This document shows, in pieces, positions 1 to 36,982 of a DNA stretch of 36,982 bases; the stretch's first letter is position 1; the number at the start of each line of letters is the position of its first letter. Source of the stretch: Cryobacterium sp. (lineage in GTDB: Bacteria; Actinomycetota; Actinomycetes; Actinomycetales; Microbacteriaceae); contig JAHBSW010000023.1 of assembly GCA_019638935.1 (NCBI GenBank), forward strand, positions 1-36,982, in the 5' to 3' direction. Made by a program: the position numbers and the translations under genes. The notes below the pieces were generated by a model. The model saw nothing but the letters and a program-made list of their open reading frames with translations. It was not told the origin of the DNA and did not search any database.

Positions 1-2
1 TG

Positions 3-458
3 GTCTCCACCGACCACTGCCCGTTGTGCAGGGCCGGTCAGAAGGAGATGGGGATCGGCGACTTCTCGAAGATCCCGAACGGCATCGGCGGCGTCGAGCA
101 CCGCATGGACCTTATCTACCAGGGCGTCGTCGACGGCAACATCTCGCTCGAGCGTTGGGTCGAGGTCACCTCGACGACACCCGCGCGCATGTTCGGCATG
201 TACGGCAAGAAGGGCGTAATCCAGCCGGGGGCCGACGGCGATGTCGTGATCTACAACCCGAACGGCCACACCTCGATCGGCATCGGCAAGACGCACCACA
301 TGAACATGGACTACTCCGCCTACGAGGGCTACGAGATCGACGGGCACGTCGACACGGTGCTCTCGCGCGGACGGGTCATCGTCGATGACAACGAATATCT
401 GGGAACCAAGGGCGACGGGGTCTTCGTCAAGCGCGGTCTGAGCCAGTACCTGATCTGA
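3..458 (+). CDS. hydA: Dihydropyrimidinase / D-hydantoinase, C-terminal part (5' end outside window)
   Basis: This is the last ~151 residues of a cyclic amidohydrolase that opens dihydropyrimidine or hydantoin rings. The visible part starts with VSTDHCPL, the conserved aspartate-containing metal-site segment of the dihydropyrimidinase family, followed by a GIGGVEHRM stretch (usually GxxGxExR in the family) and TSTTPARMFGMYGKKGVIQPGADGD, the hallmark C-terminal region leading to the final beta-sandwich. The reading frame is open to the window edge and ends at TGA 456-458. In the reductive pyrimidine pathway this enzyme makes N-carbamoyl-beta-alanine. The oxidoreductase, ABC importer and aminotransferase that follow fit uptake and degradation of a pyrimidine or hydantoin. 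Substrate choice (dihydrouracil or hydantoin) cannot be decided from this fragment. Confidence 0.9.
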   Translation, partial: VSTDHCPLCRAGQKEMGIGDFSKIPNGIGGVEHRMDLIYQGVVDGNISLERWVEVTSTTPARMFGMYGKKGVIQPGADGDVVIYNPNGHTSIGIGKTHHMNMDYSAYEGYEIDGHVDTVLSRGRVIVDDNEYLGTKGDGVFVKRGLSQYLI

Positions 459-460
459 TC

Positions 461-586
461 GTGGTCTCGATACACCGCCTGCGGCGGCACTCGACCACCG
501 GCTATCCGTCGGCCGCACAGCGCGCAGGGCGTATCGAGACCAGAATCCCGCCGGTCGAGTAGCGCGAAGCGCGTATCGAGACCACC
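461..586. repeat. REP-like palindromic repeat cluster (family B), three units
   Basis: Three related imperfect palindromes lie between hydA and the next gene. Unit 1 (461-501) reads GTGGTCTCGATACACC, a GC-rich loop, then CACTCGACCACC. Unit 2 (about 502-543) keeps only the end GCGTATCGAGACCAG. Unit 3 (551-586) is inverted: GGTCGAGTAGCGC, then GCGTATCGAGACCACC. The same repeat returns at 19903-19998, 23818-24020 and, as a variant, inside trmD. The alternating orientation resembles bacterial interspersed mosaic elements. It can fold as RNA and may separate hydA expression from the downstream operon. Confidence 0.85.
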
Positions 587-603
587 CGAACAGAAAGCAC
601 CCC

Positions 604-1635
604 ATGGACTTCGGAGCAGTACTTCAGACCAACCCCCCGGCATCCCGAACCGTGCATCTGGCGAAACTCGCCGAGCAGTACGGCTTCAGCCACGTCTGGA
701 CCTTCGACTCGCACCTGCTGTGGCAGGAGCCCTACGTCATCTACTCGAAGATCCTCGCCGAGACGCACCGCGTCATCGTCGGACCGATGGTCACCAACCC
801 GGCCACGCGCGACTGGACCGTGACCGCCTCGACCTACGCGACGCTCAACGAGCTCTACGGCAACCGCACGATCTGCGGCATCGGGCGCGGCGACTCTGCG
901 GTGCGCGTCACCAACGGGGCGCCCACGACGCTGAAGACCCTGCGCGACTCGATCCACGTCATCCGGGAGCTCGCCAACTCGCGCTCGGTCGAGTACAACG
1001 GGGCGACGCTGCAGTTTCCGTGGAGCCGAGGCTCGACGCTCGACGTGTGGGTCGCCGCGTACGGCCCGCTCGCGCTCAAGCTGACCGGCGAGGTGGGTGA
1101 CGGCTTCATCCTGCAACTCGCCGACGTGGACATCGCCAAGTGGATGATCAAGACCGTGCGCGACGCCGCGGATGCCGCCGGTCGCGACCCCGACCAGGTC
1201 AAGTTCTGCGTCGCCGCGCCGATGTACATCGGCGACCCTGACGACCCGGGCGCCAGGGCGCACATGCGCGACCAGTGCCGCTGGTTCGGCGGCATGGTGG
1301 GCAATCACGTCGCCGACATCGTCGAGAAGTACGGTGCCGACGGCTCGGTTCCCGCGGCACTCACCGACTACATCGAGGGACGCAAGGGCTACGACTACAA
1401 CGAGCACGGTCGTGCCGGCAACACGCACGCCGACTTCGTGCCTGACGAGATCGTCGACCGGTTCTGCGTGCTCGGCAGCGCCGACGATCACATCGCGAAG
1501 CTCGAGGAGCTCAAATCGATCGGCGTCGACCAGTTCGCCGGCTACCTGCAGCACGACAACAAGGAGGAGACCCTGCGCGTCTACGGCGAAACGGTCATCC
1601 CCGCCCTCACCGACACGATCGCCGCCAAAGCATGA
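604..1635 (+). CDS. LLM-class flavin/F420-dependent oxidoreductase, TIGR03842 (CPS_4043)-like
   Basis: A 343-residue luciferase-like (bacterial luciferase/F420 oxidoreductase) TIM-barrel protein. It begins MDFGAVLQTNPPASRTV and carries the family segments WTFDSHLLWQEPYV, GPMVTNPATRDWTVTASTYATLNE and GIGRGDSAVR. Resemblance is to the family usually labelled TIGR03842, often found beside hydantoinase/dihydropyrimidinase genes, including in organisms thought to lack F420, so the true cofactor (FMN or F420) is open. The ATG at 604 follows a weak purine-rich stretch (AGAAAG). Its stop overlaps the start of the downstream permease gene by 4 bp, so it is the first gene of the transporter operon. A role in the redox step of pyrimidine/hydantoin breakdown is inferred from context only. 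Confidence 0.87.
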   Translation: MDFGAVLQTNPPASRTVHLAKLAEQYGFSHVWTFDSHLLWQEPYVIYSKILAETHRVIVGPMVTNPATRDWTVTASTYATLNELYGNRTICGIGRGDSAVRVTNGAPTTLKTLRDSIHVIRELANSRSVEYNGATLQFPWSRGSTLDVWVAAYGPLALKLTGEVGDGFILQLADVDIAKWMIKTVRDAADAAGRDPDQVKFCVAAPMYIGDPDDPGARAHMRDQCRWFGGMVGNHVADIVEKYGADGSVPAALTDYIEGRKGYDYNEHGRAGNTHADFVPDEIVDRFCVLGSADDHIAKLEELKSIGVDQFAGYLQHDNKEETLRVYGETVIPALTDTIAAKA

Positions 1636-2549
1636 CCGACATCGGCGAACCCCAGCCGCGGAAGAAACCGCAACGAGGTTCGTCGCGCGTGCGGATGGGC
1701 GTCTACGGTGTCGCCGGCATCCTGCTGCTCGTCGCGGTGTGGGAGCTGTACAAGTGGCTCGGCCCCACCGGTGGCGTCGTGCTGTGGGGCACCCGCGTGC
1801 TCCCGCGCACGAGCGACCTCGCGATGCCCCACGTCTGGGACATGATCGTGCGGATGGCGGAACCGGTCACCCGTGCGGCGAGCGCGAACCCGCTGTGGTT
1901 GCAGGTGGCGCTTGCCGCGCTCGTGACACTCGGCATCGCCGCGGTGGGCTGGCTTGTGGGGATCGTCGTCGGCATCGGACTCGCCCTCGTCATGCAGCGC
2001 TGGCGTCTCGCCGAGTCGGCGGTCTTGCCCTGGGTGATCCTGAGCCAGACGATCCCGCTCATCGCCTTCGCGCCGGTCGTGCGGAGCTGGGGCTCCCGCA
2101 TCGAGATCGGTGCCTTCGCCTGGCAGGACTGGATGTCGGTCGCCCTCATCGCGAGCTACCTCGCGTTCTTCCCGGTCGCCGTCGGCGCACTCCGGGGGCT
2201 GCAGTCGCCCGACACGATCCACACCGAGCTCATGCACAGCTACGCTGCGAGCTGGTGGACGACTATGCGCAAGCTGCGATTCCCCGCCGCCGTGCCGTAT
2301 CTGCTGCCCGCCCTGCGCCTCGCCGCCGCGAACGCCGTCATCGGCGCCGTCGTGGCCGAGGTATCGACCGGGTTGCAGGGAGGGATCGGGCGACTCATCA
2401 TTCAGTACGCGGGGCAGGCATCCGGTGACCCCGCCAAAGCCTGGGGGCCGATGTTCGGCGCGATCGCGCTCGGTCTCGTCGCCGCCGGATCCGTAGCCCT
2501 ACTGGGAGTCATTCTGTCGAAGTACCGCCGAGCGGAGGCCACCACATGA
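1632..2549 (+). CDS. ABC transporter permease (first of two)
   Basis: A 305-residue integral membrane permease of the binding-protein-dependent family (nitrate/sulfonate/taurine/thiamin-precursor type). An N-terminal TM segment (about residues 22-40) is followed by a periplasmic stretch and a cluster of hydrophobic helices. The cytoplasmic EAA-like loop for ATPase contact is recognisable around HSYAASWWTTMRKLRFPAAVPYLLPALRLA (given here only as a location, about residues 203-231). It starts at an ATG overlapping the previous stop (ATGA) and ends with ATGA overlap into the ATPase gene, so the operon is translationally coupled. With the second permease it should form a heterodimeric channel for the substrate delivered by the lipoprotein at 4353. 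Confidence 0.9.
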   Translation: MTDIGEPQPRKKPQRGSSRVRMGVYGVAGILLLVAVWELYKWLGPTGGVVLWGTRVLPRTSDLAMPHVWDMIVRMAEPVTRAASANPLWLQVALAALVTLGIAAVGWLVGIVVGIGLALVMQRWRLAESAVLPWVILSQTIPLIAFAPVVRSWGSRIEIGAFAWQDWMSVALIASYLAFFPVAVGALRGLQSPDTIHTELMHSYAASWWTTMRKLRFPAAVPYLLPALRLAAANAVIGAVVAEVSTGLQGGIGRLIIQYAGQASGDPAKAWGPMFGAIALGLVAAGSVALLGVILSKYRRAEATT

Positions 2550-3427
2550 CCAGCGCCGACAGCACACCGAGGGATGCCGCGCGCGACGCCGCGGTCACCA
2601 TCGCCAACGTCGACAAGACCTTCGCCACGCGCGAGGGCGAGGTGCACGCCCTGAAGGATGTGTCGCTCACCGTCGCGGCGGGGGAGTTCGTCTCGCTCAT
2701 CGGACCGTCGGGGTGCGGAAAGAGCACCCTCCTGCGGCTCGTGGCAGACCTCGACCAGCCCACCGCGGGCGCCGTCCGCGTGTTCGGCAAACCCGCTCGG
2801 CAGGCGCGAGTCGACCAGGACTACGGGATCGCCTTTCAGCAGTCCGGCCTGCTTCCCTGGCGCACGGTGCGGGGCAACATCGAACTGCCGCTGGAGCTTC
2901 ACCGCGACGGCCCGCACGGTGCCGACGCGGCGAGCCGCAGGTCCCGTGCCGCCGAGCTCATCGAGCTCGTCGGGCTCGGGGAGTTCGCCGAGAAGTACCC
3001 CGACCAGCTCTCGGGCGGCATGCAGCAGCGCGTCGCGATCGCACGAGCCATTGCCGAGAAGCCGAACCTGCTGCTCATGGACGAACCCTTCGGTGCGCTC
3101 GACGAGATGACCCGGGAGTACCTGCAGTCCGAGCTGCTGCGCATCGCCGCCGAGACCGGTGCGGCGGTCGTCTTCGTGACGCACTCGATTCCCGAGGCGG
3201 TGTACCTCTCCGACCGGGTCGTCGTCATGTCGCCTCGGCCGGGTCGCATCGAAGCGATCATCGACATGAAGCTCGGTGCCACCGAGCAGCGCACCGACGC
3301 GATCCGCGAAGACGTCGCCTTCTTCGAGATGGTCACGGCGGTTCGCGAATCGCTTCACCGCGGCAGCCCCCCGACCGGCTCGATCCCCGCACGAGACCTT
3401 GCGGCGCGCGAGGGGAGGTCTGCGTGA
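2546..3427 (+). CDS. ABC transporter ATP-binding protein (NrtD/SsuB/TauB type)
   Basis: A 293-residue nucleotide-binding subunit that energises the importer at the cytoplasmic face. All ATPase motifs are present: Walker A GPSGCGKST (residues 53-61), Q-loop around Q98-Q99, signature LSGGMQQR (155-162), Walker B LLLMDEPFGALDE (175-187) and the switch histidine in VTHS (H213). It belongs to the family that serves nitrate, sulfonate, taurine and pyrimidine-precursor importers. It begins and ends with 4-bp overlaps to the two permease genes. The last ~40 residues are a short Arg/Pro-rich tail after the catalytic domain. The substrate is not readable from this subunit. Confidence 0.94.
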   Translation: MTSADSTPRDAARDAAVTIANVDKTFATREGEVHALKDVSLTVAAGEFVSLIGPSGCGKSTLLRLVADLDQPTAGAVRVFGKPARQARVDQDYGIAFQQSGLLPWRTVRGNIELPLELHRDGPHGADAASRRSRAAELIELVGLGEFAEKYPDQLSGGMQQRVAIARAIAEKPNLLLMDEPFGALDEMTREYLQSELLRIAAETGAAVVFVTHSIPEAVYLSDRVVVMSPRPGRIEAIIDMKLGATEQRTDAIREDVAFFEMVTAVRESLHRGSPPTGSIPARDLAAREGRSA

Positions 3428-4305
3428 GCGAACCCTCGGCAGCGCTGAACTCCGGTGCGCGGAACGGCGGTGCGCCGAACTCCGGTGCGCGGAACGGCGG
3501 TGCGCCGAACTCCGGTGCGCGGAACGGCGGTGCGCCGAACTCCAGTGCGCTGAACAGTCGCACCACTCACGTGCTCGCCCCCATCGTGCTGGGCGTCGTC
3601 GTGGTGGCGATCTGGCAGGCGCTCGCGGGCAGCGGCCTCGTCGAGGCGTACCTGCTGCCGAGCCCCGCAGCGATCGTGGGCGAGATCGTCGCATTCGCGC
3701 CGAGCATGATCTCGGCGAGCGGCATCACCGGGCTCAACGCCCTCATCGGTCTCGTGCTCGGCACCGTGCTCGGCATCCTCACCGCGATCCTCGCCTCGGT
3801 GCTGCGAATCGTCGACGGGATGACGGCACCGGTCGTCGCGGCGCTCTCGGTCATCCCCATCGTCGCGCTCGCCCCCGTGCTCAACACCATGTTCGGAGCG
3901 GACTCGCAGTTCTCGAGGCAGGCCATCGCGGCGCTCGCCTCCTTCGTGCCGGTGTTCATCAACACGCTCCGCGGAGTGCGGCAGACACTGCCGGTGCACC
4001 GCGACCTCATGCGCGTGTACGCGGCCAGCCCGGGCGAGATCATGCGCACGGTGACGCTGCCGACGGCAACCCCGTTCGTGTTCACCGGCATCCGCCTCGC
4101 CTCGTCACTCGCGGTCATCTCCGCACTAGTCGCCGAGTACTTCGGCGGACCACGCGGCGGCCTCGGCAGCCTGATCGCGACCTCGGCGGCGTCGAGCGCC
4201 TATCCCCGGGCGTGGGGGTACGTCGTCGCCTCGATCGTTCTCGGACTCGCGTTCTACCTCGTCACACTCGGGCTCGAGAGGGCGGCGACACTGCGTCGAT
4301 CGTGA
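3424..4305 (+). CDS. ABC transporter permease (second), with pentapeptide-repeat N terminus
   Basis: A 293-residue permease. The GTG start (GTGA overlap with the ATPase stop) has a clear ribosome site GAGGGGAGG at 3410-3418. Residues ~5-45 form a low-complexity tail of repeated GARNG/GAPNS pentapeptides encoded by a 15/30-bp tandem repeat. Only after that does the first TM segment begin (about residue 48, HVLAPIVLGVVVVAIW). The rest is an ordinary binding-protein-dependent permease with an EAA-like loop near YAASPGEIMRTVTLPTATPFVF. Related permeases normally have a short N-terminal cytoplasmic segment, so the repeat tail is an add-on. The protein pairs with the permease at 1632 in the same importer. 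Confidence 0.9.
   Translation: MSEPSAALNSGARNGGAPNSGARNGGAPNSGARNGGAPNSSALNSRTTHVLAPIVLGVVVVAIWQALAGSGLVEAYLLPSPAAIVGEIVAFAPSMISASGITGLNALIGLVLGTVLGILTAILASVLRIVDGMTAPVVAALSVIPIVALAPVLNTMFGADSQFSRQAIAALASFVPVFINTLRGVRQTLPVHRDLMRVYAASPGEIMRTVTLPTATPFVFTGIRLASSLAVISALVAEYFGGPRGGLGSLIATSAASSAYPRAWGYVVASIVLGLAFYLVTLGLERAATLRRS
3454..3543 (+). repeat. In-gene 30-bp tandem repeat (three exact copies)
   Basis: Three identical 30-bp units start at 3454, 3484 and 3514. Each is itself two 15-bp half-units (GGTGCGCGGAACGGC and GGTGCGCCGAACTCC), so the basic period is 15 bp and encodes GA[R/P]N[G/S]. Diverged half-units flank the array (SAALNS before it, SALNS after it, to about 3558). The period keeps the permease frame open whatever the copy number. 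The array is a likely site of slippage and length variation between strains. Confidence 0.95.
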
Positions 4306-4352
4306 CCGAGAGCAGATCCCGAAACACCACCAACAGCACGGAAGGAACGGAA

Positions 4353-5492
4353 ATGACACAACGCAGAGGTCGATTGACCACCATCGCCGCTCTCGGCATC
4401 GCCGCGGCGCTCGCCCTCTCGGCGTGCAGCGGCACTCCGAGCACGGAGGACGACGGCGACGAACTGACCAGCGTCAAGCTGCAGCTGCAGTGGCTGCCGC
4501 AGGCGCAGTTCGCCGGCTACTTCGCCGCCCAAGACCAGGGCTTCTTCGAAGAGGAAGGGCTCACGGTCGAGATCATTCCCTCCGGCGGGGACATCGTGCC
4601 GCAGGATGCCCTGTCGAACGGCGACGTCGACTACGCGATCGCCTGGGTGCCGAAGGTGCTGGGCTCGATCGAGGCCGGTGCGAACGTGACCGACATCGCC
4701 CAGATCTTCCAGCGCTCGGGAACCCTGCAGGTCTCCTGGGCCGACTCCGGGATCGACTCCGTCGCCGACTTCGAGGGCCGCAAGATCGGCTCGTGGGGCT
4801 TCGGCAACGAGTGGGAGATCTTCGCGGCAATGGCCGCCGAGGGACTCGACTCGTCGACGGTCGAGATCATCACGCAGGACTTCAACATGAACGCCTTCCT
4901 GCAGGGTGACATCGATGCGGCGCAGGCCATGACCTACAACGAGTACGCGCAGCTTCTCGAGGCCATCAACCCCGATACGGGCGAGCTCTACACCGCGGCG
5001 GACTTCAACGTCATCAGCTACGAAGACACCGTCGGCGCGATGCTGCAAGACGCCATCTGGGCCGACACCGAGCGCCTGAACAGCGACGCCGCCTACCAGG
5101 AGACGACCGTCAAGTTCCTCAAGGCCGTCATCAAGGGCTGGATCTTCGCCGCCGAGAACCCGCAGGCAGCGGCCGACATCACGGTCGCCGCCGGTTCCGG
5201 CTGGGGGCCCAGCCACGAGCTGTGGATGACCAATGAGACGAACAAGCTCATCTGGCCGGCTCCGCAGGGAATCGGCTTCATCGACAAGGCGGCCTGGGAC
5301 AAGACGGTTGCCGGAGCCCTGAGCGCCGTGAATGAGTCGGGTGCCCGACTCATCACGACCCAGCCGCCGGCATCCGCGTACACGAACGACTACATCCAGA
5401 AGGCGCTCGACGAGCTCGGGGCCGAGGGTGTGGACGTGACGGGCGCGAACTTCAGGCCCATCAGCGTCACCCTGCTCGAGGGCGGAAACTAG
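4353..5492 (+). CDS. ABC transporter substrate-binding lipoprotein, NMT1/THI5-like
   Basis: A 379-residue exported solute-binding lipoprotein. A lipoprotein signal peptide (residues 1-25, MTQRRGRL then a hydrophobic run) ends in the lipobox LSAC with C25 as the anchored cysteine. The mature part begins with LQLQWLPQAQFAGYFAAQDQG, characteristic of the NMT1/THI5-like fold that binds pyrimidine or riboflavin-like ligands. The ATG at 4353 is chosen because GAAGGAACGG lies just upstream and it gives a proper signal peptide. A GTG at 4302 is in frame and overlaps the permease stop, but would put 17 polar residues ahead of the signal. Beside a dihydropyrimidinase, a pyrimidine or hydantoin ligand is the best inference. 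Confidence 0.91.
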   Translation: MTQRRGRLTTIAALGIAAALALSACSGTPSTEDDGDELTSVKLQLQWLPQAQFAGYFAAQDQGFFEEEGLTVEIIPSGGDIVPQDALSNGDVDYAIAWVPKVLGSIEAGANVTDIAQIFQRSGTLQVSWADSGIDSVADFEGRKIGSWGFGNEWEIFAAMAAEGLDSSTVEIITQDFNMNAFLQGDIDAAQAMTYNEYAQLLEAINPDTGELYTAADFNVISYEDTVGAMLQDAIWADTERLNSDAAYQETTVKFLKAVIKGWIFAAENPQAAADITVAAGSGWGPSHELWMTNETNKLIWPAPQGIGFIDKAAWDKTVAGALSAVNESGARLITTQPPASAYTNDYIQKALDELGAEGVDVTGANFRPISVTLLEGGN

Positions 5493-5499
5493 CCCCACC

Positions 5500-5547
5500 G
5501 CGAGCGAACTCCGCACGTCACGAACGGCGACGTGCGGGGTTCGTCGC
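5500..5547 (+). terminator. Strong hairpin ending the importer operon
   Basis: CGAACTCCGCACGTC (5505-5519) and GACGTGCGGGGTTCG (5529-5543) form a 15-bp stem with one G-U pair and a 9-nt loop. It extends through GCGA/TCGC (5500-5503 with 5544-5547) past a one-base bulge. There is no T-tract, as is common for actinobacterial hairpin terminators. It lies 8 bp after the stop of the binding protein. Confidence 0.75.
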
Positions 5548-5621
5548 GCCACCAACCGGCCGGCGCATCACCGCGCAGACAACCGCGTGCGCGCCGCATT
5601 GCAACCCCCACCCAACACCCC

Positions 5622-5627
5622 TAAATT
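5622..5627 (+). promoter_or_regulatory. Putative -10 box for leaderless aminotransferase mRNA
   Basis: TAAATT ends 6 nt before the ATG at 5634, and no Shine-Dalgarno sequence is visible. Transcription would begin at or next to the start codon. This -10/start spacing recurs at a dozen other genes in the window. Confidence 0.55.
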
Positions 5628-5633
5628 GGCATC

Positions 5634-6962
5634 ATGACCTCTGGATCCTCTCGTCCTTCCGACCCCGCCACGGGCACTCTCACGCACGACCTCGACCGAG
5701 CCCACGTCTTCCACTCCTGGTCGGCGCAGGGTGCGCTGAATCCGTTCCTCGTCGCGGGGGCCGCGGGCACACGCGTGTGGGACTACGACGGCAAGGAGTA
5801 CCTCGACTTCTCGAGCCAGCTCGTCAACACGAACGTGGGGCACCAGCATCCGAAGGTCGTCGAGGCGATCAAGAAGCAGGCCGACACGCTTGCGACGATC
5901 GCGCCCGCCCACGGCAACCTCGCCCGAGGCGAAGCGGCCAAGCGCATCGTCGCGCGCGCCCCCGAGAGCTTCAACAAGGTCTTCTTCACCAACGGCGGCG
6001 CCGACGCCATCGAGAACGCGATCAGGATGGCACGCCTGCACACCGGCCGCGACAAGGTGTTCACGACCTACCGCTCGTACCACGGCAACACCGGCGCGGC
6101 GATCGTCGCCACGGGTGACTGGCGACGGATGCCCAACGAGTACGCGCGCGGACACGTGCACTTCTTCGGCCCCTTCCTCTACCGCAGCGAGTTCTGGGCC
6201 TCGACGCCGGAGGAGGAGTCGGAGCGCGCCCTGCGTCACGTGCGCCGCATGGTCGAGTCGGAGGGGCCGTCGACGGTGGCGGCTATCCTCATCGAGTCGA
6301 TCCCCGGAACCGCGGGCGTGCTCGTGCCGCCACCGGGTTACCTCGAGGGACTGCGCAGCCTGTGCGACGAGTACGGCATCATGCTCATCCTCGACGAGGT
6401 CATGGCCGGCTTCGGTCGCACCGGCAGGTGGTTCGCCTTCGACAACTTCGACGTCGTGCCCGACCTCGTGACCTTCGCCAAGGGCGTCAACTCGGGCTAC
6501 GTCCCCGCCGGCGGTGTCATCGTGAGCGACCACATCGCGGCCACCTTCGACGAGCGCGTCTTCCCCGGCGGGCTCACCTACTCGGGCCACCCGCTCGCGA
6601 TGGCCTCCATCGTCGGCGCGCTCGACGCGATGGAAGACGAGGGCATCGTCGACAACGCCCGCATGATCGGCGAGAGTCACCTCGCTCCGGGCCTCGCCGA
6701 ACTCGCGTCGAAGCACCCCATGATCGGCGAGGTGCGCGGCCTCGGCGTGTTCTGGGCGCTCGACCTCGTCGCCGACCCGGGCACGCGGGAGCCGGTCTCG
6801 GCATCCGTCATCGGGGCCCTCAAGGGCGAGCTTATGACGCGCGGCCTGCTGCCGTTCACGGCCGACAACCGCATCCACGTGGTGCCCCCGTGCATCGTCA
6901 CCCCCGACGAGGTCGCGCAGGCGCTCGAGATCTACGACGAGGCGTTCACCGCGGTCGCCTGA
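5634..6962 (+). CDS. Class III PLP-dependent aminotransferase (possible beta-alanine aminotransferase)
   Basis: A 442-residue fold-type I, class III (omega) aminotransferase. It shows the PLP phosphate-binding region FFTNGGADAIENAIRMAR, the cofactor-pairing aspartate D254 in LILDEVMAGFGRTG and the Schiff-base lysine K283 in FAKGVNSGYVPAGG. Length is normal for the family. In the reductive pyrimidine pathway the product beta-alanine is transaminated to malonate semialdehyde, and this gene lies directly after the dihydropyrimidinase/importer cluster. That role is an inference; other omega-amino acids or 4-aminobutyrate are possible. It is separated from the importer by a hairpin and appears to have its own leaderless promoter. 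Confidence 0.9.
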   Translation: MTSGSSRPSDPATGTLTHDLDRAHVFHSWSAQGALNPFLVAGAAGTRVWDYDGKEYLDFSSQLVNTNVGHQHPKVVEAIKKQADTLATIAPAHGNLARGEAAKRIVARAPESFNKVFFTNGGADAIENAIRMARLHTGRDKVFTTYRSYHGNTGAAIVATGDWRRMPNEYARGHVHFFGPFLYRSEFWASTPEEESERALRHVRRMVESEGPSTVAAILIESIPGTAGVLVPPPGYLEGLRSLCDEYGIMLILDEVMAGFGRTGRWFAFDNFDVVPDLVTFAKGVNSGYVPAGGVIVSDHIAATFDERVFPGGLTYSGHPLAMASIVGALDAMEDEGIVDNARMIGESHLAPGLAELASKHPMIGEVRGLGVFWALDLVADPGTREPVSASVIGALKGELMTRGLLPFTADNRIHVVPPCIVTPDEVAQALEIYDEAFTAVA

Positions 6963-7001
6963 CGCTGCGTCGCTGCCCCGCCGCGACCGCCCCGCCCGAT
7001 C

Positions 7002-7086
7002 ATGCGAAATGCAGGAGATTCTGAGAACACGCCCCGTTTTCTGCACCCCCAGCCCCGGGAACCGCGAATTCTCCTGCATTTCGCAC
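7002..7086. repeat. Family A palindromic element, intergenic copy
   Basis: The left arm GCGAAATGCAGGAGATTCT (7004-7022) is matched by the right arm AATTCTCCTGCATTTCGCAC (7067-7086), separated by about 44 bp. The core from AAATGCAGGAG (7007) to CTCCTGCATTT (7081) is 75 bp. The same arms occur in mutM (8924-9010) and smc (16874-16960), where the core is 77 bp. This copy lies between the aminotransferase and yceD, just upstream of the yceD promoter. Its middle is unlike the coding copies. Confidence 0.93.
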
Positions 7087-7119
7087 ACTGGCGTGAGCGC
7101 TTACCCAGGCATGCACGAT

Positions 7120-7125
7120 TAAGCT
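7120..7125 (+). promoter_or_regulatory. Putative -10 box for yceD
   Basis: TAAGCT ends 6 nt before the ATG at 7132, and no ribosome site is visible. The same context (GATTAAGCTG) precedes ffh at 21290. Confidence 0.55.
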
Positions 7126-7131
7126 GAGCGG

Positions 7132-7683
7132 ATGCCTCACCCGAAGCCTTCCGCGTTCAACATCAACGTTCGCGACCTCATCCACAAGCCCGGGGACTAC
7201 CGCGACCGCGAGCTGGACGCCGTTGTCGCCGAGGACTGGGCGAACGCCGTCATCGGCGTGCGCGCGGGAACGCGCGTCGAATCCGACCTGCGCCTCGAAT
7301 CACTGCACGACGGGGTGCTCGTGAGCACGGACATCGAGGTGACGGCCACGGGGGAGTGCGTGCGCTGCCTCACGCCCGTCGAGCAGCCCGTTCAAGTCGA
7401 AATCCAGGAGCTTTTCGCGTACGATTCTGATGAAGCTCTGGAGTACGTGATTCACGGCGACCACGTGGACCTTGAACCCGTCATCAGAGATGCGGTAGTG
7501 CTGACACTGCCGTTCCAGCCCGTTTGTCAAGAAGACTGCCCCGGCCTGTGCCCGCAGTGCGGCGTGAGACTCCTCGACGAACCCGGTCACGAGCACGAAC
7601 AACCGGTCGACCCCCGGTGGGCCGCGCTCGCCGCGCTGGCAGAGACCGAGCTGGCAGAGAACACCGAAAGCCCCAAGCAGTAG
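7132..7683 (+). CDS. yceD: YceD/DUF177 family protein (23S rRNA accumulation)
   Basis: A 183-residue DUF177 protein. It has the conserved core TGECVRCLTPVEQPVQVEIQ and an acidic middle. The C-terminal cysteine cluster CQEDCPGLCPQCGVRLLDEPGH suits zinc binding. In bacteria and plastids this family promotes 23S rRNA accumulation and is almost always immediately upstream of rpmF, as here (60 bp). It starts at the ATG at 7132 with a -10-like TAAGCT 6 nt upstream, so the mRNA may be leaderless. The rpmF gene and then rnc and mutM follow on the same strand, probably as one operon. Confidence 0.9.
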   Translation: MPHPKPSAFNINVRDLIHKPGDYRDRELDAVVAEDWANAVIGVRAGTRVESDLRLESLHDGVLVSTDIEVTATGECVRCLTPVEQPVQVEIQELFAYDSDEALEYVIHGDHVDLEPVIRDAVVLTLPFQPVCQEDCPGLCPQCGVRLLDEPGHEHEQPVDPRWAALAALAETELAENTESPKQ

Positions 7684-7743
7684 CAATCACAGCGGCACCG
7701 AAGACCGCACCGAGTCCGGTGCCGACAGGAAGTAGAGATAACC

Positions 7744-7947
7744 ATGGCTGTTCCCAAGCGCAAGATGTCCCGCGCGAGCACTCGCGCGCGCCGCGCACAG
7801 TGGAAGGCGACTCCCCCCACCCTCGTGAAGACCGTCGAGAACGGCAAGGTCGTCTACAGCCTTCCCCACCGTGCGAAGGTCGTCGAGGACTCGGCCGGCA
7901 CCGCCCTTTACCTGGAGTACAAGGGTCGCAAGGTCGCCGATATCTGA
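7744..7947 (+). CDS. rpmF: 50S ribosomal protein L32, zinc-free form
   Basis: A 67-residue L32 beginning [22 protein letters not shown], as expected for bacterial L32. The C-terminal half, which in zinc-binding L32 carries two cysteine pairs, has no cysteine at all ([14 protein letters not shown]... YKGRKVADI). It is therefore the C-minus form that folds without zinc. AGGAAG at 7727-7732 is the likely ribosome site. The gene lies between yceD and rnc in the usual order. Confidence 0.96.
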
Positions 7948-7969
7948 GTCGTCTCGCAGGTCGACGGCT

Positions 7970-8710
7970 ATGGCGCAGCACCGCGACGCTTCCGAGCTCG
8001 CGACGGTGCTCGGCGTAGCCGTTGACCCGTCAACGCTGGAACTCGCGCTGACGCACCGCTCGTTCAGTTACGAGAACGGCGAAGTGCCGCACAACGAACG
8101 GCTCGAGTTCCTCGGCGACACCGTGCTCGGTCAGGCCGTCACGGTCCGGCTCTACCACGACTACCCCGATGTCGATGAGGGCGAACTCGCGAAGCGCCGC
8201 TCGAGCCTCGTGAGCACCGTCGCTCTCGCCGAGGTCGCGGCGATGATCGACCTGGGCGCCTACATCCGGCTCGGCCGCGGAGAGGAGCTCACCGGCGGAC
8301 GCCAGAAGGCCTCCATCCTCGCCGACACCCTCGAGGCGGTATTCGGTGCCACCTATCTGACGGCGGGTGCGGATGCCGCGACCGAGCTCGTGCTGCGTCT
8401 GCTCGCCCCGCTGCTCGACGACCCCTCGCGGGCGGGAGCGACCCTCGATCCGAAGACGTCTCTTCAGGAGCTCGCCGACGCGCGCGGTCTCGGAACCCCC
8501 GACTATGCGGTGACGAGCAGCGGGCCTCAGCACGCGAAAGCGTTCTCGGCGACGGTGTCGCTCGGCGGCTCAGCTATCGCGACGGGGGCCGGCACGAGCA
8601 AGAAGCAGGCCGAGATGGCGGCGGCGCTCGAGGCGTGGAACCTGCTGTCTGCCGACTCGCCGAGGCCGTCCGAGCACAAGCCCCCGATGTCCAAGACTGC
8701 GAAATCCTGA
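7970..8710 (+). CDS. rnc: Ribonuclease III
   Basis: A 246-residue double-strand RNA endonuclease for rRNA and mRNA processing. The signature HNERLEFLGD (residues 41-50) and the second catalytic cluster D119/E122 (ILADTLEAVFGA) are intact. A C-terminal double-stranded RNA-binding domain spans about residues 155-225 (DPKTSLQELADARG ... GTSKKQAEMAAALEAW). The ATG at 7970 is 22 bp after rpmF. The open frame extends upstream into rpmF, but this start fits family length. The stop is one base before the GTG of mutM, so the two are co-transcribed. A short Ser/Pro/Lys tail follows the RNA-binding domain. Confidence 0.95.
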   Translation: MAQHRDASELATVLGVAVDPSTLELALTHRSFSYENGEVPHNERLEFLGDTVLGQAVTVRLYHDYPDVDEGELAKRRSSLVSTVALAEVAAMIDLGAYIRLGRGEELTGGRQKASILADTLEAVFGATYLTAGADAATELVLRLLAPLLDDPSRAGATLDPKTSLQELADARGLGTPDYAVTSSGPQHAKAFSATVSLGGSAIATGAGTSKKQAEMAAALEAWNLLSADSPRPSEHKPPMSKTAKS

Positions 8711-8711
8711 C

Positions 8712-9683
8712 GTGCCTGAACTCCCCGAGGTCGAGGTCGTTCGACGCGGAATCGAACCCGCCGTGAGCTTCGCGACTGTCACCGCAGTGGAGGTGCTCGA
8801 CGAGCGCTCGCTGCGCCGGCATCCTGGACCCTCCGAGGACTTCGTCGAGCGCATGACCGGTGCCGTCTTGGGCGCCCCGGCGCGCCGCGGCAAGTTCCTC
8901 TGGGTGCCCCTTCTTCCTCGCGTGCGCCAAATGCAGGAGATCCCGGATGCTTCCCGCGAGATTCCAGCACCTGACTCACCCACGCACGCAGAATCTCCTG
9001 CATTTCGCACAATGCCCGAGAGGCATGCTGAGGCTCTCGTCGTGCACCTGGGCATGAGCGGTCAGATTCTGCTGCGGGGACGCGGCACCGACGACCCGCT
9101 CACGCGCATCCGTCTCGATCTCGACTCGCCGCACGGGGCGCTGCGACTCAACTTCGTCGATCAGCGCATCTTCGGCTCGATGGCGATCGACTCGCTCGTG
9201 CCGGCCGCCGACCACGCGGGCGAACGCGTGCCGACATCCGTCGCCCATATCGCCCGCGACCCGCTCGATCCGCTCTTCGATGACGCGTGGTTCCTCGCGA
9301 GGCTCGCGACCAAGCGCACGGGCATCAAGCGCGCTCTGCTCGACCAGAACCTGATCAGCGGCGTCGGCAACATCTACGCCGACGAGGCGCTCTGGCACGC
9401 CCGACTGCACTACGACCAGCCCGCGAACACAGTCTCGCGCGCGAAGGCGAGAGAGCTGCTTGCCGCCGTTCGTGACGTGTTCGCGAAGGCGCTCATCGAG
9501 GGCGGCACGAGCTTCGACGCGCAGTACGTCAACGTCAACGGGGAGTCGGGCTACTTCTCGCACTCCCTCGTGGCGTACGGTCAGCACGACAAGCCGTGCC
9601 CGCGCTGCGGGGCGACGATGGCGCGCGAGCCGTGGATGAATCGCAACTCGCACTTCTGCCCACGGTGCCAGCGCCTGCGATAG
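8712..9683 (+). CDS. mutM: Formamidopyrimidine-DNA glycosylase (Fpg/MutM) with a palindromic-element insertion
   Basis: A 323-residue 8-oxoguanine DNA glycosylase/AP lyase, longer than the usual 270-290. The GTG start gives PELPEVEVVRRG, placing the catalytic proline right after Met and glutamate E3. Lysine K61 (ARRGKFLW), the HLGMSGQ strand, LISGVGNIYADE and the C-terminal zinc finger CPRCG...FCPRC are all intact, so the enzyme looks functional. Residues ~72-101 (RQMQEIPDA ... AESPAFRTM) are extra and are encoded by a family A palindromic repeat. They sit between the strand after K61 and the HLGMSG strand, where E. coli Fpg has only a short turn. A surface loop is therefore the expected outcome. 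The gene follows rnc by one base. Confidence 0.96.
   Translation: MPELPEVEVVRRGIEPAVSFATVTAVEVLDERSLRRHPGPSEDFVERMTGAVLGAPARRGKFLWVPLLPRVRQMQEIPDASREIPAPDSPTHAESPAFRTMPERHAEALVVHLGMSGQILLRGRGTDDPLTRIRLDLDSPHGALRLNFVDQRIFGSMAIDSLVPAADHAGERVPTSVAHIARDPLDPLFDDAWFLARLATKRTGIKRALLDQNLISGVGNIYADEALWHARLHYDQPANTVSRAKARELLAAVRDVFAKALIEGGTSFDAQYVNVNGESGYFSHSLVAYGQHDKPCPRCGATMAREPWMNRNSHFCPRCQRLR
8924..9010. repeat. Family A palindromic element inserted in frame in mutM
   Basis: Left arm AAATGCAGGAGATCC (8929-8943) and right arm AGAATCTCCTGCATTTCGCAC (8990-9010) bracket a 77-bp core. Counting five flanking bases each side gives 87 bp, or 29 codons, so the mutM frame is kept. The translation MQEIPDA ... 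AESPAFRT matches the pattern of the smc copy (MQETPDA ... AESPAFRT). The outer five bases on the left are diverged from the consensus. Confidence 0.93.
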
Positions 9684-9691
9684 GAGTGCTG

Positions 9692-9967
9692 CTACCTGCT
9701 CAGGTACGCATCCCTGCGGTGCGCGATCGAGACCACGTCGATGACGAGGCGGTGGTCGACGATCCGGTAGATGACGCGGTGTTCGTCCCGTCGGGCCGAG
9801 TAGAGGGATGCCAGCGGTTCACGCAGCGGCTTGCCGACACGACGCGGATTCTCGCGCAGCGCACCCGTGATCGACTTGAAAGCCGCCGCCGGTATTTTCT
9901 CGGGCAGGTCGACCTTGAGCGCTCGCCGCGCGGAGCGACTGAAGACGACCTCGTAGGCATCGCTCAC
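9692..9967 (-). CDS. relE: RelE/ParE-family toxin
   Basis: A 91-residue RelE-superfamily toxin. It reads SDAYEVVFSRSARRALKVDLP at the start and has the family's C-terminal core LYSARRDEHRVIYRIVDHRLVIDVVSIAHRRDAYLSR, here cited by position (about residues 55-91). RelE proteins cleave mRNA on ribosomes; ParE relatives act on gyrase, and sequence alone does not fully separate them. The GTG start at 9967 overlaps the stop of a 42-codon upstream frame by 4 bp, the usual antitoxin-toxin arrangement. It converges on mutM with an 8-bp gap. Confidence 0.85.
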   Translation of the reverse strand: MSDAYEVVFSRSARRALKVDLPEKIPAAAFKSITGALRENPRRVGKPLREPLASLYSARRDEHRVIYRIVDHRLVIDVVSIAHRRDAYLSR

Positions 9968-10092
9968 GCGGTGAGCCTCCCCCGAGCATGCAATGCCTCG
10001 CGTACGTCGTCGGCAGAAGAGACCTCGTCCTCCGCCAGATCGGCGAGTCCCTGTCGGATGAGTTTGATGCGAAGCGGTTTTGGCTTGCGCAT
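9964..10092 (-). CDS. Small putative antitoxin of the RelE pair
   Basis: A 42-residue frame from ATG (CAT at 10090-10092 on the + strand) to a TGA that overlaps the toxin GTG by 4 bp. It starts MRKPKPLRIKLIRQGLADLA and has an acidic second half (EDEVSSADDVREALHARGRL). No in-frame start exists further upstream because a TGA precedes the ATG by seven codons. It is shorter than usual RelB/Phd antitoxins and I do not recognise a DNA-binding fold. The assignment rests on coupling to the toxin gene. A truncated antitoxin is the alternative. Confidence 0.55.
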   Translation of the reverse strand: MRKPKPLRIKLIRQGLADLAEDEVSSADDVREALHARGRLTA

Positions 10093-10120
10093 GTGATGTT
10101 GATGAAGGCATCATTAGAGC
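10093..10120. promoter_or_regulatory. Shared 28-bp control region of two divergent toxin-antitoxin modules
   Basis: Only 28 bp separate the antitoxin starts at 10092 (-) and 10121 (+). The spacer contains an inverted repeat TGATG-AAGG-CATCA (10100-10113), a plausible operator for one or both antitoxins. I see no convincing canonical promoter. Confidence 0.45.
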
Positions 10121-10351
10121 ATGTCGATGATTCAAGTGCGGAACGTTCCCGAAGAGTTGCACCGACAGCTCAAAGTGCGCGCGGCCCGCGAAGGGATCAC
10201 CCTCTCCGAACTCGCATTGAACGAGTTGCGGCGAGCTGCGGCGGCGCCGAGTCCCGCTGAGTTGCGAGAGCGATTCGCCTCACGAGAGCTTCGGTCAAAC
10301 GGTGGGGAGTCGGCGGCAGAGTCGACTCGTGCCGAGCGGGATGCGCGGTGA
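10121..10351 (+). CDS. vapB: VapB/FitA-type ribbon-helix-helix antitoxin
   Basis: A 76-residue antitoxin. Residues 1-40 form a ribbon-helix-helix DNA-binding motif (IQVRNVPEELHRQLKVRAAREGITLSELALNELRR, given by position), with the FitA/VapB strand IQVRNVP. The Arg/Ser/Glu-rich C-terminal tail is the usual toxin-wrapping part. It starts at ATG 10121; a second ATG two codons on is possible. Its TGA overlaps the GTG of the PIN toxin by 4 bp. It should repress its own promoter with the toxin as co-repressor. Confidence 0.87.
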   Translation: MSMIQVRNVPEELHRQLKVRAAREGITLSELALNELRRAAAAPSPAELRERFASRELRSNGGESAAESTRAERDAR

Positions 10352-10743
10352 TCGTTCTCGACACCTCTGCGGCGATCGAGTTGACCCTCGCACTTCCCTT
10401 GTCGCGGAGAGTGCAGCAACGTCTTGAAGAAGACGAGTGGCAGATTGCAGCGCCGCAGCTGCTTTCGGTTGAGGTGCTGCAGGTGCTCCGGCGGAGGGTT
10501 GCGGCGGGGCTGACCACTCTCGCTCAGGCCGAAGAGGCTCGTGAGCTGCTGCGAGACCTGAACATCCGCTTCTTCGACCACGACACTCTCGTTGATCGCG
10601 TGTGGCGCCTTCGCGACAACCTGACCGCATACGACGCGTGCTTTGTCGTGCTTGCTGAGCTTCTTGACAGCGAGCTGGTGACGACGGATGTGCGCCTCGC
10701 GAGGGCGCCGGGGCACGACGCTCGAGTAGTCCTCGTGCAATAA
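10348..10743 (+). CDS. vapC: VapC PIN-domain ribonuclease toxin
   Basis: A 131-residue PIN-domain toxin. The acidic metal-binding residues are placed as in VapC: D5 (MIVLDTSA), E42 (SVEVLQ), D96 (TAYDACFV) and D113 (VTTDVRLA). Members of this family cleave tRNA or rRNA and are held inactive by the partner antitoxin. The GTG start overlaps the vapB stop, giving coupled translation. It ends facing a convergent membrane-protein gene with a hairpin between them. Confidence 0.92.
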   Translation: MIVLDTSAAIELTLALPLSRRVQQRLEEDEWQIAAPQLLSVEVLQVLRRRVAAGLTTLAQAEEARELLRDLNIRFFDHDTLVDRVWRLRDNLTAYDACFVVLAELLDSELVTTDVRLARAPGHDARVVLVQ

Positions 10744-10797
10744 GACTGATGTTGTCTTCGAGCTGGAGAGCCGTCGAGGATCTGTGAGAAAGTCCGC

Positions 10798-10819
10798 GGC
10801 TGACTAATCGGAGTCAGCC
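10798..10819. terminator. Bidirectional hairpin between vapC and the convergent membrane-protein gene
   Basis: GGCTGACT (10798-10805) pairs with AGTCAGCC (10812-10819) around a 6-nt loop. A further CCGC/GCGG pairing (10794-10797 with 10823-10826) follows a small bulge. The stop codon of the minus-strand gene lies within the stem. Confidence 0.6.
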
Positions 10820-11146
10820 TCCGCGGGTCAGGATGAAGATCGCAACACATCCGGCTGCCAGGCCGAGATAGCCAAGGAAGACTCCCGCATACGCCAGGCC
10901 CCAACCCTGCTCGTTCGTGCGACGGATCTGTGAAAGTGCGATGTGGCCGAGTACGACCGCCGCGATGGACACGAAGAACGCTAGGACGAAGGCCGCGATT
11001 GCAAGCGTGTTCATTTTCTCCGAGAGGACTATCTCTCCGTCCCTTATCTTTTGCCCATGTGCTCTAAGCGGAACGATCAAGCCCGAGAGCGCGAAGAGGA
11101 GCAGGAAGAACAGCACGGGCACAAGAGCGGTCAGATTTGAGATCAT
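10814..11146 (-). CDS. Small membrane protein (DUF4190-like)
   Basis: A 110-residue protein with three predicted TM helices (about residues 5-27, 48-72 and 84-107). The last two, with the loop HIALSQIRRTNEQGWGLAYAGVFLGYLGL, resemble DUF4190 proteins, which are common in actinobacteria and of unknown function. The ATG at 11146 is chosen because it lies just downstream of the dyad promoter region. An internal ATG at codon 45 would leave only the two DUF4190 helices. It is transcribed divergently from the HTH gene at 11231 and shares its operator region. Confidence 0.75.
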   Translation of the reverse strand: MISNLTALVPVLFFLLLFALSGLIVPLRAHGQKIRDGEIVLSEKMNTLAIAAFVLAFFVSIAAVVLGHIALSQIRRTNEQGWGLAYAGVFLGYLGLAAGCVAIFILTRGG

Positions 11147-11182
11147 AGCGATTCGCTTTCTAGAAGCAACGAGGGTTGAGCG

Positions 11183-11222
11183 CAGCACAGGATACTGTGT
11201 CAAAGCACAGTATCCTGTGCTG
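11183..11222. promoter_or_regulatory. 17-bp perfect inverted repeat: paired operators with divergent -10 boxes
   Basis: CAGCACAGGATACTGTG (11183-11199) and its exact reverse complement (11206-11222) flank a 6-bp spacer. Each arm also contains its own dyad, CACAG-N4-CTGTG (11186-11199 and 11206-11219), with centres 20 bp apart, about two helical turns. TATCCT, a possible -10, occurs on the + strand at 11211-11216 and symmetrically on the - strand at 11194-11189. Binding by the adjacent HTH protein would cover both promoters. Confidence 0.75.
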
Positions 11223-11230
11223 TCTCGTCG

Positions 11231-11509
11231 TTGCAACTTCGATTTGCTGGAGGTGTGCCGGAACCTCCCCAACCTGATCTTGCGCGCCTCCGGTACATCA
11301 TCAGCAGGGAACGCATGCGATCCGGCCTGACTATCGAGCAGTTGTCTGAATTGTCTGGAGTAAGTCGTCAGACGATTCTCAATATCGGCTCCGGTAAGCA
11401 CTTCGGCGATCTGAAGACGTGGCTCAAGCTCTCGCGTGCACTCGACGTCAGCCTCGATCAGCTGCTTGCCGAAGTGTGGAGCGGGGATAGCGGTTCGGCG
11501 AGCAAGTAG
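11231..11509 (+). CDS. XRE-family helix-turn-helix regulator
   Basis: A protein of up to 92 residues containing one Cro/CI-type HTH (LRYIISRERMRSG as helix 1; LTIEQLSELSGVSRQTILNI as the HTH core), followed by SGKHFGDLKTWLKLSRALDVSLDQLL. The start is uncertain. TTG 11231 gives the longest form; GTG 11255 is in frame but its GGAGG is only 1 nt away; ATG 11315 would cut into helix 1. It lies next to a double dyad operator and divergent from a small membrane protein, so autoregulation and control of that neighbour are likely. Its TAG stop doubles as the start of the next gene's -10 box. Confidence 0.82.
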   Translation: MQLRFAGGVPEPPQPDLARLRYIISRERMRSGLTIEQLSELSGVSRQTILNIGSGKHFGDLKTWLKLSRALDVSLDQLLAEVWSGDSGSASK

Positions 11510-11512
11510 TGT
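11507..11512 (+). promoter_or_regulatory. Putative -10 box for acyl-CoA dehydrogenase, overlapping the upstream stop codon
   Basis: TAGTGT begins with the TAG stop of the HTH gene and ends 7 nt before the ATG at 11520. No ribosome site is visible. Confidence 0.5.
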
Positions 11513-11519
11513 CGATTCC

Positions 11520-12695
11520 ATGACCGACGTGACCGCACAGAATGCCGAAGAGCTACTCGGACTCGAGGCTCTCATCACGCCCGAGGAGCGCGAGTGGCAG
11601 CTCAAGGCCCGCGCCTTCGCGACCGAGCGCATCCTGCCCACGATCGACGGCGATTTCGAGGCGAAGGAGTTCCGCAAGAGCCTCGTGCCCGAGCTGGGTG
11701 CGCTCGGCATGCTCGGCATGCACCTCGAGGGCTACGATTGCGCGGGCGCCGGCGCGGTGAGCTACGGACTCGTCTGCCACGAGCTCGAGGCGGGCGACTC
11801 GTCGTGGCGCACCTTCGTGTCGGTGCAGGGCTCGCTCGCGATGACCGCGATTCACCGCTTCGGCACGGAGGAGCAGAAGCAGCGCTGGCTTCCGGGCATG
11901 GCGACGGGGGAGTTGATCGGATGCTTCGCCCTCACCGAGCCGACGGGCGGCAGCGATCCGGGCGGCATGAAGACGATCGCGAGGCGTGACGGCGACGAGT
12001 GGGTGATCAGCGGTCAGAAGCGCTGGATCGGCCTCGCCTCGATCGCCGATGTCGCGATCGTCTGGGCGCGCACCGATGACGGTGTGCGAGGGTTCGTCGT
12101 GCCGACGAAGACGGTCGGGTTCCGCCCGCTCGACATCGTCAACAAGATGTCGCTGCGCGCATCCATTCAGTGCGACCTCTACTTCGACGACCTGCGGGTG
12201 CCGGCCGACGCGATCCTGCCGCTCGCCGAGGGGCTGTCGGCACCGTTCTCCTGCCTCGATGAGGCCCGCTTCGGCATCGTCTGGGGGGCGCTCGGCGCCG
12301 CCCGCGCGTGCCTTGACGCCGCCGTCGAGCGGTCGCGCACGCGCGAGGTGTTCGGTGCGCCGATCGGCTCCCGTCAGCTCGTGCAGCACAACCTCGCCGA
12401 GGCCTTCGTCGAGTACGAGAAGGGGATGCTGCTCGCCCTGCACCTCGGTCGGCTCAAGGAGAAGGGCCCCGTTCCGCCGGAGCAGATCTCGATCGGCAAG
12501 CTCAACAGCGTGCGCGAGGCGATCGCGATCGCGCACGCTGCTCGCGGCATCCTCGGCGGTGACGGGGTGACGACGGACTTTCCCGTCATGCGCCACCTCG
12601 CCAACCTCGAGTCGGTGCGCACCTATGAGGGCACGGACGAGATCCACACGCTGGTGGTCGGCCGCGCCCTCACGGGTATCGCCGCGTTCCGCTAA
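11520..12695 (+). CDS. Acyl-CoA dehydrogenase, glutaryl-CoA dehydrogenase-like
   Basis: A 391-residue FAD-dependent acyl-CoA dehydrogenase. The three-domain order is visible: an N-terminal helical domain, FALTEPTGGSDPGGM for flavin/substrate contact in the middle domain, and a C-terminal helical domain with the catalytic base E370 in TYEGTDEIH. The arginine-containing SLRAS motif and overall pattern recall glutaryl-CoA dehydrogenase, but decarboxylating activity cannot be proven here. The ATG at 11520 is used because the in-frame extension upstream lies inside the HTH gene. It converges on the acetyltransferase with stop codons overlapping by 4 bp. Confidence 0.9.
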   Translation: MTDVTAQNAEELLGLEALITPEEREWQLKARAFATERILPTIDGDFEAKEFRKSLVPELGALGMLGMHLEGYDCAGAGAVSYGLVCHELEAGDSSWRTFVSVQGSLAMTAIHRFGTEEQKQRWLPGMATGELIGCFALTEPTGGSDPGGMKTIARRDGDEWVISGQKRWIGLASIADVAIVWARTDDGVRGFVVPTKTVGFRPLDIVNKMSLRASIQCDLYFDDLRVPADAILPLAEGLSAPFSCLDEARFGIVWGALGAARACLDAAVERSRTREVFGAPIGSRQLVQHNLAEAFVEYEKGMLLALHLGRLKEKGPVPPEQISIGKLNSVREAIAIAHAARGILGGDGVTTDFPVMRHLANLESVRTYEGTDEIHTLVVGRALTGIAAFR

Positions 12696-13774
12696 GCGTC
12701 CGTCGCGGCGGCCTTCTTCCAGCCGCCGCCGTAGCCCACGGCGACGAAGCCGATCGCCTCGTTGACATCGAGCATGGGACGGTTCTCCTCCGCGTTGAAG
12801 GTGGTCACCGCGGGGTGACCCGGATGCGTCTCGGCCAGGAACTGCAGGTTCGCGAGCTTGAGCAGCATGCCGAGGCGATGCCCGCGGTGCTCCTTGAGCA
12901 CGAGGGTGTCGTTCTGCTCGACGGGTCGCTCGAGCTCCGGCGGCACCGACAGCTCGGTGAACCCGGCGATGTCGCCCGTCGGCTCGTGCACGGCGATCAC
13001 AGTGAGCACGGCCCGCGGACTCTCGCTTCGGCGCTCCTCGTAGTCGCGCACGCGCTCGTCGGTCCAGTTCTCCTCGTTGACGTCGAGCCCCGCTGCCGGG
13101 GCGTCGGTGCTCATTCGCTGCCGCAGCAGGCCGAGTCCGGCGATCCACTTCTCGGGTGCCTTTCCCTCCCAGCGCTCGAGCACGTAGTCCTCGGCGTGAG
13201 CGCGAGCATCCCCGAGCATCGCCTCGAGCTCGGCCTCGTCGAGCGGGAGCTCGAGTCGGCTCATCCGCTCCACCTGCTCGAGCCGGAATCCGCGCGCCAG
13301 CACGAACCGGGTCTCGGGGTTGTGCAGCGGAACCGAGCCGAAGCCCGTCGGCGACGCGAGCTGCTCGCCCGAGTCGGCCTCCTTGTGCATGATGTAGCAC
13401 TGCTGCACGCTGCGGCCGTCGGCGTTCGTCATCTCCACGAGCCTCTCGTAGAGGGCCGACCCGATGCCGCGTCCGCGAAAGGCGGGCAGCACCTCGACGG
13501 TGAGCCAGACATCCGTCGCCCCCTCCTCGACAGGCGCCTCGTAGATGGCGCGCGCCACGATGCGACCGTCGACGCGGGCGACGATGCAGGTCTGGGGCTG
13601 GTAGGTGTCGTGATAGTAGGGCAGCAGTTCGGCGGGCTCGTACGCGAGGTCGCGGTTGCCGACGGTGTCGGCCTCGATCTCGTTGCGCACGTGCACCATC
13701 TCGACGAAGTCGGAGGCGTCGGAATCGGTGATTGACGCCGGAATGGTGAGAGTTTCGATCGTGAAACTGGTCAT
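12692..13774 (-). CDS. Tandem GNAT-domain N-acetyltransferase
   Basis: A 360-residue protein made of two GNAT folds. The first has the acetyl-CoA-binding loop RGRGIG (residues 100-105) within FRGRGIGSALYERLVEM. The second, degenerate one has KEHRGHRLGMLLKLANLQFL near residue 295. Two-domain actinobacterial GNATs of this kind include mycothiol-synthase-like and antibiotic-modifying enzymes; the substrate here is unknown. Translation probably uses AAGGAAC just upstream of the ATG. The gene converges on the acyl-CoA dehydrogenase (4-bp overlap of stops) and diverges from smc. Confidence 0.87.
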   Translation of the reverse strand: MTSFTIETLTIPASITDSDASDFVEMVHVRNEIEADTVGNRDLAYEPAELLPYYHDTYQPQTCIVARVDGRIVARAIYEAPVEEGATDVWLTVEVLPAFRGRGIGSALYERLVEMTNADGRSVQQCYIMHKEADSGEQLASPTGFGSVPLHNPETRFVLARGFRLEQVERMSRLELPLDEAELEAMLGDARAHAEDYVLERWEGKAPEKWIAGLGLLRQRMSTDAPAAGLDVNEENWTDERVRDYEERRSESPRAVLTVIAVHEPTGDIAGFTELSVPPELERPVEQNDTLVLKEHRGHRLGMLLKLANLQFLAETHPGHPAVTTFNAEENRPMLDVNEAIGFVAVGYGGGWKKAAATDA

Positions 13775-13994
13775 GGGTGTTCCTTGGTTGGTAGTGCGGT
13801 GATTCAGGATGCGGGAGCCGGTCGGGCCGGCGACGGAATTGCACAGGCGTCAGAATGTGCAAAGCCGATCAGACTACAACCGCCGTGGCGTCGATGATCA
13901 GAGTGTGATCGAACCGTTGTCTATCGCGCTTGAGTGGGGCGGCCGTCCGGTACCGTAGTTCCGTGCAGCGGCGGAGACGGAGAAGGGCGGGCTC
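13775..13994. promoter_or_regulatory. Divergent intergenic region between the acetyltransferase and smc
   Basis: This 220-bp region holds an inverted repeat TTGCACA (13839-13845) / TGTGCAA (13856-13862) with a 10-nt spacer. On the minus strand, TAGTCT (13876-13871) could be a -10 for the acetyltransferase. On the plus strand, TTGAGT (13930-13935) and TACCGT (13951-13956) could serve smc with a 15-bp spacing. GGAGAAGG before 13995 is the smc ribosome site. No gene is seen here. Confidence 0.4.
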
Positions 13995-16900
13995 GTGTAC
14001 CTCAAGAGCCTGACCCTCAAGGGCTTCAAGTCGTTCGCCCAGCCCACGACCTTCGCCTTCGAGCCGGGTGTGACGTGCGTCGTCGGCCCCAACGGCTCGG
14101 GCAAGTCGAACGTCGTCGACGCCCTCGCCTGGGTCATGGGCGAGCAGGGTGCGAAGACCCTGCGTGGCGGCAAGATGGAGGATGTCATCTTCGCCGGCAC
14201 CGCGACGAAGGGGCCGCTCGGCCGCGCCGAGGTGCTGCTCACGATCGATAACTCCGACGGGGCGCTGCCGATCGAGTACACCGAGGTCACGATCAGCCGC
14301 ACCCTGTTCCGCAACGGCGGCAGCGAGTACGCGATCAACGGCGAGACCTGCCGGCTGCTCGACGTGCAGGAGCTGCTCAGCGACTCCGGTCTCGGCCGCG
14401 AGATGCACGTCATCGTCGGGCAGGGACAGCTCGATGCCGTGCTGCACGCGAGCCCCGAGGACCGTCGCGGCTTCATCGAGGAGGCCGCGGGCATCCTGAA
14501 GCACCGTCGCCGCAAGGAGAAGACGCTGCGCAAGCTCGAGGCGATGCAGGCGAACCTCACACGCCTGAGCGACCTCGCGGGGGAGATCCGTCGCCAGCTC
14601 AAACCGCTCGGTCAGCAGGCGCAGATCGCCCGGGAGGCGCAGTCGATCGCCGCGATCGTTCGGGATGCTCGTGCCCGCCTGCTCGCGGACGAGCTCGTCA
14701 CCCTGCGCACCGCGCTCGCCGACTTCGCGAAGAGCGAGTCGGAGCGCAAGACCGAGCGCCTCGTGCTGCAGGAGCAGCTCGACCAGAACAAGCGTCGCGA
14801 GCTGCAGATCGAGCAGGAGCAGCAGGGCGACGCCGTCGACCTCGCCCGCCGCACCGCCTTCGGGCTCGAGCAGGTTCAGGAGCGCATGCGCTCGCTCTAC
14901 ACGCTCGCCAACCAGCGCATCGCCCTGCTCGGCGATCAGGCCGAGGCGACCGAGTACGTCGTCGGTGTCTCCGAGCAGCAGGTCGCCGAGGCGCGCTCGG
15001 AGGCGCTGCGACTCGAGTCGACCGTCACCGAGACCGAGGCGGCGTGGCAGGACGCCCAGACCGCGACCGAGCGCGCCCGCGCCAACCTCGCGGCGATCGA
15101 CGAGGAGCTGGCGCTGCAGGCATCCCTCGTCTCCCAGCACGAACTCGACCTGTCGCGTCTCGCGGGTGCCGTCGAGTCGGCCGCCTCGACGTTGGCCGCT
15201 GTGCGTGGCGAGGTGCTGCGCCAGCAGAACGCGCTCGACGGGGCGAAGCAGCGCGGCGCCGAGGCGCGCCAGCAGCTCGAGCTGGTCGAAGCCGAGCAGG
15301 GCGGTGACGAGATCGAGACCGGACTCGACGATGCCTACGAAGCAGCCCAGGCCGACGTCTCGGCGGCCGAGGCCGCGATCGAGTCCCTGCGCGAGCAGCT
15401 GCACGAGCGCGAGCGCGAGCGCGACTCCCTTGCCGCGCGCACGAACGCCCTGTCGCGCGCCCTCGAGATCAAGGACGGCGCGAAGGAGCTCGTCGCCGCG
15501 AGCCTCAAGGGCGTGCGCGGCATCGTCGCCGATCACGTCACCGTCAGCCAGGGCTTCGAGGCTGCGATCGCGGCGGTGCTGGGATCGCTCGCCGAGGGCG
15601 TGCTCGCCGACAGCCGTGACGCCGCGATCGATGCCGTCGAACACGCCAAATCGAAGGACTTCGGTCGTGTCGAGGTGGTCATCGGATCGAGCAGAGCGGA
15701 TGCTGTCGACTGGCCGACGCTCGACGGCGTAGTCCCTGCCGCGTCGGTCGTGAAGGCGCCCGACGGTGTGCTCGGAATCCTCAGCCATGTCGCGATCGCC
15801 GACGACCTCGCCGCGGCGCGTGCGGCCCTCGCGCCGCTCACCGCGGCAGGACTCGGTGGCGTCACGGTCGTGACGAAGGCCGGCGACGTGCTCACAGAGT
15901 ACGTGCTGCGGGGCGGCTCGGGAGGCAAGCAGGGTCGCATCGAGCTGCTCGCCGAGCGTGATGCCGCCGCCGTGCGACACACCGAGGTCGAGGCGCTCAT
16001 CGTGACGGCGCGTGCCGAGCTCGTCGAGCGACGGTCGGTGCTCGAGAAGGCGCGCACGACGTCCGCGCAGGCGCTCACCGCCCTGCGCGACTTCGACGCC
16101 CAGCTCGCCGCGCGCACCGAGAAGCTCAATCGTGCCCGCGTGCGCGTCGAGGCCGCCACGGCCGAGGCCGAGCGGCTCGAACGCGGCCTCACGCTCGCGA
16201 CGACCCAGGTCGACGAGGCGGTGGCCGCCCACGCCGCGGCGGTCGCGGCCCACGAGAACGCCGAGGCCGCACCGAAGCCCATCCTCGACGCGAGCGAGCG
16301 TGACGCCCTCGCGAAAGAGGTCGACGAGAGCCGCGAGCGCGAGCTCGAAGCCCGCCTTGCGCTGGAGACGGCGCGTGAGCGGGTGCGCGCCGAGCAGCAG
16401 CGCGCCGAAGCACTCGCCAGAACGCTCGAGAGCGAGCGGGCCGCTGCCGAGGAGTCGGCGCGGCGGGCCGTCATCCGTCGCCATCGTCTGGAGCGTGCTC
16501 AGCGCATCGTGAACTCCCTGCCCGCAGCGCTCGATGCCGTGGATCGCTCGGTCTCCGAGGCGCGGGTGCAGCTCGCCGCGCGCGAGGCCGAGCGCAGCGA
16601 GCAGAACGAGCAGCTCGCGCGTCTGCGTCACGACGAGGCCGACCTGCGGGCGCGACTCATGACGGTGAGCGAGAGCGTTCAGGGCATCGAGATGCAGATC
16701 TACGAGAAGAAGCTGCATGCGACGGCCCTCGTGGAGCGCGCGAACGAAGATCTCGGTCTCGTCGAGGATGTGCTCATCGCCGAGTACGGCCCGCACGTGC
16801 TCGTGCCCGCCGAGCCCGCGGATGCTGTCCCTGACGAGCCCGTGTCCACTGATGCCGCACCCGCTCCGCCGATGTCCGAAATGCAGGAGACTCCGGATGC

Positions 16901-17672
16901 CGATGTCGACACCGCGGGGCAGCACGAGGCAGACGGTGCAGAATCTCCTGCATTTCGCACTGGGCAGGCAGCAGAGGCCGTGGCGGACGCGACCGCGGGC
17001 GTGCCGTTCGTGCGCCGCGAGCAGGAGTCGCGCCTCGCCACGTTCGAGCGCAAGCTCGCACAGCTCGGCCGCGTCAACCCGCTCGCGCTCGAGGAGTTCG
17101 CGGCACTCGAGCAGCGCCACAAGTTCCTCACCGACCAGCTCACCGACCTCAGCAACACGCGCAAGGACCTGCTGACGATCATCGACGACCTCGACGACCG
17201 CATGAAGGACATCTTCGCGTCGGCGTTCGAGGACACGAAGTCGGCGTTCAACGACGTGTTCCCGGTGCTGTTCCCGGGCGGGAGCGGAAGCATCCGTCTC
17301 ACCGATCCCGACGACATGCTTACGACGGGCATCGAGGTGACGGTCAAGCCCGCGGGCAAGAAGATCGAGCGGCTATCGCTGCTGTCGGGTGGCGAGCGGT
17401 CGCTCGCGGCCGTCGCGCTCCTGGTCGCGATCTTCAAGGCACGGCCGAGCCCGTTCTACATTCTCGACGAGGTCGAGGCGGCGCTCGACGACGCCAACCT
17501 CGGGCGCCTGCTCTCCATCTTCGAGGAGCTGCGCGCGAACTCGCAGCTCATCATCATCACCCACCAGAAGCGCACGATGGAGATCGCGGACGCCCTCTAC
17601 GGCGTCTCGATGCGCGCCGACGGCATCAGCGCGGTCGTGGGTCAGCGGGTCGCGCGCGCGGTGGAGCGCTAA
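13995..17672 (+). CDS. smc: Chromosome segregation ATPase SMC, carrying a palindromic-element insertion
   Basis: A 1225-residue SMC protein that compacts and segregates the chromosome with ScpA/ScpB. It has the N-terminal head MYLKSLTLKGFKSFA with Walker A GPNGSGKS (31-38), long coiled coils, a hinge at roughly residues 495-640 (GVRGIVADHV...), the conserved return VNPLALEEFAALEQRHKFL, signature LSGGER (1130-1135) and Walker B ILDEVE (D1158/E1159). The GTG start matches the family N terminus and follows GGAGAAGG. Residues 961-989 (SEMQETPDA ... AESPAFRT) come from a family A repeat. They lie in the variable linker between YGPHVLVPAEPAD and PFVRREQESRLATFERKLAQLG. Two hairpins follow the stop. 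Confidence 0.97.
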   Translation: MYLKSLTLKGFKSFAQPTTFAFEPGVTCVVGPNGSGKSNVVDALAWVMGEQGAKTLRGGKMEDVIFAGTATKGPLGRAEVLLTIDNSDGALPIEYTEVTISRTLFRNGGSEYAINGETCRLLDVQELLSDSGLGREMHVIVGQGQLDAVLHASPEDRRGFIEEAAGILKHRRRKEKTLRKLEAMQANLTRLSDLAGEIRRQLKPLGQQAQIAREAQSIAAIVRDARARLLADELVTLRTALADFAKSESERKTERLVLQEQLDQNKRRELQIEQEQQGDAVDLARRTAFGLEQVQERMRSLYTLANQRIALLGDQAEATEYVVGVSEQQVAEARSEALRLESTVTETEAAWQDAQTATERARANLAAIDEELALQASLVSQHELDLSRLAGAVESAASTLAAVRGEVLRQQNALDGAKQRGAEARQQLELVEAEQGGDEIETGLDDAYEAAQADVSAAEAAIESLREQLHERERERDSLAARTNALSRALEIKDGAKELVAASLKGVRGIVADHVTVSQGFEAAIAAVLGSLAEGVLADSRDAAIDAVEHAKSKDFGRVEVVIGSSRADAVDWPTLDGVVPAASVVKAPDGVLGILSHVAIADDLAAARAALAPLTAAGLGGVTVVTKAGDVLTEYVLRGGSGGKQGRIELLAERDAAAVRHTEVEALIVTARAELVERRSVLEKARTTSAQALTALRDFDAQLAARTEKLNRARVRVEAATAEAERLERGLTLATTQVDEAVAAHAAAVAAHENAEAAPKPILDASERDALAKEVDESRERELEARLALETARERVRAEQQRAEALARTLESERAAAEESARRAVIRRHRLERAQRIVNSLPAALDAVDRSVSEARVQLAAREAERSEQNEQLARLRHDEADLRARLMTVSESVQGIEMQIYEKKLHATALVERANEDLGLVEDVLIAEYGPHVLVPAEPADAVPDEPVSTDAAPAPPMSEMQETPDADVDTAGQHEADGAESPAFRTGQAAEAVADATAGVPFVRREQESRLATFERKLAQLGRVNPLALEEFAALEQRHKFLTDQLTDLSNTRKDLLTIIDDLDDRMKDIFASAFEDTKSAFNDVFPVLFPGGSGSIRLTDPDDMLTTGIEVTVKPAGKKIERLSLLSGGERSLAAVALLVAIFKARPSPFYILDEVEAALDDANLGRLLSIFEELRANSQLIIITHQKRTMEIADALYGVSMRADGISAVVGQRVARAVER
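16874..16960. repeat. Family A palindromic element inserted in frame in smc
   Basis: Left arm CGAAATGCAGGAGACTCC (16877-16894) and right arm GCAGAATCTCCTGCATTTCGCAC's core CTCCTGCATTT (16945-16955) bracket exactly 77 bp, as in mutM. With five flanking bases each side it is 87 bp, 29 codons. It enters the host frame in the same phase as in mutM and shares CCGGATGC after the left arm with that copy. Confidence 0.93.
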
Positions 17673-17696
17673 GCGGAGGTCATTTCTGACCTCCGC
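17673..17696 (+). terminator. smc terminator hairpin 1
   Basis: GCGGAGGTCA-TTTC-TGACCTCCGC is a perfect 10-bp stem with a 4-nt loop, beginning next to the smc stop codon. It has no T-tract. Confidence 0.75.
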
Positions 17697-17698
17697 CG

Positions 17699-17742
17699 CG
17701 ACCCCAGCGCCGATGGCCGTCTCAGCCATGGCGCTGGGGTCG
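17699..17742 (+). terminator. smc terminator hairpin 2
   Basis: CGACCCCAGCGCC (17699-17711) pairs with GGCGCTGGGGTCG (17730-17742), and ATGGC/GCCAT extends the stem past one bulged G. It stands directly behind hairpin 1, making a tandem terminator before the MFS gene. Confidence 0.75.
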
Positions 17743-17764
17743 GGCAACATGATCGCCGCAGCCC

Positions 17765-17770
17765 TAGACT
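17765..17770 (+). promoter_or_regulatory. Putative -10 box for the MFS gene
   Basis: TAGACT ends 6 nt before the GTG at 17777, with no ribosome site; a leaderless layout. Confidence 0.55.
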
Positions 17771-17776
17771 GACGCA

Positions 17777-19009
17777 GTGATCGACCTTCAGCGCCTGCAG
17801 CGCCGCATCCTCACGGGACTCATCGTCGGGCAGGTGCTCGGCGGCGTCGGCGTCGGCGCGGTCGTCTCCGTGGGGGCGCTTCTCGCCGCCGAGGTCGGCG
17901 GATCGAACGCCTGGTCGGGGATGGCCGCGACCATGAGCACCCTCGGTGCAGCGGTGTTCGCGATTCCCATGGCTCGTGCTGCGAACCGTCGCGGTCGGCG
18001 CATCTCGCTCACGACCGGCGCGGTCGCGGCTCTCACCGGAGTGCTGCTCGCGACGTTCGCGGCGGCCATCCTCTCCTTTCCGCTGCTGCTCGTGGGGCTC
18101 GCGCTCGCGGGCGCAGCGAGTGCGGCGAACCTGCAGGCGCGATTCGCCGCGACTGACCTCTCGGCGCCCGATCACCGCGCGCGGCACCTGTCGATCGTGA
18201 TGTGGTCGACGACGATCGGTGCGGTTGCCGGCCCCAACCTCGTCGAGCCGGGCGAGTGGCTCGGCAGGGCGCTCGGGATGCCGCACCTCACCGGCCCCTT
18301 CCTGTTCACGATCGTCGCCCAGGCGCTCGTGGTTGTGGTCTACCTCGCCGCGCTGCGCCCGGACCCCCTGCTCACGGCGCTCGCCGACGCTCCGCCGCGC
18401 GCGGTGCAGCCGCGGTCGGGCGGATTCGCGACGCTGCGCGAGAACGCTGCCGCTCGCCATGCCGTCGCGACGGTCGCGCTGAGCCACGCGACGATGGTCG
18501 CCCTCATGTCGATGACGCCCGTGCACCTCTACGGTCACGGCGCCAGCCTCACGATCGTCGGCTTCGTCATCAGCCTGCACATCGCCGGCATGTACGGTCT
18601 GTCGCCGGTGTTCGGGTGGCTCGCCGATCGCTGGGGGAGCATCCGGGTCATCTACCTCGGTCAGGCGATGCTGTTCGTCTCGCTCGTCATCGCGTGGCAG
18701 GGCAGCCACTCGGAGTTCTGGGTGACCGTCAGCCTCGTTCTCCTCGGCACGGGGTGGTCGGCGGGAACCATCGCCGGCTCAGCCCTGGTCGTCGAGTCGG
18801 TGGGCATCGACGAGCGCGCCGGACTGCAGGGGGCGAGCGACTTTCTCATGAACGCGTTCGCGGCGACGGCGGGCGCTCTCGCCGGCCCGGTGCTGAGCGC
18901 GATCGGCTACCCGGGCCTCGGCGTCGCGTGCATGGTCTTCGTCGCGGTCGTCGTGGCGTGGACGCTCGTGAGGTCGCGGGCCGCCGTCCTCGCACCAGTG
19001 CCTCGGTAG
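17777..19009 (+). CDS. Major facilitator superfamily transporter
   Basis: A 410-residue polytopic membrane protein with about 12 hydrophobic helices in two halves. It shows MFS loop features: after TM2, MARAANRRGRRISLTTG (a loop 2-3 pattern of glycine and basic residues), and the counterpart GWLADRWGSIRVIYLGQ in the second half. The substrate cannot be inferred; the protein resembles general drug/metabolite effluxers. The GTG at 17777 is preferred because the first helix starts soon after it and a TAGACT -10 lies 6 nt upstream. Its TAG stop is also the beginning of the ftsY -10 box. Confidence 0.85.
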   Translation: MIDLQRLQRRILTGLIVGQVLGGVGVGAVVSVGALLAAEVGGSNAWSGMAATMSTLGAAVFAIPMARAANRRGRRISLTTGAVAALTGVLLATFAAAILSFPLLLVGLALAGAASAANLQARFAATDLSAPDHRARHLSIVMWSTTIGAVAGPNLVEPGEWLGRALGMPHLTGPFLFTIVAQALVVVVYLAALRPDPLLTALADAPPRAVQPRSGGFATLRENAAARHAVATVALSHATMVALMSMTPVHLYGHGASLTIVGFVISLHIAGMYGLSPVFGWLADRWGSIRVIYLGQAMLFVSLVIAWQGSHSEFWVTVSLVLLGTGWSAGTIAGSALVVESVGIDERAGLQGASDFLMNAFAATAGALAGPVLSAIGYPGLGVACMVFVAVVVAWTLVRSRAAVLAPVPR

Positions 19010-19012
19010 GAT
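19007..19012 (+). promoter_or_regulatory. Putative -10 box for ftsY, overlapping the MFS stop codon
   Basis: TAGGAT starts with the MFS stop TAG and ends 7 nt before the ftsY ATG at 19020. Confidence 0.5.
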
Positions 19013-19019
19013 CGAGGGC

Positions 19020-19898
19020 ATGGCTGAGCGAACGCAACCGTGGTCTCTGGGCGGTGCGCTGCGCGGCATGTTCAGTCGCTCGACGATCGATGCCGACACC
19101 TGGGAGAGCCTCGAAGACGCCCTCCTTGCGGCCGATTTCGGCTCAGACGTCACCGATTCGATCATCGAGGGCCTGCGTGCCGAGGTCGCCCGGTTCAGCA
19201 CCGACGACCCCGAGGATCTGCGACGGATGCTGCGCGAGAGCCTCGAGGAGCGCTTCGCCCGTCAAGACCCGACCCTTCACCTGTCGGCGCGGCCGGCCGT
19301 CGTGCTCGTCGTCGGGGTCAACGGAGTGGGCAAGACCACCACGATCGGCAAGTTCGCGAAGTTCCTGGCCAATCACGGGCGCTCGGTGGTCGTGGGCGCG
19401 GCGGACACCTTCCGTGCCGCCGCGGTCGAGCAGCTGGCGACCTGGGCCGAGCGCGCGGGGGCCGAGATCGTGCGGCCGCAGCAGCAGGGGCAGGATCCGG
19501 CATCCGTCGCCTTCCAGACCGTGGAACGCGCGGCGCGCGAGGGCATCGACATCGCCCTCATCGACACGGCGGGCCGTCTGCAGACGAAGAGCGGTCTCAT
19601 GGACGAGCTCGCCAAGGTGCGCCGCGTCATCGAGAAGCAGGCCGAGATCGCCGAGGTGCTGCTCGTGCTCGATGCGACGACCGGACAGAACGGCCTCGCA
19701 CAGGCGGAGGCGTTCATCGAGCACGCGGGCGTGACGGGCCTTGTGCTCACGAAGCTCGACGGCTCAGCCAAGGGCGGCTTCGTGCTCGCGGTTCAGGAGC
19801 GCACCGGCATTCCGATCAAGCTCGTCGGTCAGGGTGAGGGAATAGGCGATCTCACGGGATTCACGCCGCACGTCTTCGTGCAGAACCTGCTGGCGTAG
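19020..19898 (+). CDS. ftsY: Signal recognition particle receptor FtsY (NG domain only)
   Basis: A 292-residue SRP GTPase that docks ribosome-SRP complexes at the membrane. The N domain (about 1-90) leads into the G domain with P-loop GVNGVGKTTT (99-108), the DTFRAAAVEQL insertion-box segment, DTAGR (G3), TKLDGSAKGG (G4 region) and a C-terminal GQGEGIGDL. The acidic A domain of enterobacterial FtsY is absent, so the protein begins almost at the N domain, as in many actinobacteria. smc and the MFS gene precede it. A family B repeat cluster lies directly after its stop, between it and a convergent gene. Confidence 0.97.
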   Translation: MAERTQPWSLGGALRGMFSRSTIDADTWESLEDALLAADFGSDVTDSIIEGLRAEVARFSTDDPEDLRRMLRESLEERFARQDPTLHLSARPAVVLVVGVNGVGKTTTIGKFAKFLANHGRSVVVGAADTFRAAAVEQLATWAERAGAEIVRPQQQGQDPASVAFQTVERAAREGIDIALIDTAGRLQTKSGLMDELAKVRRVIEKQAEIAEVLLVLDATTGQNGLAQAEAFIEHAGVTGLVLTKLDGSAKGGFVLAVQERTGIPIKLVGQGEGIGDLTGFTPHVFVQNLLA

Positions 19899-19902
19899 TG
19901 GT

Positions 19903-19998
19903 CGCTGGTTGAGTAGCGCTCGCAGAGCGCGTATCGAAACCTGGCGTGCACAGAGAGGGTCTCGATACACCGCGCTTCGCGCGGCACTCGACCAGCGG
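19903..19998. repeat. REP-like palindromic pair (family B) between convergent genes
   Basis: Unit 1 (19903-19944) reads CGCTGGTTGAGTAGCGC ... GCGTATCGAAACC. Unit 2 (19958-19998) is inverted, GGTCTCGATACACC ... GGCACTCGACCAGCGG. Each is a hairpin, and the pair forms a larger inverted repeat. It fills the gap between ftsY (+) and the carbonic anhydrase gene (-) and could act as a two-way terminator. Confidence 0.88.
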
Positions 19999-20004
19999 AG
20001 TGGG

Positions 20005-20520
20005 TCAGAGGGCGGCGTGCGCGCGCGACAGCTCGACATAGTGTGCGGCGTTGGCGCGAATGCCCTCGATCTCTTCGTCGGAGAGCTCGCGCCGCACCTT
20101 CGCGGGCACGCCGGCGACGAGCGATCGCGGCGGCACGACGGTGCCCTCGAGCACCACGGCGCCGCCCGCGACGAGTGAGCCGGCGCCGATCACCGCGCCG
20201 TTCATGATGGTCGCACCCATGCCGATGAGGCAGTCGTCCTCGACCGTGCACCCGTGCACGACCGCGCCGTGCCCGACACTCACCCCCGCGCCGATCGACG
20301 TTGGAATCCCCGCGTCGCAGTGCACGACGACATTGTCCTGCAGGTTGCTGCCCTCGCCCAGGGTGATCGAGTCGGTGTCACCGCGCAGCACCGCGCCGTA
20401 GAAGACGCTCGACCCGGATGCGAGTGTCACGTCGCCGATGAGTGTCGCGTTGGGCGCGACGAAGGCGTCGCTCACGACGCGGGGGGTGTGGTCACCGAAG
20501 GGGAGAATGAGTGCGCTCAT
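20005..20520 (-). CDS. Gamma-carbonic anhydrase family protein (YrdA/PaaY-like)
   Basis: A 171-residue left-handed beta-helix protein built from hexapeptide repeats (VAPNATLIGDVTLASGSSVFYGAVLRGD...). The likely metal histidines are in VVHCD, GHGAVVHG and nearby. The family includes Cam-type gamma-carbonic anhydrases as well as proteins of unknown catalysis; activity cannot be settled here. The ATG at 20520 has TAGCGT ending 6 nt upstream on the minus strand. It converges on ftsY with a repeat pair between them. Confidence 0.9.
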   Translation of the reverse strand: MSALILPFGDHTPRVVSDAFVAPNATLIGDVTLASGSSVFYGAVLRGDTDSITLGEGSNLQDNVVVHCDAGIPTSIGAGVSVGHGAVVHGCTVEDDCLIGMGATIMNGAVIGAGSLVAGGAVVLEGTVVPPRSLVAGVPAKVRRELSDEEIEGIRANAAHYVELSRAHAAL

Positions 20521-20526
20521 GCGTCC

Positions 20527-20532
20527 ACGCTA
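20527..20532 (-). promoter_or_regulatory. Putative -10 box for the gamma-carbonic anhydrase gene
   Basis: On the minus strand TAGCGT ends 6 nt before the ATG at 20520; no ribosome site is visible. Confidence 0.5.
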
Positions 20533-20546
20533 GCGCGCTTCGCCGC

Positions 20547-20924
20547 TTACTCGCCCGCGTCGATCACTTTCACGCCGTACTGGGCGAACGCCCGGTCGGC
20601 GGTGAGCACGGGGATGTCATCAGTGAGCGCTTGGGCGATGAGAAAGCGGTCGAAGGGGTCGCCGTGGAGGCGTGGCAGGCGCTCCAGTCGCGCGAGGTAG
20701 CGGTCGTCAATTCCGGTGCGCTCGAATCCCATGGTGCGTACGATCGTGTGCAGTCTGGGGTCGACGATGAGCTTTCCGGTGGAGACCTTGATAGAGATCT
20801 CGAGCAGTGACACATCGGAGAGATTGGCGGCCCCCGACTCAACCACCCGTCGGGCCTCGCCTCCGAGCCGGGCGTCCTCATCGAGATACCAGAGCAGGGT
20901 ATGGGTGTCGAGCAGTGTTTTCAC
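20547..20924 (-). CDS. PIN-domain toxin of a Phd-PIN toxin-antitoxin pair
   Basis: A 125-residue PIN-domain protein with D6 (LLDTHTLLWYL), E42 (LLEISIK), the GDPFDRFLIAQA segment (D89/D92) and D110 (LTADRAF). This is the VapC-like type (PilT N-terminal) usually paired with Phd-fold antitoxins. Likely an RNase held inactive by the upstream gene product. Its ATG overlaps the antitoxin stop by 4 bp. It is not closely similar to the VapC at 10348. Confidence 0.9.
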   Translation of the reverse strand: MKTLLDTHTLLWYLDEDARLGGEARRVVESGAANLSDVSLLEISIKVSTGKLIVDPRLHTIVRTMGFERTGIDDRYLARLERLPRLHGDPFDRFLIAQALTDDIPVLTADRAFAQYGVKVIDAGE

Positions 20925-21184
20925 TCCTCGTGCTCCAGCTTCTCGAAGTACTCATCCCAGATTTCTTCCATGGCGCGTTCGGCGGCTTCCTCGCCCTCCG
21001 GGTAAAGAATCTTTCCTTTCAAGATCCCGAACATCGCGCTCCGGTCGACAGCGGGCGCGAGCACGATACGGTACCGCCCGACGCCCTTGCCGCGGCGCGT
21101 GATGATGACCTCTTCGCCGTCCTCGACGGCGTCGAGCAGTTTCGAGAGTTGACTCTTCGCCTGGTGCACGTTCACCACGATCAT
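20921..21184 (-). CDS. Phd/YefM-family antitoxin
   Basis: An 87-residue antitoxin starting MIVVNVHQAKSQLSKLLDAVEDGEEVIITRRGKGVGRY (cited by position, residues 1-38), the Phd/YefM DNA-binding fold, followed by an acidic C-terminal toxin-binding tail (EEAAERAMEEIWDEYFEKLEHEE). It is translated from the ATG at 21184, right next to a 17-bp dyad that also contains its -10. The protein should repress its own operon through that dyad. Confidence 0.92.
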   Translation of the reverse strand: MIVVNVHQAKSQLSKLLDAVEDGEEVIITRRGKGVGRYRIVLAPAVDRSAMFGILKGKILYPEGEEAAERAMEEIWDEYFEKLEHEE

Positions 21185-21201
21185 CTAGCTAGATTAGCTA
21201 G
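21185..21201 (-). promoter_or_regulatory. Operator/promoter dyad of the Phd-PIN operon
   Basis: CTAGCTA-GAT-TAGCTAG is a perfect 7-bp inverted repeat touching the antitoxin ATG. Read on the minus strand it contains TAATCT (21196-21191), a -10 box 6 nt before the start. Bound antitoxin would cover the promoter of a leaderless message. Confidence 0.75.
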
Positions 21202-21289
21202 TTTGCTTTGAATGCTCCAGATTGTGAGAAAGGATGTCTCCCCGCTCTCTGTGCGGGACGAGTCAGCGCGAGTCCGACCGCGCGCCGAT

Positions 21290-21295
21290 TAAGCT
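21290..21295 (+). promoter_or_regulatory. Putative -10 box for ffh
   Basis: TAAGCT in the context GATTAAGCTG, the same as before yceD, ends 10 nt before the ffh ATG at 21306, leaving a leader of only a few bases. Confidence 0.5.
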
Positions 21296-21305
21296 GGTAG
21301 GCACC

Positions 21306-22859
21306 ATGGCCACTTTCTCCAACCTCTCCGAGCGCCTGACAGCGACGTTCACGAAGCTCCGCGGCAAGGGCCGTCTGACCCCGGCGGATGTCGATGGCAC
21401 GGTCCGCGAGATCCGCCGCGCCCTCATCGACGCCGACGTCGCCCTCGAGGTCGTGAAGTCGTTCACGGGCAGGGTGCGCGACCGCGCCCTCGGCGACGAG
21501 GTCAACAAGGCGCTCAACCCCGCGCAGCAGGTCGTGCAGATTGTCAACGACGAGCTCGTCGAGATCCTCGGCGGGCAGCAGCGCCGCCTGCAGTTCGCGA
21601 AGAACCCGCCCACGGTCATCATGCTCGCCGGTCTCCAGGGTGCCGGCAAGACCACCCTCGCCGGCAAGCTCGCCAAGTGGCTCGCGGGCGAAGGTCACAC
21701 CCCGATTCTCGTGGCGGCCGACCTGCAGCGCCCCAACGCGGTGACCCAGCTGCAGGTGGTGGGCGAGCAGGCGGGGGTTCCCGTCTTCGCGCCCGAGCCC
21801 GGCAACGGCAAGGGCAACCCCGTCAAGGTGGCGAAGGACGCCCTCAAGTTCGCGAAGGACAAGCAGCACGACACCGTCATCGTCGACACCGCCGGCCGTC
21901 TCGGTGTCGATGCCGAGCTCATGAAGCAGGCCGCCGACATCCGCAAGGCCGTCGACCCCGACGAGGTGCTGTTCGTCATCGATGCGATGATCGGTCAGGA
22001 TGCTGTTGCCACGGCGAAGGCGTTCCAAGACGGCGTCGACTTCACCGGTGTCGTGCTGACGAAGCTCGACGGAGACGCGCGCGGCGGTGCCGCACTGTCG
22101 ATCGCCTCCGTCACCGGACGCCCCATCATGTTCGCGAGCACGGGCGAGGGTCTCGGCGACTTCGAGCCGTTCCACCCCGACCGCATGGCGAGCCGCATCC
22201 TCGATCTCGGTGACATTCTCACCCTCATCGAGCAGGCGCAGAAGACCTTCGACGAGGAGGAGGCGAAGAAGGTTGCGGAGAAGTTCGCGACCGACACCTT
22301 CACGCTCGAGGACTTTCTCAGCCAGATGCAGCAGCTCAAGAACATGGGCTCGATCAAGGGGATGCTGGGCATGCTCCCGGGCGCGCGGGGCATGCGGGAG
22401 CAGCTCGACAACTTCGACGAGTCGGAGATCACCCGCACCGAGGCGATCATCTACTCGATGACGCCGCAGGAGCGCCGCCAGCCGAAGGTGCTCAACGGGT
22501 CGCGCCGCCTGCGCATCGCGAAGGGCTCGGGCACGACCGTCACCGACGTCAACTCGCTCGTCAACCGCTTCGACCAGGCCGCGAAGATGATGAAGACGGT
22601 GGCGCGCGGGGGAGTGCCGAACGTTCCCGGAATGGGGCCGATTCCCGGTGCGAGCTACGCGGGCAAGGGCAAGCAGCAGGCGAAGAAGAAGGGCTCGCGC
22701 TCGGGCAACCCCGCGAAGCGCGCCGCGGAGGAGCGGGCGCTCGCCTCGGGTGGCGCTCCCGCCGCGCCGTCGGGCGCGGGCTTCGGTCTCGGCGGCGCCA
22801 AAGACGGCGGCCCGAGCGAGGACGAGCTCGCCGCGCTGCAGAAGCTTCTCGGGCGTTAG
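21306..22859 (+). CDS. ffh: Signal recognition particle protein Ffh
   Basis: A 517-residue SRP54 GTPase that binds 4.5S RNA and hydrophobic signal sequences. The order is N domain (1-~95), G domain with P-loop GLQGAGKTT (109-117), DLQRPNAV, DTAGR, TKLDGDARGG, GEGLGDFEPF, then the methionine-rich M domain (FLSQMQQLKNMGSIKGMLGMLPG...) and a Gly/Ala/Lys-rich tail. The ATG at 21306 matches the family start MATFSNLSERL; in-frame codons upstream are noncoding in character. It separates from ftsY by the carbonic anhydrase/TA block. Confidence 0.97.
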   Translation: MATFSNLSERLTATFTKLRGKGRLTPADVDGTVREIRRALIDADVALEVVKSFTGRVRDRALGDEVNKALNPAQQVVQIVNDELVEILGGQQRRLQFAKNPPTVIMLAGLQGAGKTTLAGKLAKWLAGEGHTPILVAADLQRPNAVTQLQVVGEQAGVPVFAPEPGNGKGNPVKVAKDALKFAKDKQHDTVIVDTAGRLGVDAELMKQAADIRKAVDPDEVLFVIDAMIGQDAVATAKAFQDGVDFTGVVLTKLDGDARGGAALSIASVTGRPIMFASTGEGLGDFEPFHPDRMASRILDLGDILTLIEQAQKTFDEEEAKKVAEKFATDTFTLEDFLSQMQQLKNMGSIKGMLGMLPGARGMREQLDNFDESEITRTEAIIYSMTPQERRQPKVLNGSRRLRIAKGSGTTVTDVNSLVNRFDQAAKMMKTVARGGVPNVPGMGPIPGASYAGKGKQQAKKKGSRSGNPAKRAAEERALASGGAPAAPSGAGFGLGGAKDGGPSEDELAALQKLLGR

Positions 22860-22945
22860 CCGCAGTCTCTCGACGAGGCTGGGCGACGAGGCCCTGACGA
22901 TCGAATCTCGAGAAACGTTGGGTGATGTTTTCGAGCCTCACGACC

Positions 22946-22951
22946 TAGCGT
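22946..22951 (+). promoter_or_regulatory. Putative -10 box for the META-like lipoprotein gene
   Basis: TAGCGT ends 7 nt before the ATG at 22959. The intervening TGGAGAG may also help ribosome binding. Confidence 0.45.
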
Positions 22952-22958
22952 GGAGAGC

Positions 22959-23810
22959 ATGAAGAAGTCTGCTCTCGCGTTCCTTTCCGCTCCCCTGCTC
23001 GCCGTCGTGCTGCTTGCCGGTTGCGCGACCCCCGATCCCGTGTCGCCGCCCGATCCCGGCGCGGGTGCCGGTGGCGAATCGAGCGCGATCGAGCTCGTGG
23101 GAATGTGGCGCGTGAGCGATGCCGATGGCGAGAACGACGAGACCTGGTTGCGCCTCGACGCCCACGAGTTCATGCTCTGGCGCGACTGCGGCGTGATCGG
23201 CGGTTCGTGGAGTGCGAGCGAGCAGCTCTTTCTCGCCGGGGTGTTCAGTGCGATGGGCGATTGCGTGATCGACAACACGATCCCGAGTGTTCCGTGGCTC
23301 GAGAGCGTGGTCTCGTACCGTGCGAGCGTCGGCGGCTGGGAGCTGCTCGACGCTCAGGGAGCCGTCGCTGCGAGCCTCACGATCGATGGCAAGCCCGAAC
23401 CGCGCCCCGACATCATCGACTACCTCACCGAACCGCCCGTGATCACCGACGAGATGCGGGAGCTCTTCCGAGCCGCGGCGCCCCTTCCCGCGAGCCTGAC
23501 AGCAGCGGGCATCACCGACCTGCTGGGACGCTGGAACCCCATCGGTGAGGGCGAGGGCACGGATGCCCATGTCGAGTTCACGAGCGACGGCCGCTACACC
23601 GGCTCCGATGGCTGCAACGGCACGATGGGCCGCTGGGCGGTGGGTGCCGCCGGCGAGCTGCTCGCGACATCCGGACCCTCGACACTCATGTGGTGCGAGG
23701 GTGCGCCCGTGCCGTTCTGGGTGAGCCAGGCGAAGCGCGTCGGATTCGACGGGGCAAGCCTCGTGCTCCTCGACATCGACGGCGCCGAGCTCGGGCGCCT
23801 CGCCCGCTGA
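22959..23810 (+). CDS. META/HslJ-like domain lipoprotein
   Basis: A 283-residue lipoprotein with a type II signal (MKKSALAFLSAPLLAVVLLAGC, lipobox LAGC, C22). A Pro/Gly-rich linker follows, then two related halves. The second, from LGRWNPIGEGEGTDAHVEFTSDGRYTGSDGCNG (about residue 190 on), resembles META/HslJ domains with the GSDGCNG turn. The first half has WRVSDADGENDETWLRLDAHEFMLWRDCG and may be a diverged copy. Function is unknown; an envelope location is expected. A GTG three codons earlier is possible. Four family B repeats follow the stop. Confidence 0.78.
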   Translation: MKKSALAFLSAPLLAVVLLAGCATPDPVSPPDPGAGAGGESSAIELVGMWRVSDADGENDETWLRLDAHEFMLWRDCGVIGGSWSASEQLFLAGVFSAMGDCVIDNTIPSVPWLESVVSYRASVGGWELLDAQGAVAASLTIDGKPEPRPDIIDYLTEPPVITDEMRELFRAAAPLPASLTAAGITDLLGRWNPIGEGEGTDAHVEFTSDGRYTGSDGCNGTMGRWAVGAAGELLATSGPSTLMWCEGAPVPFWVSQAKRVGFDGASLVLLDIDGAELGRLAR

Positions 23811-23817
23811 CCGAACC

Positions 23818-24020
23818 GTCGATCTCGAGATGCGGGCTGCGCCCGCTACTCGATCACCGATAGAACCGCTGGTCGAGTAGCGACGTAGTGGCGTATCGAG
23901 ACCCAGCACGCCCAGGAGTGCCGCCGCAGGTTCGATCTCGATACCGGCGCTGGTGCGCCTATTCGATCACCGGTCTTTCGCTGGTCGAGTGCCGCCGCAG
24001 GCGGTGTATCGAGACCTGCA
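23818..24020. repeat. REP-like repeat cluster (family B), four alternating units
   Basis: Units at about 23818-23860 (diverged, GATCTCGAGATGCGGGC ... CTCGATCACC), 23868-23908 (GCTGGTCGAGTAGCG ... CGTATCGAGACC), 23933-23973 (diverged, GATCTCGATACCGG ... TTCGATCACC) and 23980-24019 (GCTGGTCGAGTGCCG ... GTATCGAGACC) alternate in orientation. Together they fill the 234-bp gap between the lipoprotein and the oxidoreductase genes; nothing else is seen there except the downstream promoter. Confidence 0.87.
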
Positions 24021-24032
24021 CCCCACCGCGCT

Positions 24033-24038
24033 TAGGGT
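24033..24038 (+). promoter_or_regulatory. Putative -10 box for the LLM oxidoreductase gene
   Basis: TAGGGT ends 6 nt before the ATG at 24045. Confidence 0.5.
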
Positions 24039-24044
24039 GGTGGG

Positions 24045-24842
24045 ATGACCCATAACCGCCCCATCCGCATCGGCGTGCAGGTCGCGCCGCAGCACGCCAC
24101 CTACGAGAAGATCCGCGACACGGTCGCTGAGCTCGAGCAGCTCGGCGTCGACATCGTCTTCAACTGGGACCACTTCTACCCGCTCACCGGCGAGAAGGAT
24201 GGTGCCCACTTCGAGTCGTGGACGATGCTCGCGGCGATCGCCGAGCAGACGACGCGGGTGCAGTTCGGTGCCCTCGTCAACTGCAACAGCTATCGCAACG
24301 CGAATCTGCAGGCCGACATGGCTCGCACGATCGACCACATCAGTGCGAAGGGCACGGGTGTGGGCCGGTTCATCTTCGGCACGGGTGCGGGCTGGTTCGA
24401 GCGCGACTACGAGGAGTACGGCTACGAGTTCGGCACACCCGGCACGCGCATCAAGGCGTTGGCGGATGCCCTCCCCACCATCAAGAAGCGCTGGACGAAG
24501 CTCAACCCACCTCCCACTCGCGATCTCCCTATCCTCATCGGCGGGGGCGGCGAGAAGAAGACCCTGCGCATCGTCGCCGAGCACGCGGACATCTGGCACA
24601 GCTTCAGCGACCCCGAGACGCTCGAGCGCAAGCTGGGCATCCTCGCCGAGCACGGCGAGGCGGTGGGTCGCGACACGAGCGAGATCGAGATCTCGTGCGA
24701 GCTGCGGCGCTTCGGGGTCAAGGAGGCCGATGAGCTCGTCGCGCTCGGCGCCTCGATGTTCACGGTGGGGCTGAGCGGACCCGACTACGATCTCGCCTCG
24801 ACGCGCGACTGGTTGCGGTGGCGCGACGCGCAGAACCGCTGA
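24045..24842 (+). CDS. LLM-class F420-dependent oxidoreductase (Rv1855c-like)
   Basis: A 265-residue luciferase-like barrel, starting RIGVQVAPQHATYEKIRDTVAELEQLG after a short N terminus. It has FNWDHFYPL, GALVNCNSYRN and the barrel end GRFIFGTGAGWFERDYEEYGYEF, then LIGGGGEKKTLRIVAEHADIWH, all typical of the F420-dependent LLM proteins grouped with Rv1855c. It is shorter and clearly different from the LLM protein at 604. Substrate unknown. It starts 6 nt after a TAGGGT box, so it is probably leaderless. Confidence 0.87.
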   Translation: MTHNRPIRIGVQVAPQHATYEKIRDTVAELEQLGVDIVFNWDHFYPLTGEKDGAHFESWTMLAAIAEQTTRVQFGALVNCNSYRNANLQADMARTIDHISAKGTGVGRFIFGTGAGWFERDYEEYGYEFGTPGTRIKALADALPTIKKRWTKLNPPPTRDLPILIGGGGEKKTLRIVAEHADIWHSFSDPETLERKLGILAEHGEAVGRDTSEIEISCELRRFGVKEADELVALGASMFTVGLSGPDYDLASTRDWLRWRDAQNR

Positions 24843-24868
24843 CCGCGTCGAATGTGGGTGGTGCCGCG

Positions 24869-24874
24869 TAGCGT
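24869..24874 (+). promoter_or_regulatory. Putative -10 box for the EamA transporter gene
   Basis: TAGCGT ends 6 nt before the GTG at 24881; no ribosome site is visible. Confidence 0.5.
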
Positions 24875-24880
24875 GATCCG

Positions 24881-25834
24881 GTGACCACCTCGTCTGACAG
24901 CACGCACTCCGCATCCGAGCCCGGCGCTCGCCTCCGGTTGCCACCTCTTGTTCTTCTTGCCATCGCGGTGACGGTTCTCGCCTGGGCGAGCGCCTTCGTC
25001 GTCATCCGTGGTGTCGGCGCGCACATCGGGGGCGGAGAGCTCGCTCTTGGCCGACTGCTCGTGGGCACCGCGCTGCTGTCGTTCCTGCTGATTCGGCGGC
25101 CATGGGTGCGCCCGAATGCGCGCGAATGGCTGCTCATCATCGTGTTCGGCGTCGCCTGGTTCGGGGCATACAACGTCGCGCTCAACATCGCCGAGCACAC
25201 GCTCGACGCGGGGACCACGGCGATGATCGTCGGGATCGGCCCCATCCTCATCGCCCTCGGCGCCGGAGCGTTTCTCGGTGAGGGCGTGCCCAGGTGGCTC
25301 GCGATCGGTGCGGGAGTCGCGTTCGGCGGTGTCGTGCTCATTGGCTTCGGCACCGGGGCAGCGGGGCTCGGCAACGGCATCGGGATGCTGTGGGCGCTCG
25401 GTGCGGCTGTCACCTACGCGATCGGCGTGCTGTGTCAGAAGAAAGTCATGCGCAGAATTCCCGCGACACAGGTCACCTGGCTGGGCTGCGCCATCGGTGC
25501 GATCGTCTGTCTGCCGTTCGCGGGAAGTCTCGTGACTCAGTTGCAGGTCGCACCGCCGGAGGCGATCGTCGGACTCGTCTACCTGGGGGCGGTGCCGACC
25601 GCGCTAGCTTTCACTACCTGGGGCTATGCGCTCACGACGGTTCCAGCGGGGCAGCTCGGTGTCACCACCTATGTCGTGCCGGCGATCGTCATCGTGCTCG
25701 GATGGTGGGCATTCGGTGAGATCCCAACCGTACTTGCCATCGCGGGTGGTGCGCTGTGCCTGCTCGGTGTGGCGGTATCGAGGCGCCGGAGCCGCGCGGC
25801 GGTTCGTTCTCGTGACGCGAATGCGCTGACGTAG
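24881..25834 (+). CDS. EamA/DMT-family transporter
   Basis: A 317-residue drug/metabolite transporter with ten hydrophobic helices forming two EamA repeats. The first begins LLAIAVTVLAWASAFVVIRG, the second WALGAAVTYAIGVLCQKKVM; the end of repeat two reads YVVPAIVIVLGWWAFGEIPT. Members export amino acids, sugars or toxic metabolites, and the substrate cannot be read here. A GTG start follows a -10-like TAGCGT at the leaderless distance. The C-terminal tail is short and arginine-rich. A hairpin follows the stop. Confidence 0.88.
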   Translation: MTTSSDSTHSASEPGARLRLPPLVLLAIAVTVLAWASAFVVIRGVGAHIGGGELALGRLLVGTALLSFLLIRRPWVRPNAREWLLIIVFGVAWFGAYNVALNIAEHTLDAGTTAMIVGIGPILIALGAGAFLGEGVPRWLAIGAGVAFGGVVLIGFGTGAAGLGNGIGMLWALGAAVTYAIGVLCQKKVMRRIPATQVTWLGCAIGAIVCLPFAGSLVTQLQVAPPEAIVGLVYLGAVPTALAFTTWGYALTTVPAGQLGVTTYVVPAIVIVLGWWAFGEIPTVLAIAGGALCLLGVAVSRRRSRAAVRSRDANALT

Positions 25835-25854
25835 CGACACCGCTCTGCGCGATC

Positions 25855-25881
25855 ACTGCTCCGTTGCAATAGCGGAGCAGT
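25855..25881 (+). terminator. Hairpin after the EamA gene
   Basis: ACTGCTCCG (25855-25863) and CGGAGCAGT (25873-25881) form a 9-bp stem with a 9-nt loop. It lies 20 bp after the EamA stop and upstream of the surface-protein gene. Confidence 0.6.
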
Positions 25882-25949
25882 ATTCCGGTCTGCTAGTTTG
25901 CATCTAGCTCACTATTCTCGCGATCTGCAGCAGTGCAGAGGGGACAGCC

Positions 25950-28697
25950 ATGACCGTGGTCAGCTCGACACACAAGAGGTTCCGTCGTGCCGGTGCGATG
26001 CTCGTCGCGATCGGGGTTCTCGCATTCGGTCTCGTGCCCGTCTCCGCCGCCTATGCGGCTCCGGTGAGCGTGACCGTCACGATCGAAACAGCTGGGGGCG
26101 ACCCGGTTTCGGGCCAGTTCATCGTCAATGAGGTCGGCTCGCCACCGGGGGGAGTCGGAGCTATCGCGAATTCGGCCGGCGAGCTGTCGTACGGTCTTGA
26201 GCCCGGCGACTACTTCATCTACTCGCCCCCCGGCAGACCGTACGAGCAGACCGAGTTCTATTTCACCGTGGCGGAGGGCGGCGCTCAGGCTTTCGGACCT
26301 TTTGTGGTGAATGAACGCCCATCGGTCAAGGGTTCGGTGCCGGACGCCCTCGGTGGCATGGTGGAGGTCAACACGTACAGGTGGAATGGCAGCTACTGGA
26401 GTCTGGTGAGCCCCCAGCCGTTCACGACCGATAGCAATGGTGACTTCCAGATCTGGTTCTCAGACCCCGTGGGAACCTGGGCCTTGCAATTCGTGCCCTC
26501 CGACACCATCCCCTATTTGACGACCTACCTCGGCGGCATCGGGCGGCTCCCGTGGTCGCTCGACGACACCGACACGTTCTTCGTTCTCGCCGGCCCCAAC
26601 ACGCCGGTGGATGTCGGGCAAACAGTGCTCCTCGACGCGGGCGTCATCTCGGGAACGGTCACCGGACTCGGCGCGGGTCCGATCGATGACGCGTACGTCG
26701 TCGCGAACGACCTCAACGATATCCAGATCGCCGAAACCCGAACGGATGCGTCGGGTGCGTACACACTGAAGGTTCCGCTGGACGAGGCGGTCACCGTGAG
26801 CTCCTATGCCGACGGATGGCTCTATCAGTACTTCGACGGCGAGTACGACTTCGACAACGCGGCGTCCAGGGTGCTGACCGATCTGGACCCGACTTGGACG
26901 GACGTCGACTTCGAGCTCTTCCCCGAGGTCGAGGCGCACTTCTCCGTCGTCGCCGACGCCGGTTCGGGCCCGGAACCCCTCCGAGTCGACTCGTGGCTGT
27001 ACCGCGATGCCGGATCGGGATTCAGCCCGATCCCGTACGACGTCGACTGGGACTACGACGGTGCCGATTTCTACGATCTCCTGCCCGGCGTGTATCGCCT
27101 CGGGCTGAGACCTGTCGACGAATTGGGGTGGATCCCCTTCAGCACGGTGAACACCTACCCGGGCACTGTTCCCTCGGCAGGAGATCCGTGCTACTTCGAG
27201 TTCGAGGTGACGGGGGCCATCGTCGAGTACGAGTTCGAGCTCACGGCAGACCCTGCCTCCTCAGCGTGCACCGAGGCCCCGTGGGTCGATGGCGCGGGAA
27301 CGCCGGGCGATTTCAGCGGTTCGGTGTCCAACATCGCCGACGTGGTGGGACCCGCCACGGCAACGCTGTATGTGCAGGATGCCTGGGGTGACCCTCACGA
27401 GGTCGTGTCGACCACGGTCGACCCCAGCACCGGTGCGTATTCGCTGCCTGGCATCTACGTCGACGGCGACTACTTCGTCGGCATTGAGACGGCGCGTGAC
27501 GACCCTCACATCAGCACCGCCTTCGGGTTCAACGATCAGTTGCCGCTGTACCTCATCTACGACCAGTACATCGAGGGCATCTACGTCGACGCCGCTACCG
27601 ACTATGACCTCGGTTCTGTCGCTCTCCCCGATGCACGTGTGCTGTCCGGCATCGTCAGGCTGAGCGGAGAGCCCATCGAGGGCGTGTGCGTTCTGCTCGT
27701 GGACCTCTGGGATGACGAGATCATGTGCGATCAGACCGACAGCACGGGTCGCTACTATCTCAAGGCCCCCGTGCCCGACGACGCCGACCCAGCGAACGAG
27801 TTCCGGATCGTGGTGGGCTCCTACGGGTTCTTCCCCACCTATTACGGTGCTGATCCTCTTGTCGGAGACGTCGTTGAGGTTTCGGAACCGGGGCTCGATC
27901 CTGCGTCCTACGACATCGACCTCATTGAGATTCCGAGTCTGATCACCGGGTTGGTGTCGATCTGGGATCCCGACGCCAGTAGCTGGTCATCCGTCGACGA
28001 CGGGGTCGCGCACCTCTACCGCAAGTCGGGAACATCGTGGGTTCTCGTGGAGTCCTTCCCCATGCCTGACGATTCAGGGGATTCCGAGTTCGTCTTCCCC
28101 TCCGCGCTCGCCGACGCGTTGACGTCCGGAGGGCCCGGTGACCTCGTCGGCCTGCCTTCGCTGCAGCCCGGCGACTACCGAATCTGGTTCTCTCAGAACG
28201 GCCAGTGGTTGTCGATCACCGAGTTCGAGTCGATCCGGCTCTCGCCCATCGGCCTGGAGGGCTGGGACTACGGCGACGACGAGGTCTGCTATCTCGACGT
28301 GCCTGCGCTGACCGCGAGCACCATGGTGTTCTACCTTTACGCGTCCGTGGCCGAAACATCCACGAACTGCGCACCGCCCCTGCCCCCGACCCCACCCACG
28401 CCCCCCACCCCACCGGGCAGTTCCGGCACGCCGCCACAGGGTGCACCGGGAACGAGCGGAACCAGCGAGTCCGACGACGCGCAGGACGAGGTTGTCGAGG
28501 AGGAAGACACCGGCGGCGAAACCCCCGGAGCCCTCGTCCCGACCAATCCCAGCACGCCCTCGCCCAGCCCCGACCCGAACGCCGACACCGGCTCCGATGG
28601 TGACGGGCCGGACCTCACCTGGCTCTGGTGGACGGGCGGCATTCTGCTGCTGCTCGTGATCGGTGGTGGCGTCATACTCGTGCTGCGGAGGCCGTGA
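25950..28697 (+). CDS. Large secreted surface protein with carboxypeptidase-regulatory-like repeats and C-terminal TM anchor
   Basis: A 915-residue exported protein. A Sec signal peptide (residues 1-~36, MTVVSSTHKRFRRAGAM then hydrophobic, ending AAYAA) precedes about five beta-sandwich repeats of the carboxypeptidase-D-regulatory type, e.g. GSVPDALGGMVEV, ISGTVTGLGAGPI ... TDASGAYTLKVP, FSGSVSNIADVVG and LSGIVRLSGEPIEG ... DSTGRYYLKAP. A proline-rich stretch (PPTPPTPPTPP) and an acidic linker follow, then a single TM helix near residues 890-912 and a basic tail LRRP. No LPXTG sorting motif is present, so it is probably anchored by the helix. Probable ribosome site GAGGGGAC precedes the ATG. 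Adhesion or cell-wall interaction is a guess; it is very acidic overall. Confidence 0.85.
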   Translation: MTVVSSTHKRFRRAGAMLVAIGVLAFGLVPVSAAYAAPVSVTVTIETAGGDPVSGQFIVNEVGSPPGGVGAIANSAGELSYGLEPGDYFIYSPPGRPYEQTEFYFTVAEGGAQAFGPFVVNERPSVKGSVPDALGGMVEVNTYRWNGSYWSLVSPQPFTTDSNGDFQIWFSDPVGTWALQFVPSDTIPYLTTYLGGIGRLPWSLDDTDTFFVLAGPNTPVDVGQTVLLDAGVISGTVTGLGAGPIDDAYVVANDLNDIQIAETRTDASGAYTLKVPLDEAVTVSSYADGWLYQYFDGEYDFDNAASRVLTDLDPTWTDVDFELFPEVEAHFSVVADAGSGPEPLRVDSWLYRDAGSGFSPIPYDVDWDYDGADFYDLLPGVYRLGLRPVDELGWIPFSTVNTYPGTVPSAGDPCYFEFEVTGAIVEYEFELTADPASSACTEAPWVDGAGTPGDFSGSVSNIADVVGPATATLYVQDAWGDPHEVVSTTVDPSTGAYSLPGIYVDGDYFVGIETARDDPHISTAFGFNDQLPLYLIYDQYIEGIYVDAATDYDLGSVALPDARVLSGIVRLSGEPIEGVCVLLVDLWDDEIMCDQTDSTGRYYLKAPVPDDADPANEFRIVVGSYGFFPTYYGADPLVGDVVEVSEPGLDPASYDIDLIEIPSLITGLVSIWDPDASSWSSVDDGVAHLYRKSGTSWVLVESFPMPDDSGDSEFVFPSALADALTSGGPGDLVGLPSLQPGDYRIWFSQNGQWLSITEFESIRLSPIGLEGWDYGDDEVCYLDVPALTASTMVFYLYASVAETSTNCAPPLPPTPPTPPTPPGSSGTPPQGAPGTSGTSESDDAQDEVVEEEDTGGETPGALVPTNPSTPSPSPDPNADTGSDGDGPDLTWLWWTGGILLLLVIGGGVILVLRRP

Positions 28698-28741
28698 CGG
28701 GCGCTCGCGCGCGATGCGCGGCATCCGTCGGCTAACCGTTG

Positions 28742-28899
28742 TTCAATGAGGCCCGCAAAATCTGCCAGAATAGGGAGTTGAGTTCGCGGTGACCGACCCT
28801 CTAACCGGTTGCTGCGAACACCCCACAAGACTTTCCGACCGAGTGTGCCCCCACGCTCACGGCCGGTGAATCGCTTCATCCCAACATCTACGGAGAATT
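28742..28899 (+). promoter_or_regulatory. rpsP promoter and ~120-nt leader
   Basis: A likely -10 CAGAAT (28766-28771, followed by AGGG) with a weak -35 TTCAAT (28742-28747) 18 bp upstream starts a leader of about 120 nt before the GTG at 28900. GGAG (28892-28895) is the ribosome site. The same CAGAATAG box and leader length precede rplS. Confidence 0.5.
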
Positions 28900-29475
28900 G
28901 TGTCTGTCAAGATTCGTCTCAAGCGCATGGGCAAGATTCGTGCGCCCTTCTACCGCATCGTCGTCGCCGACTCGCGCACCAAGCGCGACGGTCGTGTCAT
29001 CGAGGAGATCGGCAAGTACCACCCCACCGCCGACCCCTCGGTGATCGAGGTCGTCTCGGAGCGCGCCCAGTACTGGCTCGGCGTCGGCGCACAGCCGACC
29101 GAGCAGGTGCTCGCGCTGCTCAAGCTCACGGGCGACTGGGGCATCTTCAAGGGCGAGAAGGGTGCCAAGAGCACCGTCAAGTTCGCCGAGGCGAAGGATG
29201 CCTTCGTCGCCGACGAGAAGAAGAAGCCCGTGCTCAAGCCCAAGACCGAGAACGCCGAGGAGAAGCCCAAGGCTGAGAAGGCTGAGAAGGCCGACAAAGC
29301 GGATGCCGCCGCTCCCGCCGACGAGGTCGCAGAGGTCGCCGACGCTCCCGCCGAAGAGGCACCGGCAGCTGACGAAGCCGCCGCGGAGGCTGCTGCTGAA
29401 GAGGCTCCCGCTGCTGAGGCTGCGGCAGAAGACGCTTCCGCCGAGGAGCCCGCAGCCGACGCCGACAAGGCCTGA
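28900..29475 (+). CDS. rpsP: 30S ribosomal protein S16 with long acidic tail
   Basis: A 191-residue S16. Residues 1-~85 are the ribosomal protein ([24 protein letters not shown] ... [10 protein letters not shown]... by position), whereas most bacterial S16 end at 80-90. Residues ~100-191 are an Ala/Glu/Lys-rich extension ([20 protein letters not shown] then [21 protein letters not shown]), of low complexity and acidic. Such tails are seen in other Actinobacteria. The GTG start has GGAG upstream. khpA, rimM and trmD follow in the classic order. Confidence 0.96.
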
Positions 29476-29477
29476 CC

Positions 29478-29714
29478 TTGCTCGCCGCCGCACTGGAACA
29501 CCTCGTCAAGGGGATCGTCGATCACCCTGACGAGGTCTCAGTGACGGAACGAAACACCCCACGCGGCGAGCTCCTCGAGGTGCGCGTGCACCCCGAGGAT
29601 CTCGGCCGCGTGATCGGCCGCGGCGGGCGTTCCGCGACGGCCCTTCGCACCCTCATTACGGCGCTCGCCGGTGGACGCCGCGTGCGTGTCGACGTGGTGG
29701 ACACCGATTCCTAA
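29478..29714 (+). CDS. khpA: KH-domain RNA-binding protein KhpA
   Basis: A 78-residue single KH domain with the GxxG loop in LGRVIGRGGRSATALRTLI. KhpA proteins bind RNA, often with KhpB, and are commonly placed between rpsP and rimM. The TTG start (29478) lies 2 bp after the rpsP stop; no other start gives the conserved LAAALEHLVKGIVDHPD beginning. Translation is presumably coupled to rpsP. Confidence 0.92.
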   Translation: MLAAALEHLVKGIVDHPDEVSVTERNTPRGELLEVRVHPEDLGRVIGRGGRSATALRTLITALAGGRRVRVDVVDTDS

Positions 29715-30309
29715 GCAGCCGCCCGCCGATAGCACCCGGTTGCGGGTGGGTCGACTCACCAAGGCTCACGGCCTCAAGGGAGCGATCAAGATCGAGTTGT
29801 ACACCGACGAGCCCGATCGACGGTTCGTTCCCGGTGCGGTTCTCCACCTGCAGGTTCCGCAGGCCTCGCCGTGGTTCGGCACGTCGCTGACGCTGACCGA
29901 GCTGCGCTGGTACAACCAGCATCCGGTCGTCTTCTTCGAGGGCGTCACCGACCGTACCGCGGCGGAGAGCCTCGTCAAGGCGATCCTCCTCGTCGACCAC
30001 GACCCGACCGAGGTGCCCGAGGAGGAAGACGCGTGGTATGACCACCAACTCGTGGGCCTGAACGTGGTGCGCGACGGCGTGGTCGTCGGCACCGTGACGC
30101 ACCTGGAGCACCTTCCGGCCCAAGACCTGCTCGTCGTGAAGACGGATGCCGGCGAGGTGATGGTTCCGTTCGTCGCCGCCATCGTGCCCCTCGTCGACAT
30201 CGCGGGCGGAACGATCACCGTGACACCCCCGCCCGGCCTGTTCGAACCCCTGCCGGACGAGGCCGCAGCACCGGAGCAGCCTGCCGTCGACGAGAGCGAG
30301 CCCGCTTAG
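29671..30309 (+). CDS. rimM: 16S rRNA processing protein RimM (start uncertain)
   Basis: RimM assists maturation of the 30S head with S19. The conserved protein starts at LRVGRLTKAHGLKGAIKIELYTDEPDRRFVPGA (positions from about 29743) and continues with the PRC-barrel region DAWYDHQLVGLNVVRDG and VPFVAAIVPLVDI. Starts available in frame are GTG 29671, GTG 29686, TTG 29743 and GTG 29749; none has a good ribosome site. The longest is listed, overlapping khpA by 44 bp, though family length suggests translation begins between 29686 and 29743 (an ATT at 29707 would fit best). An acidic Pro/Glu tail follows. The TAG stop forms the -10 box before trmD. Confidence 0.9.
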   Translation: MDAACVSTWWTPIPKQPPADSTRLRVGRLTKAHGLKGAIKIELYTDEPDRRFVPGAVLHLQVPQASPWFGTSLTLTELRWYNQHPVVFFEGVTDRTAAESLVKAILLVDHDPTEVPEEEDAWYDHQLVGLNVVRDGVVVGTVTHLEHLPAQDLLVVKTDAGEVMVPFVAAIVPLVDIAGGTITVTPPPGLFEPLPDEAAAPEQPAVDESEPA

Positions 30310-30312
30310 ACT
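30307..30312 (+). promoter_or_regulatory. Putative -10 box for trmD, overlapping the rimM stop codon
   Basis: TAGACT begins with the rimM stop TAG and ends 6 nt before the trmD GTG at 30319. Confidence 0.5.
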
Positions 30313-30318
30313 TACGGC

Positions 30319-31116
30319 GTGCGCATCGACATCGTCACGATCTTTCCGCAGGTTTTCGACGTGCTCGATGTCTCGCTGCTCGGCAAGGCACGGGAGTCGG
30401 GGATCATCGACCTCACGGTTCACGACCTGCGCGAGTTCACGCACGACCGGCATCGCACGGTCGACGACACTCCCTACGGCGGGGGCGCCGGTATGGTCAT
30501 GAAGCCGGAGCCCTGGGGTGAGGCGCTCGACGGCATCCTTGAGGGGGATCAGGTGGTTTCGAGACGATCGCTTCGCGATCCCTCAACCACCAAGGGTGAG
30601 AGTGACATGCTGGTTGAGGAGGCCGCAGGCCGTCTCGAAACCAGCAGAACCCCAGCGACCCCCCTGATAATCTTCCCCTCCCCGGCCGGCGACCTCTTCA
30701 CCCAGCAGATCGCCCAGGAGCTCTCCACCGAGCCCCACCTCGTCTTCGCGTGCGGCCGCTACGAGGGCATCGACGAGCGCGTGGTCGACTACGCCGTCAC
30801 GCGCAGCCGGGTGCGCAAGCTCAGCCTCGGTGACTACGTGCTCAACGGGGGCGAGGTGGCGACGCTGGCGATGATCGAGGCGGTCGGCAGGCTGATCCCG
30901 GGCGTGGTCGGCAACCCTGAGAGCCTCATCGAGGAGTCCCACACGGATGGCCTGCTCGAGTACCCGAGTTATACCAAACCCGCGTCGTGGCGCGGCTTTG
31001 ACGTGCCGCCGGTGCTGCTGAGCGGCAACCACGCCGCGATCGCTGCCTGGCGACGTGAGCAGCAGCTCGAGCGCACGCGCGAGATCCGGCCCGATCTGCT
31101 TCGGCCGGGCGCGTAG
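30319..31116 (+). CDS. trmD: tRNA (guanine-37-N1)-methyltransferase TrmD with a repeat-derived insertion
   Basis: A 265-residue SPOUT methyltransferase that makes m1G37 in tRNAs and prevents frameshifting. It has the family start [15 protein letters not shown], the [18 protein letters not shown] region, the cofactor-binding IIFPSPAG and [11 protein letters not shown] loops, the trefoil-knot segment [14 protein letters not shown] and the C-terminal domain with [17 protein letters not shown]. Residues ~79-110 ([14 protein letters not shown] ... [14 protein letters not shown]) are extra compared with the family and are encoded by an inverted pair of family B repeats. They lie just before the IIFPSPAG strand. 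The GTG start is next to a TAGACT box; all catalytic segments remain intact. Confidence 0.95.
30552..30645. repeat. REP-like inverted pair (family B variant) inserted in frame in trmD
   Basis: Unit 1 (30552-30591) reads GGTGGTTTCGAGACG ... CCTCAACCACC and unit 2 (30609-30645) GCTGGTTGAGG ... CGTCTCGAAACCAGC. The outer arms GGTTTCGAGACG (30555-30566) / CGTCTCGAAACC (30631-30642) are a perfect 12-bp inverted repeat, and the inner arms CCTCAACCA / TGGTTGAGG a perfect 9-bp one. The sequence is a variant (TTTCGAGAC, CTCAACC) of the intergenic family (TCTCGATAC, CTCGACC). Confidence 0.9.
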
Positions 31117-31155
31117 AACCGGGCCCGAATCCAGCGCTCTCGCGGGGTCACCGCC

Positions 31156-31161
31156 TACGCT
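31156..31161 (+). promoter_or_regulatory. Putative -10 box for the 155-residue membrane protein gene
   Basis: TACGCT ends 6 nt before the ATG at 31168, with no ribosome site. Confidence 0.45.
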
Positions 31162-31167
31162 TGAATC

Positions 31168-31635
31168 ATGCAGATTCGGCGATTCTTCTACCTCGCGCAG
31201 TTCGTCGCACTAGGCATTCTGCCGCTGTGGCTGCTCATCGGCCGGGGCATCGTGTTCAGCGACTCGGGCTGGGACTTCGTGGGCCTGCTCATCGTCGCGC
31301 CCATCCTCGCGCTGTTCATGGCCATCGTGCTGGGTCTGACCTACGCGCGCAAGTCGGTGCGCGAGGCGCGGGCGATGTCGTGGGCGGATGTCGGGGTGCA
31401 CCTCGCCTGGTACGCGACGCTCGTGCTCGTCGGCTTCGTGACGCATCCGGCCGTCGCGGTGCTGGCGGTTGTCGCATCCGTCGCCACGTTCTGGTTTCAG
31501 CTCTGGCAACTCATTTCCGAGGTGGGGCAGCGGGTGAATCGGGCGCTGAATCGGCTCAGTGAGGGCACGGCGAGCACCGTCGATGATGGCGAGTACCGGG
31601 TCATTCAGGTCGAGTCGCACGTGGTCGAGGACTGA
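31168..31635 (+). CDS. Small integral membrane protein, unknown function
   Basis: A 155-residue protein with probably four TM helices (about residues 6-26, 38-60, 73-92 and 96-115) and a hydrophilic C-terminal tail of ~35 residues (GQRVNRALNRLSEGTAS ... VESHVVED). I do not recognise a family. It sits alone between trmD and the iron-uptake operon and reads leaderless from the ATG at 31168. A conserved role in Microbacteriaceae is possible but not shown. Confidence 0.75.
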   Translation: MQIRRFFYLAQFVALGILPLWLLIGRGIVFSDSGWDFVGLLIVAPILALFMAIVLGLTYARKSVREARAMSWADVGVHLAWYATLVLVGFVTHPAVAVLAVVASVATFWFQLWQLISEVGQRVNRALNRLSEGTASTVDDGEYRVIQVESHVVED

Positions 31636-31640
31636 GGTTG

Positions 31641-31686
31641 TAGACACGACACGATTTGAGGTTCTAGTATGGCAAGGCTTACCTAA
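31641..31686 (+). promoter_or_regulatory. efe operon promoter with IdeR/DtxR-like iron box
   Basis: TAGACA (31641-31646) and TAGTAT (31665-31670), 18 bp apart, make a good promoter. The bases 31668-31686, read on the minus strand, are TTAGGTAAGCCTTGCCATA. This matches the DtxR/IdeR consensus (TTAGGTTAGSCTAACCTAA type, A/T positions interchangeable) except for about two positions. A second dyad GCTTAC-CTAA-GTAAGC overlaps it (31678-31693). Iron-loaded repressor would block the start site. Confidence 0.75.
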
Positions 31687-31764
31687 GTAAGCGCCACCTA
31701 GACATCACGACATCCCCGCGCGATACCACAAGCGAGTGCTGCCGTTGGGAGAGCGAATCGCCGC

Positions 31765-32682
31765 ATGCTCGGCACCTTTCTGATCGGCCTACGAGAGGGC
31801 CTCGAGGCGGCACTCATCGTCGGCATACTGCTCGCCTACGTCGCCAAGGTGCAACGGCCCGACGTGGCCCGCCGCATCTGGCTCGGCGTCGCGCTCGCCG
31901 TGCTGCTGTCGCTCGGCACGGGCGCCGTGCTCACCTTCGGGGCATACGGCCTCTCCTTCCAGGCGCAGGAGATCATCGGCGGCACCCTGTCGATCGTTGC
32001 GGTCGGTCTCGTCACCTGGATGGTGTTCTGGATGCTGCGCATGGCCCGCGGCATGGCCGCCGAACTGCGACACAGCGTCGACTCCGCACTGGCCGGATCG
32101 GGCGCGGGACTCGTTGTCGTCGGGTTCGTCGCGGTGGCCCGCGAGGGCATCGAGACCGCGTTGTTCATCTGGGCCACCACGAGGTCGAGCGAGGACTGGC
32201 TGGGCGGATTCGCGGGAGCCCTGCTCGGCATCCTCACCGCCGTCGTCATCGGCTGGCTCATCTACCGAGGCATGATCCGCATCAACCTTTCGACCTTCTT
32301 CACCTGGACCGGCGCGGTGCTCATCGTCGTCGCCGCGGGCGTGCTCGCGTACGGGGTGCACGACCTGCAGGAGGCGGGTGTGCTCGCCGGCCCCTTCCTC
32401 GCCGCGCCGGCGGGAGCGAGCGCATTCGTGCAGTCGTGGTACGCGGAATCGGCGTGGGCGTTCCAGATACCCCACCTCATCGCGCCCGACGGCTTTCTCG
32501 GTGCCCTGCTCAAGGGCACGTTCGGGTTCGCGCCCGAGATGACGAAGCTCGAACTCGTCGCCTACTTCGCCTACCTCGTTCCGACGCTGATCGCGTTCGT
32601 CGTGAAGGCGCGCCGGCGCCAGCCGACGATCGCACCCAGCACGAGAATGCCGGGTGCGAGCACGGCCGAGGCATCCCAGTAG
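31765..32682 (+). CDS. efeU: Iron permease EfeU (FTR1 family)
   Basis: A 305-residue FTR1/EfeU-type iron permease with about seven TM helices. The two iron-relay REGLE motifs are present: [12 protein letters not shown] (near residue 9) and [12 protein letters not shown] (near residue 126). It imports iron across the cytoplasmic membrane with the periplasmic partners EfeO and EfeB. The ATG at 31765 follows GGGAGAG and a leader of about 88 nt from the iron-box promoter. efeO starts 50 bp downstream. Confidence 0.94.
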
Positions 32683-32732
32683 CCCGCTTAGAACACCAAG
32701 AACAGATCGAAAGATCCCAACCAAGGAGAATC

Positions 32733-33941
32733 ATGCACAAGAAGTTCCCGGCCCTGCTCGCGGTTGCCGCCGCGGGGGGTCTTCTGCTGAGCGGCTGCGT
32801 GCCGAACCCCACAGCAACGAGCCAGTCGCTCGCCGTCTCGAGCACGGAGACCGACTGCGTCGTCGAGGCGAACACGGCCACGAGCGGCACTCTCACCTTC
32901 ACGGTGAAGAACGACGGTCACCGCATCAGCGAGTTCTACATCCTCGCCGAGAACGGCCTCAGCATCGTCGGCGAGGTCGAGAACATCGCCCCCGGCGGCA
33001 CCCGCGACCTCACGGTCGTCGCCCAGCCCGGCAGCTACTTCACCGTGTGCAAGCCCGGCATGATCGGCGCCGGCGTCGGTCAGGCCGCCTTCACCGTCAC
33101 GGGGGAGACCGTTGCGGTGAGCGCGGATGAGCAGGAGGCCGTCAACGCGGCGGTCGCGAGCTATGTCGGTTACGTGAAGACGCAGACGAGCGAGCTTCTG
33201 CCCGCGGTCGAGGAGTTCGCCGCAGCCTACGTGGCGGGCGACGACGGCAAGGCACGCGCGCTGTTCCCCATCGTGCGCATCAACTACGAGCGCATCGAGC
33301 CCACCGCGGAGCAGTTCGGCGACCTCGACCCGGCGATCGACTACCGCAAGCCCGGCGCTGAGGCGGAGGGGCTCGAGTTCACCGGCTTCCACCGCATCGA
33401 GATGGACCTCTGGATCGATGAGGCCCGCCTCAACTATCCCGACGAGCAGATCGACGCGCTCGACACCGCCGCTCGCACGGTGCTCGCCGACAAGCTCGTC
33501 GCCGATGTCACCGAGCTGAACGACCTGGTGCACGACGCGTCCTTCGTTCTCACCCTCAGCGACATCACCAACGGAGCCATCGGCCTGCTCGACGAGGTCG
33601 CTGCGCCCGACGGCAAGCTCCCCGGTGAGGAGAACGAGTTCGCGCACACCGACCTCTACGACTTCTACGCGAACGTCGAGGGCGCCGAGGTGGCCTACTC
33701 CACCGTGCGCGACATCGCCGCGAGCAGGGGCGAGGCCGGCGCGGCGCTCGTGGCTGAGCTCGACACGCAGTTCGCCGCAATGAAATCACTGCTCGAGACC
33801 TACGGCGACTACGCCTCCGGTTTCGTGTTCTACGACACGGTCGGACAGGACGAGCGCAACGAACTGGGTGCACAGCTCAACGCCCTCAGCGAGCCGCTCT
33901 CCCAGCTGACCCACACGGTGCTCGGTGTCGCATCCGACTGA
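32733..33941 (+). CDS. efeO: EfeO lipoprotein (cupredoxin-like plus imelysin/M75 domain)
   Basis: A 402-residue lipoprotein. The signal MHKKFPALLAVAAAGGLLLSGC gives lipobox LSGC with C22. Residues ~30-130 are a cupredoxin-like domain (TFTVKNDGHRISEFYILAENG ... CKPGM) and residues ~135-400 an imelysin/M75 domain with the HxxE-type motif in GFHRIEMDLW. It should bind or oxidise/reduce iron outside the membrane and hand it to EfeU. The ATG at 32733 has AAGGAG 5 nt upstream. The stop lies 17 bp inside the efeB frame, indicating coupled expression. Confidence 0.94.
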   Translation: MHKKFPALLAVAAAGGLLLSGCVPNPTATSQSLAVSSTETDCVVEANTATSGTLTFTVKNDGHRISEFYILAENGLSIVGEVENIAPGGTRDLTVVAQPGSYFTVCKPGMIGAGVGQAAFTVTGETVAVSADEQEAVNAAVASYVGYVKTQTSELLPAVEEFAAAYVAGDDGKARALFPIVRINYERIEPTAEQFGDLDPAIDYRKPGAEAEGLEFTGFHRIEMDLWIDEARLNYPDEQIDALDTAARTVLADKLVADVTELNDLVHDASFVLTLSDITNGAIGLLDEVAAPDGKLPGEENEFAHTDLYDFYANVEGAEVAYSTVRDIAASRGEAGAALVAELDTQFAAMKSLLETYGDYASGFVFYDTVGQDERNELGAQLNALSEPLSQLTHTVLGVASD

Positions 33942-35241
33942 CGACACCGACGGTGTCACCCTCCCGGCGGCGGAACTCAGTTCTGGGCTCAGCCGTCGGG
34001 AGGTGCTCGGCCTCGTCGGCGCCGGCGCCGCGGGCGCGGTGGTGGGGGCCGGGGCTGCTGCGATGGCGGGCGCAGCGCTGGGCGGAGGTGCAGCCCAGTC
34101 GCCCGATCTCAGCTACCCGTTCTACGGCGCGCACCAGGCGGGCATACTCACCCCCGTGCAGGATCAGCTGCACTTCGCGAGCTTCGACCTCACCCGCACC
34201 GCGAACCGTGGAGCGGTCATCGAACTGCTGCGCGAGTGGACGGATGCTGCGGCACGACTCACGCGCGGCCGCGACGTCACCCAGGCCGGTGCGGTCGGCG
34301 GTCCGCCGCTCGCGCCGCCCGACGACACCGGTGACGCGCTCGACCTCGGGCCATCCGGCCTCACCATCACCTTCGGGTTCGGGCCTACGCTGTTCCACGA
34401 CGCGCAGGGCACCGATCGCCTCGGAATCGGCGGCCGTCGTCCCGCTGAGTTCGAGGAGCTTCCGCTCTTCGCCTTCGACCTGATCGACAGGGCGAGCTCG
34501 GGCGGCGACCTCTGCATTCAGGCGTGTGCGAACGACCCGCAGGTGGCGGTGCACGCGATTCGCAACCTGAGCCGGATCGCCTTCGGCACCGCGCGCATCC
34601 GTTGGACACAGCTCGGCTTCGGGCGCACCTCCTCGACGACCACCGGCCAGCTGACCCCGCGCAACCTGTTCGGGTTCAAGGACGGCACCGCGAACATCAT
34701 GAGCGAGAACCGGGATGCGGTGCTCGAGCACGTGTGGGTTCCTGAAACGCACCCCCAGGCGTGGCTTCGCGGCGGCAGCTACCTCGTGGGCCGCAAGATC
34801 CAGATGCTCATCGAGTCGTGGGACCGCGTGAGCCTCCACGAGCAGGAGCACATCATCGGCCGCAGCAAGGGCGAGGGCGCGCCGCTTTCCGGTGGCCGCG
34901 AGGCGACGACTCCCGACTTCGAGAGGGTCAGCGCCGATGGGGAGGTCGCGATTCCCGTCGACGCCCACGTGCGGCTCGCACACCCCGTCTCGAACGCTGG
35001 CGCCCGGATGCTGCGTCGGGGCTACAACTACGTGAACGGCAACAACGATCTCGGCCAGCTCGATGCCGGGCTGTTCTTTCTCGCCTACCAGGCTGAGCCC
35101 GAGACCTTCATCACGGTGCAGCGCAGCCTCGCCCGCGACACGCTCAACGAGTACATTCGCCACGTGGGCTCCAGCATCTGGGCGGTGCCGCCCGGAGCGC
35201 GCGAGGGCGAGTTCGTCGGACAGGCGCTGTTCAGCGAATAG
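33925..35241 (+). CDS. efeB: EfeB DyP-type heme peroxidase (Tat substrate)
   Basis: A 438-residue dye-decolorising-type peroxidase of the EfeB subfamily. A twin-arginine signal is visible (SRREVLGLVGAGAAGAVVG, about residues 23-41). The DyP signature GFKDGTAN gives the catalytic aspartate D253, and a histidine at 353 (HVRLAHP) is the likely heme ligand. The protein deferrochelates or oxidises iron outside the cell for EfeU/EfeO. The GTG start at 33925 overlaps the end of efeO by 17 bp; no later start would keep the Tat motif. Confidence 0.94.
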   Translation: MSHPTDDTDGVTLPAAELSSGLSRREVLGLVGAGAAGAVVGAGAAAMAGAALGGGAAQSPDLSYPFYGAHQAGILTPVQDQLHFASFDLTRTANRGAVIELLREWTDAAARLTRGRDVTQAGAVGGPPLAPPDDTGDALDLGPSGLTITFGFGPTLFHDAQGTDRLGIGGRRPAEFEELPLFAFDLIDRASSGGDLCIQACANDPQVAVHAIRNLSRIAFGTARIRWTQLGFGRTSSTTTGQLTPRNLFGFKDGTANIMSENRDAVLEHVWVPETHPQAWLRGGSYLVGRKIQMLIESWDRVSLHEQEHIIGRSKGEGAPLSGGREATTPDFERVSADGEVAIPVDAHVRLAHPVSNAGARMLRRGYNYVNGNNDLGQLDAGLFFLAYQAEPETFITVQRSLARDTLNEYIRHVGSSIWAVPPGAREGEFVGQALFSE

Positions 35242-35265
35242 TAGTGAGCGCGTAAGCGCGAGCGG

Positions 35266-35271
35266 TATCCT
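35266..35271 (+). promoter_or_regulatory. Putative -10 box for the two-TM protein gene
   Basis: TATCCT ends 6 nt before the ATG at 35278. Confidence 0.5.
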
Positions 35272-35277
35272 GAGTGC

Positions 35278-35553
35278 ATGACCGACGACATCCGCGACGT
35301 TGCGCGCAAGAGCCTCAAAGCCAAGACCGACTTCAAGATCTTCTTCGGCGTGGCGATCATCGTGTCGCTCATCGTCACAGGCGTGTGGTTCCTGTCTGGC
35401 CGCAGCGACTACTTCTGGCCCATCTGGCCCATGCTCGGACTCGCCATCGCGCTTGCGTTCTCGGGGTTCAACGCCTACGGGCCGAGCAGCCACATCACCG
35501 AGTCGGCGATCGACGCCGAGGTGGAGCGCCTCAAGCGCCGCAACGGCGAGTAG
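35278..35553 (+). CDS. Two-TM domain protein
   Basis: A 91-residue protein with a basic N terminus (MTDDIRDVARKSLKAKTDFKIFFG), two TM helices (about residues 22-40 and 47-66) and an acidic C-terminal helix (SAIDAEVERLKRRNGE). It matches the pattern of the small 2TM-domain proteins that are common and uncharacterised. It stands between efeB and rplS and appears leaderless. Confidence 0.8.
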   Translation: MTDDIRDVARKSLKAKTDFKIFFGVAIIVSLIVTGVWFLSGRSDYFWPIWPMLGLAIALAFSGFNAYGPSSHITESAIDAEVERLKRRNGE

Positions 35554-35620
35554 AACACTCCTCGACGACCGAGGCTCCCAGAGCCCTCGCGCGAAGTGGC
35601 GACGGGGCATCCGGGTGTGA

Positions 35621-35749
35621 CAGAATAGTCAACTGTGCCCGCGCACGACCCTGCCACAGGGGGGTCAGCAATCACCCGGCACATTCCTTCACCTTTCAGC
35701 AGTACTGAGCACGCCGTCGACCTGTGGCGATTGCAGAGAGCGAACGACC
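35621..35749 (+). promoter_or_regulatory. rplS promoter and ~117-nt structured leader
   Basis: CAGAAT (35621-35626, followed by AG as before rpsP) would start a leader of about 117 nt. In it GACCC (35647-35651) can pair with GGGTC (35662-35666). GTGCC (35635-35639) can pair with either the nearby GCAC or the distant GGCAC (35678-35682), i.e. two alternative folds. This is a candidate for ribosomal-protein feedback. Confidence 0.45.
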
Positions 35750-36091
35750 ATGCACATCCTCGACTCCGTTGACGCCGCATCACTCCGCAGCGACATTCCC
35801 GACTTCCGCGCCGGAGACACCGTCAAGGTTCACGTCAACATCGTTGAAGGATCGCGTTCGCGCATCCAGGTCTTCCAGGGCGTCGTGATCGGCCGCTCGG
35901 GCGAGGGCATCCGCGAGACCTTCACGGTTCGCAAGATCAGCTTCCAGGTGGGTGTCGAGCGCAAGTTCCCGGTGCACTCGCCGGTCATCGACCACATCGA
36001 GATCGTCTCGCGCGGCGACGTGCGTCGCGCCAAGCTCTACTACCTGCGCGACCTCCGCGGCAAGAAGGCCAAGATCAAGGAAAAGCGCTAG
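35750..36091 (+). CDS. rplS: 50S ribosomal protein L19
   Basis: A 113-residue L19, of normal length, with the conserved [30 protein letters not shown] and [33 protein letters not shown] segments. It sits at the 30S/50S interface. The gene has its own promoter and a ~117-nt leader and is followed by lepB. Confidence 0.97.
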
Positions 36092-36122
36092 TCGCCTTGT
36101 CTGAAGCGCCCCGGCGACCACC

Positions 36123-36128
36123 TAGACT
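36123..36128 (+). promoter_or_regulatory. Putative -10 box for lepB
   Basis: TAGACT precedes a short leader with GGGAG (36140-36144) before the ATG at 36149. Unlike most genes here, this one does have a ribosome site. Confidence 0.45.
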
Positions 36129-36148
36129 GAGGTGGACCCGGGAGCAGA

Positions 36149-36928
36149 ATGACAGTCGAAGCCAACGATCCGCCGCACAGCACTGGCGCGTCGGTCGATA
36201 GGCGGGGTCGTTCTCGCGGCATCTGGCTGTTCCTGCGCGACACCGTCATCATCGTGCTGTGCGCGGTCATCATCTCGATGGCGATCAAGACCTTCCTGGT
36301 GCGCTCGTTCTACATCCCCACGGGCTCGATGAAGGACACCCTCCAGGTCGATGACCGCATCCTCGTCAACCAGCTCGTGCCGGGTCTCATCCCGATCTCG
36401 CGCGGCGACGTCGTGGTGTTCCAGGACCCGGGCGGGTGGCTCGCCCACCAGCAGCTGCCACAGCAGACCGGATTCGTCGCCTGGGTCGACTGGCTGCTCA
36501 CCCAGATCGGGCTGAGCGCCGCGGACAGCAACGACCACCTCATCAAACGCGTCATCGGACTGCCCGGCGACACCGTCGTCTGCTGCAATCAGTTCGGCCT
36601 GCTCACCGTCAACGGGGTCTCGATCGATGAGACCTACCTGCGCCTTCCCGCGGGGGTGAGCAAGGCATCCGGGATCGAGTTCTCGGTGACGGTGCCCGAG
36701 GGCTCGCTCTGGGTGCTCGGAGACAACCGCTACGACTCGGCCGATTCCCGACTCAACCGCGACAAGCCGGGCAAGGGATTCGTGCCCATCGACAACGTCG
36801 TCGGCCGCGCCTTCGTGGTGAGCTGGCCGATCTCGCACTGGGGCTGGCTCGACAACTTCCCGACCGTGTTCGCGGGTGTGCCCGAACCGACGGTCCCGGC
36901 ATCGGTGGGCACCGAAAAGGCTCCGTAG
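36149..36928 (+). CDS. lepB: Signal peptidase I
   Basis: A 259-residue type I signal peptidase. One N-terminal TM helix (about residues 25-47) precedes the catalytic serine S60 in PTGSMKDTL and the catalytic lysine K133 in HLIKRVIGLPGD; box E GDNRYDSADSR is intact. It removes signal peptides from exported proteins such as the surface protein at 25950. The order rplS-lepB-rnhB is standard. rnhB starts one base after its stop. Confidence 0.95.
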   Translation: MTVEANDPPHSTGASVDRRGRSRGIWLFLRDTVIIVLCAVIISMAIKTFLVRSFYIPTGSMKDTLQVDDRILVNQLVPGLIPISRGDVVVFQDPGGWLAHQQLPQQTGFVAWVDWLLTQIGLSAADSNDHLIKRVIGLPGDTVVCCNQFGLLTVNGVSIDETYLRLPAGVSKASGIEFSVTVPEGSLWVLGDNRYDSADSRLNRDKPGKGFVPIDNVVGRAFVVSWPISHWGWLDNFPTVFAGVPEPTVPASVGTEKAP

Positions 36929-36982
36929 GTGCCGATCGACCCGACGCTCGAGGTCGAGCGCGACCTGCTCGCCAGTGGGGCG
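36929..36982 (+). CDS. rnhB: Ribonuclease HII, N-terminal fragment (runs off window)
   Basis: Eighteen codons from a GTG directly after the lepB stop read VPIDPTLEVERDLLASGA, a typical actinobacterial RNase HII lead-in that precedes the VxGxDEVGRG motif. The assignment rests on this and on the lepB-rnhB order; the catalytic region is outside the window. Confidence 0.65.
   Translation, partial: MPIDPTLEVERDLLASGA

Follow-up and report, generated by a model that had tools for sequence, protein, structure and literature searches.

How can one and the same repeat lie in an intergenic gap and also, in frame, inside two protein-coding genes, and what maintains it there? This question is raised by a contig of Cryobacterium sp. 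(the window, i.e. the whole analysed stretch of 36,982 nucleotides), in which three inverted pairs of AAATGCAGGAGA are found (six matches with at most one mismatch, versus 0.12 expected from dinucleotide shuffles), at positions 7007-7081 (intergenic), 8929-9005 (mutM) and 16879-16955 (smc). Measured from AAATGCAGGA to TCCTGCATTT, the pairs span 75 nt between the genes and 77 nt in both mutM and smc; with the longer arms GCGAAATGCAGGAGA, the corresponding values are 81, 83 and 83 nt. The relevant features of the window are as follows:

7003..7085, no strand: intergenic copy with arms TGCGAAATGCAGGAGA and TCTCCTGCATTTCGCA, flanked by two genes that were named from their translations, one aminotransferase-like (5634-6962) and one yceD-like (7132-7683)
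8712..9683, plus strand: mutM (formamidopyrimidine-DNA glycosylase), host gene; Pfam PF01149, E 4.6e-26, and PF06831, E 1.8e-23
8926..9008, plus strand: copy inside mutM, arms 8926-8940 and 8994-9008, read as QMQEIPDASREIPAPDSPTHAESPAFR
13995..17672, plus strand: smc (chromosome segregation ATPase), host gene; Pfam PF02463, E 1e-70, and PF06470, E 6.6e-15
16876..16958, plus strand: copy inside smc, arms 16876-16890 and 16944-16958, in the linker before RVNPLALEEF, read as EMQETPDADVDTAGQHEADGAESPAFR

Genes were called with an in-house script, which mis-set the start of mutM; the Pfam matches agree with the gene names (Fapy_DNA_glyco and H2TH in mutM, SMC_N and SMC_hinge in smc), and the match to the N-terminal domain of MutM takes up 157 aa over 117 profile positions. 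The mutM and smc copies have unrelated cores, apart from the inverted arms AAATGCAGGAGA…TCTCCTGCATTT (77 nt in each) and a common CCGGATGC. The first-pass annotation had claimed that both coding copies are read in the same frame and give the same peptide pattern, and this is borne out: the first A of the arm occupies codon position 2 in both genes, and the reading is (E/Q)MQE[I/T]PDA…AESPAFRT. Its figure of 87 bp, or 29 codons, depends on the ends chosen, but it is correct that the genic pairs exceed the intergenic pair by 2 nt.

The dialects, the recurrent sites and the nuclease described below could not be seen from the window alone. The repeat belongs to a family of the Microbacteriaceae. 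The window's arms occur in 33 of 398 genomes; with compensated dialects included, in which both arms change together, it is found in 59 of 239 genomes, 11 genomes showing one control match. Copy number ranges from 0 to 58 among the relatives and from 0 to 14 in the window's own genus. The exact own-genome arm GCGAAATGCAGGAGA has no match in 148 other genomes, which is a dialect effect, because the shorter paired pattern did match other genomes. Among the open-licence PMC papers listed, judged by title, none describes this repeat, although it may have been described earlier elsewhere.

The unit is an inverted pair of arms of about 10-16 nt round a free core, with a total length of mostly 75-77 or 87-89 nt, and 99 nt in one case. 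Counted without exact-pair bias, spacing is 76-77 nt in all 17 pairs of genome G055, and among 22 pairs of G232 it is 76-77 nt in five, 88-89 nt in 14, 99 nt in one and elsewhere (69 and 146 nt) in two. The arms are nearly intact: 28 paired arms of the window's genome contain 18 mismatches in 420 positions, all 22 matches to a 12-mer there lie in pairs, and perfect half-sites are paired in 31 of 32 cases in 400 kb of G055 and in 37 of 41 cases in 400 kb of G232, where two of the other four face each other at 99 nt. The window's genome has 67 more single matches at 2-3 mismatches, versus 26 for a reversed-pattern control. The cores are near random, with an identity of 0.44 at 16 orthologous site pairs versus 0.40 for random pairs, and some genomes contain subfamilies with common cores. 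Passive decay of a mobile repeat would not predict intact paired arms round random cores.

The suggestion that only one frame is tolerated in proteins holds outside the window as well. Among 30 gene-by-genome copies, 27 use the MQE frame at the left arm and 29 the P(A/E)F frame at the right; length is 2 mod 3 in 27/31 genic versus 47/184 non-genic copies (P = 8e-11). By gene family, the MQE frame prevails in seven of eight (P = 0.0026 if this frame is named, 0.008 if any frame is allowed). These phase counts depend on rows picked by eye from 36 in-gene candidates: loci L048, L064, L068, L112, L143 and L233 were left out as wrong-frame gene calls, purH (missed by the gene caller) was added by hand to give 31 copies, and leaving the second smc copy of G036 uncounted gives 30 rows. 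The smc linkers of G001, G029, G048 and G065, which match a looser pattern, stand outside these rows; those of G001, G048 and G065 have the same left-arm phase. The left-arm exceptions are smc of G444 (KCRR) and the nuclease gene in G232 and G044 (GNSG), and the right-arm exception is a GNAT/mshD-like gene (LLHF). The catalogue was reduced from 237 to 215 copies by dropping entries with fewer than two of three complementary arm positions or less than 300 nt of flank, and loci L055, L060, L088, L089, L096, L103, L107 and L120 were excluded as unrelated by sequence. Of the repeat as "shaped, or filtered, for life inside genes", the first half is not supported: 184 of the 215 copies are non-genic, and their rate of openness in the MQE frame (0.72) does not stand out from that in the other frames (0.66 and 0.77). 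The bias therefore resembles filtering of the encoded proteins.

The mutM and smc sites are occupied again in other genera. The mutM loop has 42 aa in the window's gene, with a median of 36.5 aa in six genomes with a site versus 8 aa in 21 that lack a matched site; the latter set includes three long loops (39 aa in G002, 31 in G192 and 25 in G055), of which that of G002 holds, by reading, an inverted pair of different arms, AAATGAAGGC. The smc linker carries a matched site in 12 of the 34 genomes measured, the window's included, and has a median of 83 aa with the site versus 50.5 aa in the 22 genomes without it. For the gap before yceD, 14 other genomes were aligned, with a site in G192, from another genus, and none in 13. 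Further gene pairs also hold sites at matching places in other genera, and most occupied gaps are longer than the empty ones. Judged against empty relatives, a comparison made for mutM and smc only, the copies in these two genes are in-frame insertions; those in purH, the GNAT/mshD-like gene and a class-V aminotransferase gene are also in frame. The tlyA copies, in one genus, have their arms on native coding sequence, a layout that simple insertion of the whole unit does not yield; the copies in Cons_hypoth698 (YeiH-like), judged without a site-free relative, resemble them.

The apparent partner of the repeat is a family of winged-helix/DUF559 (Vsr-like) nuclease genes. Located by tblastn, these genes have a paired site on both sides at 15 of 19 unique loci, and a 16th locus has one pair and one half-site. 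Since the loci were mostly fetched for their sites, the only yardstick for this link is the remaining genes at these loci: a site adjoins all nine called nuclease genes (eight of them different) versus 257 of 2052 other genes. Among seven spaced site pairs noted beforehand, the four at 1.02-1.15 kb enclose a nuclease, and the other three (1.67-2.05 kb apart) have none between them. A nuclease is also present in the cluster regions of G028 and G283. The genes lie mostly at two loci, beside gltA and beside glyS, and their tree splits TGC from TTC/CTC/CGC with 100/100 support, each clade pairing with its own dialect group. The domain matches PF04480 (E 8.8e-12), PF18741 (E 7.8e-8, with a bit score below the cut-off) and PDB 3hrl (E 2.8e-4); the sole match of the TTC-clade protein is MTES_1575 (E 7.5e-4), and the probable winged helix has a weak match, to AbiEi_4 (E 0.012 and 0.23, both below cut-off). 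The conserved acidic and histidine positions (D, E, H and D) of the putative PD-(D/E)xK-type nuclease domain are invariant in 17 of 17 aligned proteins. In the window's genome, no close relative was found in 910 kb of 2.41 Mb (38%), a part that excludes the gltA locus, and none at the glyS locus; there is one weak match (E 4.9e-7) with neither a Pfam match nor a site. No paper tying the DUF559/REase_MTES_1575 family to a dispersed repeat was found in open-licence PMC text.

TTC and CTC copies cluster round their own nuclease gene: the median site-to-nuclease distance is 56 kb in G232, 23 kb for the CTC copies of G055 and 25 kb in G028 (8 of 10 sites), versus 720-911 kb expected from uniform placement. 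TGC copies show no such clustering in G055 (P = 0.85) or G444 (P = 0.27). In G055 and G044 the dialects occupy separate chromosome regions. A macrodomain explanation, with TGC copies nearer the origin and TTC/CTC copies nearer the terminus, was considered and dropped as first choice: the CTC region of G055 (348-490 kb) excludes the dif-like site at 577 kb and is centred on the nuclease gene, and a test for a matS-like role in the terminus macrodomain, in this one genome, found sites not centred on dif.

We propose, with a probability of about 0.62, a two-part system of repeat and nuclease, similar to REPIN and RAYT but with a different enzyme, in which the repeat serves as the dispersed site. 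A multimer of the nuclease would grip both arms on one face of the DNA, which would account for the spacing in steps of about 11 nt, and nicking or cutting by the nuclease might drive the formation of new copies, in the glyS type probably near the nuclease's own gene. Most copies would persist between genes, convergent gaps being enriched; inside genes they would persist at loops or linkers that can accept some 27-30 hydrophilic residues, and survivors would be almost only those with the (E/Q)(M/I/T)QE…SP(A/E)F frame and a frame-keeping length. The mutM and smc copies of the window would be such survivors. Several results count against this proposal: no target-site duplication was found, the arms are intact round random cores, the tlyA copies lie on native sequence, TGC copies do not cluster, three of the seven site pairs enclose no nuclease, the winged-helix and TTC-clade matches are weak, and the 38% of the window's genome that was read yielded no close nuclease.

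The most serious alternative, although unlikely, is a DNA site useful to the host, to both halves of which a chromosome-organising or regulatory protein attaches, forming a loop of the intervening ~65-90 nt; host selection would keep the arms, and the nuclease-like protein would be either the binder or a bystander. The nearly intact arms round random cores, the scarcity of unpaired perfect half-sites, the native-sequence sites in tlyA, the helical spacing steps and the separate regions of the two dialects in G055 are all consistent with such a site. However, copy number varies widely among relatives and within the window's own genus, the CTC region of G055 follows the nuclease gene rather than the dif-like site, the occupied intergenic gaps common to G055 and G232 are at chance level (2/6, P = 0.23), and the excess of single matches in the window's genome may represent decayed lone arms.

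It is doubtful, but conceivable, that the nuclease moves no DNA segment and instead writes, or preserves, two short arms on existing DNA, separated by a constant helical distance. Such a process would resemble homing, with a unit made of a spacing and two half-sites, and mutated arms would be restored or purged; the cores would then be arbitrary, native tlyA coding sequence included.

We regard as improbable an ordinary MITE, i.e. a non-autonomous relic of a cut-and-paste insertion sequence with the arms as its ends. The inverted ends, the patchy copy number, the length added in mutM and in most occupied gaps, and the core-sharing subfamilies would fit it, but no target-site duplication was found among 164 copies, the sole excess of flanking direct repeats abutting the arms and being explained by self-complementary flanks such as TCGA/TCGA. 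Moreover, orphan perfect arms are few, the nuclease gene is flanked by complete paired sites instead of single ends, and in a search that covered Y1 transposases only (RAYT, PF01797) none was present in the 27 repeat-positive genomes tested, the only match among 56 genomes being in G018, itself without a repeat match. An RNA hairpin, formed on transcription as a terminator or processing site and falling by chance inside some genes, is very improbable. In its favour, convergent gaps are enriched, since they hold 59 of 155 non-genic copies but make up 91 of 538 gaps with a length of 60-600 nt (P = 7e-8, with site-bearing gaps included in the baseline and tandem copies counted singly), and outer flanks pair copy by copy in G420 (70 pairings versus ~55 shuffled, P = 0.001). 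Against it, flank pairing exceeded within-genome shuffles at P < 0.05 in only one of seven genomes, the window has no Rfam match at gathering scores, the core sequence is free, yet the length moves in steps of about 11 nt, and a terminator would do harm in smc, mutM and tlyA, all of which contain copies.

To our knowledge, all repeat-enzyme partnerships of the REPIN type are tied to tyrosine transposases. PMC3116915 and PMC3733652 are in line with this picture. If our preferred reading of a repeat-and-nuclease system is true, a parallel system with a Vsr-like nuclease would mean that such partnerships arose more than once, and it would hint at what a nuclease family labelled "unknown function" does. 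The matching sites in smc and mutM offer a natural series of in-frame insertions, and the intact arms with random cores make it testable whether the host or the nuclease sustains such repeats.

The REPINs of Pseudomonas consist of two inverted, conserved 16-mers that lie 71 or 110 bp apart and enclose a less conserved spacer (PMC3116915); in REP/RAYT systems the enzyme gene is flanked by repeats for which the enzyme is specific, and the copies lie mostly between convergent or same-direction genes and downstream of genes (PMC3733652). Some REP copies occur in replication and repair genes; in two Xanthomonas, recB has one at nearly the same position (PMC3733652). The Microbacteriaceae repeat shares the inverted doublet, two conserved ~16-mers round a less conserved spacer. 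A gene also lies between copies at 15 of the 19 loci, but it is of the DUF559 type, and a mobilising role for it is presumed. The repeat differs in its host family, in its spacing in ~11-nt steps, in arms that contain neither GTAG nor CGTC, and in its apparent partner, a DUF559/Vsr-like nuclease in place of the Y1 tyrosine transposase (0/27). Rickettsia palindromic elements are likewise palindromic and lie in frame inside protein genes, as the repeat does in mutM and smc; they are said to encode a conserved peptide, and the portion of the source at hand mentions no enzyme gene flanked by them (PMC10969869), whereas in the Microbacteriaceae repeat only the arms are conserved. With the DUF559/REase_MTES_1575 (Vsr-like) proteins, finally, the apparent partner of the repeat has its nuclease domain in common (PF04480, PF18741).

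The 12-mer AAATGCAGGAGA occurs six times in the window, against 0.12 expected, and the matches form three inverted pairs of arms around a free core, two within genes identified by Pfam as mutM and smc and the third intergenic. From AAATGCAGGA to TCCTGCATTT the mutM and smc pairs each measure 77 nt and the intergenic pair 75 nt. The claim of the first-pass annotation that both genic copies are read in the same frame and give the same peptide pattern holds: they share a codon phase, and both read (E/Q)MQE…AESPAFRT. Other repeats of the window are:

463-500 and 23979-24016 (also 506-584 and 23916-23948): 38-nt inverted pair, 97% complementary, GGTCTCGATACACCGCCTGCGGCGGCACTC, another dispersed repeat of the same genome
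3427-3570: tandem array of 15 bp, seven copies in register, directly before the called gene 3571-4305

The idea that one frame of the element is tolerated in proteins is supported by a strong bias across the family Microbacteriaceae (genomes numbered G, fetched loci L). Counting one row per gene and genome gives 30 rows (smc 9, mutM 6, tlyA 6, YeiH-like 4, nuclease gene 2, plus a GNAT/mshD-like gene, an aminotransferase and purH); 27 of the 30 read the left arm in the MQE phase and 29 the right arm in that of P(A/E)F, counts that lean on hand curation of the genic set. Length is 2 mod 3 in 27/31 genic copies vs 47/184 non-genic ones (P = 8e-11). Stop codons do not explain the frame bias, since the proportion of non-genic copies with an open frame is similar throughout (66, 72 and 77% for phases 0, 1 and 2); the pattern looks like a frame filter in genes. 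It is broken in smc of G444, whose 75-nt copy reads KCRR at the left arm but keeps PAF at the right; in the mshD-like gene, where a copy of 76 nt reads LLHF at the right arm; and in the nuclease gene of both G232 and G044, with GNSG at the left arm of an 88-nt copy. The smc gene of G036 has an in-frame duplication (L222 1200-1519), with two 89-nt element copies in all.

A 15-mer search of the window's own genome with up to three mismatches, followed by selection of pairs by spacing, found 14 pairs across the 2.41 Mb. Over the 420 positions of the 28 arms there are 18 mismatches; 16 arms are perfect 15-mers, and all 22 matches of the 12-mer fall in pairs. Another 67 matches, each single and with 2-3 mismatches (the reversed-pattern control gave 26), may include decayed arms. 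No common sequence is visible among the cores compared. From the frame and the neighbouring genes, five copies were judged genic (mutM, smc, purH, a GNAT/mycothiol-synthase-like gene and a class-V aminotransferase; 77, 77, 77, 77 and 76 nt) and nine non-genic (75 nt in six, 76 in two, 77 in one), a difference in the frequency of length 77 with P = 0.023.

Paired arms were found in 33/398 genomes of the family, belonging to 16 of the 85 genera, with zero matches of the reversed-pattern control in all rows. A looser pattern admitting other arm letters matched 59/239 genomes and 35/85 genera; a lone match in a genome may here be chance, given that 11 of the 239 show one control match. The arm variants, or dialects, are compensated, AAATTCAGGA pairing with TCCTGAATTT, AAACGCAGGA with TCCTGCGTTT and AAACTCAGGA with TCCTGAGTTT, some pairs being mixed, and in most copies complementarity extends outward of the arms by up to about 7 further bases. 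Among the 215 catalogued copies, 165 are 73-79 nt long and 47 are 86-89, with single copies at 67, 68 and 83 and none at 80-82. Spacing scans over 400 kb, in which exact pairs were not required, gave 17 pairs in G055, all at 76-77, and in G232 five at 76-77, 14 at 88-89 and single pairs at 69, 99 and 146; 31/32 and 37/41 perfect half-sites, respectively, lie in such pairs. The roughly 11-nt steps between these lengths point to recognition of both half-sites on the same face of the double helix. G055 and G044 each combine two dialects, in chromosome regions that are fully separate in G055 (contig C1 347,939-490,089 vs the rest) and mostly so in G044 (C1). A dif-like site, TGATAATGCACATTATGTCAGA, lies at G055 C1 577,130 (L301 17,130), near the antipode of dnaA, as the sole match of its pattern in 400 kb. 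Relatives that carry this repeat also have a second inverted-arm repeat, with arms around AAACGCTGCAGCG and a 42-nt spacer (L212 2680-2759 and 9402-9469; L211 9252-9321).

The smc region was located and read in 38 other genomes, as was mutM where the contig extended far enough, and all three window sites recur elsewhere. A matched site is present in the mutM loop of G000, G282, G003, G029, G082 and G254, where the median length is 36.5 aa, compared with 8 aa in 21 genomes that lack one; for the smc linker the figure is 12/34 genomes (median 83 vs 50.5 aa). The gap of the intergenic copy is occupied in G192, which belongs to a different genus, and empty in 13 other genomes. Within the window's own genus the smc site is present in G000, G001, G002 and G006 and absent from G003, G004, G005 and G007, and such patchiness within genera speaks for gain and loss of sites. 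By reading, the mutM loop of G002 contains an inverted pair of other arms (GGACCCAAATGAAGGCAC, 89 nt, L194 7183-7271), perhaps a further dialect. The tlyA arms of one genus occupy native sequence: among nine genomes, exact arms stand 77 nt apart in five, one arm is altered in G291, and in G244, G395 and G366 the arm letters differ with length and core unchanged. The region is about 5 aa longer in all nine, including G366, which lacks a matched site, than in other genera, far below a whole unit. In the YeiH-like gene, whose Cons_hypoth698 domain spans the site, the core peptide is near-identical among four genomes, and the case is probably similar. Core identity at 16 orthologous site pairs is 0.44, barely above the 0.40 of random pairs.

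The commonest recurrent neighbour of the sites is a protein of ~285-340 aa. Its nuclease domain is of the DUF559/REase_MTES_1575 type (PF04480 at E 8.8e-12; PF18741 at E 7.8e-8 with bits under the cut-off; PDB 3hrl at E 2.8e-4), and there is also a weak match to an AbiEi-type winged helix. Nine such genes (eight different) occur among 2061 called, with a site alongside 9/9 vs 257/2052 other genes, in loci mostly fetched because of their sites. Among 19 different nuclease loci found with tblastn, 15 have paired sites on both sides, one of which overlaps the 3' end of the nuclease gene in five (G232, G044, G028, G283 and L244); the nuclease at glyS in G055 has one pair and one half-site, L149 and L233 have a site on one side, and L234, truncated where the locus ends, shows none within 400 nt. 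Seven spaced site pairs had been named as candidates beforehand: the four at 1.02-1.15 kb (G055, G172, G082 and G282) enclosed a nuclease, and the three at 1.67-2.05 kb enclosed none. The regions of G028 and G283 where sites cluster likewise include a flanked nuclease. Every one of the 17 aligned proteins retains the domain's D, E, H and D. The window's own genome has no nuclease at the glyS locus.

Nucleases at the dapD-gltA locus, together with L087 elsewhere, accompany the TGC dialect, and those adjoining glyS accompany TTC, CTC or, in G079, CGC; a tree of the 17 proteins splits exactly by dialect group with 100/100 support. TTC/CTC copies cluster at their own nuclease gene, at median distances of 56 kb in G232, 23 kb in G055 and 25 kb in G028 (the last for 8 of 10 sites, those listed by the search), where 720-911 kb is expected, and TGC copies show no crowding at theirs (P = 0.85 in G055, 0.27 in G444). 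The 155 non-genic copies lie in 59 convergent, 74 same-direction and 22 divergent gaps, a convergent excess (P = 7e-8) over the 91, 291 and 156 among 538 gaps of 60-600 nt, a baseline that includes site-bearing gaps.

Unlike REPIN/RAYT, the known system of repeats and a Y1 transposase, this family occurs without the RAYT-defining enzyme, which is absent from all 27 positive genomes searched, and therefore we do not class the repeat as a REPIN. REPINs are described as 16-mers in inverted orientation on either side of a less conserved spacer, found in convergent or downstream positions and also in repair genes, and the transposase genes are repeat-flanked (PMC3116915, PMC3733652). In the present family the paired arms are intact while the cores are random. 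By analogy with REPIN/RAYT, the nuclease most likely acts on the arms: it would bind them and would make or maintain the copies.
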